Positions 1 to 64,000 of a DNA stretch of 64,000 bases are shown here, in pieces. Position numbers and translations under genes: made by a program. How positions within the stretch are numbered: the stretch's first letter is position 1; each line of letters starts with the position of its first letter. The stretch comes from Marinobacter sp. es.042. GTDB lineage: Bacteria > Pseudomonadota > Gammaproteobacteria > Pseudomonadales > Oleiphilaceae. The notes under the pieces were generated by a model, which worked only from the letters and a program-made list of their open reading frames with translations, searched no databases and had not been told where the DNA came from. The DNA lies in the NCBI RefSeq assembly GCF_900188315.1, contig NZ_LT897781.1:1984001-2048000 (forward strand), written 5' to 3'.

Positions 1-84
1 TCGCGACAACCACTCGGCGCGCTCTGCTTCGCCCCAGGGAATGCCTGGCGTGCCGATTGGATAGGGTGTTGAATCTGTGTTCAT
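1..84 (-). CDS. Start of an unidentified gene, cut by the left window edge
   Basis: Only the first 28 codons are inside the window, beginning with ATG at 82-84 and reading [20 protein letters not shown]. The ATG overlaps the TGA of the serine hydrolase gene (ATGA at 81-84), so the two are translationally coupled and this is the last visible gene of that operon. The fragment is too short for a function to be named. Confidence 0.55.
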
Positions 85-1295
85 AGCAGCGCACCATTAA
101 CGATCGCCCGCAGCTCCTGACGGATCGGGTAGGTGGACGACGGAATCAGTTGCGTCATGAAAATCATCACCAGTTCCTCAACGGGATCGACAAAAAAGTT
201 GGTGCTCGCAAGGCCACCCCAACCGTATTCACCAACCGATCCGTTGGTCTGGGATTTGGCGACGTCCGTTTTTACCGAAAAACCCAGACCAAAGCCAGTC
301 CCTGCAAACGGAGCCTCGCTGAATGCACCGACAGACAGGCCCGGCAGGTCCTGATTGTTGGGCAGATGGTTACGACACATGAATTCCAGAGTTTTTCGAC
401 CAATAATCCGCCGGCCCCGGAACTCGCCACCCTGACACAGGGCCTGGGCGAAGTGGAAATAATCGTCGATGGTGGAAACCAGCCCGCCACCGCCGGACAT
501 GAACTGGGGCTTGCGCCGGAAGGGAGACGTCTCGGGGTCATCCTGGAGCGTGAACTGATCTCCGGCCTGGTAGTGATAGCAGGCAGCGAAGCGGTCAAGC
601 TGATCATCCCGAACATGGAAGCCGGTGTCAGGCATGTCCAGAGGTTCAAAAATATGCTCCCGCAGATACTCATCAAACGGCTTACCCGACAGCAACTGCA
701 CCAGATACCCCAGCACATCCGTGCTGACCGAATAATTCCAGGCTGTGCCCGGGGAAAACTCCAGCGGCAGCTCTGCCAGGTGATCAACCAGGGCTTCGAG
801 CGACATACTCCGGCTGCCATCCAGCTTGAGCTCGCGGTAGGCAGCGTCAACGTTGGTGCGCTGCATGAATCCGTAAGTCAGGCCTGACATATGCGTGAAC
901 AGGTCGCGAATCGTCATGCTGCTGGATGCAGGCGTGGTCAGGAAGTTCGGATAAACCCCGCTTTTGTAAATCCGCTGGTGCCTCCAGGCAGGAATATACT
1001 TGTGTACGGGATCATCCAGTAAAAACCGCCCCTGCTCATAAAGCTGCATCATGGCGATAGACGTGATCGGCTTGGTCATGGAATAGATGCGGAACACCGT
1101 ATCCCGGCGGACCGGCTTGTTGCGTTCCACGTCCATCAGCCCCTGCGCTTTCACATAGGCAATCTCCCCTCGCCGGGCGACCAGTGTCAGCGCGCCGGGT
1201 AACTTCCCGGGCTGGAGATAGCAGCGGTCAAGATGGCGTTCAATGTTTGGAAGCTGTTCCGTAGACAGGCCGGCCACCTGTGAGAGTTCCGTCAT
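81..1295 (-). CDS. Serine hydrolase, class C beta-lactamase / esterase EstB family
   Basis: The 404-residue protein has the beta-lactamase-family fold signature: an SxxK nucleophile motif at about residues 72-75 (SMTK, inside FRIYSMTKP), a YSV motif near residue 188 (WNYSVST) as the probable second catalytic tyrosine, and a glycine-rich stretch [11 protein letters not shown]. No signal peptide is visible, which fits cytoplasmic esterase or D-amino-peptidase relatives better than a true periplasmic beta-lactamase. It overlaps the GFA gene upstream (ATGA at 1292-1295) and the next gene downstream, so these genes form one transcript. Substrate cannot be told from sequence. Confidence 0.85.
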
Positions 1296-1678
1296 TGCAC
1301 GGGTACCTCTTCAAGCGCCTCATCCCAGGCGGCCCTGCTCGCCGTGAAAATATGCGCCGTTGGCTTTATGGAGACGTCAGTGTCCAGACACCCTGCCGGA
1401 ACCACAAGCAACCCTTCAAGCTGAGTGCCTGGCAGCGCGGAACCACACAGCTTGCAAAAACTCTTGCTATGGCGAGTACCCGGAAGCGTGTAGGACGTCA
1501 CGGCATCCTCACCGGCCAGCCACGTCAATTTGGCGGTTTGTGAAAACAGATTGGCTGCATGAGCAGAACCCGTATCCTTTCGGCAGTGCTGGCAGTGGCA
1601 CAGGAAGAAGCTCTCGAAGTCGCCTTCAATCCCAAATGCCACGGTGCCGCAAAGGCAGGAACCAGAATGAACAGTCAT
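1292..1678 (-). CDS. GFA family (glutathione-dependent formaldehyde-activating-like) zinc protein
   Basis: A short Mss4-like beta-tent zinc protein. Cysteines occur as CLCG near the start, CHCQHC around residue 30 and CKLCG in the second half, the usual GFA pattern for two zinc ions. The start chosen is the ATG at 1678 ([11 protein letters not shown]); a longer in-frame start exists but adds residues outside the family. Biochemical roles in this family are mostly unproven. It is translationally coupled to the serine hydrolase. It is distinct in sequence from the two GFA cassettes in the array. Confidence 0.85.
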
Positions 1679-1697
1679 CGGTGTGTCTCTATCGCTG

Positions 1698-2228
1698 TTA
1701 CCGAATAGCCAGGACATCCTCGATATCAACCGGCCTTGAGAGTAGGGATTTATACCAGACAAGATCCTCCTTCAGCATCAAGGGAAGCTCAAGGCCGAGT
1801 AAGTGCACGGTCTCGTATCGAGAAAAATCGATGTTTAGCGCAACCCAGGCTTTATTTTGCGCATCGAAGATTTGTGCACCGTCGGCGTTACCTACCTCCA
1901 CTTTGACACCCTCGTATTTGAACTGGACGTAGGTCAGGTCCCAGCCCTCCTCCTGGCGGTGGGCAGCCGCTTTGGATATAAACGGCTGCCCTGCCTTGAC
2001 CACAGACGAAAAGTGCTCACCTGGGACAAAGAGATCTATGTCATGCAGATCGCGCTGAGAGCCATATCCCTTTGCAGCAAGCCCACCACAAATGAGGAAG
2101 GGAATATTCCTGTCTCTCAGTAGCAACACAATCCACCGAGCTGCTGATTGATGCACGCCTTCTCCTAACGTGAGTATAGCTGGACGATTGCCCTGATTAG
2201 CAGGATGCTTCGATTCCCCCCAACGCAT
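1698..2228 (-). CDS. Nucleotidyltransferase-fold protein
   Basis: About 176 residues. The region FLICGGLAAKGYGSQRDLHD followed by IDLFV fits the nucleotidyltransferase fold seen in small MNT and AbiEii-like proteins: a GG pair followed by a D-x-D carboxylate pair (DIDLFV). The start at 2228 (MRWGESKHP) is preferred because the longest frame would run into the divergent MFS gene. It could be an orphan nucleotidyltransferase or a relative of MNT-type antitoxins; no HEPN partner is adjacent. It lies 19 bp upstream of the GFA gene, probably in the same operon. Confidence 0.6.
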   Translation of the reverse strand: MRWGESKHPANQGNRPAILTLGEGVHQSAARWIVLLLRDRNIPFLICGGLAAKGYGSQRDLHDIDLFVPGEHFSSVVKAGQPFISKAAAHRQEEGWDLTYVQFKYEGVKVEVGNADGAQIFDAQNKAWVALNIDFSRYETVHLLGLELPLMLKEDLVWYKSLLSRPVDIEDVLAIR

Positions 2229-2275
2229 CTGATAGTGTAATCGACCTTTCAGTAACCGTTCATTGGAACTCTGGC

Positions 2276-3475
2276 ATGGCCCCCTCCAAGCAGCACCCAT
2301 GGCTTCCGCTACTCATATTCCTGGGCGCGGCCTTTACCTTCAGTGTGACAATGATCGGTACCACCATGCCGACGCCGCTCTACCCCATCTACCAGGACAG
2401 GTTCGGCTTTTCCGATCTGATGATCACCATCATCTTTGCCGCCTATGCCTTTGGTGTGATCGCCGCACTGGTCATGACCGGGCGCTGGTCTGATCAGATA
2501 GGCCGCCGGCCAATGCTGTTCGCGGGCCTGGCTTGTTCCATCATCAGCGACCTGGTGTTCTGGCAGGCCAATGGGCTGGGAATGATACTCACCGGCCGGG
2601 TGCTGTCCGGGCTGTCTGCGGGGATCTTTACCGGCACGGCCACCGTGGCCGTCCTGGAGCTGGCACCACCTCACTGGCGGGAAAAGGCAACCTTCTTTGC
2701 CACGGCGGCGAACATGGGCGGGCTTGGCCTTGGGCCCATGCTTGCCGGTGCCCTCTCCGAGTATCTGCCCTGGCCACTGCACCTGACCTTTCTGGTGCAC
2801 TCAGCCATGGCGCTGTTGGCGGTATGCTGCATCTGGGCAGCGCCGGAGACCGTCTCGAAACCCGCTCGCCCAAAACTGACTATCCAGCGCCTGAGCGTGC
2901 CACCGGAAGTTCGCGGCGTGTTCATTCCCGCCGCCATTGCCGGATTTGCCGGCTTCGCCATGTGCGGCTTCTTCACCTCCATCGCCCCGGCGATGATGGG
3001 TAAGGTACTGGGCTATGACAACCGGTTGCTGATCGGTGTTGTGGCCGGCAGCATTTTCATCGCCTCAACCATTGGCCAGTTCCTGCAAGGCGCCCTGCCG
3101 CTGCGGCTGCGCCTTCCCCTGGGCTGCGTGTCTCTGATGCTCGGGGTGATTCCGATAGCACTGGGCATCTATTCCCAATCCCTCGCCCTGTTCGTAACCG
3201 GGGCCGTGATTGCCGGCATGGGCCAGGGTATTTCGTTCCGGGCAGGCATGGGCGCCATCGCCTCGGTCAGCCCGACTGCGGAGAAGGCCGCCGTAACGTC
3301 CGCCTTCTTTGTTGTGGCCTATATCGCGATCTCGGTGCCGGTGATCGGCCTGGGCTTAATGGCAACCGTGACCACCCTGACGACGACCGGGATCAGTTTC
3401 GCTGCTGTTATGGGGTCACTGGCGGCACTGGCGTTGGGACTGTTGATTCGACGGGAACGGGTAGAGGTGCGATAA
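2276..3475 (+). CDS. MFS transporter
   Basis: A 399-residue major facilitator protein with about 12 hydrophobic segments. The MFS loop 2-3 signature is visible as GRWSDQIGRRP near residue 70, and the family motif in TM4 as LSGLSAGIFTGTA. It is probably an inner-membrane drug or metabolite exporter, but the substrate is unknown. It is divergent from the nucleotidyltransferase-like gene with only 47 bp between starts. Its stop codon at 3473-3475 abuts a DUF1272 remnant, so the cassette-array material begins right behind this gene. Confidence 0.9.
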   Translation: MAPSKQHPWLPLLIFLGAAFTFSVTMIGTTMPTPLYPIYQDRFGFSDLMITIIFAAYAFGVIAALVMTGRWSDQIGRRPMLFAGLACSIISDLVFWQANGLGMILTGRVLSGLSAGIFTGTATVAVLELAPPHWREKATFFATAANMGGLGLGPMLAGALSEYLPWPLHLTFLVHSAMALLAVCCIWAAPETVSKPARPKLTIQRLSVPPEVRGVFIPAAIAGFAGFAMCGFFTSIAPAMMGKVLGYDNRLLIGVVAGSIFIASTIGQFLQGALPLRLRLPLGCVSLMLGVIPIALGIYSQSLALFVTGAVIAGMGQGISFRAGMGAIASVSPTAEKAAVTSAFFVVAYIAISVPVIGLGLMATVTTLTTTGISFAAVMGSLAALALGLLIRRERVEVR

Positions 3476-3477
3476 GG

Positions 3478-3550
3478 CCGGATATTTACCAAGCAGTAAC
3501 GCAGGACGAATAGGACGGGGCGAAAAATTACCACCACAGTTGGGGCACTC
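3478..3550 (-). pseudogene. Truncated DUF1272 gene remnant
   Basis: Read on the minus strand these 73 bases encode CPNCGGNFSPRPIRPA followed by LLLGKYPA, the C-terminal end of a DUF1272 protein. They align to 10120-10192 inside the intact DUF1272 cassette at roughly 85 percent identity by eye. The 5' part is lost at about 3551. This is best explained as the leftover of a former cassette at the array's left edge, though a decayed chromosomal DUF1272 gene cannot be excluded. Confidence 0.75.
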
Positions 3551-3576
3551 TCACGCTACCCCAGTACCATTATGCG

Positions 3577-4482
3577 TCAGGTGATATTCTCGGTTAGATA
3601 CTCAAGGTGCTTGCCATCGGTACCACAACAACCACCAAGGATTTTCAATCCGAAATCTCTGTTCAACTGCGCCATAAGCTCGCCCCACTCTTCAACCGAT
3701 TCGGATCTCAGTTCTGCTGAACCTTCCAGCTCGTCATGGCTAAGGGAGGAGGCGTTTGCCTGAATACCAATCAGCCGTTCAAATAATTTTTCAGAGAGCG
3801 TATCCGGATCAAGAAATGACGGGTAGGAGCAGTTAACAAAATATCCAAGCGGTTTACTCGTGGTCTTGGCATCGACATATTCAATTGCCTGCTGCAGCTC
3901 TGTTCCATCCAGGACGTTACCATCGGAACCAATCACAAAACTTATGATGTAAGGTAATCCCGTAGCTTCCATTGCAAGAGCAATTCCAGCGGCCTCCTCT
4001 ACTGAAGGCAGCGTGACTGCGATGAGGAAATCCACACCCGAGTCTGCGAGTTGATCGACCTGCCATTTGTGGAATTCGCTTGCCTCATCCAGTGACAAGC
4101 CTTCCTCAGGCAGATAACAATCGTTTTTACAGCCAATCAGACCACCAATTTTAACGGGCACTTTTCTGGATTCTTCGACAACCAATTCTTTCAGAAACTT
4201 TGTGGCGTCAACGTTAATGCTCTGTGGTTGATTTGAGGCTTGCACTCTCTCCCTGCTTGCCCGCCAAGTAGGTGTACAAAGCAATATTGGCCGGTTATTG
4301 GCCTCAGCGATGCCCAGATATTCCCGGTACAGGCTCTCCAGCTCCGCTCTACCCTCGTTGCTATAAATCAATGGGGCGTGAACCAGACTCTTGTCCAGTT
4401 CTACCATTCCGCTACGACGGAGCCTTTCGATAACGGCAGCCTCGGCGAGGATAAAGCGATGGTTTTCTAGAAGCTCTTTCAT
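3577..4482 (-). CDS. Homocysteine S-methyltransferase family protein
   Basis: A 302-residue TIM-barrel enzyme of the zinc-dependent homocysteine methyltransferase family (MHT/BHMT-like). The zinc-binding cysteines are present: NCSYP in the second half and GGCCGTD near the C-terminus. Such enzymes transfer a methyl group from a sulfonium or betaine donor to homocysteine. The start is taken as ATG at 4482 (MKELLENHRF); an upstream in-frame GTG would overlap the toxin gene. It lies between a cassette remnant and a toxin-antitoxin pair, so it may be an old cassette gene whose attC has decayed. Confidence 0.85.
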   Translation of the reverse strand: MKELLENHRFILAEAAVIERLRRSGMVELDKSLVHAPLIYSNEGRAELESLYREYLGIAEANNRPILLCTPTWRASRERVQASNQPQSINVDATKFLKELVVEESRKVPVKIGGLIGCKNDCYLPEEGLSLDEASEFHKWQVDQLADSGVDFLIAVTLPSVEEAAGIALAMEATGLPYIISFVIGSDGNVLDGTELQQAIEYVDAKTTSKPLGYFVNCSYPSFLDPDTLSEKLFERLIGIQANASSLSHDELEGSAELRSESVEEWGELMAQLNRDFGLKILGGCCGTDGKHLEYLTENIT

Positions 4483-4538
4483 CTGAAATTCTCTGGGGAC
4501 CTCGTTTATTGGTGTTGCCAACAGGGGCTGGTTATGCA

Positions 4539-4802
4539 CTATTCGTAGTGGCTCCAGAGCCTGAGGACTTTCACCACACGCTCTTCCTCGAGCACTTGGT
4601 AAACCAGCCGATGCTGAATATTGATACGGCGTGAATAGGCACCAGCAAGATCACCTATGAGCTTCTCAAACGGAGGGGGCTTGCGGTATGGATCTTCTGC
4701 TATAAGCGCCAACAATTCCCGGGCTTTTGGTTTGAGACCGCTGGAGGCCAGCTTTGTTGCATCTTTCTGGGCTTGCTTGGTGTAAACCAACTTCCATGTC
4801 AC
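4539..4802 (-). CDS. yoeB: Txe/YoeB family toxin
   Basis: An 87-residue RelE-superfamily endoribonuclease toxin. The YoeB signature is clear at the C-terminus: RRINIQHRLVYQV, then VKVLRLWSHYE, with the catalytic-region Arg, His and Tyr residues of the family. Relatives cleave mRNA at the ribosome. It overlaps its antitoxin by 4 bp (4799-4802), the usual arrangement. A core-like heptamer GTTATGC at 4531-4537 sits right behind its stop, as in attC-bearing cassettes, but the other half of an attC is not recognisable. Confidence 0.9.
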   Translation of the reverse strand: MTWKLVYTKQAQKDATKLASSGLKPKARELLALIAEDPYRKPPPFEKLIGDLAGAYSRRINIQHRLVYQVLEEERVVKVLRLWSHYE

Positions 4803-5041
4803 CAGTCCAGCTCCTCATCGCATTCCTTAACGGGGGTATCCATCCCCTCGCGAATAGACTCTCGCATACCTGGCACGGAAAGCAGGTAAAGTGTTTCCTG
4901 AATTGCAGACCAGTCTTCCTCGGACACCAGAACTGCTTTATTCCGCTTCCCCATGATAACGATTGGTTGGTGCGACTCGGCGGTCTCGTCGATCAACCGA
5001 TATAGGTTGCTGCGTGCCTCAGTTGCTGTGATTCCGGTCAT
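4799..5041 (-). CDS. yefM: YefM/Phd family antitoxin
   Basis: An 80-residue antitoxin with the Phd/YefM N-terminal fold (ITATEARSNLYRLIDE) and an acidic C-terminus (ECDEELDW) expected to wrap the toxin. It precedes yoeB in one transcript and should autoregulate it. The upstream region 5060-5100 contains TGTACG and GGTACGTACG motifs, similar in style to YefM operators, but no exact operator is claimed. Confidence 0.9.
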   Translation of the reverse strand: MTGITATEARSNLYRLIDETAESHQPIVIMGKRNKAVLVSEEDWSAIQETLYLLSVPGMRESIREGMDTPVKECDEELDW

Positions 5042-5113
5042 GACGCACCTCTTGCGTGTCTATCTTTTAACCAAGTGTACGCTTATAGGTACGTACGTCA
5101 AGACGAACGTTCT

Positions 5114-5162
5114 GCATGACGCCCGCAATCACGCGCTTGTCGCGTGGATTGCATTGTTATGC
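5114..5162 (-). repeat. attC site of the inverted ParDE cassette
   Basis: A 49-bp imperfect palindrome ending in the core GTTATGC (5156-5162). The left core reads GCATGAC instead of GCATAAC, so it carries a G in the conserved AAC. Arms GCAATCACGCG and CGCGTGGATTGC pair with one extra unpaired G, the extrahelical-base arrangement typical of attC. Confidence 0.7.
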
Positions 5163-5178
5163 CACCCAGACCAAAACA

Positions 5179-5193
5179 TACCAATTATTGGTA
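5179..5193. promoter_or_regulatory. Probable ParD operator
   Basis: A perfect 7-bp inverted repeat with a one-base centre, TACCAAT-T-ATTGGTA, ends 16 bp before the parD start codon. Position and symmetry fit autoregulation by a ribbon-helix-helix antitoxin. It shows that this cassette carries its own promoter. Confidence 0.6.
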
Positions 5194-5209
5194 CTAGCGA
5201 GGTAGCATC

Positions 5210-5449
5210 ATGCAAAAGAACACCAGCATCACTTTAGGCCAACATTTTGATGCGTTCATTGCAGAACAGCTCAAAAATGGCCGATACAGAACAACCAGCG
5301 AGGTCGTTCGTGCCGCATTGCGCCTGCTTGAAGAGTCTGAAACCCGCCTGACTACACTTCGTAAATTGCTTAAGGAAGGCGAGGACAGTGGTTTCGAAGA
5401 CTACTCCTATAACTCGTTTATTCGTGAACTGGACAACAAAGGGCGCTGA
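5210..5449 (+). CDS. parD: ParD-like ribbon-helix-helix antitoxin
   Basis: A 79-residue antitoxin beginning MQKNTSITLGQHFDAFI and containing NGRYRTTSEVVRAALRLLEE, a good match to the ParD/CopG ribbon-helix-helix family. It binds DNA as a dimer and neutralises ParE through its C-terminus. The ATG follows GAGGT at 5200-5204. The stop overlaps the parE start (TGATG at about 5448). It is on the plus strand, opposite to all other cassettes with a credible gene. Confidence 0.9.
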   Translation: MQKNTSITLGQHFDAFIAEQLKNGRYRTTSEVVRAALRLLEESETRLTTLRKLLKEGEDSGFEDYSYNSFIRELDNKGR

Positions 5450-5745
5450 TGCCAAGTTTCAAGCTTTCCAGGAAGGCCAAAGCTGACCTCAAATCTATTG
5501 CCCTATACACGGAGCGTGAACGGGGTCGAGATCAACGAAACCACTATGTTCTCCAGTTCGATCAATGCTTCCACCTTCTGGCTGACAATCCGAATTTGGG
5601 GCACGCTTGCGATGAGATAAATCCAGGCTACCGACATTACCCTCAGGGGAGCCACATTATATTTTATCGGCTAGCCACCGAGGGTATTGTTGAAATTATC
5701 CGCACCCTACACGAACGCATGTTGCCTGAGGGGCATCTGCTTTAG
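5449..5745 (+). CDS. parE: ParE-like toxin
   Basis: A 98-residue RelE/ParE-superfamily toxin (MPSFKLSRKAKADLKSIALY, then GYRHYPQGSHIIFYRL and EIIRTLHERMLP near the end), the classic ParE pattern. ParE proteins poison DNA gyrase. It is translationally coupled to parD. Its stop codon lies two bases before the next attC, so the pair fills a complete cassette in reverse orientation. Toxin-antitoxin cassettes with their own promoter are known to stabilise large integron arrays. Confidence 0.9.
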   Translation: MPSFKLSRKAKADLKSIALYTERERGRDQRNHYVLQFDQCFHLLADNPNLGHACDEINPGYRHYPQGSHIIFYRLATEGIVEIIRTLHERMLPEGHLL

Positions 5746-5746
5746 G

Positions 5747-5804
5747 GCATAACGCGGTGCAAGATCAGCGTGTGTAACACGTCCGCTGACCTGACTTGTG
5801 AAAA
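5747..5804 (-). repeat. attC site, degenerate
   Basis: Starts with core GCATAAC and ends in TTGTGAA where TTGTTAA is expected, so the right core has lost the GTT. Internal arms CAGCG...CGCTG fold. It belongs to the secreted-protein cassette that follows. Confidence 0.55.
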
Positions 5805-5811
5805 CCGGCCA

Positions 5812-6288
5812 TCAGGAACCACCGGGCTCAGCCAGCCGCACCTCAACATTGCTGTGTTGCGATCCAGATTCGTTCTTATGCCGCGAACCGAAAAAATTGA
5901 CCCATTGTCCCTGAACGAGCAGTAACTCCCCGTTGCCTGCACTGCTCCCATTACTCGTTGTGTAGCTTCCAGAATAGTTGAACTGAAATTGGCCGGGCGA
6001 GCCTGCGACTGGTTTGAGTTCGTAACCGATGGACAAATCACCCGAAGAAGCAAAGCCTCTATCCTCGCTCGACACACTAACCTTTAAGAGACTGGACTCC
6101 CTGAGAAAACTTGGCAGCAGGTCGGAGGGTGCGCCATCGGTTTTGGTGGCCAGACACTCACAGTACCGAACCTCCAATACCAGCGGTTTATTAGCGAGAT
6201 AGTCCTCAGGAGCCGAGGTTTCGGCAAGAGCAATACTGGGGATCAAAGATAGAGACAGCAGAGTAATTTTCGATGCGATCCGTTGCAT
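5812..6288 (-). CDS. Secreted protein of unknown function (cassette)
   Basis: 158 residues with a clear Sec signal peptide (MQRIASKITLLSLSLIPSIA, cleavage after ALA before ETSAP). The mature part begins EDYLANKPLVLEVRYCECLA and looks like a small beta-rich periplasmic domain with a CEC cysteine pair. The family is not recognised. The gene begins 20 bp from the upstream attC and ends 8 bp from its own attC, normal spacing for a cassette. Confidence 0.7.
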   Translation of the reverse strand: MQRIASKITLLSLSLIPSIALAETSAPEDYLANKPLVLEVRYCECLATKTDGAPSDLLPSFLRESSLLKVSVSSEDRGFASSGDLSIGYELKPVAGSPGQFQFNYSGSYTTSNGSSAGNGELLLVQGQWVNFFGSRHKNESGSQHSNVEVRLAEPGGS

Positions 6289-6307
6289 GTGACCTCCTGT
6301 GTTTTCG

Positions 6308-6385
6308 TTTTAACGCGAAGCTTTGCGGCAATTTTGGAGCCGCGAAGCGGTGGAAAAATTGTCCGGCAACAGCGACTGGTTAGAT
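6308..6385 (-). repeat. attC site of the second ParE/RHH cassette
   Basis: 78-bp site with cores TTTAAC and GTTAGAT and the arm sequence GCTTTGCGGCAATTTTGG. It is nearly the same as the sites at 21558 and 23564 and belongs to one attC subtype. Confidence 0.85.
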
Positions 6386-6387
6386 TT

Positions 6388-6669
6388 CTATCGTTCACCT
6401 TCCAGTTCATGCCATACCCGAAGAATGATAATGGCACTCAAATGTACTGAGTAGCGGACAACGTACTTGCCGAAAACCATATCGCGGATGGAATCGGGAA
6501 CCGGCGCCATTTCAACCGGTGTTCCCATCTTTGGAAAGTCTGGTAGCAGTTCGATTTTGCTAACCAGCCCGGCCGCTATCCTGGAGGCCGCAGAGGGATT
6601 GTGGGCTGCTATAAATTCCCTAAGGCGCTTTAAGTCTTCAATGGCTTCGTCCGTGTAAACTAGTTTCAA
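6388..6669 (-). CDS. ParE/RelE-superfamily toxin (cassette)
   Basis: 93 residues: MKLVYTDEAIEDLKRLREFI, then PDFPKMGTPVEMAPVPDSIR, then YVVRYSVHLSAIIILRVWHE. This is the RelE/ParE fold with the typical YVVRY strand and IILRVWH C-terminal strand. It overlaps its antitoxin gene by 4 bp and is downstream of it. The activity (gyrase poison or mRNA interferase) cannot be settled by sequence reading. It is in the normal array orientation, unlike the ParDE pair next to it. Confidence 0.85.
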   Translation of the reverse strand: MKLVYTDEAIEDLKRLREFIAAHNPSAASRIAAGLVSKIELLPDFPKMGTPVEMAPVPDSIRDMVFGKYVVRYSVHLSAIIILRVWHELEGER

Positions 6670-6938
6670 TTACCTGACCTCGGCGCATCCTGCTCGTTTT
6701 CGGTTCCCCAGCTACTAAGCCAGCTATGGACCTCGTTAGCATCGACTACCTTTCCTTGGGCCGCCGACTCCATTGCCTCAAGCGTTTGCTGCCAACGCTC
6801 ATGCTCACGCTGTTGTTTTTCGATGTACTCCGAAAGCGCCTGGTTAATCACCCAGCCTTTACTTCGGTGAAGCCTGCCGGCAATTGCTTCCAGATGCTGC
6901 TCAACCTCTGCCTGAAGGCGAACTGTAGTGACACTCAT
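6666..6938 (-). CDS. Ribbon-helix-helix (CopG-type) antitoxin (cassette)
   Basis: 90 residues beginning MSVTTVRLQAEVEQHLEAIA and continuing RLHRSKGWVINQALSEYIEK, a ribbon-helix-helix DNA-binding domain at residues 3-50. A longer acidic tail follows for toxin binding. First gene of the pair. Expected to repress its own promoter in the 65 bp before the next attC. Confidence 0.85.
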   Translation of the reverse strand: MSVTTVRLQAEVEQHLEAIAGRLHRSKGWVINQALSEYIEKQQREHERWQQTLEAMESAAQGKVVDANEVHSWLSSWGTENEQDAPRSGN

Positions 6939-7002
6939 GGCTGTACCCTCAAATTTGGTGACTACAACGTATTACAGCATAGTCTGCGAGGGAGCAGCAA
7001 AA

Positions 7003-7087
7003 ATTTAACGCTTGCATAAGCGGCGCCCGACTAGGGCGTCCGGTGGAGGCCCATCGGGCCGGAGCAGACTTAATGCACTTGTTACAA
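7003..7087 (-). repeat. attC site of the NIPSNAP cassette
   Basis: 85-bp site, cores ATTTAAC and GTTACAA, with the common AAGCGGCGCCCGAC...GGGCGTCCGG stem found in about ten other sites here. Confidence 0.85.
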
Positions 7088-7089
7088 GC

Positions 7090-7395
7090 TCACTCAAAGA
7101 CCGGCCTCATAAAACTGCGCTCACAGCTTAGTACACAACGAGTTTCTTCGGCGTATTTGAATGCGGCCTGACAATCTGAGTTCTGGAACGAAGCCTCACG
7201 GTATTTTTCATAGGCTGCAAGAGACTCGAAAGTGAATAGTGCGATGGCAATGTTGTTAGCACCCTCGGAAGGCAAGAAATACCCATGGTGCTGACCGCCC
7301 AATTTCTGGACCAAAGGTATCCACATTTTCGAGTAGCGCTCGAACTCGGCGGCTTTGTAGGGATCTATCACGTACTTTAGATAGCAGGTAACCAC
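7090..7395 (-). CDS. NIPSNAP family protein (cassette)
   Basis: A 101-residue protein of the dimeric alpha-beta barrel superfamily: MVTCYLKYVIDPYKAAEFER at the start, then KLGGQHHGYFLPSEGANNIA and ALFTFESLAAYEKYREA. These are hallmark NIPSNAP positions. Function in bacteria is unknown. The stop is 2 bp from its attC. An IS1182-type element begins 29 bp upstream of the start codon and so separates this gene from the attI-proximal cassettes. Confidence 0.85.
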   Translation of the reverse strand: MVTCYLKYVIDPYKAAEFERYSKMWIPLVQKLGGQHHGYFLPSEGANNIAIALFTFESLAAYEKYREASFQNSDCQAAFKYAEETRCVLSCERSFMRPVFE

Positions 7396-7424
7396 TTGAA
7401 CTCCCTTTCAGTTGGCCTTGTAAC

Positions 7425-9255
7425 GAGGCTGTAGAAAAACCCGATTCCGAGCCGTTCCCAACGCCTGATTCCTGTAATTTTTATCGCGGCCATCAACTGG
7501 CCGATTCTCGTGACTTCGATGTTCAGCCATCCGCTTCGGCCTTTTGGGGCTCCTGGCGTCGGCATTGCTGGTTTCCAGCAGGCACTTTTCCGGGACTTGC
7601 GCCCTCGGCATTACGCCGCCATCCGCCCGTAATTCGCCAGCTTCTCAATATTGTGCACCAGGCAGTATAGCTGCCACTGGCCCTGCACCTTCTTCTTGCC
7701 CCGCAAACTGAAGCGGTTAAGACCCTTGTTCGTGCCGATGTTGCCGAACACTGGTTCTACCACCGACATACGGTGGCTGTAGATCTCTTTACCCTGCGGG
7801 CTATCCACCCGGTGTTTCATCCAGTCGGTGTAGTTGGGCAGGCGTTTGTGCTCGATAGTGAACGACACTTGTCGGCCCTTGCCTTTCCGATGATTAGCGG
7901 CGTTCGGATTCTGCATGCACTGGTGCTTCTTCGGGCAGTGACGGCATTGCAGTAAACGGCCCTGGAAATAGGCTCGGCTTTGGCCGTTCTGGTCTGCCCG
8001 GGTACCGTGGTACTTGAGGCTTTCGCCCGCCGGGCAAATGCAGGTCAGGTTCACAGGATCGAACTGGAATTCACTGGCCGGGATGATCTCCTTCCAGTCC
8101 GTGACCGGCTGGTTCTGATGGCGTTTGCCGTATTTGTCTTTCTGGTTCTGGAACCTCGGGTCGCGACTGCGGAATTTGTTGTCGGGCACGTAGCCGTTGA
8201 TCTGCCGTTCGTGCAGGTACTTCATATTGGCTTCGTTGGCGAAGCCGGTATCGGCGGTAACGGTGGTGCCTTGCTGGTAGATACTGTCAGCGATACCCAG
8301 CTTCCTGAAGCGAGCTTCCACGCTCTCCAGTACCGGTTGCAGGGTGTGGTGTTCCTGGCCTTCGCCAAAGGCCTGGGCATCGATGATGACCTGGTGTTTT
8401 CTGTCCACCGTGGCCCCGCCGTTATAGCCCTGGATTGTGCCCTTACTGGTGGTCATCTTGGCACTTTCGTTATCGGTGAGGTTGCTCTTCACTTCCTTGT
8501 TCCGCTTCCCCCGGCCCATCCTTGGGCGGTTCGTCTTTAGGAAGCGGTCGACTTTCTTTGCCGCTTCATCCAGAGACAGGATGGTTTTCGCTCGTCGGAT
8601 GTCACGATCCAGTTCGGCTTCGGTCTCTGCCTCGTCCCGCTCGTAATGGGCTTTGAGGTGATGGCTAACCAGCCGTCGCAACTTGGCACGTTTCTCTTCC
8701 AGCTCTTTGAAGGTGCCAGACCATTCCTTGGCCGCGTTCGAGGGCATCTTGCAGCCGTCGATGGCGAAGAGTTCGTTACCCAGCAGGCCCTGGTCGTGGC
8801 ACACCAGCAGCACCTGCTCGAACAGCTCTTCGATTTCATCCGAGTGACTGCTGACGAACTTGGCCAGGGTGGTGAAATGCGGAACCGTATCGCAGGAAAG
8901 GGCCTTGAAGATGATGTTGGTCTTGCAGCACCACTGCATCTCGCGGCTGGAGGTGATGCCCTTGGAGTAGGCGAACAGGATGATCTTGAGCAGGATGGCC
9001 GGATCGTAGGCCAGCCGGCCAGTGTCTTCATTGCGGTATTTGGGATGGAAAACTGACAGGTCCAGCTTGTGTTCGATCAGGTAGTGCACCGCGTGTTCAA
9101 AGGTGCCGGGTTGAAGCTGTTCCTGGTAGTTGATCACGACCATGGCATCCTGGTCGTAGTTGTAATGCTTGAAGCGGGGCATGCCGACGACTCCTTGTCC
9201 GTTTGCCTGATCCTACCAAACCGGAGCGGGGATTTCGGGGTTTTTCTACAGCCTC
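7425..9255 (-). mobile_element. IS1182-family insertion sequence, apparently intact
   Basis: An 1831-bp element bounded by perfect 18-bp terminal inverted repeats beginning GAGGCTGTAGAAAAACCC (7425-7442 and 9238-9255). It holds one full-length transposase gene. AAC flanks it on both sides (7422-7424 and 9256-9258), and the right flank continues as the inside of an attC, so the insertion is exactly in the conserved AAC core of that attC. The AAC repeat is a possible target duplication but could be chance, being part of every attC. Confidence 0.9.
7611..9182 (-). CDS. IS1182-family transposase
   Basis: 523 residues. The N-terminal domain begins MPRFKHYNYDQDAMVVINYQ, the middle has LFAIDGCKMPSNAAKEWSG and TVTADTGFANEANMKYL (DDE-type catalytic positions), and the C-terminus has SHRMSVVEPVFGNI, the signature around the catalytic glutamate. 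A cysteine-rich segment (CICPAGE ... CRHCPKKHQCM) is typical of this family. No frameshift is visible, so it should be active. Confidence 0.93.
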   Translation of the reverse strand: MPRFKHYNYDQDAMVVINYQEQLQPGTFEHAVHYLIEHKLDLSVFHPKYRNEDTGRLAYDPAILLKIILFAYSKGITSSREMQWCCKTNIIFKALSCDTVPHFTTLAKFVSSHSDEIEELFEQVLLVCHDQGLLGNELFAIDGCKMPSNAAKEWSGTFKELEEKRAKLRRLVSHHLKAHYERDEAETEAELDRDIRRAKTILSLDEAAKKVDRFLKTNRPRMGRGKRNKEVKSNLTDNESAKMTTSKGTIQGYNGGATVDRKHQVIIDAQAFGEGQEHHTLQPVLESVEARFRKLGIADSIYQQGTTVTADTGFANEANMKYLHERQINGYVPDNKFRSRDPRFQNQKDKYGKRHQNQPVTDWKEIIPASEFQFDPVNLTCICPAGESLKYHGTRADQNGQSRAYFQGRLLQCRHCPKKHQCMQNPNAANHRKGKGRQVSFTIEHKRLPNYTDWMKHRVDSPQGKEIYSHRMSVVEPVFGNIGTNKGLNRFSLRGKKKVQGQWQLYCLVHNIEKLANYGRMAA

Positions 9256-9354
9256 AACGCTTTTGTTCAGCGGCGGCCTTTACGCAGCGAAGCGGAGAAA
9301 AGGGCGTCCGGTGGAGGCCAAAGGGCCGGAACGAACTGGAACTATTGGTTATAT
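9256..9354 (-). repeat. attC site interrupted at its core by the IS
   Basis: From the AAC at 9256 to GTTATAT at 9348-9354. The body TTCAGCGGCGGCCTTTACGC matches the sites at 12849, 19430 and 25695. The bases before AAC are now on the far side of the IS (7420s), so the outermost core is split and this site should be impaired. Confidence 0.8.
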
Positions 9355-9986
9355 CCGGTCGACTGGTCACTCCATTGCTCGTCCAAGATAGTAATTTTGC
9401 ATGGTTGCTCTGACTTAGGCTTCTCATTCCTTGTCGTGCAACGATCAAGGGCAACTTCCGCAGCTTCCGTGGCCGTCGAGTGATTAGCCGTCCAAGCCCA
9501 AGCACCACTGGCCGATTGAGCTATTGCCTTGTGTTTTTCAGCGTCTGCATATCTATGCGTGTAAACATTGTATGCTCGACGGGTCACAAAATAGTGCCCA
9601 ATTGGATCGGCAGTTTTGTACGCCAACTCCTCCTCAGCGAAATTTACCATTGCGACCCAGACCCAAATGACTGCAATTGCCGGTATCACTGATGTAAGGG
9701 CTATCCCACCCATCTTGAACTCGGATTCTGACTCCCTGAGCAGAAATGGAACAACCGCACATAGCGGGAGAGTGATAATAGCAATAGCTACATAGCCACC
9801 CGGATAGGTGAACTGCCCCGTTGACTCAATATTGTTGACAGTTTCGTTGGTGGCCATGAGGAGTTTGAGGGTGAGAAAGGGGATGATTACCACCAACACA
9901 TACCAGACCGATTCTCGTTTCGAATATAGCCATGTGCCCCACCCTGGACGACCAGCCCTGTTTTTATCGCTCGATCCCTCGATCAT
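9342..9986 (-). CDS. Membrane protein with C-terminal DUF4189-like domain (cassette)
   Basis: 214 residues. Three hydrophobic helices are visible at about residues 27-46, 64-84 and 94-116. They are followed by a soluble tail with AEKHKAIAQSASGAWAWTAN and AAEVALDRCTTRN, which resembles the DUF4189 repeat from memory. The stop codon lies within the attC, so the last three codons are attC sequence. The ATG at 9984-9986 is preceded by GAGGG. Function unknown. Confidence 0.7.
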   Translation of the reverse strand: MIEGSSDKNRAGRPGWGTWLYSKRESVWYVLVVIIPFLTLKLLMATNETVNNIESTGQFTYPGGYVAIAIITLPLCAVVPFLLRESESEFKMGGIALTSVIPAIAVIWVWVAMVNFAEEELAYKTADPIGHYFVTRRAYNVYTHRYADAEKHKAIAQSASGAWAWTANHSTATEAAEVALDRCTTRNEKPKSEQPCKITILDEQWSDQSTGYNQ

Positions 9987-9998
9987 ATTTTCCCTCAG

Positions 9999-10076
9999 CT
10001 ATAACGCTGAGCACAGCGGCGCCACGACAGTGGCGTCCGGTGGCCGAAGGCCACGCACTGCTGCGACTGGTTATGA
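9999..10076 (-). repeat. attC site of the DUF1272 cassette
   Basis: 78-bp site with cores CTATAAC and GTTATGA and the stem GTGGCGTCCGG/CCACGACAG. Confidence 0.85.
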
Positions 10077-10319
10077 ATTGGCACTACAGCCACCGACTTT
10101 TACCACTCGTTGCGTTGAAGCCGGATATTTGCCGAGTAGTGATGCTGGACGAATGGGACGAGGCGAGAAATTACCACCACAGTTGGGGCACTGATTAGCC
10201 AGAACACCAGAAGCACATGATTGGCAGAACGTGCATTCAAATGTGCAGATGACAGCCTCACTAGAGTCTGGCGGCAAGTCCTTGTCACAGCACTCGCAAT
10301 TGGGTCTCAATTCGAGCAT
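10071..10319 (-). CDS. DUF1272 zinc-ribbon protein (cassette)
   Basis: 82 residues: MLELRPNCECCDKDLPPDSS, then ICTFECTFCQSCASG and CPNCGGNFSPRPIRPA. Eight or more cysteines in CxxC pairs indicate two zinc sites, the DUF1272 pattern. The C-terminal tail is variable and its stop falls in the attC. A truncated relative remains at 3478-3550 beyond the left end of the array. Function unknown. Confidence 0.88.
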   Translation of the reverse strand: MLELRPNCECCDKDLPPDSSEAVICTFECTFCQSCASGVLANQCPNCGGNFSPRPIRPASLLGKYPASTQRVVKVGGCSANS

Positions 10320-10337
10320 AAAACTCTCCGTGCTGAT

Positions 10338-10422
10338 TCATAACGCCAATGATAAGCGGCGGCCCGACAGGGCCGTCCGGTGGAGGCCGAAGGCCGGAAC
10401 GTACTTAATTGATTTGTTAGGC
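10338..10422 (-). repeat. attC site of the ABM-domain cassette
   Basis: 85-bp site with cores TCATAAC and GTTAGGC, of the AAGCGGCGGCCCGAC subtype. Confidence 0.87.
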
Positions 10423-10424
10423 TT

Positions 10425-10718
10425 TTAGAGTACAGCACTGGCTTTCTGAACCCTTGCAGGCCCGGCACGGAACGTTGGACTGTGAGCATCCGCAGCCACC
10501 ATATGCTCGGTATTATCGTGAGCATCAAGAGCCTCTTGCGATGCCCACTTTTCGATAAGAATAAATCTATTCTCGTCATTGGAGTCAGCAAGCAACTCGT
10601 ACCGCAGGCAGCCAGGCTCTGCCTCTACCAGAGGTTTGAGCGCCTTGTAGGCTTCAATCTGCTCGGCACGCTTGCCCGGCATAACTTCTATGAACACTAG
10701 TAGATTGATTTCATCCAT
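10425..10718 (-). CDS. Antibiotic biosynthesis monooxygenase (ABM) domain protein (cassette)
   Basis: About 97 residues of the dimeric ferredoxin-like ABM fold: INLLVFIEVMPGKRAEQIEA, EPGCLRYELLADSNDENRFI and LIEKWASQEALDAHDNTEHM are the three recognisable blocks. Members range from quinone monooxygenases to proteins of unknown role, so the name is structural only. The second ATG (10718) is chosen because it lies 8 bases after GGAG. Confidence 0.85.
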   Translation of the reverse strand: MDEINLLVFIEVMPGKRAEQIEAYKALKPLVEAEPGCLRYELLADSNDENRFILIEKWASQEALDAHDNTEHMVAADAHSPTFRAGPARVQKASAVL

Positions 10719-10764
10719 GAACATTTCTCCTTTTTGTACACCTGATCTCCGGTGCTGGTTTTGA

Positions 10765-10849
10765 GCCTAACGCCAGCCAGCATGCGCGGCTACGGAATGG
10801 AGGCGAAGCCGCAATGTAGTAGGCGTCGCCGTGCCTGGCCTTGTTAGCT
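10765..10849 (-). repeat. attC site (DUF5412-like cassette)
   Basis: 85-bp site with cores GCCTAAC and GTTAGCT and the arm GGAGGCGAAGCCGCAATG. Confidence 0.87.
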
Positions 10850-10855
10850 TGAGTT

Positions 10856-11257
10856 TCACCCGGCCACCGGGGTGTATACAACAGAAACATCATTTGGAAT
10901 TTTATCTACCCGAATCACCTGCACGTGGGTTGGGTAAAGGATTCCCAAATCGTATGGCCCTTTCCAGTGTAGCTCTGGGGCCAAATCATGATTGCGAATA
11001 ACCAACACGTTCCCTGGCTCGTTTGGCAACTCCATACCCGCTGGTACCACTGAAACTTGGACACTATAGGGAGTAGTTGCTCCACAATTCCTGCGAAAGC
11101 TGATTGCCTCATATTCTCCATTTGGAGAAGCGGTCGCCGAGAGTTCTTCGTTTTCACATAGGTCAGGAAGAGCAAGGTAGGCGATCAGGACTACCGCGAC
11201 GAACACCGCCAGAATAGTGAGGCTGACGCCTACCATCCACCTTTTGATCCGCTTCAT
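10856..11257 (-). CDS. Membrane-anchored protein, DUF5412-like (cassette)
   Basis: 133 residues with one N-terminal membrane segment (about 9-30, VSLTILAVFVAVVLIAYLAL), then an extracytoplasmic domain with CENEELSATASPNGEYEAIS and FRRNCGATTPYSVQVSV. The SPNG...RNCGATT pattern is like DUF5412, recalled and not searched. A disulfide between the two cysteines is plausible. Confidence 0.7.
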   Translation of the reverse strand: MKRIKRWMVGVSLTILAVFVAVVLIAYLALPDLCENEELSATASPNGEYEAISFRRNCGATTPYSVQVSVVPAGMELPNEPGNVLVIRNHDLAPELHWKGPYDLGILYPTHVQVIRVDKIPNDVSVVYTPVAG

Positions 11258-11279
11258 AGACAGTGCGACATCCTTGTAC

Positions 11280-11363
11280 AGCTAACGCTTGCAGCATGCG
11301 CGCCTGCGGAATGGAGCCGAAGGCGCAATGTAGTAGGCGTCGCCGTGCCTGCACTGGTTAGTG
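11280..11363 (-). repeat. attC site of the first FxxE membrane-protein cassette
   Basis: 84-bp site with cores AGCTAAC and GTTAGTG. The body CTTGCAGCATGCGCGCC is shared with the sites at 14070 and 22401. Confidence 0.87.
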
Positions 11364-11427
11364 GTAGGCTGTAAGTAGGCCTTACCTATGGCACCGATTG
11401 TTCCGGCAGCTTTAACGCTATAAACAC

Positions 11428-11901
11428 CTACCTGCGCTCTTTAATTATCAAAAAAATCATTATTATTGAGTAAATAACCGAGATCTGAATCATCTTGTCG
11501 GTCAAGGTTGAATACGTCCGCTCCGCAGCTTCCTCAAACTCATCGATACCATATATTTCTTCTTCTCTGAACCTGAGCGCGGCTATTCTTCTGCCCTCTG
11601 TTAAACGTACCTGAACTTCATCGAAATAATCCACCTGGTACCAAAACGTTCTCGCATTTGAATTGGGAAGAGCGATAGGGTACTCGGTACCGGCAGTTTC
11701 GATGCTAAAAGAGCCTTGTGGCGACCTGCTCTTTCCGTTTACAACAATCGTCTGCCAGTCGGAATATTCACCAAAATCCTCTGAGCCAGCTCTGATAAAC
11801 ATCAGAAGCAGTATCGCCCCTATAAAAAGAAATGAAAAAAGAGGCTTCAGTGAGTTCGAAGTCTTTTGGGTTGCTTTTTTTGACAGAACATAGCGGCTCA
11901 T
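11428..11901 (-). CDS. Two-helix membrane protein, family A copy 1 (cassette)
   Basis: 157 residues from ATG 11901, which follows CAGGAG. A first helix (about residues 20-40, PLFSFLFIGAILLLMFIRAG) is followed by a soluble domain with GEYSDWQTIVVNGKSRSPQG and WYQVDYFDEVQVRLTEGRR, and a second helix at the end (VIYSIIMIFLIIKERR). It is homologous to the product at 14218-14691, about 85 percent identical by eye. Unlike most cassettes the stop is 65 bp from the attC. Function unknown. Confidence 0.75.
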   Translation of the reverse strand: MSRYVLSKKATQKTSNSLKPLFSFLFIGAILLLMFIRAGSEDFGEYSDWQTIVVNGKSRSPQGSFSIETAGTEYPIALPNSNARTFWYQVDYFDEVQVRLTEGRRIAALRFREEEIYGIDEFEEAAERTYSTLTDKMIQISVIYSIIMIFLIIKERR

Positions 11902-11925
11902 CCCGAGCTCCTGTAAAACCTCGAT

Positions 11926-12027
11926 CACTAACGCCGAAGCACAGCGGCGACCTTGGAGTGGCGACAAAGGAGCCACGGAAAGGGCGTCCGGCGGCCATCG
12001 GCCGCGAACTGCTGCGCCTTGTTATGC
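11926..12027 (-). repeat. attC site (102-bp subtype)
   Basis: Cores CACTAAC and GTTATGC; body GCCGAAGCACAGCGGCGACC. Almost identical to the sites at 14716 and 15251. Confidence 0.88.
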
Positions 12028-12363
12028 ATGCTGAGCCACCTTGCGGGATGCCACGACGAAAATTAGCACTGGCAACCACACCAAAATAGCCAGAAATGCC
12101 GCTTTGATACTGTAGGGGGCAAAAACTAGCCCATAGATAGCCCACGTTGGTAAATTGAGCCACGCCGACACAAGGCCAGATGCCCAAAACCCCTGGCAGT
12201 TAAAGCCAACCACCATGGCATCGGTAAGGTAGCAACCTGCCGAACCAGCAGCCATTGCACCATGTCCGACAAAGGCTGCGATCATGATATCTACCACCAC
12301 CGCCAAACCAATTAGTGTCAGCACCCCACCTGATAATTTTTTAGCAATTGCCCAGTTCATCAT
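12022..12363 (-). CDS. Polytopic membrane protein (cassette)
   Basis: 113 residues, largely hydrophobic, with three or four membrane segments (about 10-30, 35-55 weak, 65-85 and 88-106). It starts MMNWAIAKKLSGGVLTLIGL, and either of the two ATGs could be used. The last codons lie in the attC. No family recognised. Confidence 0.65.
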   Translation of the reverse strand: MMNWAIAKKLSGGVLTLIGLAVVVDIMIAAFVGHGAMAAGSAGCYLTDAMVVGFNCQGFWASGLVSAWLNLPTWAIYGLVFAPYSIKAAFLAILVWLPVLIFVVASRKVAQHA

Positions 12364-12366
12364 TCT

Positions 12367-12427
12367 GCATAACGCGGAGCGAAGCGGCGGCCCGTCAGGG
12401 ACGTCCGCCTTACGCGGCTTGTTATCA
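12367..12427 (-). repeat. attC site of GFA cassette copy 1
   Basis: A short 61-bp site with cores GCATAAC and GTTATCA. The same site, as read, is at 20033-20093. Confidence 0.88.
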
Positions 12428-12432
12428 CTGCC

Positions 12433-12831
12433 TCAGTCGTACTCTGCATGCTGAGGCAGATCATCTGTAATCTCGAACCAAGGAGCCTTACTCCCCACGA
12501 ATACATGGCGCCCTGCTTTTACCTCTGGGTCGGTATCAAGTGTTCCGAGTGGGAAACCATAGATCTCGGGGGCTGCATCAAACTTGGTATAGAGGCTGGA
12601 GCCACAGTTTGAGCAGAAGCCTTTGTGCTCACCCGGAGAAGATTCGTAAAACTTCAGCAGCTCCTGACCTTTGACGGTTTGCCAATCCGAGGATTGCACC
12701 TTAGCGCGGGTTCTGAAAGCCGAGGCATGAAGCTTCCGGCACATTGAACAGTGACAGTTCAGAACATCGGTCAGCGGACCGTTGATTTCGTATTGAATAC
12801 CCCCGCAGAGACAACTACCTGTTTGCTTCAT
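12433..12831 (-). CDS. GFA family zinc protein, cassette copy 1
   Basis: 132 residues: MKQTGSCLCGGIQYEINGPL, NCHCSMCRKLHASAF and GFCSNCGSSLYTKFD give the GFA zinc cysteines. The encoded protein is identical to that at 20099-20497 and the surrounding cassette is also identical as far as can be read. GFA proteins are common cassette genes; the substrate is unknown. Confidence 0.92.
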   Translation of the reverse strand: MKQTGSCLCGGIQYEINGPLTDVLNCHCSMCRKLHASAFRTRAKVQSSDWQTVKGQELLKFYESSPGEHKGFCSNCGSSLYTKFDAAPEIYGFPLGTLDTDPEVKAGRHVFVGSKAPWFEITDDLPQHAEYD

Positions 12832-12848
12832 TCATGCACCTCCTTGTG

Positions 12849-12953
12849 TGATAACGCTTTTGTTCAGCGGCGACCTTTTTGTAGCGAAGCGGAGAAAAGG
12901 GCGTCCGGTGGAGGGCCTTCAGGCCCGGAACAAACTGCAACAACTGGTTAGAG
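12849..12953 (-). repeat. attC site of the internal-repeat protein cassette
   Basis: 105-bp site with cores TGATAAC and GTTAGAG, of the TTCAGCGGCG...GCGAAGCGGAGAAAA subtype. Confidence 0.87.
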
Positions 12954-12963
12954 ACTTGTACAG

Positions 12964-13290
12964 TCAAGGATCGAATCGGCCGCTAACCAGTGGTACTCGA
13001 ACGCAGGCAACTCTTTTGCTTGATCGAGTCTGAGCGGCGTCTGCCTCTTTGCGGCTTTGATGCAGCCCCTGGCTCAACGTATAGGTATCCGCATACTCAA
13101 GGACATTAACAAAAATGCTCTCAACTGGATCAAGCTGGCCATCACGAAATTCAACACGCAAGCAGGATATGCGATCGGTTCTCTGCTTCGCGGCTACATC
13201 TGCTTCTGCGCGAGTAGCATGGTAATGGCTTATTGTGTATCCGCCTGCATGTTTGTAAATGTTCAGGTAAAAGTACTTTGGTCCAGTCAT
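12964..13290 (-). CDS. Small protein made of two tandem homologous halves (cassette)
   Basis: 108 residues. Residues 6-55 (YFYLNIYKHAGGYTISHYHA ... ISCLRVEFRDGQLDP) and 59-108 (IFVNVLEYADTYTLSQGLHQ ... VACVRVPLVSGRFDP) align along their full length with the same order of strands, a SR-EAD-A motif and a C-x-RV motif. This is an internal duplication of a ~50-residue unit. Soluble, no signal peptide. Function unknown; the fold is probably alpha-beta and pseudo-symmetric. Confidence 0.75.
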   Translation of the reverse strand: MTGPKYFYLNIYKHAGGYTISHYHATRAEADVAAKQRTDRISCLRVEFRDGQLDPVESIFVNVLEYADTYTLSQGLHQSRKEADAAQTRSSKRVACVRVPLVSGRFDP

Positions 13291-13312
13291 GACTGTTCTC
13301 CAATGAATTTAC

Positions 13313-13358
13313 CTCTAACGCCAGCGACAGGAGCGTCCCTTGACCGCATTGGTTATGT
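13313..13358 (-). repeat. attC site, shortest in the array
   Basis: 46 bp between cores CTCTAAC and GTTATGT, with GCCAGCGACAGG...CCTTGACCGC as short arms. It lacks the usual long variable terminal structure. Confidence 0.7.
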
Positions 13359-13365
13359 GTTTGCT

Positions 13366-13623
13366 TCATGATAGGGCCATGTGCCTAAAAACCATCAAAC
13401 TCGCAAAAAACCAAATCCCGAAACCTACTGTTAGCATCGACTTGAGAAGACCCGATCTCTTTGGTGGCACACAATTCTGGCAAGGTAAATTTTCCACCAA
13501 CTGAGCCCCACATGTAACGCACAATCCACTCTGTTTACGATAGCTTCGCCTCAATATGAGGAAAAACCATATTGGCAGTAATAAGGCCCAAGGTGCGAGG
13601 ATTAAGTACTGCCAAATCATCAA
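13366..13623 (-). CDS. Membrane protein with zinc-ribbon loop (cassette)
   Basis: 85 residues. An N-terminal helix (about 5-24), then CVTCGAQLVENLPCQNC, a compact two-CxxC zinc ribbon, then a second helix (about 62-80). The ribbon sits between the two membrane segments. No family recognised. Confidence 0.65.
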   Translation of the reverse strand: MMIWQYLILAPWALLLPIWFFLILRRSYRKQSGLCVTCGAQLVENLPCQNCVPPKRSGLLKSMLTVGFGIWFFASLMVFRHMALS

Positions 13624-13635
13624 CTCTCATCCAAC

Positions 13636-13722
13636 ACATAACGCTGAGCTAAGCGGCGCCCTGACAAGGGCGTCCGGTGGACGGCCGACAGGCCGGGAAC
13701 AACCTTAAGCGGCTTGTTATAT
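13636..13722 (-). repeat. attC site of the DUF2834-like cassette
   Basis: 87-bp site with cores ACATAAC and GTTATAT and the CGGCGCCCTGACAAGGGCGTC stem. Confidence 0.87.
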
Positions 13723-14043
13723 TTTGCTGGCTTCGGCTTCCGGCTCTCGTCCACCACGCAGCACCAAATATAGCAGCGGCCCCGCAGATACAAACACCGC
13801 TGTAAGAACGAAAAACGGGATAAGATAGCCCAATCCTTTGCCGCGGCTTTTCGCATCTTGGTACATCCAAACGCAAGCCAGAGCGGCGAGAATATAGAGA
13901 TCGATGACGACCTGGGCGGTGTCTGGGCTCGACATGAGTTGTGCACCAAAAGCCAAAAGCGACTGCTCGGCGCCTGCCATAACCCAAAACGTGAAACCCA
14001 TGAACAAGCAAAGAACGACTAGGGGTAACGTAGATACTCTCAT
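13717..14043 (-). CDS. DUF2834-like membrane protein (cassette)
   Basis: 108 residues from ATG 14043 (MRVSTLPLVVLCLFMGFTFW). Three hydrophobic helices, with SSPDTAQVVIDLYILAALAC in the middle and a GLGYLIPFFVLTAVFVSAGP segment, fit DUF2834 proteins from memory. The longer open frame upstream is attC translation and was dropped. Its stop lies in the attC. Confidence 0.65.
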   Translation of the reverse strand: MRVSTLPLVVLCLFMGFTFWVMAGAEQSLLAFGAQLMSSPDTAQVVIDLYILAALACVWMYQDAKSRGKGLGYLIPFFVLTAVFVSAGPLLYLVLRGGREPEAEASKI

Positions 14044-14069
14044 GCTCTTCCTTGGTTGAGGTTTAAGAA

Positions 14070-14153
14070 ATATAACGTTTGCAGCATGCGCGCCCACGGA
14101 ACGGAACCGAAGGCGCAATGTAGTGGGCGTCGCCGTGCCTGCACTGGTTAGTG
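14070..14153 (-). repeat. attC site of the second family A cassette
   Basis: 84-bp site with cores ATATAAC and GTTAGTG, of the CTTGCAGCATGCGCGCC subtype like the one at 11280. Confidence 0.87.
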
Positions 14154-14217
14154 GTAGGCTGTAAGTAGGTTTTACCCATGGCACCGATTATTCCGGCAGC
14201 TTAAACTACATAAACAT

Positions 14218-14691
14218 CTACCTGCGCTCTTTAACTAACAAAAAAATCATTATTATTGAGTAAATAACCGAGACCTGAATCATCTTGTCGGTCAAAGTTG
14301 AATACGTCCGCTCCGCGGCTTCCTCGAACTCATCGATACCATATATTTTTTCTTCCCTGAACCTGAGCGCGGCTATTCTTCTGCCCTCTGTTAAACGTAC
14401 CTGAACTTCATCAAAATAATCCACCTGGTACCAAAAGCCTCTCGCATTTGAATTCTGAAGAGCGATAGGGTACTCAGTGCCATTACTATCAATGTAGAAA
14501 GAACCTTGCGGCGTCCTTCTTTTTCCATCTACAACCATTGTCTGCCAGTTTGAATATTCACCCAAATCTTCTGAGCCAGACCTGATAAACATTAGAAGCA
14601 GTATCAACCCTATAAAAATAAATGAAAAAAGAGGCTTCAGTGAGTTCGAAGTCTTTTGGTTTGCCTTTTTATAAAGAGCATAGCGGCTCAT
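14218..14691 (-). CDS. Two-helix membrane protein, family A copy 2 (cassette)
   Basis: 157 residues (MSRYALYKKANQKTSNSLKP ...), homologous to the product at 11428-11901 with scattered substitutions over the whole length. The downstream 65-bp spacer and the attC subtype are shared too, so the whole cassette was duplicated and has since diverged. Function unknown. Confidence 0.75.
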   Translation of the reverse strand: MSRYALYKKANQKTSNSLKPLFSFIFIGLILLLMFIRSGSEDLGEYSNWQTMVVDGKRRTPQGSFYIDSNGTEYPIALQNSNARGFWYQVDYFDEVQVRLTEGRRIAALRFREEKIYGIDEFEEAAERTYSTLTDKMIQVSVIYSIIMIFLLVKERR

Positions 14692-14715
14692 CCAGAGCTC
14701 CTTTAAAACCCCGAT

Positions 14716-14817
14716 CACTAACGCCGAAGCACAGCGGCGACCTTGGAGTGGCGACGAAGGAGCCACGTAAAGGGCGTCCGGCGGCCACAGGCCGCGAACT
14801 GCTGCGCCTTGTTAAAG
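14716..14817 (-). repeat. attC site (102-bp subtype) of family B copy 1
   Basis: Cores CACTAAC and GTTAAAG with the GCCGAAGCACAGCGGCGACC body. Confidence 0.88.
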
Positions 14818-15237
14818 GTTATTGAGGACAGCTCTCGACCTATGAGCCTGTAAAAATTGAAATACACCGAACCCAACCAATAAAGCGACCGGCAAGTTCG
14901 AGCTGTCCATATCTGTGTGTAAAAAGCTGGCAACCGCCATGCAAAATGCTGCGCCTAGAATGTACTCGTGAGGCCCATAGCTGTAGTTGAACCTCAATGA
15001 CTTTCCAAAAAGCTTTGAGCCAAAATCGACGGGAATCTTCCACTCTTCGGCTTGGTTGATAGCGAACCGGTTTACTTTGGCACGCAAAAATGACCAATAG
15101 ACGATTTCCTCACCCGGTAATGCAATAACTCGAAAAGCCCTGCCTGTTCCTGCTGTGACTTGATCTATACGCAGGCCAGTGACCTCCGAGAGATCGCCAA
15201 TTCTCATTGTTCCGTCCAAGAATTGCTTCCGTGCCAT
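14812..15237 (-). CDS. Membrane protein, family B copy 1 (cassette)
   Basis: 141 residues: MARKQFLDGTMRIGDLSEVT, then FRVIALPGEEIVYWSFLRAK, then two hydrophobic segments near the C-terminus (about 93-130). Homologous to the product at 25794-26222, which differs mainly in the membrane part. The stop lies in the attC. A soluble cytoplasmic N-terminus followed by a membrane hairpin is inferred. Family not recognised. Confidence 0.72.
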   Translation of the reverse strand: MARKQFLDGTMRIGDLSEVTGLRIDQVTAGTGRAFRVIALPGEEIVYWSFLRAKVNRFAINQAEEWKIPVDFGSKLFGKSLRFNYSYGPHEYILGAAFCMAVASFLHTDMDSSNLPVALLVGFGVFQFLQAHRSRAVLNNL

Positions 15238-15250
15238 AGTTCCTGTCTAC

Positions 15251-15352
15251 CTTTAACGCCGAAGCACAGCGGCGACCTTGGAGTGGCGACGAAGGAGCCA
15301 CGGAAAGGGCGTCCGGCGGCCATCGGCCGCGAACTGCTGCGCCTTGTTATGA
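15251..15352 (-). repeat. attC site (102-bp subtype)
   Basis: Cores CTTTAAC and GTTATGA. Near-identical to the sites at 11926 and 14716, though the genes they carry are unrelated. Confidence 0.88.
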
Positions 15353-15368
15353 TGGGGTGACCCACCAC

Positions 15369-15752
15369 CTAGCTCTTGTGGGGTGTCTGAAAGAGTTCAA
15401 AAAAATCGCCGGCAGAAAACAGCGTCATCACCCCAAGAGAACCAAAAACTAAGAAGATACCACCAGCATACACACGCCATGCATACTGCCCGATACCGTC
15501 ATTGTGGTTACCAGCAGCAATCCAAAGCCGAACCGCACTATAAGGAAACCAAAAATATAGAACTGCAACTATTGGGATCATCGTGAACGCTGGTAAAACC
15601 CAAATTGCGACCTCTGGCGATACGACACTAGCGTAACGGACCAACAATTTTGGTATGACAAAAGCCGCCAACACCAGCCAAATGAACAGATAAACCGAAT
15701 ACAGCAAGTGCTCAATGAAAAATATATGAACAGGCTTCCTTGTCACATTCAT
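15369..15752 (-). CDS. Polytopic membrane protein (cassette)
   Basis: 127 residues with three hydrophobic segments (about 12-36, 48-68 and 93-113). Begins MNVTRKPVHIFFIEHLLYSV. No motif or family recognised. Confidence 0.65.
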   Translation of the reverse strand: MNVTRKPVHIFFIEHLLYSVYLFIWLVLAAFVIPKLLVRYASVVSPEVAIWVLPAFTMIPIVAVLYFWFPYSAVRLWIAAGNHNDGIGQYAWRVYAGGIFLVFGSLGVMTLFSAGDFFELFQTPHKS

Positions 15753-15772
15753 AGAAAATCACTCATAACGCC

Positions 15773-15834
15773 TGTGGTAATGGGCGGCTACGGAGCGCAG
15801 CGCAGTAGGCGTCCCGTTGACCACTTGGTTAAAT
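15773..15834 (-). repeat. attC site of the lipoprotein cassette
   Basis: 62-bp site with cores TCATAAC and GTTAAAT and short arms GGGCGGCTACGG/GTAGGCGTCCC. Confidence 0.82.
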
Positions 15835-16473
15835 TTCGTTGAGGACCAGCTCTGAGAAATACAGAAACCCCGTGTTCTCCAACTGTGCAGAACATGATGG
15901 TTTATAAGTCCCACTTTCGTAAGCCTTCGCTGTGGAGTCCAGGTGCCGAAGATATTTTCTCTCAGCCTTTTCCAGTGATGCTTCAGATAACTTTTCATCT
16001 AGTTCTGAGGTCACACGAATGAAAAGATCTTGCCACTTCTCCGCAGCTCTCGGCTTCCCACAAATTTCTTCAGTCACCGTCATAACCGCCATTTGCGCAG
16101 AAAAAGCTTCGAACGCTTTGGCCATCGGACCTTTCATTTGGCTTGCGATTCTCGCCATTTCTGTGGGAGCAGACTTCTCCTCTTTCGAGAGGCCATCAAC
16201 GTACTCTTTCAGTTTGGAGTGACCGGCGGGATCGCTTAAGAGCATATCCATTTCACGATTTACTCGTGAGGCGATCGCCGCTTGACGAACAAGTTCTTGC
16301 CGTTGGCTTTCGATTGTTTCCATCAAGGCGGCGTAATCAAAACCAAGCTGGGCGTCGATGTAGTTCTGAATATATTCACCCCCATTTTCTTCGCTATCTG
16401 AAGATGAACAGGCGGTGAGTACTAATGCCAAGAAAACTGAGGAAAACGTCCGTGTATATCGATTCACTCTCAA
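15829..16473 (-). CDS. Lipoprotein of unknown function (cassette)
   Basis: 214 residues with a type II signal peptide: FSSVFLALVLTACSSSD, lipobox LTAC near residue 22. The mature part is helical, with QRQELVRQAAIASRVNREMD and a later ELDEKLSEASLEKAERKYL segment, suggesting a coiled helical domain in the periplasm. Two C-terminal-half cysteines (EEICGK, PSCSAQ) could pair. The stop is inside the attC. Confidence 0.75.
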   Translation of the reverse strand: MRVNRYTRTFSSVFLALVLTACSSSDSEENGGEYIQNYIDAQLGFDYAALMETIESQRQELVRQAAIASRVNREMDMLLSDPAGHSKLKEYVDGLSKEEKSAPTEMARIASQMKGPMAKAFEAFSAQMAVMTVTEEICGKPRAAEKWQDLFIRVTSELDEKLSEASLEKAERKYLRHLDSTAKAYESGTYKPSCSAQLENTGFLYFSELVLNEI

Positions 16474-16485
16474 CTCCGATCAAGA

Positions 16486-16572
16486 ATTTAACGCGGAAAT
16501 AAGCGGCGGCCCGACAGGGGCGTCCGGTGGACGGCCGTCAGGCCGGGAACGAACTTAATTGACTGGTTAAAG
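16486..16572 (-). repeat. attC site of the ORF-poor cassette
   Basis: 87-bp site with cores ATTTAAC and GTTAAAG, of the AAGCGGCGGCCCGACAGGGG subtype. Confidence 0.87.
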
Positions 16573-16905
16573 GCAGGTACTGTCGCTGCCTGATCCCTGG
16601 CACTGACCATGACGGCCTACTCCGTTACCTTGCACCGGCTAGCGCCGATACCGTTTGTTTGAAACCACCGCCAATGTTGCGGTGGATGAACCTGACACCA
16701 AAGGTACCAGATCCTGACTGAATTTTCGGCGGACAGCCCGGAGCGGCGAACACCTGACTTAATGCCAACACCGTTGACGATTGCAGCAACCAAATCGGAC
16801 GCGGATTCGACGGCCTTGGTGCTCACCAGATGAAACGGGTCTGGTTGCCAAGCCCGGCACCAAGGCCACTGGCACACAGCCACCCAAAAGGACCGAAGCC
16901 TTTGC
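16573..16905 (-). other. Cassette body without a convincing gene
   Basis: A 333-bp cassette body. Two minus-strand frames compete: a 49-codon frame from ATG 16908 (MAKASVLLGGCVPVALVPGL, stop at 16759), whose start overlaps the attC core GTTAATG, and an 88-codon frame from a GTG at 16883 in another phase. Neither has a clear ribosome site or a recognised domain. It may be a short lipoprotein-like peptide gene or a non-coding cassette. Confidence 0.4.
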
Positions 16906-16977
16906 CATTAACGCCTTGGCTTTGCGGCGTGACGGAGCGCCAGCGTAGGAACGTCCGCCAACAGCAATTTGTTAAGC
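16906..16977 (-). repeat. attC site of the HEPN-like cassette
   Basis: 72-bp site with cores CATTAAC and GTTAAGC. Confidence 0.82.
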
Positions 16978-16980
16978 ATT

Positions 16981-17607
16981 TTATGATTTAATAGCTTTGT
17001 GCAATCTACCTTTGTTTCCTTTGAAAAGGCAGCGTGCCTCGAACTTTTTGAAATACTTGGCCGCTTTCGACGCTTCCACTGTTAACTCTCCCAACTTATG
17101 CCCGGACGAGTTTTTAATATCACTATGTGTAGGCTGCCATTTGTAGTGAATAAAGGCATTACGAGCTTCAGAAACCTTCTTGATCGTTTTTAAATAATTA
17201 GCGTTAAATGTTGGCAGTCCTAAAACCTCAAGCACCCATGTTAACTTTCCTTCAAGGTTTACGGTACGCAGTATGCCTTTGGTAACATTAGCACTGAGAT
17301 CTGACCTATGGAGTGTGGTACCGATAATCCGGTTAATTGTGTGCTCGTAATACGTCGCGTAGAACATCAGCGCTAGCTCGAAGCTTCCTTCATTAGTGAA
17401 ATTCTCTGCGTTTGGAAGCAGTTTATCCCGATGATCAATCGAGATTTTAATTTCCGGAAGACCTTCTAGAAGCGACACAACTTTTGAGCGTAGTGCCTCT
17501 CCATCCTTCAAGTCCTCGGCGGTCAGCTTTCCAGACGCAAGCAACCCCTCGTAAATCTTGCGAATAACGCTATTTAAATGCCGTCTTTCTTCCTTTGATT
17601 CCATCAC
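16981..17607 (-). CDS. Helical protein with a HEPN-type RxxxxH motif (cassette)
   Basis: 208 residues, almost all predicted helix. Around residues 76-95 SFELALMFYATYYEHTINRI resembles the first helices of HEPN domains, and residues 149-154 read RNAFIH, an R-x4-H motif that is the RNase active-site signature of that superfamily, followed by YKW. The gene is noticeably more AT-rich than the flanking chromosome. HEPN proteins are often toxins or phage-defence effectors; here that role is an inference from one motif. No partner gene shares the cassette. Confidence 0.6.
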   Translation of the reverse strand: MMESKEERRHLNSVIRKIYEGLLASGKLTAEDLKDGEALRSKVVSLLEGLPEIKISIDHRDKLLPNAENFTNEGSFELALMFYATYYEHTINRIIGTTLHRSDLSANVTKGILRTVNLEGKLTWVLEVLGLPTFNANYLKTIKKVSEARNAFIHYKWQPTHSDIKNSSGHKLGELTVEASKAAKYFKKFEARCLFKGNKGRLHKAIKS

Positions 17608-17626
17608 ACATTACTGCTCTATTAGT

Positions 17627-17710
17627 GCTTAACGCTGAAATAAGCGGCGGCCCGACAGGGGCGTCCGGTGGAGGCCGCAGGCCGGAACGTACTTAATTGA
17701 CTGGTTAAAT
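17627..17710 (-). repeat. attC site
   Basis: 84-bp site with cores GCTTAAC and GTTAAAT, of the AAGCGGCGGCCCGACAGGGG subtype. Confidence 0.87.
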
Positions 17711-17995
17711 TCAGCCTGACTGATTGCCATAGAGCCTTGCCCCGTAAACGATGTGCACATAGAAAAGAAGCGGCACAAAAATCAGAATCGCCAAACCCAC
17801 GATCCCCTGATGCTCCAGAGATTGTCGATACGTCGGTTTGATAGCTCCAAGGGAAACTACGTAAAAAACAAGTCTCGACACTTGAATGAAGGGCCAAGCC
17901 ACGACCAGAAAGAGTATCCACAGCACCGAAGCAACAACAAAAGCTTGGGCAAGTGACTCCAGCGTGCTGACGAATCCCGAACTATTGTCTTGCAC
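17711..17995 (-). CDS. Small membrane protein (cassette)
   Basis: About 94 residues if it starts at the GTG at 17995. No ATG is available near the attC, and the longer frame reads through attC sequence. Two hydrophobic segments: FVVASVLWILFLVVAWPFI and GIVGLAILIFVPLLFYVHIV. The start is uncertain. Family not recognised. Confidence 0.55.
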   Translation of the reverse strand: MQDNSSGFVSTLESLAQAFVVASVLWILFLVVAWPFIQVSRLVFYVVSLGAIKPTYRQSLEHQGIVGLAILIFVPLLFYVHIVYGARLYGNQSG

Positions 17996-18007
17996 AGGCT
18001 CCCTCAA

Positions 18008-18092
18008 ATTTAACGCTAGCCATAAGCGGCGCCCGACTAGGGCGTCCGGTGGAGGGCCATCGGCCCGGAACAACCTTCATGGCCTTGTTAGG
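18008..18092 (-). repeat. attC site of family C copy 1
   Basis: 85-bp site with cores ATTTAAC and GTTAGGC, of the CGGCGCCCGACTAGGGCGTC subtype. Confidence 0.87.
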
Positions 18093-18094
18093 CC

Positions 18095-18421
18095 TTAAAC
18101 GTAAACAAGCAATGCTGGCGCATACGCAGACCAGTAAAGAGCGACTGTACCCGCAAAGCTCATGGAAATTGCGGCGAATGGCAACCATTTGGATGCGCGA
18201 AACAGTGCTGAAAAGGCCAAACCGAGACACAGAATAGGCAATACCACCCACCACTGAATCGTCCGGAAAACAAACTCCGAGTAAGCAGTCTGCTCTACAC
18301 CAAAGCTATACCAGAGTTGCGTAAATGACTTGGCGGCCTCTGGTTGGTTTAGCGCATAGATAAAGTAGGACTGCGCAAACACGAAGAACAGAATGAACGA
18401 CCAAAAAAACAGCTTCTTCAT
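18095..18421 (-). CDS. Membrane protein, family C copy 1 (cassette)
   Basis: 108 residues with three membrane helices: MKKLFFWSFILFFVFAQSYF at the start, IQWWVVLPILCLGLAFSALF in the middle and ISMSFAGTVALYWSAYAPAL at the end. It differs from the product at 27583-27909 at only a handful of positions. No recognised family. Confidence 0.72.
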   Translation of the reverse strand: MKKLFFWSFILFFVFAQSYFIYALNQPEAAKSFTQLWYSFGVEQTAYSEFVFRTIQWWVVLPILCLGLAFSALFRASKWLPFAAISMSFAGTVALYWSAYAPALLVYV

Positions 18422-18427
18422 ACTATG

Positions 18428-18486
18428 ACCTAACGCAAAAACGAAGCGGCGCGTCTCACGCGTCCGCCTTCCGTGTCTTGTTAAAT
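18428..18486 (-). repeat. attC site, short type
   Basis: 59-bp site with cores ACCTAAC and GTTAAAT and arms GAAGCGGCGCGTC/ACGCGTCCGCCTTC. Confidence 0.82.
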
Positions 18487-18863
18487 TCCGGACTAGCGTA
18501 CGCCGCTTGGTTTTTCCTCAATCCGAGCATTACCAATAACCCCAATGCCATTCCGATTGGAAAGGCTTTCAATGAAACTAAAGCGGCTAAAATGCCAGCG
18601 ATCTTACCCCATCGCTGCTTTGTAAGGAGCCCAATTCCGCCAACCGTATAAATCATCCCCCCCAGCAGCACATAGGCGTCAAACTTGGACCAAGTACTAC
18701 TGATAGGCACTTCAAAATCAACAATAGCAGCCACTTGATAATTCTTACTGATCAACCACCATAGATCTTGCATACCATTAAACAGCCAATAAGCCGCAAC
18801 TACTTTTACAATGATCAACAAGAGTCCGTTCCGCTCCTGAGATGAAATAATCTCTTCACCCAT
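18456..18863 (-). CDS. Polytopic membrane protein (cassette)
   Basis: About 135 residues starting at ATG 18863, nine bases after GGAG. Three or four hydrophobic segments, including LLLIIVKVVAAYWLFNGMQD, YVLLGGMIYTVGGIGLL and PIGMALGLLVMLGL. Its last ten codons run into the attC, so its C-terminus is encoded by the recombination site. Family not recognised. Confidence 0.68.
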   Translation of the reverse strand: MGEEIISSQERNGLLLIIVKVVAAYWLFNGMQDLWWLISKNYQVAAIVDFEVPISSTWSKFDAYVLLGGMIYTVGGIGLLTKQRWGKIAGILAALVSLKAFPIGMALGLLVMLGLRKNQAAYASPEFNKTRKADA

Positions 18864-18881
18864 TAACAACTACTCCAAAAA

Positions 18882-18966
18882 ATTTAACGCCAGCAATAAA
18901 CGGCGCCCTGACAAGGGCGTCCGGTGGAGGCCGAAGGCCGTAACGAATTTAATTGCCTTGTTATGA
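18882..18966 (-). repeat. attC site
   Basis: 85-bp site with cores ATTTAAC and GTTATGA and the CGGCGCCCTGACAAGGGCGTC stem. Confidence 0.87.
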
Positions 18967-19422
18967 GTGCAGCCAACGTTGCACCCTCACTTTATCCTGA
19001 CCAACGACCCGCTCGATTAATTCCGCCAAAAAATCCATGTTCTCGTAATGCTCGAGCCTTGTGCCCTGAAGCTCCGAACCTTTCAAGATAATGGAGTCGA
19101 CTCGGGACCGCCTCTTGTTCAGCACGAGCTTATCAACTTTACGGAGGTCGATCTCCGTCTTGTAAGCACTGCCTCGGCTTACGAGATTTTCGCCAATGAT
19201 CTCAAGATGGTGATCTTTAGCATTATTGAGAAATCGCCTCGCTCCAAGCCAGTTAAGACCTGAACAGAAAACTACTAATAGGGCTACTATTGATACTCCC
19301 GCAACTAGTGATGCCCCGCTTGCGAAACATAAAAGACCGCCGATCAGAGCAATTAATGCAGCACTAACGAAAGGGCCTCGTCGCCGTTTTCGCAAATACT
19401 TTTCTGAAACATTGAACTTCAT
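18961..19422 (-). CDS. PH-like membrane protein (cassette)
   Basis: 153 residues. An arginine-rich N-terminus (YLRKRRRGP), a membrane hairpin at about 17-58, then a soluble domain with LEIIGENLVSRGSAYKTEID and LRKVDKLVLNKRRSRVDSII that has the strand pattern of bacterial PH-like domains. The PH-like assignment is an inference from pattern only. Confidence 0.6.
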   Translation of the reverse strand: MKFNVSEKYLRKRRRGPFVSAALIALIGGLLCFASGASLVAGVSIVALLVVFCSGLNWLGARRFLNNAKDHHLEIIGENLVSRGSAYKTEIDLRKVDKLVLNKRRSRVDSIILKGSELQGTRLEHYENMDFLAELIERVVGQDKVRVQRWLHS

Positions 19423-19429
19423 ACGCTAC

Positions 19430-19534
19430 TCATAACGCCAATATTCAGCGGCGGCCTTTACGCAGCGAAGCGGAGAAAAGGCCGTCCGGTGGAGGCCCTT
19501 AAGGGCCGCAACGAACTGGAATGACTGGTTATAT
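19430..19534 (-). repeat. attC site (105-bp subtype)
   Basis: Cores TCATAAC and GTTATAT; body TTCAGCGGCGGCCTTTACGC. Confidence 0.88.
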
Positions 19535-20017
19535 TTTGTCATCGACCAACCGCGTGTAGCCCAGTGGAATACTGCCCCCTACGAAAGACTCGTAACTTAC
19601 CCAGTACATGCTAGCGTCGCCAGAGTCCTGCTCAATATTTATGGCGAAGCAATCTCCTTTTGAGCAAACCTCAAAAGCATATGGCTGGCCACTTGGGTTT
19701 GTACCCGAAGGACCTTTCCATTGATAAAGGTTCGATATGGCCTCCTGTAGAACAGGCTTCGGATCAGCGGTAATTGGCGGCGATACGGTCACACCAGTTT
19801 CTGTTTTGCCAAGCTCATCATCCAACACTTTGACTATGGCTATTCGAGACAGAAAAAAGAAGGTGAGCGGGACCACTAAAAAAGAAACTGAGATGTAGGG
19901 AATTTTCCGCCTTCCGCCCATGGCCCTCACAAGCGACACCACACACAGAACCATGCCGATTAAGACAGCCAATGCCATGAAAGGCGATAAGATATCGATG
20001 GCTGAGAGAAGCTTCAT
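19529..20017 (-). CDS. Membrane-anchored protein of unknown function (cassette)
   Basis: 162 residues with two N-terminal membrane segments (about 8-32 and 40-62) and an extracytoplasmic domain containing FEVCSKGDCFAINIEQDSGD, where two cysteines probably pair. Starts MKLLSAIDILSPFMALAVLI. The stop is within the attC. Family not recognised. Confidence 0.68.
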   Translation of the reverse strand: MKLLSAIDILSPFMALAVLIGMVLCVVSLVRAMGGRRKIPYISVSFLVVPLTFFFLSRIAIVKVLDDELGKTETGVTVSPPITADPKPVLQEAISNLYQWKGPSGTNPSGQPYAFEVCSKGDCFAINIEQDSGDASMYWVSYESFVGGSIPLGYTRLVDDKI

Positions 20018-20032
20018 GGGTACCTTTTAAAA

Positions 20033-20093
20033 ATATAACGCGGAGCGAAGCGGCGGCCCGTCAGGGACGTCCGCCTTACGCGGCTTGTTATCA
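20033..20093 (-). repeat. attC site of GFA cassette copy 2
   Basis: 61-bp site identical, as read, to 12367-12427 from the shared ATAACGCGG onward. Confidence 0.88.
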
Positions 20094-20098
20094 CTGCC

Positions 20099-20497
20099 TC
20101 AGTCGTACTCTGCATGCTGAGGCAGATCATCTGTAATCTCGAACCAAGGAGCCTTACTCCCCACGAATACATGGCGCCCTGCTTTTACCTCTGGGTCGGT
20201 ATCAAGTGTTCCGAGTGGGAAACCATAGATCTCGGGGGCTGCATCAAACTTGGTATAGAGGCTGGAGCCACAGTTTGAGCAGAAGCCTTTGTGCTCACCC
20301 GGAGAAGATTCGTAAAACTTCAGCAGCTCCTGACCTTTGACGGTTTGCCAATCCGAGGATTGCACCTTAGCGCGGGTTCTGAAAGCCGAGGCATGAAGCT
20401 TCCGGCACATTGAACAGTGACAGTTCAGAACATCGGTCAGCGGACCGTTGATTTCGTATTGAATACCCCCGCAGAGACAACTACCTGTTTGCTTCAT
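20099..20497 (-). CDS. GFA family zinc protein, cassette copy 2
   Basis: Encodes the same 132-residue protein as 12433-12831 with no difference in the translation, and the flanks from the attC to the leader (TGCACCTCCTTGTGTGATAAC) also match. The copies are 7666 bp apart with unrelated cassettes between, so this is a re-inserted or recombined copy and not a simple tandem duplication. Confidence 0.92.
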   Translation of the reverse strand: MKQTGSCLCGGIQYEINGPLTDVLNCHCSMCRKLHASAFRTRAKVQSSDWQTVKGQELLKFYESSPGEHKGFCSNCGSSLYTKFDAAPEIYGFPLGTLDTDPEVKAGRHVFVGSKAPWFEITDDLPQHAEYD

Positions 20498-20514
20498 TCA
20501 TGCACCTCCTTGTG

Positions 20515-20601
20515 TGATAACGCCAGCAATAAACGGCGGCCCGAAAGGGGCGTCCGGTGGAGGCCCTGCGGGCCGGAACAAATTTAATTGCCTTGTTATG
20601 G
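20515..20601 (-). repeat. attC site
   Basis: 87-bp site with cores TGATAAC and GTTATGG, of the CGGCGGCCCGAAAGGGGCGTC type. Confidence 0.87.
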
Positions 20602-20946
20602 GCGGCCATTAAAAGTAACCCTGACAATTCCATCCTCGATGTCTTCACCTTCAATGGTCTCTATTGCACGGTGCGCTGTCTGATAAACCAAAAAGGCATG
20701 TCCCATACTGGGGACCCCTCGGGAGGCCCACATTAGGGAAATTTCTGCGTAGAAGCTGTAAATCAGCGCCCATTTTTTACCAAGCCAACTGGTATTTTGC
20801 CTGACCATGATCAGAGACTTTTTCTGCCGATTAATGTTTAGGGCAAATTGCTTTTTCCGTGCAGCGGGGATATCGAATGACAACCTTCCGCGACCACTAA
20901 GTGCGTCGAGTACTTCAGTGTAAGTTTTCGGAGTGTCATCTCTCAT
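20596..20946 (-). CDS. Hypothetical soluble protein (cassette)
   Basis: 116 residues from ATG 20946 (MRDDTPKTYTEVLDALSGRG). Contains KKQFALNINRQKKSLIMVRQ and SLMWASRGVPSMGHAFLVYQ. No signal peptide or membrane segment is clear. The preceding longer frame is attC translation. The last codons overlap the attC. Not recognised. Confidence 0.62.
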   Translation of the reverse strand: MRDDTPKTYTEVLDALSGRGRLSFDIPAARKKQFALNINRQKKSLIMVRQNTSWLGKKWALIYSFYAEISLMWASRGVPSMGHAFLVYQTAHRAIETIEGEDIEDGIVRVTFNGRP

Positions 20947-20955
20947 GCGAGAGCC

Positions 20956-21039
20956 CCATAACGCCGCCAACACGCGCAGCTTTGCAGTGGAGGCGAAGCC
21001 GCAACGAAAAAGCTGTCGCTGTGCTTGGCCTTGTTAACC
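20956..21039 (-). repeat. attC site of the GNAT cassette
   Basis: 84-bp site with cores CCATAAC and GTTAACC and the arm GGAGGCGAAGCCGCAACG. Confidence 0.87.
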
Positions 21040-21540
21040 CTGGGCAGAAAATGCCTCGTGGTAAGAAACTTCCCCTTGTGGGAACTCGCCGGAAAACGAA
21101 AGCGCCTGAAAATACTCAGCAGGCACTCCGGGATAAACCAAACCATCTACAGCTTTGAATCCGAAACGCCCATAATAGTCAGGGTCACCAAGCAATACAC
21201 AGCCAGAAGCACCCATTGCCTCCAGAGCGGCTAGAGAGCTTTTCATTAGTTTAGAGCCAACACCGCGCCTCTGATACTCGGGAAGAACGGATATTGGCCC
21301 AAGCCCAAACCAACCGGTTGCACCGTTTGATAAAGTGACGGGCGAAATTGCAACATGACCAATAATCTCTCCGCCTACTTTTGCAATCTGAGAGATCGTT
21401 AATGCCCCATGACGGCGTAGAGCGGCAACAATGAATTGCTCTGTGTGATCTGCATGGGGAGCATTTAAGAATGCCTTCGCAGTAACTTCATGTATTAGCA
21501 CTGCGTCATCAGTGCTTTCGTTGCTGATTTGAATATCCAA
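21034..21540 (-). CDS. GNAT family N-acetyltransferase, YhbS-like (cassette)
   Basis: About 168 residues. The acetyl-CoA-binding motif A is clear: GLGPISVLPEYQRRGVGSKL (Q/R-x-x-G-x-G). VLLGDPDYYGRFGFKAV is characteristic of the YhbS-like group. The start is probably the TTG at 21540, preceded by AAAGAGGT; the longer frame translates attC. The acceptor substrate is unknown. GNAT genes are frequent integron cargo. Confidence 0.88.
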   Translation of the reverse strand: MDIQISNESTDDAVLIHEVTAKAFLNAPHADHTEQFIVAALRRHGALTISQIAKVGGEIIGHVAISPVTLSNGATGWFGLGPISVLPEYQRRGVGSKLMKSSLAALEAMGASGCVLLGDPDYYGRFGFKAVDGLVYPGVPAEYFQALSFSGEFPQGEVSYHEAFSAQG

Positions 21541-21557
21541 TCTCGACCTCTTTGATG

Positions 21558-21636
21558 GGTTAACGCTGAAACTTTGCGGCAATTTTGGAACCGCGAAGCG
21601 GTGGAAAAATTGTCCGGCAACAGTGCATTGTTATGC
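21558..21636 (-). repeat. attC site
   Basis: 79-bp site with cores GGTTAAC and GTTATGC, of the ACTTTGCGGCAATTTTGG subtype. Confidence 0.87.
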
Positions 21637-21918
21637 GGTGTCGGCAGGCGTACCGCACTTCATGCATCTTTCCGGGATCGACAATACTCTGATAAAGCTG
21701 AAAGAAACCCCGTAATGCCCATCACATGCTTTGCACTTCATGCCAGTGACGTAGTGCACCCAACCTAGACCAAAAACCAAAACCGCCATAGGGCCCAGGA
21801 CGAACATGGGCCAAACGACCTGAAAGTGCTCGCAGAGCTCAATCACTATAAGCTGCGGAACGATTACTACCGGAGCTAAACCGAAAGCCATCGCAAAACT
21901 TCTAAGTCGAATATTCAT
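21631..21918 (-). CDS. Membrane protein with C-terminal zinc ribbon (cassette)
   Basis: 95 residues from ATG 21918 (MNIRLRSFAMAFGLAPVVIV). Two hydrophobic segments (about 8-28 and 35-55) precede CKACDGHYGVSF ... CMKCGTP, two CxxC pairs forming a zinc ribbon on the cytoplasmic or periplasmic side. Same general plan as the product at 13366-13623 but not obviously homologous. Confidence 0.65.
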   Translation of the reverse strand: MNIRLRSFAMAFGLAPVVIVPQLIVIELCEHFQVVWPMFVLGPMAVLVFGLGWVHYVTGMKCKACDGHYGVSFSFIRVLSIPERCMKCGTPADTA

Positions 21919-21924
21919 GATTCC

Positions 21925-22011
21925 GTATAACGCCAGCCATAAGAGGCGCCCTGACAAGGGCGTCCGGTGGAGGGCCATCGGCCCGGAACAGACTTAATGG
22001 CATTGTTATGT
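21925..22011 (-). repeat. attC site
   Basis: 87-bp site with cores GTATAAC and GTTATGT and the GGCGCCCTGACAAGGGCGTC stem. Confidence 0.87.
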
Positions 22012-22012
22012 G

Positions 22013-22384
22013 TTATTGTCGTGGTTCCCGCCATGAATCGACTTTTCCACGCATGAAGATAACTTTTCCACCATTTGGGTAATACCAAAAAGCCAGGTTA
22101 CCGCCATCGACTCGCTCGGGCTTGCCAAGAACTCTTTCAACATCATCGTAGTTCATTGCCGTCACGAGCTTTCTCCAGTTTGCAATGGATTTCCATCCCT
22201 CTCCATTCGTTACGACTTGCTGGCCTTGGCCCAAATCACCAAGTAAAGATTCCAGCTTCGATAACCGGAGCTTTAGCTCTTGGACTTCTTTTTCCAGTCT
22301 ATCAATCCGGGCACTGTCATCCGCCTGGACGTTGGCGGCGACACTGAATGAGAGAAACCCAATAAGGATAATGGTTTTAAACAT
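22013..22384 (-). CDS. Secreted coiled-coil protein with SmpA/BamE-like tail (cassette)
   Basis: 123 residues from ATG 22384 with a Sec signal peptide (MFKTIILIGFLSFSVAANVQ, cleavage after A-D region). A short coiled coil follows: RIDRLEKEVQELKLRLSKLE. The C-terminal 60 residues contain NYDDVERVLGKPERVDGGNL and FWYYPNGGKVIFM, like the SmpA/OmlA (BamE) domain pattern. Periplasmic location inferred; no lipobox. Confidence 0.68.
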   Translation of the reverse strand: MFKTIILIGFLSFSVAANVQADDSARIDRLEKEVQELKLRLSKLESLLGDLGQGQQVVTNGEGWKSIANWRKLVTAMNYDDVERVLGKPERVDGGNLAFWYYPNGGKVIFMRGKVDSWREPRQ

Positions 22385-22400
22385 CGCCTCTCCCTGTGAA

Positions 22401-22484
22401 ACATAACGCTTGCAGCATGCGCGCCCATGAAATGGAGCCAAAGGCGCAATGTAATGGGCGTCGCCGTGCCTGCACTTGTTAGCG
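22401..22484 (-). repeat. attC site
   Basis: 84-bp site with cores ACATAAC and GTTAGCG, of the CTTGCAGCATGCGCGCC subtype. Confidence 0.87.
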
Positions 22485-23048
22485 AATTCTTTCCTGTGCC
22501 CGACGTGCCGCGATAACTATCTGTTGAACAGTGGCAGTAAACGACTTGATCGCATCACAATCAAGTTCATTAAGATCCCCTTTCAATGCGCCTTCAGATG
22601 CCTCAATGTACTCCAAAAGAACGTCGTCCGGATCTAGTTCGACTAATCTGGATTGCGCTCTCAGAGAAGCCGGCACCGCCTCAAAATTGATGTTGTTTAG
22701 GCCACATTGCATGTGTGCCACGCGCAACATTCCGTAGACCTTGGCCCACCCTTCAACCATTTGTTTCACGTACACTTCTGATTTTCGATTGCTCTCGTCC
22801 AAAGCAGCCAAATGCCGCAATGATTTCTCCTCGCAGGATGTCCCCTTCCCCTTCGACGCTGCTTTAGAGCAACGCTCCTTGTCCAGCTCTTCGATAAATG
22901 CCTCGTTTTCCGAAGCCATCTTGCTCATGGACTGATTGATTAGTTGCAGTTCAGAGAACAAACGCTCGTCCAAGCTCTCTGACGCGAAGAGCGCTATAGG
23001 GAAAACGAAAAGAAGAAAACTGATGGGGTAAATGTATAGCAATCGCAT
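22479..23048 (-). CDS. Secreted helical protein (cassette)
   Basis: 189 residues with a signal peptide (MRLLYIYPISFLLFVFPIAL, cleavage near FAS-ES). The mature part is strongly helical (SELQLINQSMSKMASENEAF), with cysteines at DKERCSKA, GTSCEEK, HMQCGLN and LDCDAI that could form two disulfides. Periplasmic. Family not recognised. Confidence 0.7.
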   Translation of the reverse strand: MRLLYIYPISFLLFVFPIALFASESLDERLFSELQLINQSMSKMASENEAFIEELDKERCSKAASKGKGTSCEEKSLRHLAALDESNRKSEVYVKQMVEGWAKVYGMLRVAHMQCGLNNINFEAVPASLRAQSRLVELDPDDVLLEYIEASEGALKGDLNELDCDAIKSFTATVQQIVIAARRAQERIR

Positions 23049-23060
23049 ATGTACTTTTCT

Positions 23061-23144
23061 CGCTAACGCTGAAAATAAGCGGCGCCCGACTAGGGCGTCC
23101 GGTGGAGGCCACAGGCCGGAACGAACTTAATTGACTTGTTACTT
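23061..23144 (-). repeat. attC site
   Basis: 84-bp site with cores CGCTAAC and GTTACTT, of the CGGCGCCCGACTAGGGCGTC type. Confidence 0.87.
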
Positions 23145-23561
23145 GTTGCCAGCGATTTCCTCCAAAGCCCTTCTAATACAGGAGTGATCGCTTTTCACGA
23201 GCGCGTAACCACCAAAAGTTAGTAGGCCACAGGTAACAAAGCCAAATAACGAGAAGCCCTGAACAAACATTATTGCAACGCCCAGAGCGCCAAAAGCTAT
23301 TCCAACGCCAGTGGCCAAACTTAGATCGCTGAATTTCCCAACGATGCAGGCTTTACCGTCGATTTCCTGAACAAAACCATCGAATCGCCCTCTCCCAGGG
23401 AAATGGAAGGGACCCGCCCTCCGAATCAACTGGATTCGAGATCCCTCTACGCGACCATCAATTTCTTTAGGTCGCGAGTACCAAGTTTCATAATCGACGA
23501 AACTTGCAGCTCTCGCGAGAATTGTGTCCTTGGAAAAATCAGAATCGCAGCGATAGTTCAT
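23139..23561 (-). CDS. Membrane protein of unknown function (cassette)
   Basis: 140 residues: a soluble N-terminal domain (MNYRCDSDFSKDTILARAAS ... GKACIVGKFSD) followed by a membrane hairpin at about 84-120 (GVGIAFGALGVAIMFVQGFS, GFVTCGLLTFGGYALV). No recognised motif. The stop is in the attC. Confidence 0.62.
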   Translation of the reverse strand: MNYRCDSDFSKDTILARAASFVDYETWYSRPKEIDGRVEGSRIQLIRRAGPFHFPGRGRFDGFVQEIDGKACIVGKFSDLSLATGVGIAFGALGVAIMFVQGFSLFGFVTCGLLTFGGYALVKSDHSCIRRALEEIAGNK

Positions 23562-23563
23562 AC

Positions 23564-23641
23564 AAGTAACGCAGAGCTTTGCGGCGATTTTGGAACCGCG
23601 AAGCGGTGAAAAAATTGTCCGGCAACAGCGTCTTGTTATGC
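23564..23641 (-). repeat. attC site of the 391-residue zinc-ribbon cassette
   Basis: 78-bp site with cores AAGTAAC and GTTATGC, of the GCTTTGCGGCGATTTTGG subtype. Confidence 0.87.
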
Positions 23642-24811
23642 GTTTCTCTTTCCAATTCTCTCTCTACGCTCTTTCTCAATTTCAATGCAGAATTCCTCAG
23701 GAGGAAACATTTCCTGAAAGTCGGTTTCGAAAGTTGCAATCATACGATTGAGGCATCCTATAAGTTTATGAGCGTTGTTCACTGTTTCGCGGATGAGATC
23801 ACCTTCCTCAATGTCATTGTCTCCGCTTTTTTCAACGTATCGTGTGGTTGCAACTCCCCCATCATGTTCATAGACGTGACGACGGCAAAACATCTTGTTC
23901 ACGAAGCTGCGATCCGCTGCCATGCCTTTAAGTAGACTGATATCAAAAAACTTGTTCAGTAACTCTTCAAAATTATCAATATTGTGAAACAAAAGTTTTT
24001 CTAATTGGTTCACTCTCGATTCTTTCATCGGTACGAGAGAAATTAGCTGATTTACATAGTCTCGTGCTGCTGCATCAAATTCTGAAACTGCCTGCTTAAC
24101 CGCGACAGAAGCAGATATATCACCACTCTTTAATTTGGATCTGATTTGTTCAAGCGCAACACGTTGCTGTTCAGCCGAATTTCTCCACCCACATGAAGAA
24201 CAGTATCCGTATTTCCCACGAATATCGTTATAACTATGGCAAGCGGAGCATTTGAATTCTGTTTGCTGGGCTGTAGATGTGTAGTAAAAATCGGGCCTTG
24301 GTTCACCCGTTACGGAGTCTGCTAAGACATCCATATCAATCACTACTTCCCTGGTAGTGTCTACTTCTGCTTCGTATATGGCTTTATACAATGACTCGAC
24401 ATAGTGCGATATGTATACCTTTTGAGGAGGTGTAAGGAAATGATACGACTCTGCACGAACGCCGCAATACGGACAAGTTAATAGAAATTTCGCAGGGATA
24501 TTATCAGAGCGAAAATGTTTGCTGCAGCGTGGGCATTCATGACCAAATCTACCTTGCGAATCTGATGCCATCATCACAGCAATACAATTCGGGAATGGGG
24601 GTGCATTCCAAGGAGTACCGATACCTCCCATATCTATATTGCCACATGCAAAACCATCAGGATGGGCATAGACGCCAACAAGACTTGCGGGGCGCGGTGA
24701 CGAATGCGAGTAGCCGATTTGGTACTTTACCTGGCCCTCTGAGTCACAAATGATAGTAAAAGTGACTTTTCCCCCGGTGTGCCCAACTTCAGTGAAGTCC
24801 TCTCTAGTCAT
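23636..24811 (-). CDS. Double zinc-ribbon protein with C-terminal RxxxxH motif (largest cassette gene)
   Basis: 391 residues, more than twice the size of most cassette products. Two zinc ribbons: C93-x2-C96 with C113-x2-C116 (ECPRCSKHF, TCPYCG) and C188-x2-C191 with C204-x2-C207 (CSACHSY, CSSCG). The helical C-terminal third contains R311-HVYE-H316, an R-x4-H motif as used by HEPN ribonucleases, inside FVNKMFCRRHVYEHDGG. The N-terminal 80 residues are unlike anything I recognise. Ribbons for nucleic acid plus a possible RNase module would suit an antiviral or stress effector, but this is inference. Confidence 0.65.
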   Translation of the reverse strand: MTREDFTEVGHTGGKVTFTIICDSEGQVKYQIGYSHSSPRPASLVGVYAHPDGFACGNIDMGGIGTPWNAPPFPNCIAVMMASDSQGRFGHECPRCSKHFRSDNIPAKFLLTCPYCGVRAESYHFLTPPQKVYISHYVESLYKAIYEAEVDTTREVVIDMDVLADSVTGEPRPDFYYTSTAQQTEFKCSACHSYNDIRGKYGYCSSCGWRNSAEQQRVALEQIRSKLKSGDISASVAVKQAVSEFDAAARDYVNQLISLVPMKESRVNQLEKLLFHNIDNFEELLNKFFDISLLKGMAADRSFVNKMFCRRHVYEHDGGVATTRYVEKSGDNDIEEGDLIRETVNNAHKLIGCLNRMIATFETDFQEMFPPEEFCIEIEKERRERIGKRNA

Positions 24812-24838
24812 ATCGTCCTGTCAAACCTAAATAATAAT

Positions 24839-24927
24839 GCATAACGCTGAGGTAACCGGCGCCGGAGCGCAGCGGAGGGAACCAAAAGCGGTACGCTTTT
24901 GGTGTCCGGTTGACCGACTGGTTAAGG
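24839..24927 (-). repeat. attC site, unusual subtype
   Basis: 89-bp site with cores GCATAAC and GTTAAGG. Contains an inner perfect hairpin CCAAAAGCG-GTA-CGCTTTTGG not seen in the other sites. Confidence 0.82.
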
Positions 24928-25194
24928 GCCGGTTACCCGTTGTTTTGTATTGGCACCCAAGTCTGAATGCCTGCTCCCGATACCTTGTAACAACTTGACG
25001 GATTGCGCCAGGAACCAGAACACCGAATGAGAGGATTTCCCCAGCGAATGCGCCGGATTGCCCCGCGACCTGAACACAAAATTACCGGCCAGAACCGTTG
25101 CCAGACTGAGGGCTGTTTTCTGCTTACCGGCAACCCCCGAAGCTGCGGCCAGACACCAGACCAAAGAACACCGGAGCAAGGCCTTTAACGCCAA
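24922..25194 (-). CDS. Hypothetical cassette protein of doubtful coding status
   Basis: 90 codons: the frame starts at a TTG inside the upstream attC and reads LRCSLVWCLAAASGVAGKQK, then FRSRGNPAHSLGKSSHSVFW, FLAQSVKLLQGIGSRHSDLG. The N-terminus looks like a weak signal peptide. No ATG start and no ribosome site are visible. Similar open frames are, from memory, common in gammaproteobacterial integron cassettes; whether they are translated is unclear. Confidence 0.4.
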   Translation of the reverse strand: MALKALLRCSLVWCLAAASGVAGKQKTALSLATVLAGNFVFRSRGNPAHSLGKSSHSVFWFLAQSVKLLQGIGSRHSDLGANTKQRVTGP

Positions 25195-25257
25195 GCACAG
25201 CGGCGGCTGAAAGCCGTCCGGTGGCCGTAGGCCACGTACTGATGCGCCTTGTTAATC
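25183..25257 (-). repeat. attC site
   Basis: 75-bp site with cores CTTTAAC and GTTAATC and the stem CGGCGGCTGAAAGCCGTCCGG. Confidence 0.85.
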
Positions 25258-25262
25258 ACAAT

Positions 25263-25706
25263 TTACCACCGTACCCCGAATAACAAACGAACCGGTTTTT
25301 GACAGAAGAGCAAAATCCAAGTGGTAGAGATTACAATCGGGAGGAAGTGAAAATAATCAAAGTAACCATCGGGCACCATTCCCATGAAGAACAGAATGGC
25401 CTCTGATAGACCGTGGAAAAAATATAGCGTTACGATGATCAGGAATGACCAGTGAGCCCAGGCTTTAAGATGAAGGACCCCAAAAACAGTAAACAAGCCC
25501 CAAACACTGTAGGCCAACAGAGTCCAATACAAAGGTGAAGGTGAGCTTTCAGTTATGGTAGTAAGTGCAATGTCGCCAGCAATAAACGCCAGCCAAATCG
25601 CACCAAAGGCGATTTCCCCAGGACGCCTTTGGTCAAGTTCAGCTTCTGTTTCGACTTTTCCCTGTCCCAAAACTATCTCCGATGCTATTCCAATGATTAA
25701 CGCCAA
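25263..25706 (-). CDS. Polytopic membrane protein (cassette)
   Basis: Up to 147 codons; the frame enters from the attC and the true start is uncertain, since no ATG lies near the attC. Four hydrophobic segments, including IAFGAIWLAFIAGDIALTTI, YWTLLAYSVWGLFTVFGVL, WSFLIIVTLYFFHGLSEAIL and FLPIVISTTWILLFC. No family recognised. Confidence 0.6.
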   Translation of the reverse strand: MALIIGIASEIVLGQGKVETEAELDQRRPGEIAFGAIWLAFIAGDIALTTITESSPSPLYWTLLAYSVWGLFTVFGVLHLKAWAHWSFLIIVTLYFFHGLSEAILFFMGMVPDGYFDYFHFLPIVISTTWILLFCQKPVRLLFGVRW

Positions 25707-25799
25707 TATTCAGCGGCGGCCTTTGCGTAGCGACGCGGAGAAAAGGCCGTCCGGTGGAGGCCCGTCAGGGCCGTAACGAACTGGAATAACTTGTTAAAG
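25695..25799 (-). repeat. attC site (105-bp subtype) of family B copy 2
   Basis: Cores GATTAAC and GTTAAAG; body TTCAGCGGCGGCCTTTGCGT. Confidence 0.88.
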
Positions 25800-26222
25800 G
25801 TTTTTGAACGCAGCTCTCGCCTTGTAGGCTTGTATCCACTGGAATAGACCAAGCCCCCCGACAAACGCGGCCAGTGCACTCGACCCATCCATACCTAGCT
25901 GTAAAAACGCAGCCATCCCTATTAACCCTACTCCGCCTGCCACGTACTCGATAGGCTCGTAACTGTACCCAAACTTCAGTGACTGCCCATAAAGGCTAGG
26001 CTCAAAATCAACTGGTACTTGCAGTTCTTCCGATTGCTTTGTGGCGAAACGGTTTGCTTTAGCACGGGAAAATGACCAATAGACAATTTCCTTCCCTGGT
26101 AGCGCAATGACTCTGAAAGCTCTGCCCGATGTTCCCGCTGTGACTGGAGTTATGCGCAGAGCAGTAACTTCCGAAAGATCAGTCACCTTTATCGCTCCAT
26201 CCAGAAATTGCCTCCGTGCCAT
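25794..26222 (-). CDS. Membrane protein, family B copy 2 (cassette)
   Basis: 142 residues (MARRQFLDGAIKVTDLSEVT ... FRVIALPGKEIVYWSFSRAK), homologous to 14812-15237 with the same layout: soluble N-terminus then membrane hairpin. Its attC is of a different subtype from that of copy 1, so either the attC was exchanged or the copies entered separately. Confidence 0.72.
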   Translation of the reverse strand: MARRQFLDGAIKVTDLSEVTALRITPVTAGTSGRAFRVIALPGKEIVYWSFSRAKANRFATKQSEELQVPVDFEPSLYGQSLKFGYSYEPIEYVAGGVGLIGMAAFLQLGMDGSSALAAFVGGLGLFQWIQAYKARAAFKNL

Positions 26223-26236
26223 GACTACTGACCTAC

Positions 26237-26294
26237 CTTTAACGCTGAGCGAAGCGGCGGCTGAAAGCCGTCCGGCTTACGCGCCTGGTTATGT
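26237..26294 (-). repeat. attC site, short type
   Basis: 58-bp site with cores CTTTAAC and GTTATGT and the stem GCGGCGGCTGAAAGCCGTCC. Confidence 0.85.
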
Positions 26295-26702
26295 TTGTAG
26301 GTTCACGCCAACGCTTCGACAATGCTGAGCAATCAATTCCCAGCGCGTATCCGCTACTTGCGTAAATTCTTCACGCCAATCCGGACATTCGTCGAAATAC
26401 CTATCAGAAGCTCCGGCTAGAAACTGATCTATTTCGTTAGCTTCAAAACCTATACCCAGTTTTTCGAAATGCTTTCGATAATCCTCGATGATTCTCAGCG
26501 ATTGAAGGTCACCTGAAAGCTTCAGAAGCCTCACTACCAGTGGGCACCATTCCATACTGTATGTGAAAAAGTGATCCCAACCTTGCATGTCGGCTACAGA
26601 CTCGAGGTAAGCAACTGCGAAGACTGGCCACTCGTGCTCGGAGAGACTGGCTTCGTCTCGCATCCCTTTCTCAAAAATTTTATCAACACTCAGAGCCCGC
26701 AT
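26289..26702 (-). CDS. DMP19/DUF4375-like protein (cassette)
   Basis: 137 residues, soluble and helical. The block WPVFAVAYLESVADMQGWDH, FFTYS, then LRIIEDYRKHFEKLGIGFEA resembles the DMP19 domain, in which a NGG/GGF-like turn is followed by FF and helices; here GWDHFF takes that place. DMP19 homologues include a DNA-mimic protein of Neisseria that blocks a repressor, so a DNA-mimic role is possible but unproven. Confidence 0.6.
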   Translation of the reverse strand: MRALSVDKIFEKGMRDEASLSEHEWPVFAVAYLESVADMQGWDHFFTYSMEWCPLVVRLLKLSGDLQSLRIIEDYRKHFEKLGIGFEANEIDQFLAGASDRYFDECPDWREEFTQVADTRWELIAQHCRSVGVNLQT

Positions 26703-26712
26703 AATTTCTCAA

Positions 26713-26796
26713 ACATAACGCCGCCAGCATGCGCGGCTTTGTAGTGGAGGCGCAGCCGCAACGAAAAAGGCGTCGCCGTACCTGGCCTTGTTAGCC
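26713..26796 (-). repeat. attC site
   Basis: 84-bp site with cores ACATAAC and GTTAGCC and the arm GGAGGCGCAGCCGCAACG. Confidence 0.87.
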
Positions 26797-27477
26797 ATTG
26801 GGTGCCACAACAGACAGCACAAAATCTTTCGGAGGGCTGAGCTGACAATTGCGAGCTCCTTCTGCAGCGCCCCAGCCAAGCCAAACCCGATTTTCTTTCT
26901 CTGCCATTTGGCCCATCAAAAGTTGGAAACTGCTCTGTAGCGCCAAAAGCTCACCGTTTTTATAGTCTTCGATAAGGAAAATAAATTTCCTCACGTCGTA
27001 TTTATTTCGAGGTCCATACCGGTATCGAATAACGACATCAGACACATCGGTTTTGCTTTGGCGTTGCCGATAATGTTCTTTTCCTCCAACCATGCCGCAC
27101 AGCCCCAGCTTAAGCTGATCTTTTTTGGTTGCAGAGATAATAAAGCTTCCTTCGCAAAATAAATTATTCCGTGGTCTTGAGGAACTCAAATCATCGCTGC
27201 TAAATAAAAGTTGTACGGTTTGAAACCTTTCCGGCTCGCTCAAGAGCTTAGAAGCCAATTTTGTTGGATAGTAATCTTGCTCGATTACACCCGAAACGGG
27301 GTAATACTCTAAAGCAATGCTGTTAGAACTGACCTGCGAAAAGACTTGTTCCTTAGCGTCGCGACATGCTTCTTCAAAGTGAGCAAACCTTTCATCGTCC
27401 GTAACCCGGTCGGTCAGATACGATAGAAACGCAACCAAGGCAATTGCGGATATGATCATTGCTAGAGCGACTTTCAA
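26791..27477 (-). CDS. Membrane-anchored extracytoplasmic protein (cassette)
   Basis: 228 residues with an N-terminal signal anchor (MKVALAMIISAIALVAFLSY) and a ~200-residue soluble domain. Cysteines at about residue 38 (EEACRDA), in FCEGSF, LGLCGMV and NCQLS may form disulfides. It contains VIRYRYGPRNKYDVRKFIFL. No recognised family. The stop is in the attC. Confidence 0.68.
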   Translation of the reverse strand: MKVALAMIISAIALVAFLSYLTDRVTDDERFAHFEEACRDAKEQVFSQVSSNSIALEYYPVSGVIEQDYYPTKLASKLLSEPERFQTVQLLFSSDDLSSSRPRNNLFCEGSFIISATKKDQLKLGLCGMVGGKEHYRQRQSKTDVSDVVIRYRYGPRNKYDVRKFIFLIEDYKNGELLALQSSFQLLMGQMAEKENRVWLGWGAAEGARNCQLSPPKDFVLSVVAPNG

Positions 27478-27496
27478 AAACCTTCACCTCGGTTCT

Positions 27497-27582
27497 GGCT
27501 AACGCCAAGCTAAGCGGTGCCCTGACAAGGGCATCCGGTGGACGGCCATCGGCCCGGAACAACCTTAATGGCCTTGTTAGGT
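27497..27582 (-). repeat. attC site of family C copy 2
   Basis: 86-bp site with cores GGCTAAC and GTTAGGT and GGTGCCCTGACAAGGGCATC arms. A compensating pair (GTGCC/GGCAT region) differs from relatives. Confidence 0.87.
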
Positions 27583-27909
27583 CTAAACATGTACGAGCAA
27601 TGCTGGTGCATACGCAGACCAATAAAGAGCCACTGTACCCGCGAAGCTCACGGAAATTGCGGCCAATGGCAACCATTTGGTTGCGCGGAACAGTGCTGAA
27701 AAGGCCAAGCCTAGACATAAAACAGGCAATACCACCCACCACTGAATCGTACGGAAAACGAACTGCGAATAGGCCGTTTGCTCTACGCCAAAGCTATACC
27801 AGAGTTGCGTAAATGACTTGGCAGCCTCCGGTTGGTTTAGCGCATAGATAAAGTAGGACTGCGCAAACACGAAGAAAAGAATGAACAACCAAAAAAACAG
27901 CTTCTTCAT
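27583..27909 (-). CDS. Membrane protein, family C copy 2 (cassette)
   Basis: 108 residues, three helices, almost the same as 18095-18421 (first 14 residues differ only at MKKLFFWLFILFFV). The two cassettes are about 9.5 kb apart, so the copies arose by cassette movement or array rearrangement. Function unknown. Confidence 0.72.
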   Translation of the reverse strand: MKKLFFWLFILFFVFAQSYFIYALNQPEAAKSFTQLWYSFGVEQTAYSQFVFRTIQWWVVLPVLCLGLAFSALFRATKWLPLAAISVSFAGTVALYWSAYAPALLVHV

Positions 27910-27917
27910 ACGATGAC

Positions 27918-28229
27918 CTAACGAAATATGTTCACGTGCCGGAGCGAAGCGCAGGTCGCGTGCAACGTGTTGTTAAACGGAACGTCCAGAAAGACTGTCA
28001 TATTGCTCTTAGTCACAGGCCACTCCATACCCTGAAGACACCCCTGGGAAGCTCTCAGGCCAATCGTCAGCGCGGGCAACCAAGACGAGAAGGCACTCAA
28101 CAAAGGCGACCACGATCGAGGATTGATCGGCTTTCCCTCAAGAACCAGAGCAGACGCATCAAGCCGCGACTTATGCGTCTGCTCTGGTTCTTGAGGGTAG
28201 CAAGGAGAGCGCTCAACGGCGATCCGCAT
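27918..28229 (-). CDS. Open frame in SOS-box cassette copy 1, coding status uncertain
   Basis: 103 codons from ATG 28229 (MRIAVERSPCYPQEPEQTHK), ending in the attC core. It begins about 41 bp after the LexA-type box, so it could be the SOS-induced product. Against this, no Shine-Dalgarno sequence precedes the ATG, the frame runs through a perfect 24-bp hairpin, and no domain is recognised. A non-coding RNA is an alternative. Confidence 0.35.
   Translation of the reverse strand: MRIAVERSPCYPQEPEQTHKSRLDASALVLEGKPINPRSWSPLLSAFSSWLPALTIGLRASQGCLQGMEWPVTKSNMTVFLDVPFNNTLHATCASLRHVNIFR
28135..28197. other. Perfect 24-bp hairpin in SOS-box cassette copy 1
   Basis: Arms 28135-28158 and 28174-28197 are exact reverse complements (CCCTCAAGAACC... 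and ...GGTTCTTGAGGG) around a 15-base loop. No T-run follows on either strand, so it is not a typical intrinsic terminator. Confidence 0.9.
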
Positions 28230-28269
28230 TATTTGTTTTCTTGCACTCGATTCCAGATTGAAAATAATG

Positions 28270-28285
28270 CTGTTTATCTATACAG
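28270..28285. promoter_or_regulatory. LexA-type SOS box, copy 1
   Basis: CTGTTTATCTATACAG: a perfect CTGT-N8-ACAG match to the gammaproteobacterial LexA consensus with an AT-rich centre. On the minus strand it directly follows promoter-like hexamers TTGCCG and TAAATA at 18-base spacing, so LexA binding would block leftward transcription into this cassette and those beyond. Confidence 0.75.
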
Positions 28286-28342
28286 TTATTTACTCTAACC
28301 CACGGTGATTCGGCAAGAAAACTTTGCACCTCACCCACCGCT

Positions 28343-28654
28343 TTAACGAAATATGTTCACGTGCCGGAGCGAAGCGCAGGTCGCGTGCAACGTGTTGTTA
28401 AACGGAACGTCCAGAAAGACTGTCATATTGCTCTTAGTCACAGGCCACTCCATACCCTGAAGACACCCCTGGGAAGCTCTCAGGCCAATCGTCAGCGCGG
28501 GCAACCAAGACGAGAAGGCACTCAACAAAGGCGACCACGATCGAGGATTGATCGGCTTTCCCTCAAGAACCAGAGCAGACGCATCAAGCCGCGACTTATG
28601 CGTCTGCTCTGGTTCTTGAGGGTAGCAAGGAGAGCGCTCAACGGCGATCCGCAT
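28343..28654 (-). CDS. Open frame in SOS-box cassette copy 2, coding status uncertain
   Basis: The same 103-residue frame as in copies 1 and 3 without any substitution. The lack of change is equally explained by recent duplication. Confidence 0.35.
   Translation of the reverse strand: MRIAVERSPCYPQEPEQTHKSRLDASALVLEGKPINPRSWSPLLSAFSSWLPALTIGLRASQGCLQGMEWPVTKSNMTVFLDVPFNNTLHATCASLRHVNIFR
28560..28622. other. Perfect 24-bp hairpin in SOS-box cassette copy 2
   Basis: Same arms and loop as at 28135-28197. Confidence 0.9.
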
Positions 28655-28694
28655 TATTTGTTTTCTTGCACTCGATTCCAGATTGAAAATAATG

Positions 28695-28710
28695 CTGTTT
28701 ATCTATACAG
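28695..28710. promoter_or_regulatory. LexA-type SOS box, copy 2
   Basis: Same CTGT-N8-ACAG sequence as copy 1. Confidence 0.75.
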
Positions 28711-28765
28711 TTATTTACTCTAACCTACGGTGATTCGGCAAGAAAACTTTGCACCTCACCCACCG

Positions 28766-28866
28766 CTTTAACGCGAAGCTTAGCGGCGCCCTTGTAATGG
28801 AGGCGAAGCCGCCATGTAAAGGGCGTCCGGCGGCCAACGGCCGCGTACTACAGCGCCTTGTTAAAT
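28766..28866 (-). repeat. attC site
   Basis: 101-bp site with cores CTTTAAC and GTTAAAT, related to the 102-bp subtype (GAAGCTTAGCGGCGCCCTTG). Confidence 0.87.
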
Positions 28867-29202
28867 AACACCAATGTATGCAGCGGCGATGAGGAGGCTG
28901 ACAACTGCTGAAAGCGAAATTAGAACCACACCGAACCCTAAAACGCCTCTATGCCAGCCTCTCAGGCTCATCCAATAAGTCTCAAATTCAAAGAACTGCT
29001 TGCCAGTCACCAGATGTAAAACTCCTACCAAGGCTAAAACCCCAGGCAAAGCAACCACAGTCATCTGGCCAACCGCCCTCCAACTGGTCGAGGCAGGGTT
29101 TAGCCCCTCATGAAGGACGAAATGAAAAACCAGACCGTATCCGATGACACCCGCAACTATCTGTATGACGCCTTTTTTCCTAATTGACGACTTCAAAGAC
29201 AT
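28861..29202 (-). CDS. Polytopic membrane protein (cassette)
   Basis: 113 residues from ATG 29202 (MSLKSSIRKKGVIQIVAGVI) with three membrane helices: about 10-30, 48-66 and 86-110 (GVLGFGVVLISLSAVVSLLI). Its stop is in the attC. It lies between the second and third copies of the SOS-box cassette. Family not recognised. Confidence 0.68.
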   Translation of the reverse strand: MSLKSSIRKKGVIQIVAGVIGYGLVFHFVLHEGLNPASTSWRAVGQMTVVALPGVLALVGVLHLVTGKQFFEFETYWMSLRGWHRGVLGFGVVLISLSAVVSLLIAAAYIGVI

Positions 29203-29234
29203 TATCAAATTCCGCTGTCACGATTACTTAGAGT

Positions 29235-29345
29235 TCAGGATGCAAAGAACCAACAAAATAGGACCTGCGGTATTGAAATGAAGGCGAAGCCGAAATTTTA
29301 AAACCGACGCCGCGACCAACATTTTTTTACGTGTGGCCAGCATAG
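29235..29345 (-). repeat. Degenerate attC-like region
   Basis: Contains ACCTGCGGTATTGAAATGAAG and GGCGAAGCCG...GACGCCGCGACC, which resemble the arms of the sites at 10765 and 26713. The outer cores AAC and GTT are not intact, so recombination here should be lost. Confidence 0.5.
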
Positions 29346-29351
29346 TGTGCA

Positions 29352-29600
29352 TCAGTACACACTGGCAGTTTCATCAACGATGAATTGAGCTTTATTTTTG
29401 ACACACCAAGCTTCTAGCTCCTGCTTTAGCTGAGGCCACAGATCCTTTGCCCAAGTTGGAGCTTTCCGCTCCCACACTGATTGCGTGGGAAGATAAGCAG
29501 AGAGCACCCCCATCGGGAGCTCAAGAACAAATGCACCACCGGGCCCGGTAACGACCAATTCTTCTTTCCATCTTGGCTCAAATTTGAAAATACTCATCAT
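29352..29600 (-). CDS. Small conserved-looking soluble protein (cassette)
   Basis: 82 residues (81 from the second ATG): MSIFKFEPRWKEELVVTGPG, GAFVLELPMGVLSAYLPTQS, then WAKDLWPQLKQELEAWCVKN. Compact alpha-beta composition, no signal peptide. I have the impression of an existing uncharacterised family but cannot name it. Confidence 0.68.
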   Translation of the reverse strand: MMSIFKFEPRWKEELVVTGPGGAFVLELPMGVLSAYLPTQSVWERKAPTWAKDLWPQLKQELEAWCVKNKAQFIVDETASVY

Positions 29601-29609
29601 TATTTACAT

Positions 29610-29921
29610 TTAACGAAATATGTTCACGTGCCGGAGCGAAGCGCAGGTCGCGTGCAACGTGTTGTTAAACGGAACGTCCAGAAAGACTGTCATATTGCTC
29701 TTAGTCACAGGCCACTCCATACCCTGAAGACACCCCTGGGAAGCTCTCAGGCCAATCGTCAGCGCGGGCAACCAAGACGAGAAGGCACTCAACAAAGGCG
29801 ACCACGATCGAGGATTGATCGGCTTTCCCTCAAGAACCAGAGCAGACGCATCAAGCCGCGACTTATGCGTCTGCTCTGGTTCTTGAGGGTAGCAAGGAGA
29901 GCGCTCAACGGCGATCCGCAT
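29610..29921 (-). CDS. Open frame in SOS-box cassette copy 3, coding status uncertain
   Basis: The same 103-residue frame as copies 1 and 2. Confidence 0.35.
   Translation of the reverse strand: MRIAVERSPCYPQEPEQTHKSRLDASALVLEGKPINPRSWSPLLSAFSSWLPALTIGLRASQGCLQGMEWPVTKSNMTVFLDVPFNNTLHATCASLRHVNIFR
29827..29889. other. Perfect 24-bp hairpin in SOS-box cassette copy 3
   Basis: Same arms and loop as at 28135-28197. Confidence 0.9.
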
Positions 29922-29961
29922 TATTTGTTTTCTTGCACTCGATTCCAGATTGAAAATAATG

Positions 29962-29977
29962 CTGTTTATCTATACAG
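29962..29977. promoter_or_regulatory. LexA-type SOS box, copy 3
   Basis: Same CTGT-N8-ACAG sequence as copies 1 and 2. Confidence 0.75.
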
Positions 29978-30045
29978 TTATTTACTCTAACCTACGGTGA
30001 TTCGGCAAGAAAACTTTGCACCTCACCCACCGCTTTAACAGCTAA

Positions 30046-30313
30046 TTATACGAACGCGTTCGCATATCACCCGTTCGCAAAACTCCACTCAAACACGCTC
30101 AAGAAAAAACAAACTTCTTCTGTAAAAACAATATCTTGAGCACTAATCACCACGGCTACCGCCGGAGTTATACGCCCTATCCTGAGCCACTCCTGCTCCT
30201 GCCATGGGCGTATAACTCCGCCATTCCATTTCTAACTTCTCAACCCTATCAGATAGTTACCGTCATTTCTCACGTGATTTTTGGAGTTTTGCGAACGCGT
30301 TCGTATAACTCCA
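30046..30313. repeat. Nested palindromes at the right end of the cassette array
   Basis: Three related inverted-repeat structures. The outer arms are TTATACGAACGCGTTCGCA (30046-30064, followed after a 15-bp insertion by AAACTCCA) and its complement at 30282-30308. The inner arms are GGAGTTATACGCCC (30164-30177) and GGGCGTATAACTCC (30206-30219). The right outer arm, 30282-30313, is itself a near-palindrome centred on CGAACGCGTTCG. All share GGAGTTATACG-type ends. No gene is present from 30040 to 30481, a position where attI and intI would be expected. Confidence 0.75.
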
Positions 30314-30481
30314 ATATCTGGCGCCCCCCTGCACTACCCTCGCACCCACATACCTGAGATACTCATCTACACCCCACCCAACAGGATGTACCGGTCGTCC
30401 CCATGCACCGGGCGGTGGACAGGGTTGCTCCCCACTCGATAAGCGGAGCACAGGGAAACACACTGACAGGAGGTCACTCCC

Positions 30482-31507
30482 ATGAAACGCATTGCTGTCT
30501 GCTTTGATGGCACCTGGAACCGCCCGGAGGAAATCCTGGGTGAGGACTTTCCTACCAACGTTCTGAAATTTGCCCGTGCCATCCGGCCTACCGACGGTAA
30601 CGGGGTGGAACAGGTGGTGTTCTATGACTGGGGCATTGGCTCCTACCACGATTCACTTCGAGCCGGCGCCACCGGGTACGGGCTGGAGAAGAACGTGATG
30701 GACGGCTACCGGTTTCTGGTGCACAACTACGAGCCCGGCGACGAGATTTTCCTGTTCGGGTTCAGCCGCGGTGCCTACACGGCCCGCAGCCTCTGCGGGA
30801 TGATCAATAATTGCAGCATTCTGCGAAAAGAACACGGCAGCCGGATCGAGGAGGCCTTCAAGCTCTACAAAACCAAGAAACACAAGGCCAACGGCGACCA
30901 CTCCATGGCCTGGAAGGCGAAGTATTCGCTGGAGCAGCGCACGCCCATCCGGTTTGTCGGGGTGTGGGATACCGTGGGCGCCCTGGGCCTGCCGTTTACT
31001 TTTTTCGGCCTGATCAAGGATCGGGACCTGTTCTACGATTGCAAGATCGGCAGCAACATTCGCGTCGCCCGCCACGCCCTCTCGCTGGACGAGCATCGGG
31101 AGGATTTCGAACCCACGCTCTGGGAGCCCCGAGACGGCACCGATCTGGCTCAGGTGTGGTTTGCCGGGGTGCACTCGGACGTCGGCGGAGGTTACGAGCC
31201 AGACAAGCAGGGTCGCACACTGGCGGATATCCCCCTGCTGTGGTTGAAAGAAGAAGCGCAAAAACACGCCCTGGTGTTCAACGATTCCCTGCCCGCCGAA
31301 ACCCACGCCGACGCCGATCAGCACAATGAATACAAGGGCAAATACAAGCTGCTGGGCAAGCTGGTGCGCGAGATACCCCCGCCCGAGACCAACCGCACAT
31401 GGGTGCATCCCAGCGTGAAAGAGCGCTATGCCGGCGGCTACCGCAGCGAACCGATCGAGCAGTACAACAAGCTCCACGGCCAATGGCCACCGCTCTGGCC
31501 GAGATAA
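30482..31507 (+). CDS. DUF2235 (Tle1-like) alpha/beta hydrolase
   Basis: 341 residues. MKRIAVCFDGTWNRPEEILG is the typical DUF2235 start, the nucleophile elbow is GFSRG with Ser95, and HSDVGGGY holds the catalytic Asp and His region. The family includes type VI secretion phospholipases (Tle1), but free-standing copies of unknown substrate are common. A strong ribosome site AGGAGGT precedes the ATG. It is the first chromosomal gene right of the cassette array. No secretion signal. Confidence 0.88.
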   Translation: MKRIAVCFDGTWNRPEEILGEDFPTNVLKFARAIRPTDGNGVEQVVFYDWGIGSYHDSLRAGATGYGLEKNVMDGYRFLVHNYEPGDEIFLFGFSRGAYTARSLCGMINNCSILRKEHGSRIEEAFKLYKTKKHKANGDHSMAWKAKYSLEQRTPIRFVGVWDTVGALGLPFTFFGLIKDRDLFYDCKIGSNIRVARHALSLDEHREDFEPTLWEPRDGTDLAQVWFAGVHSDVGGGYEPDKQGRTLADIPLLWLKEEAQKHALVFNDSLPAETHADADQHNEYKGKYKLLGKLVREIPPPETNRTWVHPSVKERYAGGYRSEPIEQYNKLHGQWPPLWPR

Positions 31508-31604
31508 GCCCGCGCGTTATCGGCCTGGTTTTTGATAGACTCCGCAGCCACAGAGTGCCGTTCGATCTTGCCGGGCGGTTGTTCACCAATGAGGGCTGTA
31601 AGTT

Positions 31605-31937
31605 GTGAAGAGCTGGATTTTTCTGGGCGTTGCCATCGTAGCGGAAGTGATTGCCACCACCGGCCTGAAAGCCAGTGAAGGGTTTACGAGATTGTGGCCC
31701 AGCCTGCTGGTGATTGCCGGCTATACAATTGCCTTTTACTTCCTCTCGCTGACCCTGAAGGAAATTCCCGTGGGCGTGGCTTATGCCATCTGGGCGGGAA
31801 TGGGCGTTGTGCTGGTGGCACTTATCGGCTGGCTGATTTACGGGCAGGCTCTGGATGCCGCCACTGTGATTGGTATGGTCCTGATCATCACCGGTGTTGC
31901 AGTGATCAATCTGTTTTCCAAGTCAGTCGCTCATTAA
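31605..31937 (+). CDS. emrE: Small multidrug resistance (SMR) efflux protein
   Basis: 110 residues with four membrane helices. The SMR signature is present: [15 protein letters not shown] with the essential membrane-embedded glutamate at about residue 14, and [14 protein letters not shown] in helix 3. It works as an antiparallel dimer exchanging protons for quaternary ammonium cations. The start is a GTG at 31605. The gene stands alone downstream of the DUF2235 gene by 97 bp. Confidence 0.92.
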
Positions 31938-31961
31938 CCAGGCTATAAAACCGGAGCCCCC

Positions 31962-32687
31962 ATGCATCTCCCTTTCTGGCTGACTACTGCCCTGCTCTTT
32001 CCGGTACTGCTCTACCAGGGCAAGCAGGCGCGCCGAAAAACGCCCAGGCTGCCGGAGGCCGTGGGCGCTCCGTGCGGCCAATATGGTGAAGGCGAACCCG
32101 CGAGGCGAGTCCTGGTGATTGGCGAATCCACGGCGGCCGGCGTGGGTGTTGAAACCCATGATCAGGGCCTGGCCAGCCAATTGGCAAGGGAGATTCACGA
32201 GCGCACGGGCCAGACCATTGCCTGGCACACCTTCGGGGTCAACGGCATTCGGCTTGGGGCGTTGATTCACAAGCTGGAAACCGCCGAGTTGCCAGAGGCA
32301 GATGTGGTGCTGTTGAGCATGGGAGTGAACGACACCACGGGCTTCACGCCCCGCTTTCGTTTCCGCCGGCAGTTGCGGGCTTTGCGTCGGTTGCTGGCGC
32401 CGAGATATTCAGGGCCTATTCTGCTTCTGAGCGTGCCGCCGATGCATCTGTTCACGGCACTGCCTTCGCCGCTCCGGCACGTGATGGGGTGGCGGGCCCG
32501 GCAGCTGGATAACCTCTATATCCGTCTGGCGCGCCAGTTTCCTGAAGACTTCCGTTACGTGAACTACCCGGTGGTCACCGATCCTGAGCTTCTGGCCAGG
32601 GATGGCTATCACCCCGGCCAGAAGGGTTATCGGTATATTGCCGAGGCACTGGCATACAGGGTCAGCCCCACCAATCGGACAGGCTAA
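31962..32687 (+). CDS. SGNH/GDSL-type hydrolase
   Basis: 241 residues. An N-terminal hydrophobic stretch (MHLPFWLTTALLFPVLLYQG) probably anchors or exports it. SGNH blocks: VIGESTAAGVG (Ser in block I, GES replacing GDS), the Gly-containing region FGVNGIR, GVNDTTGF (block III Asn) and DGYHPGQKGY (block V Asp and His). An esterase or lipase; substrate unknown. Confidence 0.87.
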   Translation: MHLPFWLTTALLFPVLLYQGKQARRKTPRLPEAVGAPCGQYGEGEPARRVLVIGESTAAGVGVETHDQGLASQLAREIHERTGQTIAWHTFGVNGIRLGALIHKLETAELPEADVVLLSMGVNDTTGFTPRFRFRRQLRALRRLLAPRYSGPILLLSVPPMHLFTALPSPLRHVMGWRARQLDNLYIRLARQFPEDFRYVNYPVVTDPELLARDGYHPGQKGYRYIAEALAYRVSPTNRTG

Positions 32688-32702
32688 CCCTTCCTTCCCG
32701 CC

Positions 32703-34361
32703 TCAGGGCGCCAGCTTGCGTTTCAGTGCCTTGGACACCGACAGGGGCAGACTGGGCAGTGAGCGCAGCATCCACGGCAGTATCCGGCGTTTTACCCCGC
32801 TCAAGGATTCCGGGATCACGGCTTCAATGAGATGGGGGCCCGGCATTCTCTGGGCGTATTCCAGGGCTTTTGCCATTTCCTCAGCGGTGTGCACCCGCAC
32901 GCCGTGAACGCCCATGCCGTTGGCCATTTCCGCGAAGTTGATCACCGGGCCCCGCAGGTCCAGCTGGGATTTGGCTTTCTCTCCGGCTTCTTCGGCACCG
33001 ACCCGCTCCAGTTCGATATTGAGCACGGAGTAGGAGGCGTTGTTGAAAATAATGGAGGTGACGTTCAGTTGCTCCCGCGCCATGGTCCACAGAGCCTGGA
33101 TGGTGTACATGGCGGTGCCATCGCCGATCAGGGCGATAACCGGCCGGTCCGGACAGGCCACGGCGGCACCCACGGCATTGGGCAGGCCCTGGCCGATGGC
33201 GCCACCGGTGAGGGTGATCATGTCGTGGCGGGGCCCGCCGGCGGTCATCACTGAGAGCATCAGGCTGGAGGTGATGCCCTCATCGACGATGATGGCGTTC
33301 TCGGGCATTAGTTCGCCCACCGCTTTGCAGACTTTCTCGGCAGTCAGCTTGCCCCGTGGCCGGCCCGGTCGCTTCTCGGGCTGGAGCTTCGGCTGCGCCT
33401 GGCTGGCACCAAAGGCGTCATTGAGTTTGTTGAGGCTGGCCAGAATATCCTGGTCCGGGGCCGCCAGGGTGTGTACCTGGCAGGTATCCGGCACCAGGTA
33501 GCTCTTCTTGCCGGGATAGGCGAAGAAGGAAACCGGCGCCTTCGAATCCACCAGAATCAGTTGCTCTATATCGGTCAGCTGCACCGTGGCGAGCTCCGCC
33601 AGGTAGGCGATTCGTTCGATGTAAGGCAGGCCGGCACCCCGCTCCATGCGGGTGGGGAAGGTTTCCGCCAGCAGGGTGACGCCGCTGTGGGCGGCCAGTT
33701 TGGCGGCCGCCAGCATGCTGGGCTCTCGCAGGGAGTGGCCGCCCATCAACAGGGCGGTTTTCTTGCCGGAGCGGATGGCCTTGGCAATGGCCTCTACCGT
33801 GGCATCGTCTGCCGGCTCCGGTGTCGGCGGTGCCATGGGCGAGCTGGGCACACCGCCCTCGCCCCAGGACACATCGGCCGGCAGTATCAATGTGGCTACC
33901 TGCCCGGGCGCTGTGCGGGCAGCCGCGATGGCTTCGGCGGCATCCTGGCAGAGGGTTTCCGTGCTCTTGGCGGTGCGCACAAAACCCGGGGACACGTTGC
34001 GGGCTACGGTCTCGATATCCGACTGCAACTGGGCATCGTATTTCACGTGGTAGGTGGCGTGGTCGCCCACAATGTTCAGCACCGGCACCTTGCCCTTGCG
34101 GGCGTTGTGCAGGTTGGCCAGGCCGTTGCCCAGCCCGCAGCCCAGGTGCAACAGCGTGGCGGCAGGTTTGTCGGCCATGCGGGCATAGCCGTCGGCGGCG
34201 CCGGTGGCGACCCCTTCGAACAGGGCAAGCACCGCCCGCATTTTGGGCTCGTCATCCAGGGCGGCTACAAAATGCATCTCGCTGGTGCCGGGGTTGCTGA
34301 AGCAGACCTCAACGCCGGCATCCACCAGGGTTTTCATCAGGGCTTGAGCGCCGTTTGTCAT
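32703..34361 (-). CDS. Acetolactate-synthase-like ThDP-dependent enzyme
   Basis: 552 residues with the three-domain ThDP fold: PYR domain with catalytic Glu in ALFEGVATGAADGYAR, central domain, and PP domain with GDGTAMY ... FNN for ThDP and magnesium. It resembles proteins annotated as acetolactate synthase large subunit that occur without the regulatory ilvN subunit, so a catabolic 2-oxo acid decarboxylase or lyase is likelier than branched-chain synthesis. Downstream of the COG3573-type flavoprotein gene by 58 bp, likely co-transcribed. Confidence 0.82.
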   Translation of the reverse strand: MTNGAQALMKTLVDAGVEVCFSNPGTSEMHFVAALDDEPKMRAVLALFEGVATGAADGYARMADKPAATLLHLGCGLGNGLANLHNARKGKVPVLNIVGDHATYHVKYDAQLQSDIETVARNVSPGFVRTAKSTETLCQDAAEAIAAARTAPGQVATLILPADVSWGEGGVPSSPMAPPTPEPADDATVEAIAKAIRSGKKTALLMGGHSLREPSMLAAAKLAAHSGVTLLAETFPTRMERGAGLPYIERIAYLAELATVQLTDIEQLILVDSKAPVSFFAYPGKKSYLVPDTCQVHTLAAPDQDILASLNKLNDAFGASQAQPKLQPEKRPGRPRGKLTAEKVCKAVGELMPENAIIVDEGITSSLMLSVMTAGGPRHDMITLTGGAIGQGLPNAVGAAVACPDRPVIALIGDGTAMYTIQALWTMAREQLNVTSIIFNNASYSVLNIELERVGAEEAGEKAKSQLDLRGPVINFAEMANGMGVHGVRVHTAEEMAKALEYAQRMPGPHLIEAVIPESLSGVKRRILPWMLRSLPSLPLSVSKALKRKLAP

Positions 34362-34419
34362 TGTTGTTCTCCAAGCTTTCCGGGTTCGGGGTTTTGGTTA
34401 TGTGTTTTGCCCACAGGAT

Positions 34420-36033
34420 TCAGCCTCCGGCCACGATGGCGCGCACCGCCGCCCGGGCTGTCATGATGCAGCCGGGCAGGAAGGTGCCTTCCAGGGAACG
34501 TTTGCCGTTCGCGCCGCCGCCACCAAAGCCTGCCGCCTCGCCGACACAATAGAGGCCTTCAACCGGCTGCCCGTGGGCGCCCAGGACACGGCTCTGCAGG
34601 TCGGTTTGCAGGCCACCCAGACTTTTTCGGGTAATCAGTTGCATGCGAATGGCGATAAAAGGGCCAGCACCGGATTTCTGCAGCGGGGCCGGATTGCAGG
34701 TGCGCAGGCGGTCCGGCTTCCATTCCCGGGCATGCTGGATCATCCGGATCTGAGAGTCGTCGTGGAGGCTGGTGCCTGCCATGAAGTTGGCATCAAAGGC
34801 ATCCGCGGTGGCCTTGAGTGTTGCCGGGTTGATGTCGTTGGAACAGGTCAGCGCGTTCATCTTGCCGGCCAGATCCGTCAGGCTGTCCGCCACCAGGAAA
34901 TCCCGGCTTTCATGCTGCATCTGCCGAATCAGGGCGTGGTTGCCCAGCAACAGCTCTTTCACAAACTGGGGGAACTGTTTATCCCGGATGCGGGCATTAT
35001 GCTCGGCCCCCGAGATGGCAAATTCCTTGGCGGCGATGCGCCAGTTGAGCAGGTGCCAGGTCCAGGGCTTTTCCTGTTCGGCCACGCGCTGGCACAGCCA
35101 GTGGGTATCGAAGCCGGTAACCAGGGGTTCCGGGCCAATACGCTCACCCCGATGGTTCAGCCACAGGGCGGATTTGCAGGGTATGGTGGACAGGCCGTGG
35201 CCGGGAAAGTGGGGGTACGGATGTGGGAAGCCGGCCGCGTAATTCCACATTTCGCCGGCGTGGGTAATCCGGCCTCCGAGGGTGTCGGCCACCCAGTGAT
35301 GCATGCGGCCATCGGCATAGGGGTGGGCACCGTTCAACATGCGGGTGGGCTGTGGGCGATCCACCGGCCAGTTCGCGCGGCATTCCTTGTGGCTGCCGTT
35401 AATGCCACCAGTGGCCAGAACCACGGCCGACGCCGCGAAGCGGACTTCCTCACCCGTGGCCTCGTTGATGGCCAGGGCGCCGCTGACCTTTCCCGCTTCG
35501 TGGTCCAGTTCGGTAATGCGATGCTGGTGCAGCAGCGTGAGCTTGCCACTGGTGTTCTCCCGGTGCAGCGCCGTCATCAGGCAGCGGACCAGTTCCCGGG
35601 CGGTGCCCCACACCACATGGTACCGGGGCAAACGATTTCCATCGCCGAAACGGCCGCGCTCAACCCAGTTCACGGCGGGCAGGAACTTGATGCCTTCGTT
35701 GCTGAGCCAGTCGTAGACCTCGGAGCGCGAATGCTCCACGTAGTAACGGGCCCATTGCAGGGGCAATTCATCGTCGGGGGCCAGCTCGCCAAAGCTGAGC
35801 CAGTCTTCCAGGGCAATCTCCGGTGTGTCGGCAATCTTCATGCGTTTCTGCAGTGGCGTACCCACCAACATCATGCCGCCAAAGGCCCACAGCGCCAGGC
35901 CACCCATCCGTTCTTCCGTGTCCCGGTCTGCCAGGGTTACGGACTTGCCGGCGCGCAAGCCTTCCAGAGCGGCGACAATACCGGCCAGCCCGCCGCCGAC
36001 CACCAGAATGTCTGAGGAAATCACCTTGGCCAT
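34420..36033 (-). CDS. FAD-binding dehydrogenase, COG3573 / 3-ketosteroid-dehydrogenase-like
   Basis: 537 residues. The dinucleotide-binding motif is at the start: ISSDILVVGGGLAGIVAALE. Flavoprotein signatures near the end, YCVGEAAGFGGGG and GTFLPGCIMTARAAV, match fumarate-reductase/KstD-type enzymes. The substrate may be a steroid, terpenoid or other enone. Divergent from the AraC gene, which probably controls this operon. Confidence 0.85.
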   Translation of the reverse strand: MAKVISSDILVVGGGLAGIVAALEGLRAGKSVTLADRDTEERMGGLALWAFGGMMLVGTPLQKRMKIADTPEIALEDWLSFGELAPDDELPLQWARYYVEHSRSEVYDWLSNEGIKFLPAVNWVERGRFGDGNRLPRYHVVWGTARELVRCLMTALHRENTSGKLTLLHQHRITELDHEAGKVSGALAINEATGEEVRFAASAVVLATGGINGSHKECRANWPVDRPQPTRMLNGAHPYADGRMHHWVADTLGGRITHAGEMWNYAAGFPHPYPHFPGHGLSTIPCKSALWLNHRGERIGPEPLVTGFDTHWLCQRVAEQEKPWTWHLLNWRIAAKEFAISGAEHNARIRDKQFPQFVKELLLGNHALIRQMQHESRDFLVADSLTDLAGKMNALTCSNDINPATLKATADAFDANFMAGTSLHDDSQIRMIQHAREWKPDRLRTCNPAPLQKSGAGPFIAIRMQLITRKSLGGLQTDLQSRVLGAHGQPVEGLYCVGEAAGFGGGGANGKRSLEGTFLPGCIMTARAAVRAIVAGG

Positions 36034-36095
36034 ATCGCATCCGACCCGATTGCAATGAGTTGTCAGGTTTAAAGATATACCGGTACCATGGCTTT

Positions 36096-36137
36096 AAAAT
36101 TGACTTCAGAGGCCAACAAAATTGACGTTAGAGGCCA
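36096..36137. promoter_or_regulatory. 22-bp-period direct repeat, candidate AraC-type operator
   Basis: Two 20-base direct repeats at 36096-36115 and 36118-36137 (AAAATTGAC-TTC-AGAGGCCA and AAAATTGAC-GTT-AGAGGCCA, two differences), one about two helical turns after the other, between divergent genes. This is the geometry of AraC half-sites. The second repeat overlaps the proposed TTG start of the AraC gene. Confidence 0.6.
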
Positions 36138-37132
36138 CGGTTTCCATTGGCTGGGTTAACACCGTAATCGGTGCTGCCGAGAGGCTGTCTTTAAACGCCA
36201 ACCAACTGCTGGCAGAAGCCGGCATTCCGGAAGCCGCCTGCGAGCTGGAACGCTGGCCGATCGACGATATTACCCGGCTCTGGCACGCCGCCGAACGCTG
36301 CACCGGCGACCCGGGCTTTGGTTTGAAGGTGGGAGCGGAGTTCTCCCCGATGAGCATCAGTGGCGTGGGGTTTGCGCTGCAATCTGCGGCCACCCTGCGG
36401 GAGGCCATCGTGATGGTGCAGCGTTTCCAGCGGCTGATCTCCGATGGTGGGCGTTTCCAGATTGTTGCCGGCAACACAGCCACCTGGCTGGTCTACCACC
36501 CCAGACAAGGGCAGCTGGCCTTCAGCCCGCACCAGATAGAAGCGGTGCTGGCCTCAGTGGTGGGGTTCGGAAGCTGGGTTACCGGCACCCGGGTGCAACC
36601 ATCCCGGGTGCAGTTCAGCCAGCCCCGGTTAGGGCCGTTGGCCGGTTACCAGACTGTATTCAATTGCCCGGTGGAGTTCGAGCAGGCGTTCAGCGGTGTT
36701 CAGATCGACAATGCCGTTCTGGACCAGCCCCTGCCCCAGGCGGACCCCCAGCTTGCCCAGGTGCACGAACGCTACACCAATGCCCGCCTCGCCGCCCTCT
36801 CCATCAACAGTGCCTCAGTGCCGGAAATACGCAGATGGCTCACCGCTCGCATCGGACCGGTTCTGCCCCGCCGGGCAGACGCAGCCGAAGCCCTGGGCAT
36901 CAGCGAACGCAGCCTGGCCCGGCGGCTCCGGGAACGGGGCCAGACCTTTGATGGGCTGGTTGACGACGTACGCCGTGAAAAAGCCCTGCAGGCGGTCGCC
37001 GACTCCAGCGCTTCCCTACCTGAAATCGCCGAAGCGCTGGGGTTTGCCGAGGTAAGTACGTTTTACAGGGCTTTCCGACGCTGGACGGGCATGCCACCGG
37101 TGCGGTGGCGCAAGCAGCAGGTTTTGGTATGA
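36122..37132 (+). CDS. AraC family regulator with arabinose-binding-like N-terminal domain
   Basis: 336 residues. The N-terminal ~190 residues match the PF12625-type ligand domain (NANQLLAEAGIPEAACELER, GDPGFGLKVGAEFSPMSISG). The C-terminal HTH_18 domain contains ALGISERSLARRLRERGQTF and the second helix-turn-helix GFAEVSTFYRAFRRWTGMPP. The TTG start at 36122 is the longest reading; no better ATG is available. It probably activates the adjacent flavoprotein/ThDP operon. Confidence 0.85.
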   Translation: MTLEATVSIGWVNTVIGAAERLSLNANQLLAEAGIPEAACELERWPIDDITRLWHAAERCTGDPGFGLKVGAEFSPMSISGVGFALQSAATLREAIVMVQRFQRLISDGGRFQIVAGNTATWLVYHPRQGQLAFSPHQIEAVLASVVGFGSWVTGTRVQPSRVQFSQPRLGPLAGYQTVFNCPVEFEQAFSGVQIDNAVLDQPLPQADPQLAQVHERYTNARLAALSINSASVPEIRRWLTARIGPVLPRRADAAEALGISERSLARRLRERGQTFDGLVDDVRREKALQAVADSSASLPEIAEALGFAEVSTFYRAFRRWTGMPPVRWRKQQVLV

Positions 37133-37267
37133 CAACTGACTAACCTGCCGCACCAGCTAACCGACTTTGAGCAAATTGGGGTTGAGCAGCGACCAGGCAT
37201 CAAACGGTAATTTCAGGACGGTAAGCTGCTGTTATCGACCCTTACCGCAACATAATTGTAGCCAGCG

Positions 37268-38590
37268 CTACTGTGCACGCTTGCTCGCGTACATGGCCGC
37301 GTCGGCCTTGCTGAACAACAGCCGGGCGGTTTCACCATCCTCCGGATACACGGCCGAACCGATACTGCAGCAAACGCGAACCGTTTTGCCACCGATGGCA
37401 ACCGGCAAGCTCAAAATTTCGCGAATCTTGGCTATGGCATTCGCAACTGACTCACGCCCATGAACATCGGTGAGCAGAACAGTAAACTCATCACCGCCCA
37501 TCCGCGCAACGGTATCTGTCCCACGGGTGCAGTCCCTGAGCCTCTGGGCCATCTCGATCAACAGTTCATCGCCGGCTTCATGACCCAGCGTATCGTTAAT
37601 CTGCTTGAAGTCATTCACATCGAGGTACAGCAGCGCCAGCCGCCCCTCATTCCGGCTGGCTGATCGCAACGCGGTCTCCAGGCGATCGTAGAACAGGGAA
37701 CGATTGGTTAACCCGGTAAGCCCGTCGTGATGCGCCAGGAATCGGAGGTTTTCTTCCGAACGCTTTCGCTCCACAACCGTCGCAACCTGGGTTGCCACGA
37801 ACTCCAGAAGCGACTTGTCGGCCTCATCAAAAGACACGGCCGCCGTACTACGCTCAATTACCAGGACGCCCATGGTGGACTCGTGAAAAACCAGAGGCAC
37901 CCCCAGCCAGTTGGCAACCTCCGAGCCGGTTTTAGGGTGCATCCCCAAGCCAGGATGCGCCGGATTCCGCACTGCCATAGACGATTTTCGGGTGTGGATG
38001 ACGTCTTCAAGAGCCGATCCCGGGGCCACCTGCCAGTCGATCCAACTGGTCTTCGTGCGCCAGTCGGGTAAGCTGAGCCGACCGGAGTGCGACTGATTGA
38101 AGCCCAGGTAGAGGTCGGACTCGGGGAAAAGCTCACCAATAATTGAGTGGACACCGTCGCACAAACCGCGGAGCGTCTCTGCCTCATGGGCTGCTTCGGA
38201 GATCCGGTAGAGCGCGTTGCGGGTCTGGTCGCCCCGTCGCAATGCGGTGACATCCCGAGCCACCGCAATCCGGAGACGGTCTTCCTCAGACCAGCGAGCC
38301 GACCACAGGATATGCACGGCATGACCATCCCTGTGCAGGTAGCGATTTTCGAAGTCCGTGTGGGTGTGCCCACTCATTACCCTGCGCGCAGCAGCCAGCG
38401 TGCGCTCCTGGTCTTCCGGGTGAAGGTAGTTCAGCAGTGGCGTTCCGATCATTTCCGAAGGCGAGTAACCGAGCAACCGCTGGCACGCTTCGCTGACAAA
38501 AACGATCTGGCCAGACTCGTCCACCACGAAGATCGTGTCGAGTATGAGATTGACCAGCTTGGGATAGAGAGGGCTGAAATCTATGGTCAC
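37268..38590 (-). CDS. Diguanylate cyclase with PAS and GAF sensor domains
   Basis: 440 residues: PAS at about 1-125 (ILDTIFVVDESGQIVFVSEA), GAF at about 130-270, GGDEF at about 280-440. The active motif is canonical (ARMGGDEFTVLL) and HDGLTGLTNRSLF marks the domain start. It synthesises cyclic di-GMP. No EAL domain. An I-site RxxD is suggested by RLRDCTRGTD before the motif. The GTG start overlaps the stop of the upstream gene (GTGA). Confidence 0.93.
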   Translation of the reverse strand: MTIDFSPLYPKLVNLILDTIFVVDESGQIVFVSEACQRLLGYSPSEMIGTPLLNYLHPEDQERTLAAARRVMSGHTHTDFENRYLHRDGHAVHILWSARWSEEDRLRIAVARDVTALRRGDQTRNALYRISEAAHEAETLRGLCDGVHSIIGELFPESDLYLGFNQSHSGRLSLPDWRTKTSWIDWQVAPGSALEDVIHTRKSSMAVRNPAHPGLGMHPKTGSEVANWLGVPLVFHESTMGVLVIERSTAAVSFDEADKSLLEFVATQVATVVERKRSEENLRFLAHHDGLTGLTNRSLFYDRLETALRSASRNEGRLALLYLDVNDFKQINDTLGHEAGDELLIEMAQRLRDCTRGTDTVARMGGDEFTVLLTDVHGRESVANAIAKIREILSLPVAIGGKTVRVCCSIGSAVYPEDGETARLLFSKADAAMYASKRAQ

Positions 38591-38823
38591 ATCCCGTCTC
38601 CCTTTACGCCCAGGCGGTCCAGATAGAGATGAAGGTCCGCCTCGCTCATGTCCACATATTCCAGCACCCTGCCATACAGCATGGCGGTCGGGACATTGCG
38701 GCCCTTCAGCTCTTTCTGGGTTTCATGCAGGACGTAAAGAATGATTCTTTCAGTGCGCGTAAGGCCGTCTCTGGCGTCAGGGATCACTTCAAGGAGAGTG
38801 CGGGAGTAGTCTGAACCGGCCAT
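38587..38823 (-). CDS. Small helical protein coupled to the diguanylate cyclase
   Basis: 78 residues from ATG 38823 (MAGSDYSRTLLEVIPDARDG). It contains RTERIILYVLHETQKELKGR and LDRLGVKGDG. Mostly helical, no recognised domain. The 4-bp overlap with the cyclase gene suggests that it acts with that enzyme. Confidence 0.65.
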   Translation of the reverse strand: MAGSDYSRTLLEVIPDARDGLTRTERIILYVLHETQKELKGRNVPTAMLYGRVLEYVDMSEADLHLYLDRLGVKGDGM

Positions 38824-38912
38824 GATGTACCTGGTATGGAGCAATGGACCAGCACATAGTAGCAGGCTGGCAGCGAAGCCCCCAGTGGGGGTCGCTGCCT
38901 TTTACCGCCAAA

Positions 38913-40364
38913 TCAGATCTGTTTATAGACCACTTCAGACAGCCGACTGCGATTACCATCGGTGTCCAGGGTACGGATTGCGAAGTACCAGGTGCCTTCA
39001 GTCAGCTCATCTACCAACAGTTCGTCGACGGAGGCGTCACCAATGGCCAGGCTCTGGTCGAGGTTTTCAGCGCTGGTTCCGTAGACTACCTCGAAGCCTG
39101 CGATTTCGCCCATGGCCAGGCTTTCGCCATTTTCGCGGGTCAGCGGCGCGGTCCAGCTCAGCAGTGCTGTGTTTGCAGGAGCGGTTTCCTCAGGCGTCGT
39201 CTCGGTGACGGGCTCGCTGGTTTCAGTGTCTGTTCCTGTGTCCGCTACGGTTTCGTCGGTAGTTGTATCAGTCGTTGTATCGGGCTCAGTTGTACCCGCA
39301 ACCTGCTCGTCGGTTGAACCTGTTGAGGTATCGGTCGAGGTATCGGTGCTGGTATCGGTTGAGATGTCAGTGGTGTTACCGGAACCGGCAACATCGGTAT
39401 CACTTTCTTCGTTAACATCGGCAATGGTTTTGAAGCGCTGTACATTGCGGTGTTCAACAACGGCCAATCTCTGGCTAATGACGCTTGAGTCCACTGCGTT
39501 CTGGAGCTCGGAAGATTGCAATGCGGCGGCGCTAACCAGATCCGCCAGTGCCACGTTGGTTCCATCGCCCATAACGCTGATCTGGCCGTTGGCACTCACC
39601 TGCGAACTGACATCAGCCAACACATCAGAAATCGAATCCCATTGGGCGTTATCGTTGACCAGTGCCAGGAACGCCGCGTTGGCAATCGCCACCTGAATGG
39701 CGTCAGCGGATACGCCGGTCATCTCATCCAGATTGGTGAGATCCGGCGGTGTCAGACGCAGGGCGCCAGCCGGAAGGCCGAACCAGGTTTCGACTGTGGT
39801 GTAGGCATTGGAAATGGCAACGGGTGAAAGACCGTCACCACTGCGCTCCGCCAGGGTTACAGCCAAGTGGGTCAGTGGCGTGAGGTTTACGGTTTCCATG
39901 CGCAGGTCGCCAGCACCACGTAAGCTGAAATGACTATCAAGGGGCATGCTCTGTCCAAACGCCACAGCCGCGCCGCCAGCCTGATCGCACTGGGGAACAA
40001 CGTCGCAGATCATGCGGGTACCACCATCAGCGGTGAGCTCAACCAGCGCCCAGCCCTCGGCCTTGCCGCGGAGCTGCCACTCGTAACTTCCATCGTCTGC
40101 CGTCAACACCGGTTTCGCTGCCTGGCGTTGGGGCGCGTAAATGCCGTCCTTGTCCGCAATCAGGCGGTTGGCAACAACCAGCCCCTGCTGGATGACGCCC
40201 TTGACCGCTGCGCCGGCAATCTGGACCGTCGGCTCGGCAGTGACCGAGGACTGTGTGGCAGTGTCTTCGTCACCTGAAATGTCCAGACCGCAGCCCGAAA
40301 GCATAACAACCGCAGGTAAAATCAGCAGTCCTTGCTTCGTTAGTTTTTTGCCGCAATGTGACAT
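38913..40364 (-). CDS. Lipoprotein with Thr/Asp repeat linker and C-terminal fibronectin type III domain
   Basis: 483 residues with lipobox LSGC after VVMLSGCG. A ~300-residue N-terminal domain is followed by an acidic low-complexity linker of TDTS units (about residues 325-385) and a C-terminal FN3-type domain (LLSWTAPLTRENGESLAMGE, YFAIRTLDTDGNRSRLSEVV). The layout suggests a cell-surface or periplasmic adhesive or polysaccharide-binding protein. Predicted to be exported and acylated. Confidence 0.8.
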   Translation of the reverse strand: MSHCGKKLTKQGLLILPAVVMLSGCGLDISGDEDTATQSSVTAEPTVQIAGAAVKGVIQQGLVVANRLIADKDGIYAPQRQAAKPVLTADDGSYEWQLRGKAEGWALVELTADGGTRMICDVVPQCDQAGGAAVAFGQSMPLDSHFSLRGAGDLRMETVNLTPLTHLAVTLAERSGDGLSPVAISNAYTTVETWFGLPAGALRLTPPDLTNLDEMTGVSADAIQVAIANAAFLALVNDNAQWDSISDVLADVSSQVSANGQISVMGDGTNVALADLVSAAALQSSELQNAVDSSVISQRLAVVEHRNVQRFKTIADVNEESDTDVAGSGNTTDISTDTSTDTSTDTSTGSTDEQVAGTTEPDTTTDTTTDETVADTGTDTETSEPVTETTPEETAPANTALLSWTAPLTRENGESLAMGEIAGFEVVYGTSAENLDQSLAIGDASVDELLVDELTEGTWYFAIRTLDTDGNRSRLSEVVYKQI

Positions 40365-40746
40365 TGTTTCGCACCAATTATTTGACGAATTTGAGCGAAT
40401 CTTACAGCGGCAGTTTTCGGTTATATGCGGCCCAGTTCCGGAATTTTCGGCGGGATTACGTCAGAAAATTGGCGTTTACGGAGGGATACACGTTGTGATG
40501 GAAGGTTACAGGCCTAGGCCTGGATTGCGGAACGTAACACGCTGTTTTACTGTGCCTTTCGGCACGGCACTCAAAGCCCTTCTCTAAGCCTTGCATGATC
40601 AGCACGGTGCCTGATTACAAATTTAAACGTGAGTAAAACGAGATTGGCTTCACAATTTTTCCGAGGTCGCTCCCTCACTACGGAAATTCACTGGCTTCCA
40701 TGCTTTGCTGCAGCCAAGAGTTCAATACGTCACGTCGAGGCCTCCG
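40365..40746. other. Intergenic stretch, nothing recognised
   Basis: 382 bp upstream of the FN3 lipoprotein gene and before the leader hairpin of the next gene. It should contain the lipoprotein promoter. No gene, RNA or repeat could be identified. Confidence 0.5.
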
Positions 40747-40785
40747 GGCCCGGCTGCCCTTTGCCCGATTAAAAGCCGGGCCTTT
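40747..40785 (+). other. Leader hairpin before the small secreted-protein gene
   Basis: GGCCCGGCT (40747-40755) pairs with AGCCGGGCC (40774-40782), followed by TTT. A 9-bp GC-rich stem 21 bp before the start codon could be a terminator-like attenuator or an upstream transcription stop. Confidence 0.45.
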
Positions 40786-40806
40786 CACACAAAGGAGCCA
40801 AGCTTC

Positions 40807-41133
40807 ATGAAAATACTCGCAAGTCTGACCGTGATTCTAGCCACCTACAGCCTGGGCGGTTGGGCCGATCAGGTCGATTTCAATAAACGCAATGCCCACA
40901 TCTTTTGCGCCTCCCACCTGGCTGTCATCAGCGAATCAGCGGACCAAGGTTCCCAGGAATACCAAGCGTTACGCTATCTTTCGGGTATGCACCGCAAAGA
41001 AGCTAAGGCGATGGGTGCGACCCGAAAGCATTTTTCCGATGTCATCCGTTACTTGGAAAACGTGCGGGACAGCGACAAAACCAAGTGGCAAAGCCTTTCT
41101 ACCCGCAGCCAGGAAGTCTGTCTTAATGACTGA
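40807..41133 (+). CDS. Small secreted protein
   Basis: 108 residues from ATG 40807 after GGAG, with a signal peptide (MKILASLTVILATYSLGGWA-DQ). The mature part is helical with two cysteines (IFCASHL, EVCLND) that could pair. Function unknown. Confidence 0.72.
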   Translation: MKILASLTVILATYSLGGWADQVDFNKRNAHIFCASHLAVISESADQGSQEYQALRYLSGMHRKEAKAMGATRKHFSDVIRYLENVRDSDKTKWQSLSTRSQEVCLND

Positions 41134-41179
41134 TTCGAACCGACCGTAAGGGCTGCAGGGACGCCTGCCCTCTCTGACC

Positions 41180-41815
41180 TCACAGGGCACCTGGAAAGGC
41201 AGAAACCAGGTAGTCAACCAGAGCACTGACTTTGGGTGTGACGAACTTGCGGGTGGGATAGACGGCGTATACGCCAAGCTCAGTGGAACGGTACGCCGGC
41301 ATCAGCTCCACCAGCCGCCCGGCGTCGAGATCTTTATGCACCAAAAAGCCGGGCTGGAGAACAATGCCCTGGTCGGCCAGGGCAGCACCGCAGCAAGTTT
41401 CACCGTTGTTGGCGTACATCCACGGACGCACCCGCACACTTGTGGCGCCTTCCGGGCCTTCAAAAGGCCAGTCATTGCCGGTAGTAAAGTTGCTATAACC
41501 GATGATCCGGTGGCTGGCGAGGTCTTCCGGTTTAGCTGGGGAGCCATGGGTGGCGATGTAATCCGGAGAGGCGCAAGCAATGAGCCGGGTAGAGGTGATC
41601 CGTCGGCTGACCAGCGTGGAACTTTGCAGTGTGGCAATGCGGATGGCCATATCAAAGCCTTCCTCGACAATGTCCACCAGCCGGTCTGATAGATCGATCG
41701 ACAGCTCCACATCCGGATAGCGGGCGTGGAACTCTCCCCACAAAGGCGCCAGATGGCTGATCCCGAAGCTGACCGGCGCGTTCACCCTGAGCGTGCCCCG
41801 TGCGACATCATGGTG
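41180..41815 (-). pseudogene. LysR-type regulator lacking its DNA-binding domain
   Basis: The ~205-residue substrate-binding half is intact: ARGTLRVNAPVSFGISHLAP, then DMAIRIATLQSSTLVSRRIT. The whole winged-helix N-terminus is missing. Upstream of ARGTLRV the frame runs into DoxX sequence. So this is a deletion derivative, unlikely to bind DNA, although an internal ATG could give a free ligand-binding domain. Confidence 0.85.
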
Positions 41816-42048
41816 GTGCGGAATTCTTTGGTGGCCTGGCTCTGATCATCGGCCTGCTGGTTCGCCCTGCCAGCGCGGTACTGGCATTCGCCATGCTGAT
41901 CGCTATTTTCAGCGTTCATATCGGCAACGGCCTGTTCATGAGCAACAATGGGTACGAGTTTGGCCTGGCTTTGCTCGCCGTATCCGTATCCCTCGTATTC
42001 AGCGGCGCAGGCCGCGCGTCCATTGATCGCGCGATTGCGGCCAGATAA
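41806..42048 (+). pseudogene. DoxX family protein lacking its N-terminus
   Basis: About 80 codons: GGLALIIGLLVRPASAVLAF, then FSVHIGNGLFMSNNGYEFGL and [14 protein letters not shown], i.e. the second half of a DoxX membrane protein. The first ~55 residues are missing. Its remaining sequence starts where the truncated LysR gene ends, so one deletion removed both 5' ends and the shared promoter. Confidence 0.85.
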
Positions 42049-42074
42049 CACCACCGCAACCCGGAGGAGCAATC

Positions 42075-42817
42075 ATGAGTCTGTTTGTTTCCCACGGCGC
42101 TCCCACCTTCGCACTGGAGCCGGGCCTGGCTGGCCCGGCCCTGACCGAGTTGGGCAAGCGCCTGACCAGACCCGAGGCCGTGCTGGTAGTTTCACCCCAC
42201 TGGATGACGCCGGAAATCCGGGTAGGCGTTTCCGGAACACCCGAGACTATTCACGATTTTCGCGGTTTTCCAGCTGAGCTCTATGACCTCGATTATCCGG
42301 CAGCCGGCCACCCGGAACTAGCGCGAACCACTCTGGCATTGCTGGAGGCAGGGGGCTGGATCACGGCGCTTGGGCCCCAATGATGCACCTTTTTCCCGAT
42401 CACTCGGTTCCGGTATTCCAGGTTTCGATGCCAACGGATCTTGACCCTGAGTCAACCTGGCAGCTGGGCCAGACCCTGCAGCCACTCGAGCATGAGGGTG
42501 TGCTTATTGTCGGATCAGGCAGCCTTACCCACAATCTGTACGACGTTCGTTGGGGTGACCCGAACGCATCCGGGTATGCGAGGGAATTCACGGATTGGGT
42601 CCGTGCCAAAGTGCAGGACGGCGACCATCAGCAACTGATAGCAGCGTTGGAGGAGGCTCCCCATGCCACGCGGGCGCACCCAACAACCGAGCATTTTCTG
42701 CCTTTGCTGGTGGCTGCCGGTGCAGCCGGGGAGCAGCAACCCGGCGTGCTGATTGATGGCGGGATCGAACACGGTGTTCTGGCCATGGATGCCTTTGTTT
42801 TCCGGCATTCGGCCTGA
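42075..42817 (+). pseudogene. Frameshifted DODA-type extradiol dioxygenase (LigB family)
   Basis: Two frames together make one LigB/YgiD-type ring-cleaving dioxygenase. Frame 1 (42075 on) has the metal ligands VSHGAPTF and SPHWMTP; frame 2 has GLDHGAWAP, then HSVPVFQVSMP and GIEHGVLAMDAFVF. The shift is at about 42345-42355 (GGAGGCAGGGGGCTGG), and residues usually between LLEAGG and GLDHGAW are also missing, so it is an out-of-frame deletion near a G-run. It is downstream of the truncated doxX. The enzyme should be inactive. Confidence 0.87.
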
Positions 42818-42829
42818 ACTATCAGCGGA

Positions 42830-45800
42830 CTATGCCGCCGGTTGGCGGCGATCCCGAACAGACTGGATCCACTTGTAAAACACCGGCACCAGCAATGTAC
42901 CCAGAACGGTGGCGGCAACCATGCCACTGAGAACCGTGATACCGAGGCTAACCCGGCTTGCCGCACCAGCGCCGCTGGCAAAGACCAGCGGTAGCACACC
43001 AAGCACGAAAGACAGGGCTGTCATCAATACCGCCCGGAAGCGAAGGACAGCGGCTTTCTGTGCCGCCTCCGCGGTGGACATGCCCGATTGGCGCAACTGC
43101 ATGGCGAACTCCACAATAAGAATGGCGGTTTTTGTGGAAAGCCCAATCAACAGAACCAGACCTACCTGGGCATAGATGTTGTTCGCCAGCCCTACCAGCC
43201 AGAGCCCGGCCATAGCTCCGGCAAGAGCCAACGGCACGGCGCCAAGCACCGCCACCGGGAGGGTCCAGCTTTCGTATTGAGCCACCAGGAACAGGTACAC
43301 AAACACCAGGGCCAGCAGGAAGATCACTCCAGCCAGGTTACCCGCCTGAATCTCTTGCAGGCTCTGCCCGGCCCAACTGAATTCATACCCCTGGGGCAGG
43401 CTCTGTGACAGCTCTTCCATGGTCGCAATAGCGTCGCCACTGGCAAAGCCTGGTGCCGCCTCCCCGGAGATGGTTACCGAGCGCTTCAGGTTAAAATGCT
43501 GGATGCTTGAGGGCCCGAGCACGGGTTTGAGCGAGGCCAGCGTGGTCAGCGGCACCATGTCGCCATCCCGGTTGCGGACAAAGTAATGGGAGAGGTCTTC
43601 GGGGCGCTGTCGGAACTCGCCTTCGGCCTGCAGAAGCACACGGTAGTTCTTGCCGAAACGGGTAAAGTCGTTCACGTAAAGCGAGCCAAGCTGGGTCTGC
43701 AGGGTAGAGAAGATATCGGAGAGCTCAATACCCAGAGCCTTGGCCTTGTTCCTCTCGACTTCCAGCAGGTACTGCGGAATGTTCGCGCGGTAGGTGCTGT
43801 ATACCCGGGAAAGCGCTTCACTCTGGTTGGCCTCGTAGATGAGGCCATTCATAACCTGCGCCAGCTCCGAGACGTCCCTGCCCTGATTATCCTGAAGGCG
43901 GAAGTCGAAGCCGGATGAGGTTCCCAGCCCGGGGATCGGAGGCGGATTGAAGACCATCACCTGTGCCTCGGGGATTGTCCAGAGCCTGGAATACAGTCTG
44001 GGAATGACCGCCCCCAGACCCAGACTGGCATCTTCCCTTTCTTCCCAGTCTTTCAACATCACAATGCCAAGGCCATTGTTTGAGGATGCGCCACCCAGCA
44101 GCGAGAAGCCGGATACCGTAATGAAGTCCGTTACTGCCGGGTCTTCCAGAACCATGTCCGTCACTTTGGTTAGCACGGCTTCCGTGCGCTCCAGGGAAGC
44201 AGCATCGGGCAACTGCACATCCACGAACAGGAAGCCCTGATCTTCCGGCGGGACGAACGCCGAGGGCACTGATTTGAACAGGCCGGCACCGGCAACCAGA
44301 ATCACCACCAGGGCAACGCCAACGAGCGCCCCTTTGCGCAGGAGCTGCACAACCAGCTTTGAATAGCCACTGGTGGTTCGCGTGATCGCCACTTCGAAAG
44401 GCCGGAGCCAGCCAATGGCCTTGTCCCCGCTCCTGCCAAGCAGCGCAACACACAGGGCCGGGCTCAGTGTGAGCGCATTGATTGAGGAAATGATCACGGC
44501 CACCGAAATGGTGACCGAAAACTGCTGGTACAGCTTGCCGGTTATTCCGGGCATGAACGCAACAGGCACGAACACCGCCAGCAATACCAGTGTGGTGGCA
44601 ATTACCGGCCCTGTGACTTCCGCCATCGCCTTGGTGACCGCCTCACGAATGGGCAGCTTCTCTTCCGCAAGGATGCGCTCCACATTCTCGATAACCACAA
44701 TGGCGTCATCCACCACGATGCCAATCGCCAGCACCAGCCCGAACAGCGTGATGGTGTTGATGGAATAGCCAAGCACTGACATAACCGCAAAGGTCCCGAT
44801 CAGGGAGACCGGGATGGCAATACTCGGAATCAGCGTGGCACGCCAGTTCTGCAGGAACAGGAACACCACCAGGATCACCAGGCCGACGGCCTGGAACAGG
44901 GTAACGATGACTTCACTGATGGAGCGGCTAATGAATTCGGTGGTGTCGTACAGGACGGTGTAATTCACGCCCGCCGGAAAACTGCCTGAGGCCTCTTCGA
45001 CCAGGGCCTTTACCCGCTCCGCGACCTCCAGCGCATTGGCATCGGGCAGTTGGTATATCACCAGGAATGCGGTGTCCTGGTTATTCAGTTTCGCGGTGGA
45101 GGTATAGGAACGGGAACCCAGCTCGATACGCCCCACATCCCTCAGGCGCACAAATCCGCCATCGGGCCTTGAGCGGAGAATGGTCTGGGCGAACTCGTCG
45201 GGATCTGACAGGCGTTCCCGGGTCTGGATACTATAGACAAACTGCTGGCCCGCAGGCACGGGCGGCTGGCCGAGTTTGCCGGCCGCGACAATCTGGTTCT
45301 GCTCCCGGAGCGCAGCGGCAACCTCCGCAACGGTCACATCCAGCGAGGCCATCCGGCGGGGATCCAGCCAGACTCGCATGCTGTAGTCTTTCGCGCCCAT
45401 CACTTCCGCCGACCCTACCCCTGGCACCCGACCAAGGGCTTCGACAAGGTTATTGGAGGCGTAGTTGCTGAGGAAGACGCCGTCGAGATCCGGTCGCTCG
45501 GAGGTCAGGTTGATACCCATCAGCATGTTGCCAGCCTGCTTGCTGACCACCACGCCCTGTCGCCGGACTTCATCGGGCAAAAACGGTTCCGCCAGGGCAA
45601 CGCGGTTCTGGACGTTTACCTGGGCAATGTCTGTATCGGTGCCGCTCTCAAACGTCAGGGTGATTTTGGCCGTGCCATCGCTGGACGCCGTGGATTCGAT
45701 ATAGATCATGCCCTCCACGCCGTTCAGCTGCTGCTCTACCGGCCGGATAACCGCCTCCTCCACCACCTGGGAACTGGCGCCGGGAAGCGAGGCGTTCACC

Positions 45801-45934
45801 TGGATCTGGGGCGGGGCCATGTCCGGATACATGTTGACCGGCAGAATGCGTAACGCCAGCAGCCCGGCCAAGGTGATCAGGATGGAAATAACAAACGCAA
45901 ACTTCGGTCGATGAATAAAAACCCGGCTGATCAT
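42830..45934 (-). CDS. RND multidrug efflux permease (AcrB/MexF-like)
   Basis: 1034 residues, full length for the HAE1 RND family, with 12 helices and two large periplasmic loops. The proton-relay pair is present in GIVVDDAIVVIENVER, and FRAVLMTALSFVLGVLPLVF is the usual TM10-11 signature. It pumps hydrophobic compounds together with the adaptor gene upstream, which overlaps it by 4 bp. No outer-membrane channel gene or TetR regulator is adjacent, so it may use a TolC encoded elsewhere. Confidence 0.95.
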   Translation of the reverse strand: MISRVFIHRPKFAFVISILITLAGLLALRILPVNMYPDMAPPQIQVNASLPGASSQVVEEAVIRPVEQQLNGVEGMIYIESTASSDGTAKITLTFESGTDTDIAQVNVQNRVALAEPFLPDEVRRQGVVVSKQAGNMLMGINLTSERPDLDGVFLSNYASNNLVEALGRVPGVGSAEVMGAKDYSMRVWLDPRRMASLDVTVAEVAAALREQNQIVAAGKLGQPPVPAGQQFVYSIQTRERLSDPDEFAQTILRSRPDGGFVRLRDVGRIELGSRSYTSTAKLNNQDTAFLVIYQLPDANALEVAERVKALVEEASGSFPAGVNYTVLYDTTEFISRSISEVIVTLFQAVGLVILVVFLFLQNWRATLIPSIAIPVSLIGTFAVMSVLGYSINTITLFGLVLAIGIVVDDAIVVIENVERILAEEKLPIREAVTKAMAEVTGPVIATTLVLLAVFVPVAFMPGITGKLYQQFSVTISVAVIISSINALTLSPALCVALLGRSGDKAIGWLRPFEVAITRTTSGYSKLVVQLLRKGALVGVALVVILVAGAGLFKSVPSAFVPPEDQGFLFVDVQLPDAASLERTEAVLTKVTDMVLEDPAVTDFITVSGFSLLGGASSNNGLGIVMLKDWEEREDASLGLGAVIPRLYSRLWTIPEAQVMVFNPPPIPGLGTSSGFDFRLQDNQGRDVSELAQVMNGLIYEANQSEALSRVYSTYRANIPQYLLEVERNKAKALGIELSDIFSTLQTQLGSLYVNDFTRFGKNYRVLLQAEGEFRQRPEDLSHYFVRNRDGDMVPLTTLASLKPVLGPSSIQHFNLKRSVTISGEAAPGFASGDAIATMEELSQSLPQGYEFSWAGQSLQEIQAGNLAGVIFLLALVFVYLFLVAQYESWTLPVAVLGAVPLALAGAMAGLWLVGLANNIYAQVGLVLLIGLSTKTAILIVEFAMQLRQSGMSTAEAAQKAAVLRFRAVLMTALSFVLGVLPLVFASGAGAASRVSLGITVLSGMVAATVLGTLLVPVFYKWIQSVRDRRQPAA

Positions 45935-47121
45935 TGGCCAGCCCCACCCATCTGGATGAGCGCTCCGGTTTGCTGATCAATCTGTTTTTCAACGGGACTG
46001 ACCGTAACCCCGGGCCGCACTTTCTGCAGGCCCTCGACAATCACCCGGTCACCGGCTTCGAGCCCTGAATTGACGACCAGCAGCGCGCCTTCCCGGGAGC
46101 CGGTCTGGATAAAATGCTGGGCAACCTGATTCTGGTCATCAACCACCAGAACAAACTTACCTTCAATGGTTTCCTGAACCGCCACTTGAGGAACGAGCAC
46201 CTGCGGTTCTCCGGACTGCCCCTCAACCCGGAGCGTTACGTAGAGGCCCGGCACGAGCACCGCGTCGGGATTGGGAAAGACCGCTCGCATCGCAACGGTG
46301 CCGGTGCTGGCGTCCGTCTGCACGTCGGCGAAATCCAGCACACCAGCCTGCTCATAGCGTTCGCCGTCTGGCAGGGTAAGATAAAGCCCCAGGGATCTGG
46401 ATAGCGCTTGAGCAGATTCCGCTCCCCGGCGGCGGAAGTTGATAAAGTCAGCCTCGTTGATCTGGAATTCGACGTAGACAGGGTCGGTCACCTGGACAGA
46501 CGTTATGGCCCCGGAAGTAGGACCGACCACTGCCCCTACGTCATAGTTCAGGCGGCCGATCCAGCCATCAAAGGGTGCTCGTATTTCAGCGTACTCGAGG
46601 TTACTTCCTGCCTTCTGGACGGCCGCCTGGGCAGCCTGAAGGCGGCTTTCAGCTGCGCTGAAGCGGTCTTTGAGTTTGTCCAGGTCCGCAGCAGACAGGA
46701 AGCCTTTCTCGGACACTTCTTCCCCTCGTTTGAGATTTCGGCTCGCAGAATCCACCTCGGCGCGGGCCGCAGCCAGTTCTGCATCAGCCTGTTGGAGATC
46801 AGCGCTTGCGCGAGTGTCCTCAAGCCGGATCAGGAGTTCGCCCTGGCTGACTTTTGCGCCCTCGGTAAAAAGAATTTCCCGGATTTCCGCTTCTATGCGC
46901 GGCGTGATATCCGCTTTGGCGGAAGCGGCCGTTCTGGCAACAAACTCCCTGGAAGGCCGGATTTCACTGGCCTCAAGTACCACCACGGAAACGGCGACGG
47001 GATTGGTTTGCTTTGGCTCCTGAGGCTCAGAACAGCCTGCCAGGATGATTGCGCCCCATACCATCAGCAGGAGAGCTGCGTCTTTTTTCAATCCTGCTGT
47101 CCATATTGCACAAAACGGCAT
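45931..47121 (-). CDS. RND efflux membrane-fusion lipoprotein (AcrA/MexE-like)
   Basis: 396 residues from ATG 47121 after AAGGAG. Lipobox LAGC at VWGAIILAGCSEPQE. A helical hairpin (ADLQQADAELAAARAEVDSA) lies between lipoyl halves (RIEAEIREILFTEGAKVSQG, AEIRAPFDGWIGRLNYDVGA), then the beta-barrel domain. It is the periplasmic adaptor for the downstream permease. The longer open frame was dropped. Confidence 0.94.
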   Translation of the reverse strand: MPFCAIWTAGLKKDAALLLMVWGAIILAGCSEPQEPKQTNPVAVSVVVLEASEIRPSREFVARTAASAKADITPRIEAEIREILFTEGAKVSQGELLIRLEDTRASADLQQADAELAAARAEVDSASRNLKRGEEVSEKGFLSAADLDKLKDRFSAAESRLQAAQAAVQKAGSNLEYAEIRAPFDGWIGRLNYDVGAVVGPTSGAITSVQVTDPVYVEFQINEADFINFRRRGAESAQALSRSLGLYLTLPDGERYEQAGVLDFADVQTDASTGTVAMRAVFPNPDAVLVPGLYVTLRVEGQSGEPQVLVPQVAVQETIEGKFVLVVDDQNQVAQHFIQTGSREGALLVVNSGLEAGDRVIVEGLQKVRPGVTVSPVEKQIDQQTGALIQMGGAGQ

Positions 47122-47367
47122 TATTTCATCTCCTTGAATGGATACTCTCTGGTTGGAATAGCAAACGCCCGCAATAAGATTAGACAAAGCTTCTCAGGCA
47201 GGCCACAGAAGGCTCTGTTTTTCTCAAAACGGATAAAAACAGGTGTTATCTTATCCCCTTTCCGTCGAACACGAGACGACCTCAAAACTTTGCTATATTT
47301 GGTCTAGATAACGCTGGAACAGGGTAAAACCGTTCCATTTATGGATGCCCTATCAATGGACCCGCCG

Positions 47368-47997
47368 ATGACACTGCCGATTTACCTCCGCGCCTTACTG
47401 ACGACTCTCTTTGCTGCTCTGTTTCTTGCCGGTTGCGCCTCAGGGCCGGAGGTAAAAAGTATCAGCAAGGCTCCGGATGTTTCGGATGCACCCAGAAATC
47501 TTCTGGTGCTGGCAATCAGTGCGAAGGAAAACAACAGGACGCAGATGGAATCCGCACTTGTTTCCCGGCTGCGCAACGAGGGATTCCAGGCTGAACCATA
47601 CGGCCCGGCGCCCTCCTTGCCCTGGGAAGATTCAGACGCCCTGAGGGAGAGAGTAAAAGAGCGCCTGCAGACACAAACTGCCGATGGTGTTTTAACTGTC
47701 TCTCTTGTCAGGAAAAACCGCCAGATTGAATATGTGCCCAATCAGGTTGTCTTTAATCCGGTAACAACAAATATCGGCGCTCTTGCTTCGGTGACCTATA
47801 TGGAAACCATGACAATTCCGGACCGTTACGAGGAATTGACGGAATACATCCTGAGAACAACACTGTTCGATACGGACTCTGGCAAGGCGATCTGGCAAAT
47901 GTTTTCCAGCACCGTTGATCCCAAATCACTCGAACAGGCGACCCGGGAATTTGCCCGCGTAGCTGTGCGAGAGCTTCAAAAATCTTTCACTGAATGA
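47368..47997 (+). CDS. Lipoprotein, DUF4136-like
   Basis: About 209 residues from ATG 47368 (MTLPIYLRALLTTLFAALFL, lipobox LAGC). The mature domain has RNLLVLAISAKENNRTQMES, ERLQTQTADGVLTVSLVRKN and TLFDTDSGKAIWQMFSSTVD, matching small periplasmic lipoproteins with an alternate-strand fold such as DUF4136. It is divergent from the RND operon and overlaps the next gene by 4 bp. Confidence 0.72.
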   Translation: MTLPIYLRALLTTLFAALFLAGCASGPEVKSISKAPDVSDAPRNLLVLAISAKENNRTQMESALVSRLRNEGFQAEPYGPAPSLPWEDSDALRERVKERLQTQTADGVLTVSLVRKNRQIEYVPNQVVFNPVTTNIGALASVTYMETMTIPDRYEELTEYILRTTLFDTDSGKAIWQMFSSTVDPKSLEQATREFARVAVRELQKSFTE

Positions 47998-48533
47998 GCC
48001 AACACATGACAATCTGCAAGACCGTGAATTTTACTGCCGTAATGTTGGGATTGTCCCTGACTGGGTGTTCTTTCCAGAACACGCTGTCGCTGGGCGTTGA
48101 TGATCCCTGCGTCTCGCTGAAAGGAATCGTTGCCGACTATCCTTCCGGATTCGAGCAATACCGTGGCAGCTCAAACGGTTTCAGATCCGTGACTGTCTAC
48201 AATGCCAAAGAACAGATAATCCGCGGACACTGCGAAGTCTGGAGCTGGGCCAATAACGACAGCGCCTACGTCTGCTCCGGCAATACTCCCAACGATGAGG
48301 TGGCGACCACCAGATACAACACGGCCGTAAACTGGATGGGACAGTGCCTGGGTGATAGCTGGTCAAGCACGGAAGGGGAAAGAACGAGGGATGGGATGAA
48401 TGCTGGGATGGTGACCCGGTTTAGCTTGGCTGAGGCTGGGAAACCGAATGTATCGGTTCACAAGGTGGCCTTCCGCGGCGATTCAGCGGTTTATGTGTAT
48501 GTGGGTACACCCAGTCGTTTGGCGGAGTTTTAA
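47994..48533 (+). CDS. Lipoprotein of unknown function
   Basis: 179 residues: FTAVMLGLSLTGCSFQNTLS gives a lipobox LTGC. Cysteines in DPCVSLK, GHCEVWS, YVCSGN and GQCLGDS suggest two disulfides. Translationally coupled to the preceding lipoprotein (ATGA). A bidirectional terminator follows. Family not recognised. Confidence 0.72.
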   Translation: MSQHMTICKTVNFTAVMLGLSLTGCSFQNTLSLGVDDPCVSLKGIVADYPSGFEQYRGSSNGFRSVTVYNAKEQIIRGHCEVWSWANNDSAYVCSGNTPNDEVATTRYNTAVNWMGQCLGDSWSSTEGERTRDGMNAGMVTRFSLAEAGKPNVSVHKVAFRGDSAVYVYVGTPSRLAEF

Positions 48534-48560
48534 CCAGAGAAACCCTGCCAGTTGAACAAC

Positions 48561-48593
48561 AAAAAGGGCCACACTGAGAGGTGGCCCTTTTTG
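48561..48593. terminator. Bidirectional intrinsic terminator
   Basis: AAAAAGGGCCAC and GTGGCCCTTTTTG form a 12-bp stem with an 8-base loop, T-rich on both strands. It serves both the lipoprotein operon and the converging liv operon. Confidence 0.85.
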
Positions 48594-48614
48594 TTTTCCG
48601 GGCTAAAGCAGGCT

Positions 48615-49610
48615 TCAACCCAGGTTCTTTTTCACAAACTTCTGGATCTCACCCACGATTCCGCTGCGGAAAGCCAAAACCGTAATCACGAAGATCACGC
48701 CTAGAATCGGGTCTACCCAGTCACGAAGTGCACCTTGAGACAGCTGGTACTCGATATTGACAACGAAGGTGGCGCCAACCACCGGGCCCAGCAGTGTTCC
48801 CATGCCGCCAACCAGGGTCATCAGTATCACCTCGCCCGACATGTGCCAGTGGGCATCGTAAAGGGAGGCCAACTGGAAGACTACGGACTTCATGGAACCG
48901 GCAAGCCCCGCCAGCGCCGCTGAAATCACGAAGGCCAGTACCTTGTAGCGATCCACGTTGTAGCCAAGGGAGACCGCCCGCGGCTCATTCTGCTTGATCG
49001 CCTTCAATACCTGTCCAAATGGACTATTAACGATCCGTTGGACCAGGAGATAGCAGGCAATGAACACCACCAGAACGAAATAATACATGTTGAAGTTATT
49101 CGCCAGGTCGATAAAACCCAAGAGCTCACCGCGGGGGATGCCGTGCATCCCATCCTCGCCGCCGGTGAACTCAGACTGGACGAAGAAGAAATACACAAGC
49201 TGGGCAAGCGCAAGGGTGACCATCGCGAAATAGATACCCTGGCGACGAATCGACAGCAACGCAAAGCCAGTACCAAGCACTGTGGCCGCCAGCGTGCCGG
49301 CGATGATGCCCATCTCCGTGCTGAGCCCGCTGTAATTACTGAGCAGATAACCGGTGGTATAGCCGCCTGTTGCGAGAAACGCCGCGTGCCCGAATGACAG
49401 CAGGCCGGTAAACCCGAACAGCAGGTTGAAGGCCACCGCGAATAGCGCGAAGCACAGGATCTTCATCAGGAAGACCGGGTAAATCACAAAGGGTGCGGCC
49501 AGTAGAATGAGCAAAAGCACGCCGTTCAGAATCAGTTTCTTGCGGTCCTGCGCAGCTTGTTCCTGAACAATAGCTTTGTGAATGTCGGCAGAATTGACTG
49601 GCTTATTCAT
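48615..49610 (-). CDS. livM: Branched-chain amino acid type ABC transporter permease LivM
   Basis: 331 residues with about ten helices. The LivM signature is in FNLLFGFTGLLSFGHAAFLA and in KAIKQNEPRAVSLGYNVDRY (EAA-like loop). ATG follows AGGAGGCGT. Last gene of the operon. Substrates of this family include branched-chain amino acids, urea, amides and aromatic acids; the operon context favours an organic acid. Confidence 0.92.
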   Translation of the reverse strand: MNKPVNSADIHKAIVQEQAAQDRKKLILNGVLLLILLAAPFVIYPVFLMKILCFALFAVAFNLLFGFTGLLSFGHAAFLATGGYTTGYLLSNYSGLSTEMGIIAGTLAATVLGTGFALLSIRRQGIYFAMVTLALAQLVYFFFVQSEFTGGEDGMHGIPRGELLGFIDLANNFNMYYFVLVVFIACYLLVQRIVNSPFGQVLKAIKQNEPRAVSLGYNVDRYKVLAFVISAALAGLAGSMKSVVFQLASLYDAHWHMSGEVILMTLVGGMGTLLGPVVGATFVVNIEYQLSQGALRDWVDPILGVIFVITVLAFRSGIVGEIQKFVKKNLG

Positions 49611-49612
49611 GT

Positions 49613-50500
49613 TTACGCCTCCTTACCGAACAAGCCACTGGGCCGGAACATCAGTACCAGAACCATGACCAGGAAAATGACCGCCGAAGACGCCGGCGGG
49701 TAGAAAGTTTTGGTGAGCCCTTCAATGACGCCCATGAGGATACCTGTGATAATCGCTCCGCCGATGGAGCCCATACCGCCGATAACCACAACTGCAAACA
49801 CCGTAATCAGGGTTGCCGAACCCATGACCGGCGTCACCGAGTAGATCGGAGCGGCCAGTACACCGGCGAACGCCGCCAGTGCCACACCAAATCCATAAGT
49901 CAGGCTGATTAGCAGAGGGACGTTAATACCAAAGCCCTGCATCAGCTGTGAATCCTCGGTGCCGGCCCGCAGGTAAGCGCCCAGCTTGGTTTTCTCGATC
50001 ACGAACCAGGTTGCAAAGCAGACGACCAGTGCCGCTACGATGACCCAGGCCCGATAGTACGGCATGAACATGAAACCGAGGTTGACGCCGCCTCTGAACA
50101 TCTCGGGCATGGTGTAACGAAGTCCGGAAACCCCGAACCAGTTCACCAAAACACCTGAGATGATAAGAGCAACACCAAAGGTCAGAAGCAGGCTGTAGAT
50201 GTGATCCTGCCCGGCAATACGGCGCAGCAGGAAATATTCGATGGCGACACCGAAAGCACCAACCAGAAGTGGCGCCAGCAATAAGGCGACCCAGTAATTC
50301 ACGCCCAGATAGTCGAACATCAGGACGGTGGTCATGGCGCCAAGCATATACATGGCGCCATGGGCGAAGTTGATGATCTTCAGCAAACCGAAGATGACCG
50401 CGAGCCCAAGGCTCAAAAGGGCGTAGAAGGCGCCGTTGATTATTCCGATCAGGAGCTGGCCGGAGAGCACAGCTAAAGGGACGCCGAAAATCATGGACAT
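49613..50500 (-). CDS. livH: Branched-chain amino acid type ABC transporter permease LivH
   Basis: 295 residues, hydrophobic. LLKIINFAHGAMYMLGAMTT and GGMGSIGGAIITGILMGVIE are characteristic LivH blocks. It lies 2 bp upstream of livM and forms the membrane channel with it. Confidence 0.92.
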   Translation of the reverse strand: MSMIFGVPLAVLSGQLLIGIINGAFYALLSLGLAVIFGLLKIINFAHGAMYMLGAMTTVLMFDYLGVNYWVALLLAPLLVGAFGVAIEYFLLRRIAGQDHIYSLLLTFGVALIISGVLVNWFGVSGLRYTMPEMFRGGVNLGFMFMPYYRAWVIVAALVVCFATWFVIEKTKLGAYLRAGTEDSQLMQGFGINVPLLISLTYGFGVALAAFAGVLAAPIYSVTPVMGSATLITVFAVVVIGGMGSIGGAIITGILMGVIEGLTKTFYPPASSAVIFLVMVLVLMFRPSGLFGKEA

Positions 50501-50560
50501 TGGGCTAACTCCAGAAGCAGCACAGGGATTGTTTTTTGGCTTTATTCTTTTCCGTTTTCA

Positions 50561-50594
50561 TGGGTTCGCCCTGCCCTGTTGCAGGACGAACCCA
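50561..50594. other. Hairpin between the binding-protein gene and livH
   Basis: GGGTTCG...CTGC and GCAG...CGAACCC make an imperfect 34-bp hairpin. There is no T-run, so partial termination or mRNA stabilisation, common after binding-protein genes, is more likely than full termination. Confidence 0.55.
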
Positions 50595-50606
50595 TAACGG
50601 TCGCTT

Positions 50607-51818
50607 TTAGTTATTGACCAGCTTGCACTTGCTCTCGGAGAGCGGACGGTAGGACTCTTCGGCCGGGATGGTCCGCAGAATCTTGTACAAATCCCACTCG
50701 TTCTTGGACTCGGCCGGGGTCTTCACTTCCGCCAGGTACATATCGTGCACCATGCGGCCGTCAACGCGGATCCTGCCGTTCTTGGCGAACATGTCGTTGA
50801 TGGGGGTGTCCATCATCTGCTTGCGCACGGTCTGGGCATCGTCAGAACCGGTTGCTTCGATGGCTTTCAGGTACTGCATGGCGCTGGAGTAGATACCGGC
50901 GTGTACCATAGTCGGACGAACGCCGGTTTCTTCCATGAAGCGATCAGACCACTCACGGGTCTCGTCGTTCATATCCCAGTACCAACCGGTAGTCAGCTGA
51001 ATACCCTGGGCAGTTTGGGCACCGAGCGCATGAACGTCGGTCAGGAACAGCAGGAGTGCCGCCAGAGTCTGGCCAGACTGGGTTACACCGAACTCACTGG
51101 CAGTGGTGATGGCGTTGGTTGTGTCAGCGCCGGCGTTTGCCAGACCGATCACGTCAGCACCGGATGCCTGGGCCTGAAGAATGAAGGATGAGAAGTCCTG
51201 GGTCGGGAACGGGTGCCGTACCGTACCAACAATTTCACCGCCGTTAGCTTCGACAACGCGAGTCACATCGCCTTCCAGTGCATGACCAAACGCGTAGTCC
51301 GCAGTCAGCATGTACCAGGTCTTGCCGCCTTCTTGGACTACCGCACTGGCAGTACCGTTGGCCAGCGGATAGGTATCGTAAACATAGTGGATATGGTTAG
51401 CGGTGCAGTGTTCGTTGGTGATGCTGGAAGCCGCTGAACCGGAGATGATACCGAGGCGATCGTTCTCTTCCAGAATCTTGCTCACGGCGATGGAAACAGA
51501 GGAGGCAACCATACCGGCCACCATGTCAACGTCCTCGTTTTCCACCCAGCGACGGACGGTGCTGGAAGAGGTATCGGGGCTGTTACGGTCATCGGCACTG
51601 ACCACTTCAATCTTGGCGCCGTTTACCTGGCCGCCGAAATCGGCAATCGCCATTTCCAAGGCTTTCAGCCCGTTTGGTCCTGCCAGGTCACGGTAGGTGC
51701 CGGACATGTCCGCCAGATAACCGATCTTGACGGTATCGTTCGAAATGGCCGCCTGGGCTCCGCCTGCCATCATGGCTGATGCAACGGCTGATGTCAGAAG
51801 CTTTTTCATCATTGTCAT
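50607..51818 (-). CDS. livJ: Periplasmic substrate-binding protein of the Liv-type transporter
   Basis: 403 residues with a signal peptide (MTMMKKLLTSAVASAMMAGG, cleavage AQA-AIS). The mature protein is a two-lobed type I periplasmic fold: VKIGYLADMSGTYRDLAGPN at the start and WVENEDVDMVAGMVASSVSI. Proteins of this subgroup with ABC-type aromatic-acid or amide transporters are common; the ligand is not predictable here. Confidence 0.88.
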   Translation of the reverse strand: MTMMKKLLTSAVASAMMAGGAQAAISNDTVKIGYLADMSGTYRDLAGPNGLKALEMAIADFGGQVNGAKIEVVSADDRNSPDTSSSTVRRWVENEDVDMVAGMVASSVSIAVSKILEENDRLGIISGSAASSITNEHCTANHIHYVYDTYPLANGTASAVVQEGGKTWYMLTADYAFGHALEGDVTRVVEANGGEIVGTVRHPFPTQDFSSFILQAQASGADVIGLANAGADTTNAITTASEFGVTQSGQTLAALLLFLTDVHALGAQTAQGIQLTTGWYWDMNDETREWSDRFMEETGVRPTMVHAGIYSSAMQYLKAIEATGSDDAQTVRKQMMDTPINDMFAKNGRIRVDGRMVHDMYLAEVKTPAESKNEWDLYKILRTIPAEESYRPLSESKCKLVNN

Positions 51819-51890
51819 TGTTGTATCTCCGCTACTGTCTTGCGTTGGTTCGGGTTGTTGTTACTTTTCTTGCTCTCGTCCTATCCGGGA

Positions 51891-52613
51891 TCAGACCCCC
51901 AAATAGCCATCCAGCACCGACTGTTTTGCACTCAGTTCGTTGGCGCTGACTTCTTCCACAATCTGACCGTGCTCAACAACGTAATGACGGTCGGCTAACG
52001 GTGCTGCGAAGTGGAAATTCTGTTCAACCAGGACAATGGTCAGGCCCTTGTTTTTCAGGGCGATCAGGACCTCCCCCAGCTTTTCTACAATAACCGGTGC
52101 CAGGCCCTCGGTGATCTCGTCCAGCAACAGCATATTGGCGCCGGTGCGCAGAATACGCGCCATGGCCAACATCTGCTGCTCGCCACCGGACAGCTTGCTG
52201 CCCTGGCTGAAACGGCGTTCATAGAGGTTGGGGAACATGTTGTAGATTTCTTCCAGACTCATGCCGCCGCTACGCACGATCGGCGGTAGTGTCAGGTTCT
52301 CCTGGACACTCAGTGAGGAAAAAATGCCCCGATGTTCGGGGCAATACCCGACACCCAACCTGGCAATATGATGAGGCGCACAGGACATGGTTTCCTCACC
52401 GTTAATCATGATGGAGCCCGTTCGCCGGCCAACCATGTTCATAATGGCTTTGAGCGTTGTGCTGCGGCCTGCGCCATTGCGGCCCAACAAAGTCACCAGC
52501 TCTCCGCGGTTAACCACCATGTCGATGCCGTGGAGGATGTGCGATTCGCCATAGAAGGCGTGCAATCCGGAGAGACGAAGCTGTTCGTACTCACGCTCTG
52601 TATTCTTGCTCAT
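51891..52613 (-). CDS. livF: ABC transporter ATPase LivF
   Basis: 240 residues. Signature SGGEQQMLAMARI, Walker B MLLLDEITEGLAP and H-loop region VLVEQNF are intact. Walker A reads GRNGAGRST, with Arg in place of the usual Lys. It overlaps livG by 4 bp and pairs with LivG to power uptake. Confidence 0.9.
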   Translation of the reverse strand: MSKNTEREYEQLRLSGLHAFYGESHILHGIDMVVNRGELVTLLGRNGAGRSTTLKAIMNMVGRRTGSIMINGEETMSCAPHHIARLGVGYCPEHRGIFSSLSVQENLTLPPIVRSGGMSLEEIYNMFPNLYERRFSQGSKLSGGEQQMLAMARILRTGANMLLLDEITEGLAPVIVEKLGEVLIALKNKGLTIVLVEQNFHFAAPLADRHYVVEHGQIVEEVSANELSAKQSVLDGYLGV

Positions 52614-53413
52614 TGCGCTGCCTCCGCCTGATCGTTTTTGGCGATGGGGCCGCGCTCTCCGCTGCCATCACTCCCCATATAGACCTCGCGAACCCGTGGA
52701 TCGCCGGAAACCGTCGCGTAATCGCCTTCGGTCAGAACAGCGCCCTGAGCCAGCACGGTGATGCGATCACAAAGTTTGCTGACTACGCTGAGGTTGTGCT
52801 CAACCATCAGGACAGTTCGTCCCTCGGCAGCCTTGCGTACCAGTTCCACAACGCGATCAACGTCTTCCGAACCCATGCCCTGGGTTGGCTCGTCCAGCAA
52901 CAAAAGTTGGGGCTCCATGGCAAGCGTGGTGGCCAGTTCCAGCGCCCGTTTACGCCCGTAAGCCAACTCAACCGTGGTGGTGTTGGCGAACTCGGCCAGC
53001 CCAACTGCATCCAGAAGTTCCATGCAGCGCTCGTTGAGTTTGTGCAGGGAGTTTCCCGATTTCCAGAAACTGAAGGAGGTGCCCTCAAACGTCTGCAAGG
53101 CAACCCGGATGTTCTCCAGCGCGGTCATGTGTGGGAATACGGCTGAGATCTGAAACGAGCGAACAATGCCTTGGCGGGCAATGGCGGCAGACTTCATAGT
53201 GGTGATGTCCTGATCCTTGAACAGGATCTGGCCGCGAGTCGGGATCAGGAATTTGGTGAGCAGATTGAAGACCGTGGTCTTGCCGGCACCGTTGGGACCG
53301 ATCAGGGCGTGAATGTGGCCTTTCTGGACCTTAAGGTTCACGTCGTCGACCGCAACAAAGCCCTTGAATTCTTTGACAAGGTTACGGGTCTCCAGAACAA
53401 ACTGTTCACTCAT
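52610..53413 (-). CDS. livG: ABC transporter ATPase LivG
   Basis: 267 residues. Walker A GPNGAGKTT is canonical. The signature region is unusual (VELAYGRKRALELATTLAME, the LivG form of the C-loop) and Walker B is LLLDEPTQGMG. First transporter gene after the alpha/beta hydrolase gene, with a 78-bp gap containing a palindrome that may hold an internal promoter. Confidence 0.92.
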   Translation of the reverse strand: MSEQFVLETRNLVKEFKGFVAVDDVNLKVQKGHIHALIGPNGAGKTTVFNLLTKFLIPTRGQILFKDQDITTMKSAAIARQGIVRSFQISAVFPHMTALENIRVALQTFEGTSFSFWKSGNSLHKLNERCMELLDAVGLAEFANTTTVELAYGRKRALELATTLAMEPQLLLLDEPTQGMGSEDVDRVVELVRKAAEGRTVLMVEHNLSVVSKLCDRITVLAQGAVLTEGDYATVSGDPRVREVYMGSDGSGERGPIAKNDQAEAAQ

Positions 53414-53466
53414 GAGCCAATCTACCTTTGTTATTTTTGTGCGTTTTATCTAATCACCAGATTAGA

Positions 53467-53488
53467 TTGACGTATACGTAAACGTCAA
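53467..53488. promoter_or_regulatory. Palindrome upstream of livG
   Basis: A 22-base near-perfect palindrome (TTGACGT at one end, ACGTCAA at the other, centre ATACGTAA). It shares 13 of 16 bases with 56423-56438 in the promoter region of the ligase gene. From memory it resembles boxes of MerR-type LiuR regulators of acyl-CoA catabolism; that is an inference. Confidence 0.5.
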
Positions 53489-53491
53489 CAC

Positions 53492-54295
53492 TTAATTGCA
53501 GTTTTTAGGTAAACTCTCGCTACGCAAAAAGTCGTATAGAAGGTCTACTAGCTGGTCCTGCTTTTCCAGGTGGGGCGAATGCCCGGCATCCTCAAGAAGG
53601 AGGCCCTGGGCGTTTGACCCGATGCCAGCAACTATGTCTGTGACCTGCTCTGGCACCCCGTACTCATCGTTCTCCCCCTGAATGATCATAGTCGGACATT
53701 CGATTGCCGCCAGCCAGCGACTGAAATCCATCGCTGCCTGAAACGCCTCATCGCGCCAGACTGTCTGCCAGGCGTTGAAAATATCGTCGGTCCGGTTGCC
53801 GTGATACCGTGCCAGGCGATCCCGGATATCCGTCTCCCGATAGCGAACGGCCATTTCCTCTATACCGGCAAGAGTGAGGTGATCGGCATAAATGTGCGCT
53901 GCCATGGTCATCAGCGCCTTCACACGATCACCCATGGCACCTGCCGCCACGAGGGCGATGGAACCGCCGTCGCTGTGCCCTATCAGCACAACCTCACTGA
54001 TCTCGAGCTTGTCCAGCAACCGGGGCAACCACTGGTGACCGGCAACTTCAAGGTAATCGTAAGGGCGCGGTAGCTCTTCGTCAGAAGAATGACCGTAGCC
54101 CTGGCGATTGTAGATCAGTGCATCGCAGCCGGTGGCTTTCGCCAGTTTTTCCGGAAATTTCCGCCACAGCGCAATACTGCCAAGGGACTCATGTAAAAAG
54201 ACCAGAACCGGACCTATTGGTTCCTTCTGCTGTATCCGCCTGACTTCCAGCTCGACACCCTCACCCAGCGGCACCATCATGTCTCGAATCTGCAT
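53492..54295 (-). CDS. Alpha/beta hydrolase
   Basis: 267 residues. Nucleophile elbow VLIGHSDGGSIAL (GHSDG), oxyanion region LVFLHESLGSIALWRKFPEK, catalytic Asp in IIQGENDEYG and His in LEDAGHSPHLEK. Could cleave an ester or a thioester. It lies between the thioesterase gene and the transporter genes. Confidence 0.9.
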   Translation of the reverse strand: MQIRDMMVPLGEGVELEVRRIQQKEPIGPVLVFLHESLGSIALWRKFPEKLAKATGCDALIYNRQGYGHSSDEELPRPYDYLEVAGHQWLPRLLDKLEISEVVLIGHSDGGSIALVAAGAMGDRVKALMTMAAHIYADHLTLAGIEEMAVRYRETDIRDRLARYHGNRTDDIFNAWQTVWRDEAFQAAMDFSRWLAAIECPTMIIQGENDEYGVPEQVTDIVAGIGSNAQGLLLEDAGHSPHLEKQDQLVDLLYDFLRSESLPKNCN

Positions 54296-54299
54296 GTCG

Positions 54300-54716
54300 T
54301 TACCGATTCGGGGGGATGGAGTAGGTCATGGTGGAGTGAGCCACGGGCTCTTCGGCACCTTCGGAATATACGAACACTTCGCCCACGCCCATGGTGCGTC
54401 CGACTTTCAGCATGGTGGCACGGGCCCAGATAGGCTGATGCGCCACCGGCTTGCGCAGAAAATTAATGTTCAGATTGGTGGTCACCGCCAGGGGAACCAG
54501 GCCAATCTTGCTCAACAGCGCCGCATAAAGGGTGACATCCGCCAGCCCCATCATGGCCGGCCCGGAGACGGTGCCCCCGGGCCTGAGATGCGCCTCATCC
54601 ACTTCCAGTTTCATCTCTGCCCAGCCATCCCCGAGCTTCTGCAGGGTGCCGTAGGCCTCCCCCTGCGGAAACTGCTCGTCAAGGAAGGCCTGCAGCTCTT
54701 CGAACGTAATGATCAT
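54300..54716 (-). CDS. PaaI-family hot-dog thioesterase
   Basis: 138 residues, hot-dog fold. GGTVSGPAMMGLADVTLYAA is the long helix with the catalytic acidic residue (family GG-x4-GP-x3-x-LAD), and INFLRKPVAHQPIWARATML is the second block. Acts on acyl-CoA, fitting the adjacent ligase. Overlaps the ligase gene by 4 bp. Confidence 0.88.
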   Translation of the reverse strand: MIITFEELQAFLDEQFPQGEAYGTLQKLGDGWAEMKLEVDEAHLRPGGTVSGPAMMGLADVTLYAALLSKIGLVPLAVTTNLNINFLRKPVAHQPIWARATMLKVGRTMGVGEVFVYSEGAEEPVAHSTMTYSIPPNR

Positions 54717-56368
54717 GCGCCGATTTCTTCCTTGGCCTGATTACGCAGGACAAAACGCTGGATCTTGCCACTGGGGGTCTTGGGCAGCTCGTCAACGAAC
54801 TCGATCTCCCGCGGGAAGGCGTGGGTAGACAGCCGGCGACGCACCAGTTCCTGAAGTTCGTCTTTCAGGGCCTGCTCGTCTCCGAGGGCATAATCCCCCT
54901 TGATCACCACGTAAGCCTTGATGATGGAACCGCGCTTTTCATCCGGCTTGCCAACAACACCTGATTCCGCCACAGCGGCGTGCTCGAGCAGTGTGCTCTC
55001 CACGTCTGCCGGGCCCACCCGGTAACCCGCCGTGGTGATGATGTCATCATCCCTGCCACTGAAGGAGAAGTTGCCATTGCCGTGGTTGATGACCATGTCA
55101 CCGGTGAGGTAGTAGCCGTTAACGAACGGGTCCTTTTCACCCCAGGTGTAACCGTCGAAGTGGAAAAGCGGGGACGCTTTTACGTCAACCGCCAGCTGAC
55201 CAACTTCACCCTCGCCTACTACCTCATTTTTCTCGTTCAGCGCGACCACCTTGTGGCCAGGAGAGGCATAGCCCATGGAGCCTTCACGAACCGGATGTGC
55301 AAGACCATGGAAATTGCAGCAGGTCATGCCAGTCTCGGTCTGGCCGTAATGATCTTTAACCGGGCAGTAGTGACGGTTGCGAATCCAGTTCACTACTTCC
55401 GGGTTCAAAGGCTCGCCGGCGCTGCTGGCAACCCGAAGGCCCAGGTTCTCGCCTTCCGGCAGTACGTGATCGTTCGCCTTGAGCAAACGGTAAGCCGTAG
55501 GTGCCGCAGCCAGGTTGGTGATCTTGTACTTGCGGATCATGTCGTAGGTGGATTCCGGGGTAAAACCACCCGGGTTGAAATGCGTGGCGTGGCCCATTAG
55601 CAGTGGCCCAACTACGGCATAGTAAAGACCGTAGGCCCAACCGGGATCGGCCACGTTCCAGAACCTGTCGCCATCCTGAAGATCAATGGCGTATTTCATG
55701 TAAACATAGAACGCCAGCAGCGCTTTGGCCGGTACCGCAACACCCTTGGACTTGCCCACGGTGCCGGAAGTGAACATCTGCAGGAACGGATCGTCGCCCT
55801 TGATCATGACAGGCTCAAAATCGCTCGGCTGGGCCGCCAGGGTCTCTTCGAAGTCAGGGATGTCCGCGCCAATCTCACTGGCGTTTACACCCACAACCGG
55901 CGGGCAAACCTTAACATCGTTCAGCTTGGGATAGTTCTCCGGGTTAGTTACCACCAGCTTGGTGCTGGCTCGCTCAAACCGGTACTCGATGGCCCCGGAA
56001 CCAAACGCCGTGAACAGCGGCTGATACACGGCACCAGCACGCAAGGTTCCGGCGATAACGATCAGCAGCTCCGGAGTGCGCGGCAGGAGTGCAGCAACCC
56101 GATCGCCCTTTCCGATGCCCTGGGATTTCAGATAATTGGCAAAACGCGCAGAGGCTTCTTTCAGCTCGGCGAAAGTCAGAGTGCCGTCACCGCCATCTTC
56201 GGTTTCGTAATAAAGCGCAACCCGACTCGGGTCATCTGCCCACTTGTCGCAGATCTCGTGGCATACATTGAGCCCGCTATCCAGACGTCCATCCAGGATG
56301 TCCGCTTCCAGAGCAGCAGGATCGAAGTTGTTGTAAACGTCGGTATATTCCGGAAGGCTCATTCTCAA
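54713..56368 (-). CDS. AMP-dependent acyl-CoA synthetase
   Basis: 551 residues of the ANL superfamily. A3 loop MFTSGTVGKSKGVAVP, A5-like region DHYGQTETGMTCCNFHG, hinge region FSFSGRDDDIITTAGYRVGP and the catalytic Lys in KTPSGKIQRF near the C-terminus. It activates a carboxylic acid to its CoA thioester; the chain type is unknown but resembles MACS and acetyl-CoA synthetase-like enzymes. First gene of the liv/acyl operon. Confidence 0.9.
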   Translation of the reverse strand: MRMSLPEYTDVYNNFDPAALEADILDGRLDSGLNVCHEICDKWADDPSRVALYYETEDGGDGTLTFAELKEASARFANYLKSQGIGKGDRVAALLPRTPELLIVIAGTLRAGAVYQPLFTAFGSGAIEYRFERASTKLVVTNPENYPKLNDVKVCPPVVGVNASEIGADIPDFEETLAAQPSDFEPVMIKGDDPFLQMFTSGTVGKSKGVAVPAKALLAFYVYMKYAIDLQDGDRFWNVADPGWAYGLYYAVVGPLLMGHATHFNPGGFTPESTYDMIRKYKITNLAAAPTAYRLLKANDHVLPEGENLGLRVASSAGEPLNPEVVNWIRNRHYCPVKDHYGQTETGMTCCNFHGLAHPVREGSMGYASPGHKVVALNEKNEVVGEGEVGQLAVDVKASPLFHFDGYTWGEKDPFVNGYYLTGDMVINHGNGNFSFSGRDDDIITTAGYRVGPADVESTLLEHAAVAESGVVGKPDEKRGSIIKAYVVIKGDYALGDEQALKDELQELVRRRLSTHAFPREIEFVDELPKTPSGKIQRFVLRNQAKEEIGA

Positions 56369-56422
56369 CTCCTGTTGTTTTTATCATTGAAAGCACGGGT
56401 CAAGGTTTAGCACAGGCTTCAC

Positions 56423-56438
56423 TTTACGTAAAGGTAAA
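56423..56438. promoter_or_regulatory. Palindrome upstream of the acyl-CoA ligase gene
   Basis: TTTACGTAAAGGTAAA, an inverted repeat TTTAC-N6-GTAAA, 54 bp before the ligase start and so within the expected promoter. Related to the palindrome at 53467-53488, which points to one regulator for both promoters. Confidence 0.5.
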
Positions 56439-56488
56439 CTTTAGACCAAAAAGGAAGAAATCTGCGGGGCTTTATGAGCAGGAAAAGC

Positions 56489-56512
56489 GGGTGCGACAGG
56501 CCTGCCGCACCC
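56489..56512 (-). terminator. Possible terminator behind the racemase-like gene
   Basis: GGGTGCG and CGCACCC form a GC-rich stem followed on the minus strand by GCTTTTCC. The T-run is short. Confidence 0.5.
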
Positions 56513-56534
56513 TTGGGGGGATCAAACACAAAAA

Positions 56535-57596
56535 TCAGGATTTCGGTGTGATCTTCCCGGGATGGCGGCTTGAAAGTATGTGGTGCAGGGAGCCGCACTC
56601 CACCATAGGATCATCGCAATTGACCACGATGTCGGAGCGGGCAATGACATAGCCCTTGCCGGTGATGCTGTTTTTGATCACCTGGTACTCACCCTCTACC
56701 TCAACGGAAGTGAATTCACCGATAAAGCCCGTCTCTCTGAGGGAAACGGTTTCCAGCTTGTCGCCCGGTTTGATGCTGCCTTCGTAGTTCATCAACGCCA
56801 GACGGGCGGACGTGCCAGTGCCCGTTGTGCTCCGACAGATCACCCCGGGATGCACATAGGTTGCCGAGCGGGACCGGTAATAGCCCTCTGCCACATGTTC
56901 CACGGGGCCCATGAAGTGCAGGAACGGCAGTGGCCCTACGTCGCCAAGCGTATAATGGGAAAAGCCCCGCTCTGCCTGAATCGCCTCGACAATGGCGTGG
57001 GCGGTTTCAGCGAGTTTGCGTTCTTCGTCCAGGGTCAGATCAAAGCCCATGCTGGCTGCATCAACCAGGGCATAAAAGCCGCCGCTGTATGCAACGCTGT
57101 AGGTGATCTCGCCCAGCGAAGGCACGTCGATGGTGGCCTTGTAGGTGTGGATATAGCTGGGCAGACCTTCACAGGTGATGGCTTCTACCACTCCGTCGTG
57201 CACCGTCGCTTCAATCTGAACCAGTCCGGCGGGCGACTCCAGTATAAAACTCTGCTGGCCCTCCTGTTTTGGCACAATGCCCGCTTCCAGCACCGCAGTA
57301 GCCGTACAGATGGTGTTGGAGCCCGAGTAGATAGGGTAGCCCATGACTTCCATGATGATGTAACCGGCGGCAGCTCGCGGATCCGTGGGCGGCACCAACA
57401 GATCCACAGACATCTCCGGTATCCCGTAGGGCTCTTCCAGCAAAAGCCGGCGTAGACCGTCGGCGTCATCCCGCAGGTACTCCATCTGCGCTCGCACGGT
57501 ATCGCCGGGCAACAGATCAATGCCACCGGTCACGATCCGGCTGACATCACCGCCGGCATGGGTATCCATCAACTGAATGGTCAGTTCCGGTTTCAT
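56535..57596 (-). CDS. Proline racemase family protein lacking both catalytic cysteines
   Basis: 353 residues from ATG 57596 (MKPELTIQLMDTHAGGDVSR, the family start). In place of the first active-site MCGH it has YSGSN (Ser91), and in place of the SPCGTGTSA of the second site it has STTGTGTSA (Thr258). trans-3-hydroxyproline dehydratases have Cys plus Thr; Ser plus Thr is neither racemase nor the standard dehydratase pattern. It is coupled to the MDR gene upstream (ATGA). An isomerase or lyase on a proline-like or other amino acid remains possible. Confidence 0.85.
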   Translation of the reverse strand: MKPELTIQLMDTHAGGDVSRIVTGGIDLLPGDTVRAQMEYLRDDADGLRRLLLEEPYGIPEMSVDLLVPPTDPRAAAGYIIMEVMGYPIYSGSNTICTATAVLEAGIVPKQEGQQSFILESPAGLVQIEATVHDGVVEAITCEGLPSYIHTYKATIDVPSLGEITYSVAYSGGFYALVDAASMGFDLTLDEERKLAETAHAIVEAIQAERGFSHYTLGDVGPLPFLHFMGPVEHVAEGYYRSRSATYVHPGVICRSTTGTGTSARLALMNYEGSIKPGDKLETVSLRETGFIGEFTSVEVEGEYQVIKNSITGKGYVIARSDIVVNCDDPMVECGSLHHILSSRHPGKITPKS

Positions 57597-58738
57597 CAAG
57601 CGCTCTCCAGTGACCAGGGTTGGCCGTGTTCTTCCCATTGTGAGTCGGGAACGATCACGATCTTGCCGAGATAATTACTACCCCGGTTCACAAAATATTC
57701 TTCTGCCCGGTGCAGGTCAGAGAGCCGAAAAGCACCGTGCAGAACCGGTTTCAGTTGCCCTCCCCGGATCCAGGCCATCAGTTGTTCTGCCTCTTCGCGG
57801 GTGCCATGAGATACCCCGAAAATCTGTACCTGATAGAGGTAGATCCGGGTCCACAGGATTTCACTGATGTTGCCGCCACTGGCCCCTGCAATACTCAGGC
57901 GCGGGTAGGTGCTGCGGGCGTTCATATCGAAGATCATGGTGTCGATGAACACATCGGTCATCTCTCCGCCCACCAAGTCCATCACCGCATCCATGGGCTT
58001 GCCTCCGGTTTCCGCTTTCACCCGATCTACAAAGCTGTCCATATCGGAGCGATCCAGCACCGCCTCGGCGCCCAGTTCCAACAGTGCTGCCGCTTTGTCC
58101 TGTTTACTGAGAGCATAGGGAATAGCCCCCATAATTCGGCAAAGCTGGATCAGGGCCGTGCCAACGCCCCCGCTGGCGCCGGTCACCAGGACCCGCTCTC
58201 CGGCCTTGATGTTGGCCGAGGTAAGCATGTGCATGGCGGTCTGATAGGAACACATACCCATGGACGCTACTTCGGCATCCGCCAGTTCGGCATTGGGTAT
58301 GTGATGGAACTGGTCAGCCGGCAGCGCTACGTATTCCGCGTAACCGCCGTCGGCACCGTGGCCGAAGTAATCGGGCGTGAGATTGATATCTCGACGGTCA
58401 TTGGCGTAGATGTTGAAATCCAGAAGGCCCCGCTCTCCAATGCGGGACTCATCCACACCGTCACCAACAGCCACGACACGCCCGGCGATGTCTGCCCCCT
58501 GAATCCGCGGAAAAACCAGCGTGGGCTTGCCGCCCATCTGGAAGGATGTCATTTCGCCTTTTTTGGTGGGATACAGCCCTTCCCGTGCCTTGCGGTCGGT
58601 GTTGTTCTTCGCCGTTGCCGTAACCTGAACAAGCACCTGGCCGGCTCCGGGCGCAGGAACAGGCACGTCCTGGTACTCCAGTTTATCGACATCACCGTGA
58701 CCGGTAAGAACCATGGCTTTCATGGTGTTCGGGATCAT
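57596..58738 (-). CDS. Zinc-less MDR alcohol dehydrogenase / quinone oxidoreductase
   Basis: 380 residues from ATG 58738, about ten bases after GGGAGGA. Nucleotide-binding motif VTGASGGVGTALIQL (GxGxxG-type). The N-terminal domain has MKAMVLTGHGDVDKLEYQDV and QGADIAGRVVAVGDGV. The zinc cysteines of classical alcohol dehydrogenases are missing. Probably an NADPH-dependent enoyl or carbonyl reductase acting with the racemase-like protein. Confidence 0.88.
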   Translation of the reverse strand: MIPNTMKAMVLTGHGDVDKLEYQDVPVPAPGAGQVLVQVTATAKNNTDRKAREGLYPTKKGEMTSFQMGGKPTLVFPRIQGADIAGRVVAVGDGVDESRIGERGLLDFNIYANDRRDINLTPDYFGHGADGGYAEYVALPADQFHHIPNAELADAEVASMGMCSYQTAMHMLTSANIKAGERVLVTGASGGVGTALIQLCRIMGAIPYALSKQDKAAALLELGAEAVLDRSDMDSFVDRVKAETGGKPMDAVMDLVGGEMTDVFIDTMIFDMNARSTYPRLSIAGASGGNISEILWTRIYLYQVQIFGVSHGTREEAEQLMAWIRGGQLKPVLHGAFRLSDLHRAEEYFVNRGSNYLGKIVIVPDSQWEEHGQPWSLESA

Positions 58739-58838
58739 GGGCTGACGATCCTCCCTGTTTGCTGAATTTCGGGTATTCAAAGAGGATAGGTGAGTTTACC
58801 GGGCGTGTCAGTGCGTGTTGCGGGTATCCATTATCAGA

Positions 58839-59942
58839 CTACCGGGCAATCACTTTGTAGACAGGACGCAGCTTGGGAATCTGCTTGAGTACCACCTGGA
58901 TGACCGTCATCAGAGGCACCGCCAGGAGCACGCCCACCGGCCCCCAGAGCCAGCCCCAGAAGAAGATCGAGACGAAGATGATCACCGGATTGATCGCCAT
59001 CCGAAAGCCGTGAATCCAGGGTTCAATGAACAACCCCACGAGCGTCGTCAAACCGAGAAATCCCAGAGGGGCAATAGCCATCATCCAGAGTTCGTCCAGA
59101 CTGACTGCCGACACTATGGTGAGCAAGGATATCGAGAGAATATTGCCGAGGTAGGGAATAAAGCGGGCAAGACCTGCCACCAGTCCCCAGACCGCTGGAT
59201 CAGGCAACCCGACACCCCAGCATATCAATCCCGTAGCGGTACCGACGGCGAGATTACTCAGCCCGAGAACACCAAGATACTGGGCGATCTGGTGCTGGGA
59301 ATCATGGGTTATCCGCAACACTGTTTTTCGTTGGTCAATGGGGAGCTGACGCACGAAATTCTTGATCAGGCGATCGCCGCTCACCAACAGGAAATAGGTC
59401 AATGCCAGTGCCAGCGCCAAGCCAGCGATGCCGTTCCGGGCTTTGGTCATCAATTGATTGCGCCAGGAGTCCGTCTGCAGAACAACCGCCGTTGGCTGTT
59501 GCCGTTCTGACTCCGAAAGCTCCTCAACGGACTTTTCAACCTGTTCCGCAGACTCTGTAACCCTGGCGATCTGGCGACTGATTTCGCTCTCGCCCACCAG
59601 CAGCCTCGATATCCCCTGGGGCACTTCCTCAACCCACTTGAGGGCGGGCGTCGCGACGGCCAATGTAATGCCGACGATGCCGGCGAGCACCAGGAGCACA
59701 AACACCAGGGAGCTGATCATCCGGGGAACCCGCCACTTGACGTATGCCTTCTTGACCAGTGGCGAGAGCAGCAGGCTCGTCATTACCGCAAGAATAATGG
59801 GCAGGACAATCTGATGAGCCACGTAAAGGGTGTACAGGATTCCCAGGCCGAACAAGCCGTATATCGGCGTGGCAAGGTCCGATGAAATCAGCAGGCGCTT
59901 GTTCTCACCCGCCGGTTCCTTATTTGTGGATTGGTCTTCCAT
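58839..59942 (-). CDS. AI-2E family transporter (PerM/YdiK-type)
   Basis: 367 residues from ATG 59942 (MEDQSTNKEPAGENKRLLIS). About seven or eight membrane helices, an extracytoplasmic helical insert (SRQIARVTESAEQVEKSVEE), and the conserved blocks LARFIPYLGNILSISLLTIV and LFIEPWIHGFRMAINPVIIF. Members include the AI-2 exporter TqsA, Na+/H+ antiporters and PerM; no function is assigned here. A monocistronic gene. Confidence 0.9.
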   Translation of the reverse strand: MEDQSTNKEPAGENKRLLISSDLATPIYGLFGLGILYTLYVAHQIVLPIILAVMTSLLLSPLVKKAYVKWRVPRMISSLVFVLLVLAGIVGITLAVATPALKWVEEVPQGISRLLVGESEISRQIARVTESAEQVEKSVEELSESERQQPTAVVLQTDSWRNQLMTKARNGIAGLALALALTYFLLVSGDRLIKNFVRQLPIDQRKTVLRITHDSQHQIAQYLGVLGLSNLAVGTATGLICWGVGLPDPAVWGLVAGLARFIPYLGNILSISLLTIVSAVSLDELWMMAIAPLGFLGLTTLVGLFIEPWIHGFRMAINPVIIFVSIFFWGWLWGPVGVLLAVPLMTVIQVVLKQIPKLRPVYKVIAR

Positions 59943-60138
59943 GATGAAGCCTGTATACCGTGAAAAAAGCTGGCCCGGTAATTCCAGGCCAGTGTTAAAA
60001 ACGGTCAGTCTACCTTCACCATGGCGCGAGCGCACCCGGGAGAGGGTTACGCGGGGTTCACTTGAAGCAAAAACCGAAGTTTCGAAAACGAAATGTAAGC
60101 TCGGCACTTCGATTTTTTTGACGGATTCCTGTCATTCC

Positions 60139-61092
60139 CTAGTTTATCGGCTCAGGATGATTGACGACGCATCGGAAGCCTATACTCCCCGAGTCAACAG
60201 ATCCTCCGCTTCTCGCAAAAACAGTATCGCCCCCGCCAAAACTCCCCCCCATTCCAGCCCAGTCTCGAACAGTCTTCTTAGGTTTTGCTGGGTCGAGAGG
60301 GTTCTTTGGCCCTCTTGGGTTATCAAAGCTGGCCTCCGTATAAAAATCCGGTTTAAACCAATCCTGAGTCCATTCAGCGACGTTGCCAGTCATATCATGA
60401 ATACCAATTGAATTCGGCGGATAGGAGCCTACGGGACGACGCTCCATCACATTAAAATCGTGGCTGACCATGTTTCCAGATGGAGGTATGCTCGGATCAA
60501 TGTATTGCACGGGTCTCTGCAAGTACTTATCAGGATTCGCTTCCCCAGTATCAGTTGCATAAGGCACTTCCTTGCCACGGCTTCGGGCAGCGTATTCCCA
60601 TTGAGCTTCCGTTGGCAAAGCAAAGGGTAAACCGGTTTGATCGCTTAACCAGGCGCAGTACCCTTCTGCCTCATAGTAATTTGGTGTTCTGGCAGGTTTA
60701 AGATGAAAATAAGGAGACAAGGGATCTTCACTTGGTGGGGCGATAAATTTCTCGTCATACCCAGACCCCTTATACAAGGAAATGTGTCCAACTTTCTCAT
60801 AATAGACGCGCATTTCTCCCCAAGTTGTCTCGTACTTGGATATGGAGTAGCTGTCGACGCTGACCTCGACAGCAGGCTGAGCGTGATCCGTTAAAACTAC
60901 ATAAGGCGAACCATTCGGGTGTCCTACATCACCCAACTTAAAAGTACCTCCCTCAACAAAGACCAGATTTTCAATCGCTTTTTGCTTGACTCGTGAAACC
61001 GCATCGGCCGAGCCATTACCAAACCTCTCACAAGCAGTTAATGAGGTTGCAAGCACCACCAACCCCAGCTGCAAACCTTTATTCAGAACCAT
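60139..61092 (-). CDS. SUMF1/formylglycine-generating-enzyme-fold lipoprotein
   Basis: 317 residues with lipobox LTAC (VVLATSLTACERFGN). The FGE-sulfatase fold is clear: NLVFVEGGTFKLGDVGHPNG, YSISKYETTWGEMRVYYEKV, LPTEAQWEYAARSRG, IHDMTGNVAEWTQDWF and a C-terminal SIGFRCVVNHPEP. The catalytic Cys pair of true formylglycine enzymes is not obvious, so it may be a binding protein. It lies behind the LysM-DUF4123 genes; a periplasmic immunity or accessory role is possible but inferred. Confidence 0.82.
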   Translation of the reverse strand: MVLNKGLQLGLVVLATSLTACERFGNGSADAVSRVKQKAIENLVFVEGGTFKLGDVGHPNGSPYVVLTDHAQPAVEVSVDSYSISKYETTWGEMRVYYEKVGHISLYKGSGYDEKFIAPPSEDPLSPYFHLKPARTPNYYEAEGYCAWLSDQTGLPFALPTEAQWEYAARSRGKEVPYATDTGEANPDKYLQRPVQYIDPSIPPSGNMVSHDFNVMERRPVGSYPPNSIGIHDMTGNVAEWTQDWFKPDFYTEASFDNPRGPKNPLDPAKPKKTVRDWAGMGGSFGGGDTVFARSGGSVDSGSIGFRCVVNHPEPIN

Positions 61093-61104
61093 ATGCGGTT
61101 TTCC

Positions 61105-63222
61105 CTAGCCAATCCTACAAATACGGCAGACGTCGAAAGGATCCATTTTCACGGGCCTTCCCGCAATTGCCCTCTGGCCTTGAAGCCCAAGTATGAACAT
61201 GCGCTGATCCGCTTTGTTTTTTCCAATGAATGCAAAAAGTCGATCAACATTCGACTCAAACTCCTTATGCCTCGCAAAACCTTCAGGGTTCATTCGCATA
61301 ACGGTTTCCTCGAAATCGCGCCAACCCTGAAAGGTTTCCATTATCTGCTTAACAGCCGTAATTTTGATGTCATCTGCACCCCACAAATTAGGGGTCACCC
61401 ACCAGTCATAAAGAATATTGTCCAATACAGCCCCTTTTACTTCAGGAGGGGAATGCCTGAACACAGAGTCCTCGGCCAACGCTAAATCGACGACCACGTT
61501 GTAAGCCAATTCATGGCCACGCTCCTCACGAGCACGGTTTACGAAAAACGACTCGACAAATCGAACGATCTCAGTCGCCATGGAGTTGGCAAATTCTTCC
61601 GCTGCCCCAGCGGCAGACAGTCCCCTACCAAGGGCATACAGACTAATTCGCTGGTACCACTTAAAGGCGGAGCTATTCGAATCAAAGAGCTCTAAATATC
61701 TGAAGTCCACGTCCATTAGTGCGTTGTAGACGAAATGGAGCATCCGAATGACTTTCTGAGTCTCGATCTCCAAGAGAAAGCTTCCGGATGGCCCCACGCC
61801 TAGCACAAGCCCAGCGTGTGCGTTTAAATAAAATTTGCCAGTCTCCGGGCTGAATAACAGCCTGAGTTCGGCCTCTGCCCCAGCCCCCAACGCTGCCTCG
61901 ACCTTCTTACCTACCCTACAAAGCCTTTCCCACTCTCGCTTCTCGGTCAGTACGTCTTTCCAACGCAGCTCACCTGCCACCTCACATCCGCCACGAATGC
62001 CTGCGAATACCCCAGCCTCAGCCCCCGCCTTCTGCCCGTTATTCCTCGAAGCAATGCCCTTCAGAGTGGGGAGGCCGTCCTTGGTGGACACGTGAACATT
62101 TCCAGCAATAAGAGCCGAGGCGCCGGCAAACGCGGTCAGCGAGGCGTTGATCGCTGCCTGGAAATGGCCGAGCGACGCGATCTTGCGCTCGCCATCCCAG
62201 CCTCCAACCCGATAAGGAATCCGGATTTCGGACCGGTTATTCACCGGAAACGCCTGCTCAACACCAACCTTGCCCTGCGCCAGCGCATACTGCGCTTCCG
62301 CTTTCGCCTGGAAATGCACTTTCCCCTTGCGCGGATCAAATTCACCCGAAGCTGCCGCGCCGGCAGCAAAGCGCATGAACTGTGCTTCTGCGGAGGCATC
62401 AAACCCGGTCTCATCGACCGCTTCCCGCCTGGCTTCCGCGTCGCCCCAGATGGACCAGGATGCCTCGTCGTAGAACTTGTTCAACGTCGTCATAAGCGCG
62501 CCATTCTTATCCGGCTCCCAGAGGGTTGCGTTGAACTTGACGTTGAGTTCGCTCCGGATAGCATCTCTCAGCTTCGCCGGATCAACGCCGTTCTCGGTCA
62601 GCCAGCCCTTGCTACGCTCCCTGTCTCGCGATGCCATCGAATACCGGCGAGGGTGGTTCGCGATCTTGTCAGAGCGCACAAATGTGACGTGCTTATTTCC
62701 CGCCAACCGCTTTATCTCAGTAATCGGTGGGATGGATTGCATATCGGTGGTCAGTACTGAGCGCGCCTCGAGCTCGCTTATCAGCCGCTCTTTTTCCTCA
62801 TGCACTTCCGACAACAATTGCCCTTCGCCTTCAGTCGCGCCCAGTTCTGAATCGATCTCGCCATCATCAAGCCCGTCAAGCTTCCCGTAGAATTCAGTGA
62901 TGGGACCACAAACGAATTCCTCTTCTTCGACCCACTCCGCCAGTTCTGCCTCGGTCAGAAGAATCAGTTCGTCAGACCCGGTTACATGAACAACTTCCAC
63001 GATTTCTTCGGAACAGGAGGGCTCCTGGGCAACAGAACCCACTTCACAGCTCGAGAATAGCTCCTCGTTAGCCGCCGGAAGCTTGAGCGGTTGTCCCGGA
63101 AAGATTCGATCCGGGTTCTCAATTTCAGGATTCAGCCGCATCAGACTGCTCAGGGTGGTTTGATGCCGTTGTGCAATCGCACTGAGGGTGTCGCCGGAGC
63201 GAACGGTGTATTCAGAAATCAT
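61105..63222 (-). CDS. Large LysM-headed protein, probable type VI secretion cargo
   Basis: 705 residues. Residues 4-50 are a LysM domain (YTVRSGDTLSAIAQRHQTTL ... IFPGQPLKLP). The middle (about 250-480) is Ala/Gly-rich and beta-like, with hydrophobic stretches (AAINASLTAFAGASALIAGN, AHAGLVLGVGPSGSFLLEIE). The C-terminus is helical and ends DPFDVCRICRIG. No signal peptide. The ATG overlaps the stop of the DUF4123 gene. LysM heads and a DUF4123 partner are usual for type VI effectors, and the C-terminal toxin type is unknown; a membrane-acting toxin is one reading of the hydrophobic middle. Confidence 0.72.
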   Translation of the reverse strand: MISEYTVRSGDTLSAIAQRHQTTLSSLMRLNPEIENPDRIFPGQPLKLPAANEELFSSCEVGSVAQEPSCSEEIVEVVHVTGSDELILLTEAELAEWVEEEEFVCGPITEFYGKLDGLDDGEIDSELGATEGEGQLLSEVHEEKERLISELEARSVLTTDMQSIPPITEIKRLAGNKHVTFVRSDKIANHPRRYSMASRDRERSKGWLTENGVDPAKLRDAIRSELNVKFNATLWEPDKNGALMTTLNKFYDEASWSIWGDAEARREAVDETGFDASAEAQFMRFAAGAAASGEFDPRKGKVHFQAKAEAQYALAQGKVGVEQAFPVNNRSEIRIPYRVGGWDGERKIASLGHFQAAINASLTAFAGASALIAGNVHVSTKDGLPTLKGIASRNNGQKAGAEAGVFAGIRGGCEVAGELRWKDVLTEKREWERLCRVGKKVEAALGAGAEAELRLLFSPETGKFYLNAHAGLVLGVGPSGSFLLEIETQKVIRMLHFVYNALMDVDFRYLELFDSNSSAFKWYQRISLYALGRGLSAAGAAEEFANSMATEIVRFVESFFVNRAREERGHELAYNVVVDLALAEDSVFRHSPPEVKGAVLDNILYDWWVTPNLWGADDIKITAVKQIMETFQGWRDFEETVMRMNPEGFARHKEFESNVDRLFAFIGKNKADQRMFILGLQGQRAIAGRPVKMDPFDVCRICRIG

Positions 63223-64000
63223 CAGGCAACTCCGTATGCCAAATGGTTATCCACTGCTTTCAGACGTGAGCCAGCCGAGAGCTCAGAGTCAGACAGAATG
63301 GTGCGGATTTCGGCAAGCTTGATCTGCTCCCCGTGAACCACGGCCAGCTCGGCGTAACGGCTAACCTCCTTTTCGGTTCGAAAACCCAGCGCGGTTGCCT
63401 CATTGATGAGTTGCTCCAACCGTGCTCGATCCGTGATGTCGAGAAAACTGCCCAACTTCTCGACGAATTCATGCCTGGCGCTCTGTGACAGCACTGCCAC
63501 ATGATTTTCAGTGAGGAGAAACCAGCCTTCCTCAACCGCTTTCCTGAAGTGTTGCGAGCCATCTGAATCGAACCGGGATAGCTCTCCGTTCGGCTGGAAG
63601 GCCAGCCACTCTTTGACTGGCCCGCTAAAGCGAGCGCGTTCCTGCTCATTCAGTGCAGACATCAGCCATGTGAGCTGCTTGGGTGCGTAATAGCGCAGGT
63701 ATGAGAACCCCCCATTCGGCATCTGCACACTGAGCAAACTGCGCAAATGACCCGCCACAACGGGGAGGCTTTGATCCGATAGAAGGATAATGGCTTTATC
63801 CTGCCACTCCGACTGGGCACGCCAAAGCCGTGTACCCTCGGAGGGTTTGACCAGGCAAGGGGTCACTTCCATAGCCGCTTCATGTGGTGTGCCCAAGAAC
63901 AGATATTCCAGTTGGGGCTGATCATCATGCTCGTAGGTGAAGCGCGGTGCATCAAACAATGCACCGTCGAAAAGAATGTAGGCCTTCGCACTGGTTGTTT
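63222..64000 (-). CDS. DUF4123 adaptor protein, cut by the right window edge
   Basis: The visible ~259 codons continue past the edge; AYILFDGALFDAPRFTYEHD near the edge is the usual DUF4123 opening, so only a few N-terminal codons should be missing. YLFLGTPHEAAMEVTPCLVK, LWRAQSEWQDKAIILLSDQS and GGFSYLRYYAPKQLTWLMSA are typical DUF4123 blocks. Such proteins load effectors onto VgrG. A vgrG gene may lie just outside the window. The TTG inside the frame is not the true start. Confidence 0.85.
   Translation of the reverse strand, partial: TTSAKAYILFDGALFDAPRFTYEHDDQPQLEYLFLGTPHEAAMEVTPCLVKPSEGTRLWRAQSEWQDKAIILLSDQSLPVVAGHLRSLLSVQMPNGGFSYLRYYAPKQLTWLMSALNEQERARFSGPVKEWLAFQPNGELSRFDSDGSQHFRKAVEEGWFLLTENHVAVLSQSARHEFVEKLGSFLDITDRARLEQLINEATALGFRTEKEVSRYAELAVVHGEQIKLAEIRTILSDSELSAGSRLKAVDNHLAYGVA

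Follow-up and report, generated by a model that had tools for sequence, protein, structure and literature searches.

Oral Treponema carry ORF-less gene cassettes with promoter activity, which were proposed to drive the expression of other cassettes (PMC6557892), and a small RNA encoded in Xanthomonas integrons, sRNA-Xcc1, is present in several species (PMC8876359, PMC12444791). The promoters of integron integrases are controlled by LexA (PMC3108266), and the V. cholerae cassette promoter Pc was reported to lie outside the SOS regulon (PMC3948777). The gene qnrB, linked to ISCR1, is also repressed by LexA (PMC8876359). In the accessible portions of the open-access literature, including PMC5963079, PMC6557892, PMC8876359, PMC12444791, PMC3108266 and PMC3948777, no SOS-controlled cassette or cassette RNA was found.

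The stretch of Marinobacter sp. es.042 DNA analysed here (64,000 nucleotides, hereafter the window, whose positions are counted from its first base) contains a cassette array in which a unit of 425 bp occurs three times. We propose that this unit is an ORF-less integron cassette encoding a LexA-controlled structured noncoding RNA, a reading drawn from sequence comparison to which we give a probability of about 0.55. Like the Treponema cassettes, the unit has an attC site and no conserved frame, but those cassettes are described, in the available part of the source, without a LexA operator or a conserved structured RNA (PMC6557892). With sRNA-Xcc1 it would share the presence of a noncoding RNA on an integron cassette in several species. 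According to the same partial sources, sRNA-Xcc1 is controlled by HrpG/HrpX, lies in the opposite orientation and occurs with symE, whereas the unit has a LexA-type box, follows the cassette orientation and has no partner gene that we could see, the two being compared by description only (PMC8876359, PMC12444791). The operator is of the same kind as in the LexA-controlled integrase promoters, and the intI gene of this genome also has one; as far as that source describes it, the integrase operator is part of the fixed platform, with intI under its control, while that of the unit lies on a mobile cassette (PMC3108266). The unit also resembles qnrB in being a mobile element with LexA-type control of its own, the promoter in the unit being a predicted one, but qnrB is a protein gene which the accessible text does not describe as an attC cassette, and the unit is an ORF-less attC cassette (PMC8876359).

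A 425-bp cassette present three times with a one-base difference was already claimed by the sequence-only reading, and repeat comparison agreed with it: the copies share one register (27916, 28341 and 29608), and a single base sets copy 1 apart from the identical copies 2 and 3. When the cassette limits are placed by the G^TT recombination rule, six bases off that register, the copies span 27922-28346 (copy 1), 28347-28771 (copy 2, in tandem with copy 1) and 29614-30038 (copy 3), with their sense on the minus strand. Copy 3 is the first cassette and directly adjoins an attI-like region without an integrase gene (30039-30312, minus strand), which forms the right end of the array and shares 91% identity over 280 bp with the sequence upstream of the genome's own intI. 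No integrase over the cut-off was listed for the window's array. The own intI has a LexA-type box, CTGTATATAAAAACAG, at genome position 1627177. A fourth and identical copy of the unit is located at genome positions 1624948-1625372, near the integrase gene (C1:1627251-1628186) and 387 kb away from the copies in the window, in a genome of 3.94 Mb. These identical copies in two arrays suggest that the unit moves, presumably by the action of IntI. As in integron cassettes, an attC lies at the 3' end of the unit and its G^TT boundaries stand beside attI or another attC. The attC of copy 2 has about 62 bp (28344-28405), and those of copies 1 and 3 lie at about 27919-27980 and about 29611-29672, all on the minus strand. 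These sites were judged from sequence and from the alignment of relatives; our custom attC finder is crude, the first version giving 33 hits against 32 on the opposite-strand control. The second version overlooks some sites and calls false ones beyond the array, so that array sizes are approximate and the frequency of first place is given without a probability.

A DNA search found the unit in 12 of 97 genomes, own genome included, all of them within the genus and some with remnants only. A covariance model matched 17 of the 124 Marinobacter genomes, again counting the own genome. This added a divergent type II, which differs in cassette start and attC and has the box CTGTATATTCAACCAG. An exact-pattern scan of a genome contig collection returned 13 stretches, all titled Marinobacter, M. 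maritimus CK47 and M. shengliensis SL013A34A2 being among them. Searches of sampled genomes from the order and the class, run under more stringent filters at which weak matches may be lost, yielded nothing outside the genus: the hits were 3 among 390 genomes of the order and 1 among 369 of the class, every one from the own genus and the own genome included. The unit was also absent from the plasmids and phages searched and, by exact pattern, from viral contigs. The unit represents a family of integron cassettes seen, in these searches, only in Marinobacter. Shortened remnants exist (L018 in G002 and L049, the second copy of G060, which is without a box), and the analysed set leaves out the fragments G034:C10 and G034:C4 and the G002 remnant.

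Read on its sense strand, the unit consists of the cassette start, an inverted-repeat arm 1, 26-28 bases, the LexA-type box, 25 bases, arm 2, a block of 37 bases, a stem, a tail and the attC. The sequence-only reading had reported a perfect LexA-type SOS box in each copy, and this was confirmed: CTGT-N8-ACAG is found at 28270-28285, 28695-28710 and 29962-29977 (no strand assigned; pattern scan and matrix) and nowhere else in the window. Shuffled windows had a mean of 0.77 such patterns and three were reached by 4 of 100 shuffles, a count that is weak alone because all three boxes are copies of one sequence. The matrix score and the conservation of the box across genomes are stronger support. 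The related pattern CTGTAT-N6-ACAG occurs in 14 places of the genome, compared with a single place for its backward version, used as control (one palindromic place was listed twice). Four of the 14 are the units themselves, and the others are at lexA, recA, dinB, imuA, yebG and intI, two at a gene which we take to be recN, one that overlaps recX at its start and one (L066) that resembles a chance occurrence. A LexA matrix was built from eight of these SOS boxes of the own genome (lexA, yebG, recA, dinB, imuA, intI and the two at recN), scoring with a Marinobacter matrix having been proposed in the sequence-only reading. The unit box reached 20.5 bits, within the range of the recA, lexA and intI boxes, with 18.2-29.5 bits for the training boxes in leave-one-out and 10.9 for the best site of the window outside the units; the matrix is not wholly independent of the unit, because the training boxes were found with a pattern derived from it.

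In the 12 type I representatives the box scored 20.5-30.2 bits, within the range of known boxes, so that the operator fits the SOS boxes of the host, as would be expected of a member of the LexA regulon; the type I box of G007 has CCAG instead of ACAG. The five type II representatives scored 12.9-21.6 bits. Four of them fall below the range of known boxes, at 12.9-13.9 bits, and have CCAG in place of ACAG; judging from these scores, LexA control may be weak or lost in such units. CTG-N10-CAG is kept in all 17 scored boxes (12 and 5, one representative per genome and type, L049 and L018 being omitted since they have no box). In 21 stretches with a total of 347,185 bases, 34 LexA sites of at least 18 bits were found, of which 19 are in units, 10 before intI, one beside attI-B (the site of a second integrase class, described below) and four at imuA-like positions, classes that were assigned from the coordinates of units and integrases. 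No cassette other than the unit had such a site in these stretches. Taken together, the box and the sharing of its operator type with intI make SOS control of the unit likely.

The box is flanked by the two arms of an inverted repeat, located by the alignment of relatives and a repeat test on the minus strand. Arm 1, with the sense sequence GTTTTCTTGC, is at 28738-28747 in copy 2 and at 28313-28322 and 30005-30014 in the other copies, and arm 2, GCAAGAAAAC, at 28660-28669 in copy 2 and at 28235-28244 and 29927-29936. Type II units have, around the box, 8-10 bp of AGATCTCAAC and its reverse complement, and thus the inverted repeat is kept in both types while the arm sequence differs. Shuffled flanks reached the arm lengths in 0-2 of 300 cases for type I (11 units) and in 0-6 of 300 for type II (five units). 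The 37-base block (28623-28659 in copy 2, minus strand) separates arm 2 from a long hairpin at 28135-28197, 28560-28622 and 29827-29889 in copies 1 to 3, on the same strand. The hairpin stem has 25 perfect base pairs and inner pairs extend it to 29; among the five inverted repeats of at least 20 bases within 200 bases in the window, only the three hairpins are perfect. Across 13 type I rows the mean pairwise difference was 0.000 in both arms, 0.054 in the block, 0.107 in the box, 0.118 and 0.114 in the arms of the stem, 0.133 and then 0.217 in the tail and 0.212 in the attC, compared with 0.308 and 0.325 in the two flanks of the box.

Covariation in the stem was evaluated in two alignments, both without the boxless L049 and L018: A1, a free alignment of nine type I sequences, and A3, with 17 matches of both types in 16 distinct rows, which was fitted to the R1 structure and is biased towards it. 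All 279 cells pair in A1, and both its 21 cells with two-sided changes and its covariation score of 0.254 surpassed all 500 shuffles and, by a wide margin, every slid version. In A3, 98.8% of 492 cells pair, 94 cells have two-sided changes and the covariation score is 0.557, each value exceeding all 500 shuffles. Pairs changed on both sides numbered 7 of 31 in A1 and 16 of 31 in A3, figures reached by 3 and 33 of 500 shuffles; further pair types were not above shuffles (471 of 500 in A1 and 500 of 500 in A3). As the rows are related, these shuffle counts are not probabilities. The covariation signal was lost in both alignments when the partners were slid. Paired cells, two-sided cells and covariation score thus have the behaviour of a structured noncoding RNA among relatives, and the pair-type counts do not. 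Counted on the sense strand, the hairpin cells include 15 G-U and no A-C, which favours an RNA of that strand, the G-U cells coming from only three pair positions. Rfam 15 gave no family at the gathering threshold: the hairpin drew six weak hits of microRNA type, a single weak U6 hit was also returned, and all scored far short of that threshold; the unit sequence has no run of T after the hairpin, and pairing of the block with the intI leader as a target was no better than in shuffles (183 of 500 as low). The main conserved feature of the unit is a predicted structured noncoding RNA region with a covarying hairpin of 25-29 bp, which the sequence-only reading had missed. Since the RNA part is both conserved and covarying, a noncoding RNA is the likeliest product under selection, and such a region goes beyond what a plain promoter cassette would need.

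We envisage that in an undamaged cell LexA would occupy the box and the unit would be silent. After DNA damage, cleavage of LexA would allow transcription, from a promoter directed along the cassette sense, of an RNA of roughly 300-370 nt with a conserved 5' segment, the 25-29-bp hairpin, whose loop is conserved, and a more variable tail with the attC at its end. This RNA probably acts on its own, in trans, because the neighbouring cassettes look unrelated from genome to genome: by eye, the ORFs downstream of the units are diverse. Pfam had no match for the four window ORFs that stand beside units. Read-through of the attC from a unit in first position would make the next cassettes damage-inducible too, which is plausible as a second effect, as the unit is often first. 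A broader possibility, to which we give clearly less than even odds, is that the unit is an SOS-controlled leader cassette that is mobile and represents a new RNA family, located beside attI and co-induced with the integrase, which would put both a structured RNA and the first cassettes under damage control. If this is true, integrons would have a portable way to alter the regulation of their arrays. A cassette that carries a LexA operator of its own together with a conserved RNA would couple array output, or a damage-induced RNA, to DNA damage, and would show selection on cassette-borne regulation in marine bacteria in which this can be tested directly.

The sequence-only reading had proposed a mobile cassette whose SOS-controlled promoter would make neighbouring cassettes damage-inducible, with the promoter-like hexamers TTGCCG-18-TAAATA pointing into the array. 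The cassette with its own attC, the LexA-type operator and the frequent first place stand, and so does the presence of the hexamers as letters in the unit. They were not listed by the consensus promoter scan of the unit region, and their -10 hexamer is not conserved among relatives. The scan lists three weak matches instead, on the strand opposite to the boxes, and promoter-like sites number four in all, against 2.8 +/- 1.9 in shuffles. Neither the alignment of relatives nor the consensus scan gave the conserved -35 and -10 hexamers reading into the array that would define a sigma-70 promoter cassette, and we consider it rather unlikely that the job of the unit is to provide an SOS promoter for the following cassettes, with the hairpin acting only as a leader at the 5' end through which the array transcript is stabilised or processed. 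The strongest conservation outside the operator and the arms, with covariation, is that of the RNA part, while the diversity of the downstream ORFs would fit a general-purpose promoter.

Array position points in the same direction as that diversity, with reservations. Among the 10 attI-A arrays that hold the unit, it is first in seven (own window, both G126 arrays, G034, G032, G040 and G132); in G046 it stands roughly second, in the own intI array roughly third, and in G039 it is internal. G007, with a broken intI beside the unit, gave no attI-A match and is outside these 10. The own-window and G132 arrays are syntenic, so the independent events are fewer than the arrays. The second integrase class has its own site, attI-B, and LexA-type boxes before intI in the four examples examined (L102, L106, L107 and L108). 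The type II unit L036 adjoins an attI-B-like region that matches, with 83% identity over 188 bp, the one next to intI in L108, L040 has an 88-bp partial match to such a region, and in L037 and L039 the likeness appears only in the alignment. However, L038 is preceded by an attC and several type I copies are not first either, and the frequent first position may also reflect recent insertion at attI.

Returning to the structured RNA, its hairpin and the arms could alternatively serve, as folded single-stranded DNA, in the excision, insertion or replication of the cassette and give the unit an unusually high mobility, with a box that times this together with the SOS-controlled integrase. Five of the 17 model-match genomes have at least two copies (four in own genome, three each in G034 and G032, two each in G126 and G060), with tandem pairs in the first three of these, and this, together with the identical copies in the intI and window arrays and the inverted arms around the box in both types, would agree with such a DNA element. 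Nevertheless, other cassettes are duplicated too, a LexA operator is unnecessary for this function and the G-U cells without A-C point to an RNA of the sense strand, although only from three positions, and we regard the explanation as improbable.

A 103-amino-acid protein was the first guess for the product of the unit, from a minus-strand frame (28343-28654) that is open in the copies of the window and had been noted in the sequence-only reading. This frame is not conserved: stops and indels break the frames across relatives, with a stop in every sense frame of 10 of the 13 type I rows, and a stop-free sense frame is left in two own rows and G126. The ATG is changed to GAG in G040, G032, G018 and G046, variable columns are distributed as 25/28/26 over the codon positions, without codon periodicity, and the Pfam search of the frame had no match, findings that led us to drop this first guess and that leave the unit without a conserved coding frame. 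No frame with a ribosome-binding-like site is common to all 13 rows. A small SOS-induced protein or type I toxin made from this or a shorter frame is thus very improbable, even if SOS toxins with structured leaders exist, such as tisB in the part of the source available (PMC7708055). Equally improbable is that the unit is a relic or a neutral passenger which has merely inherited its box and hairpin, a view to which the shortened remnants lend something but which fits poorly with islands of near-zero change beside fast-changing flanks and with compensatory changes in the stem, and the noncoding RNA reading is the one that we retain.

Some other features of these arrays were observed. The match of the attI-like region to the sequence upstream of intI stops short of the LexA box in the intI promoter, and the region has a palindrome, GAACGCGTTCGTATAACTCC, at 30281-30314, with a similar one at its other end. 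In L104 (G123), a type II unit has as its neighbour an attI-B-like region, itself carrying a LexA-type box (about 12937-13136); no integrase over the cut-off is listed on that contig, which suggests another orphan attI. The locus L039/L019 of G054 is a type II unit that lacks much of the tail and lies just upstream of a gene which we take to resemble DUF3703. Within the array of the window there is another exact duplication, 12369-12668 and 20035-20334 (100% over a 300-bp reference), and an 82-bp repeat of 85% identity links 3468-3549, left of the main array, with 10111-10192 inside it. A transposase gene (DDE_Tnp_1_6) is located at 7611-9182, within the cassette array, and L092, a stretch of G126, contains related pieces, up to 1.8 kb long, at four places. 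Just outside the array, 30482-31507 is a gene with the catalytic domain of a T6SS Tle1-like phospholipase. Finally, the cassette at 14719-15257 recurs with 100% identity over 539 bp in the intI array elsewhere in the genome (L091), at its attI end, which suggests a recent exchange between the two arrays.
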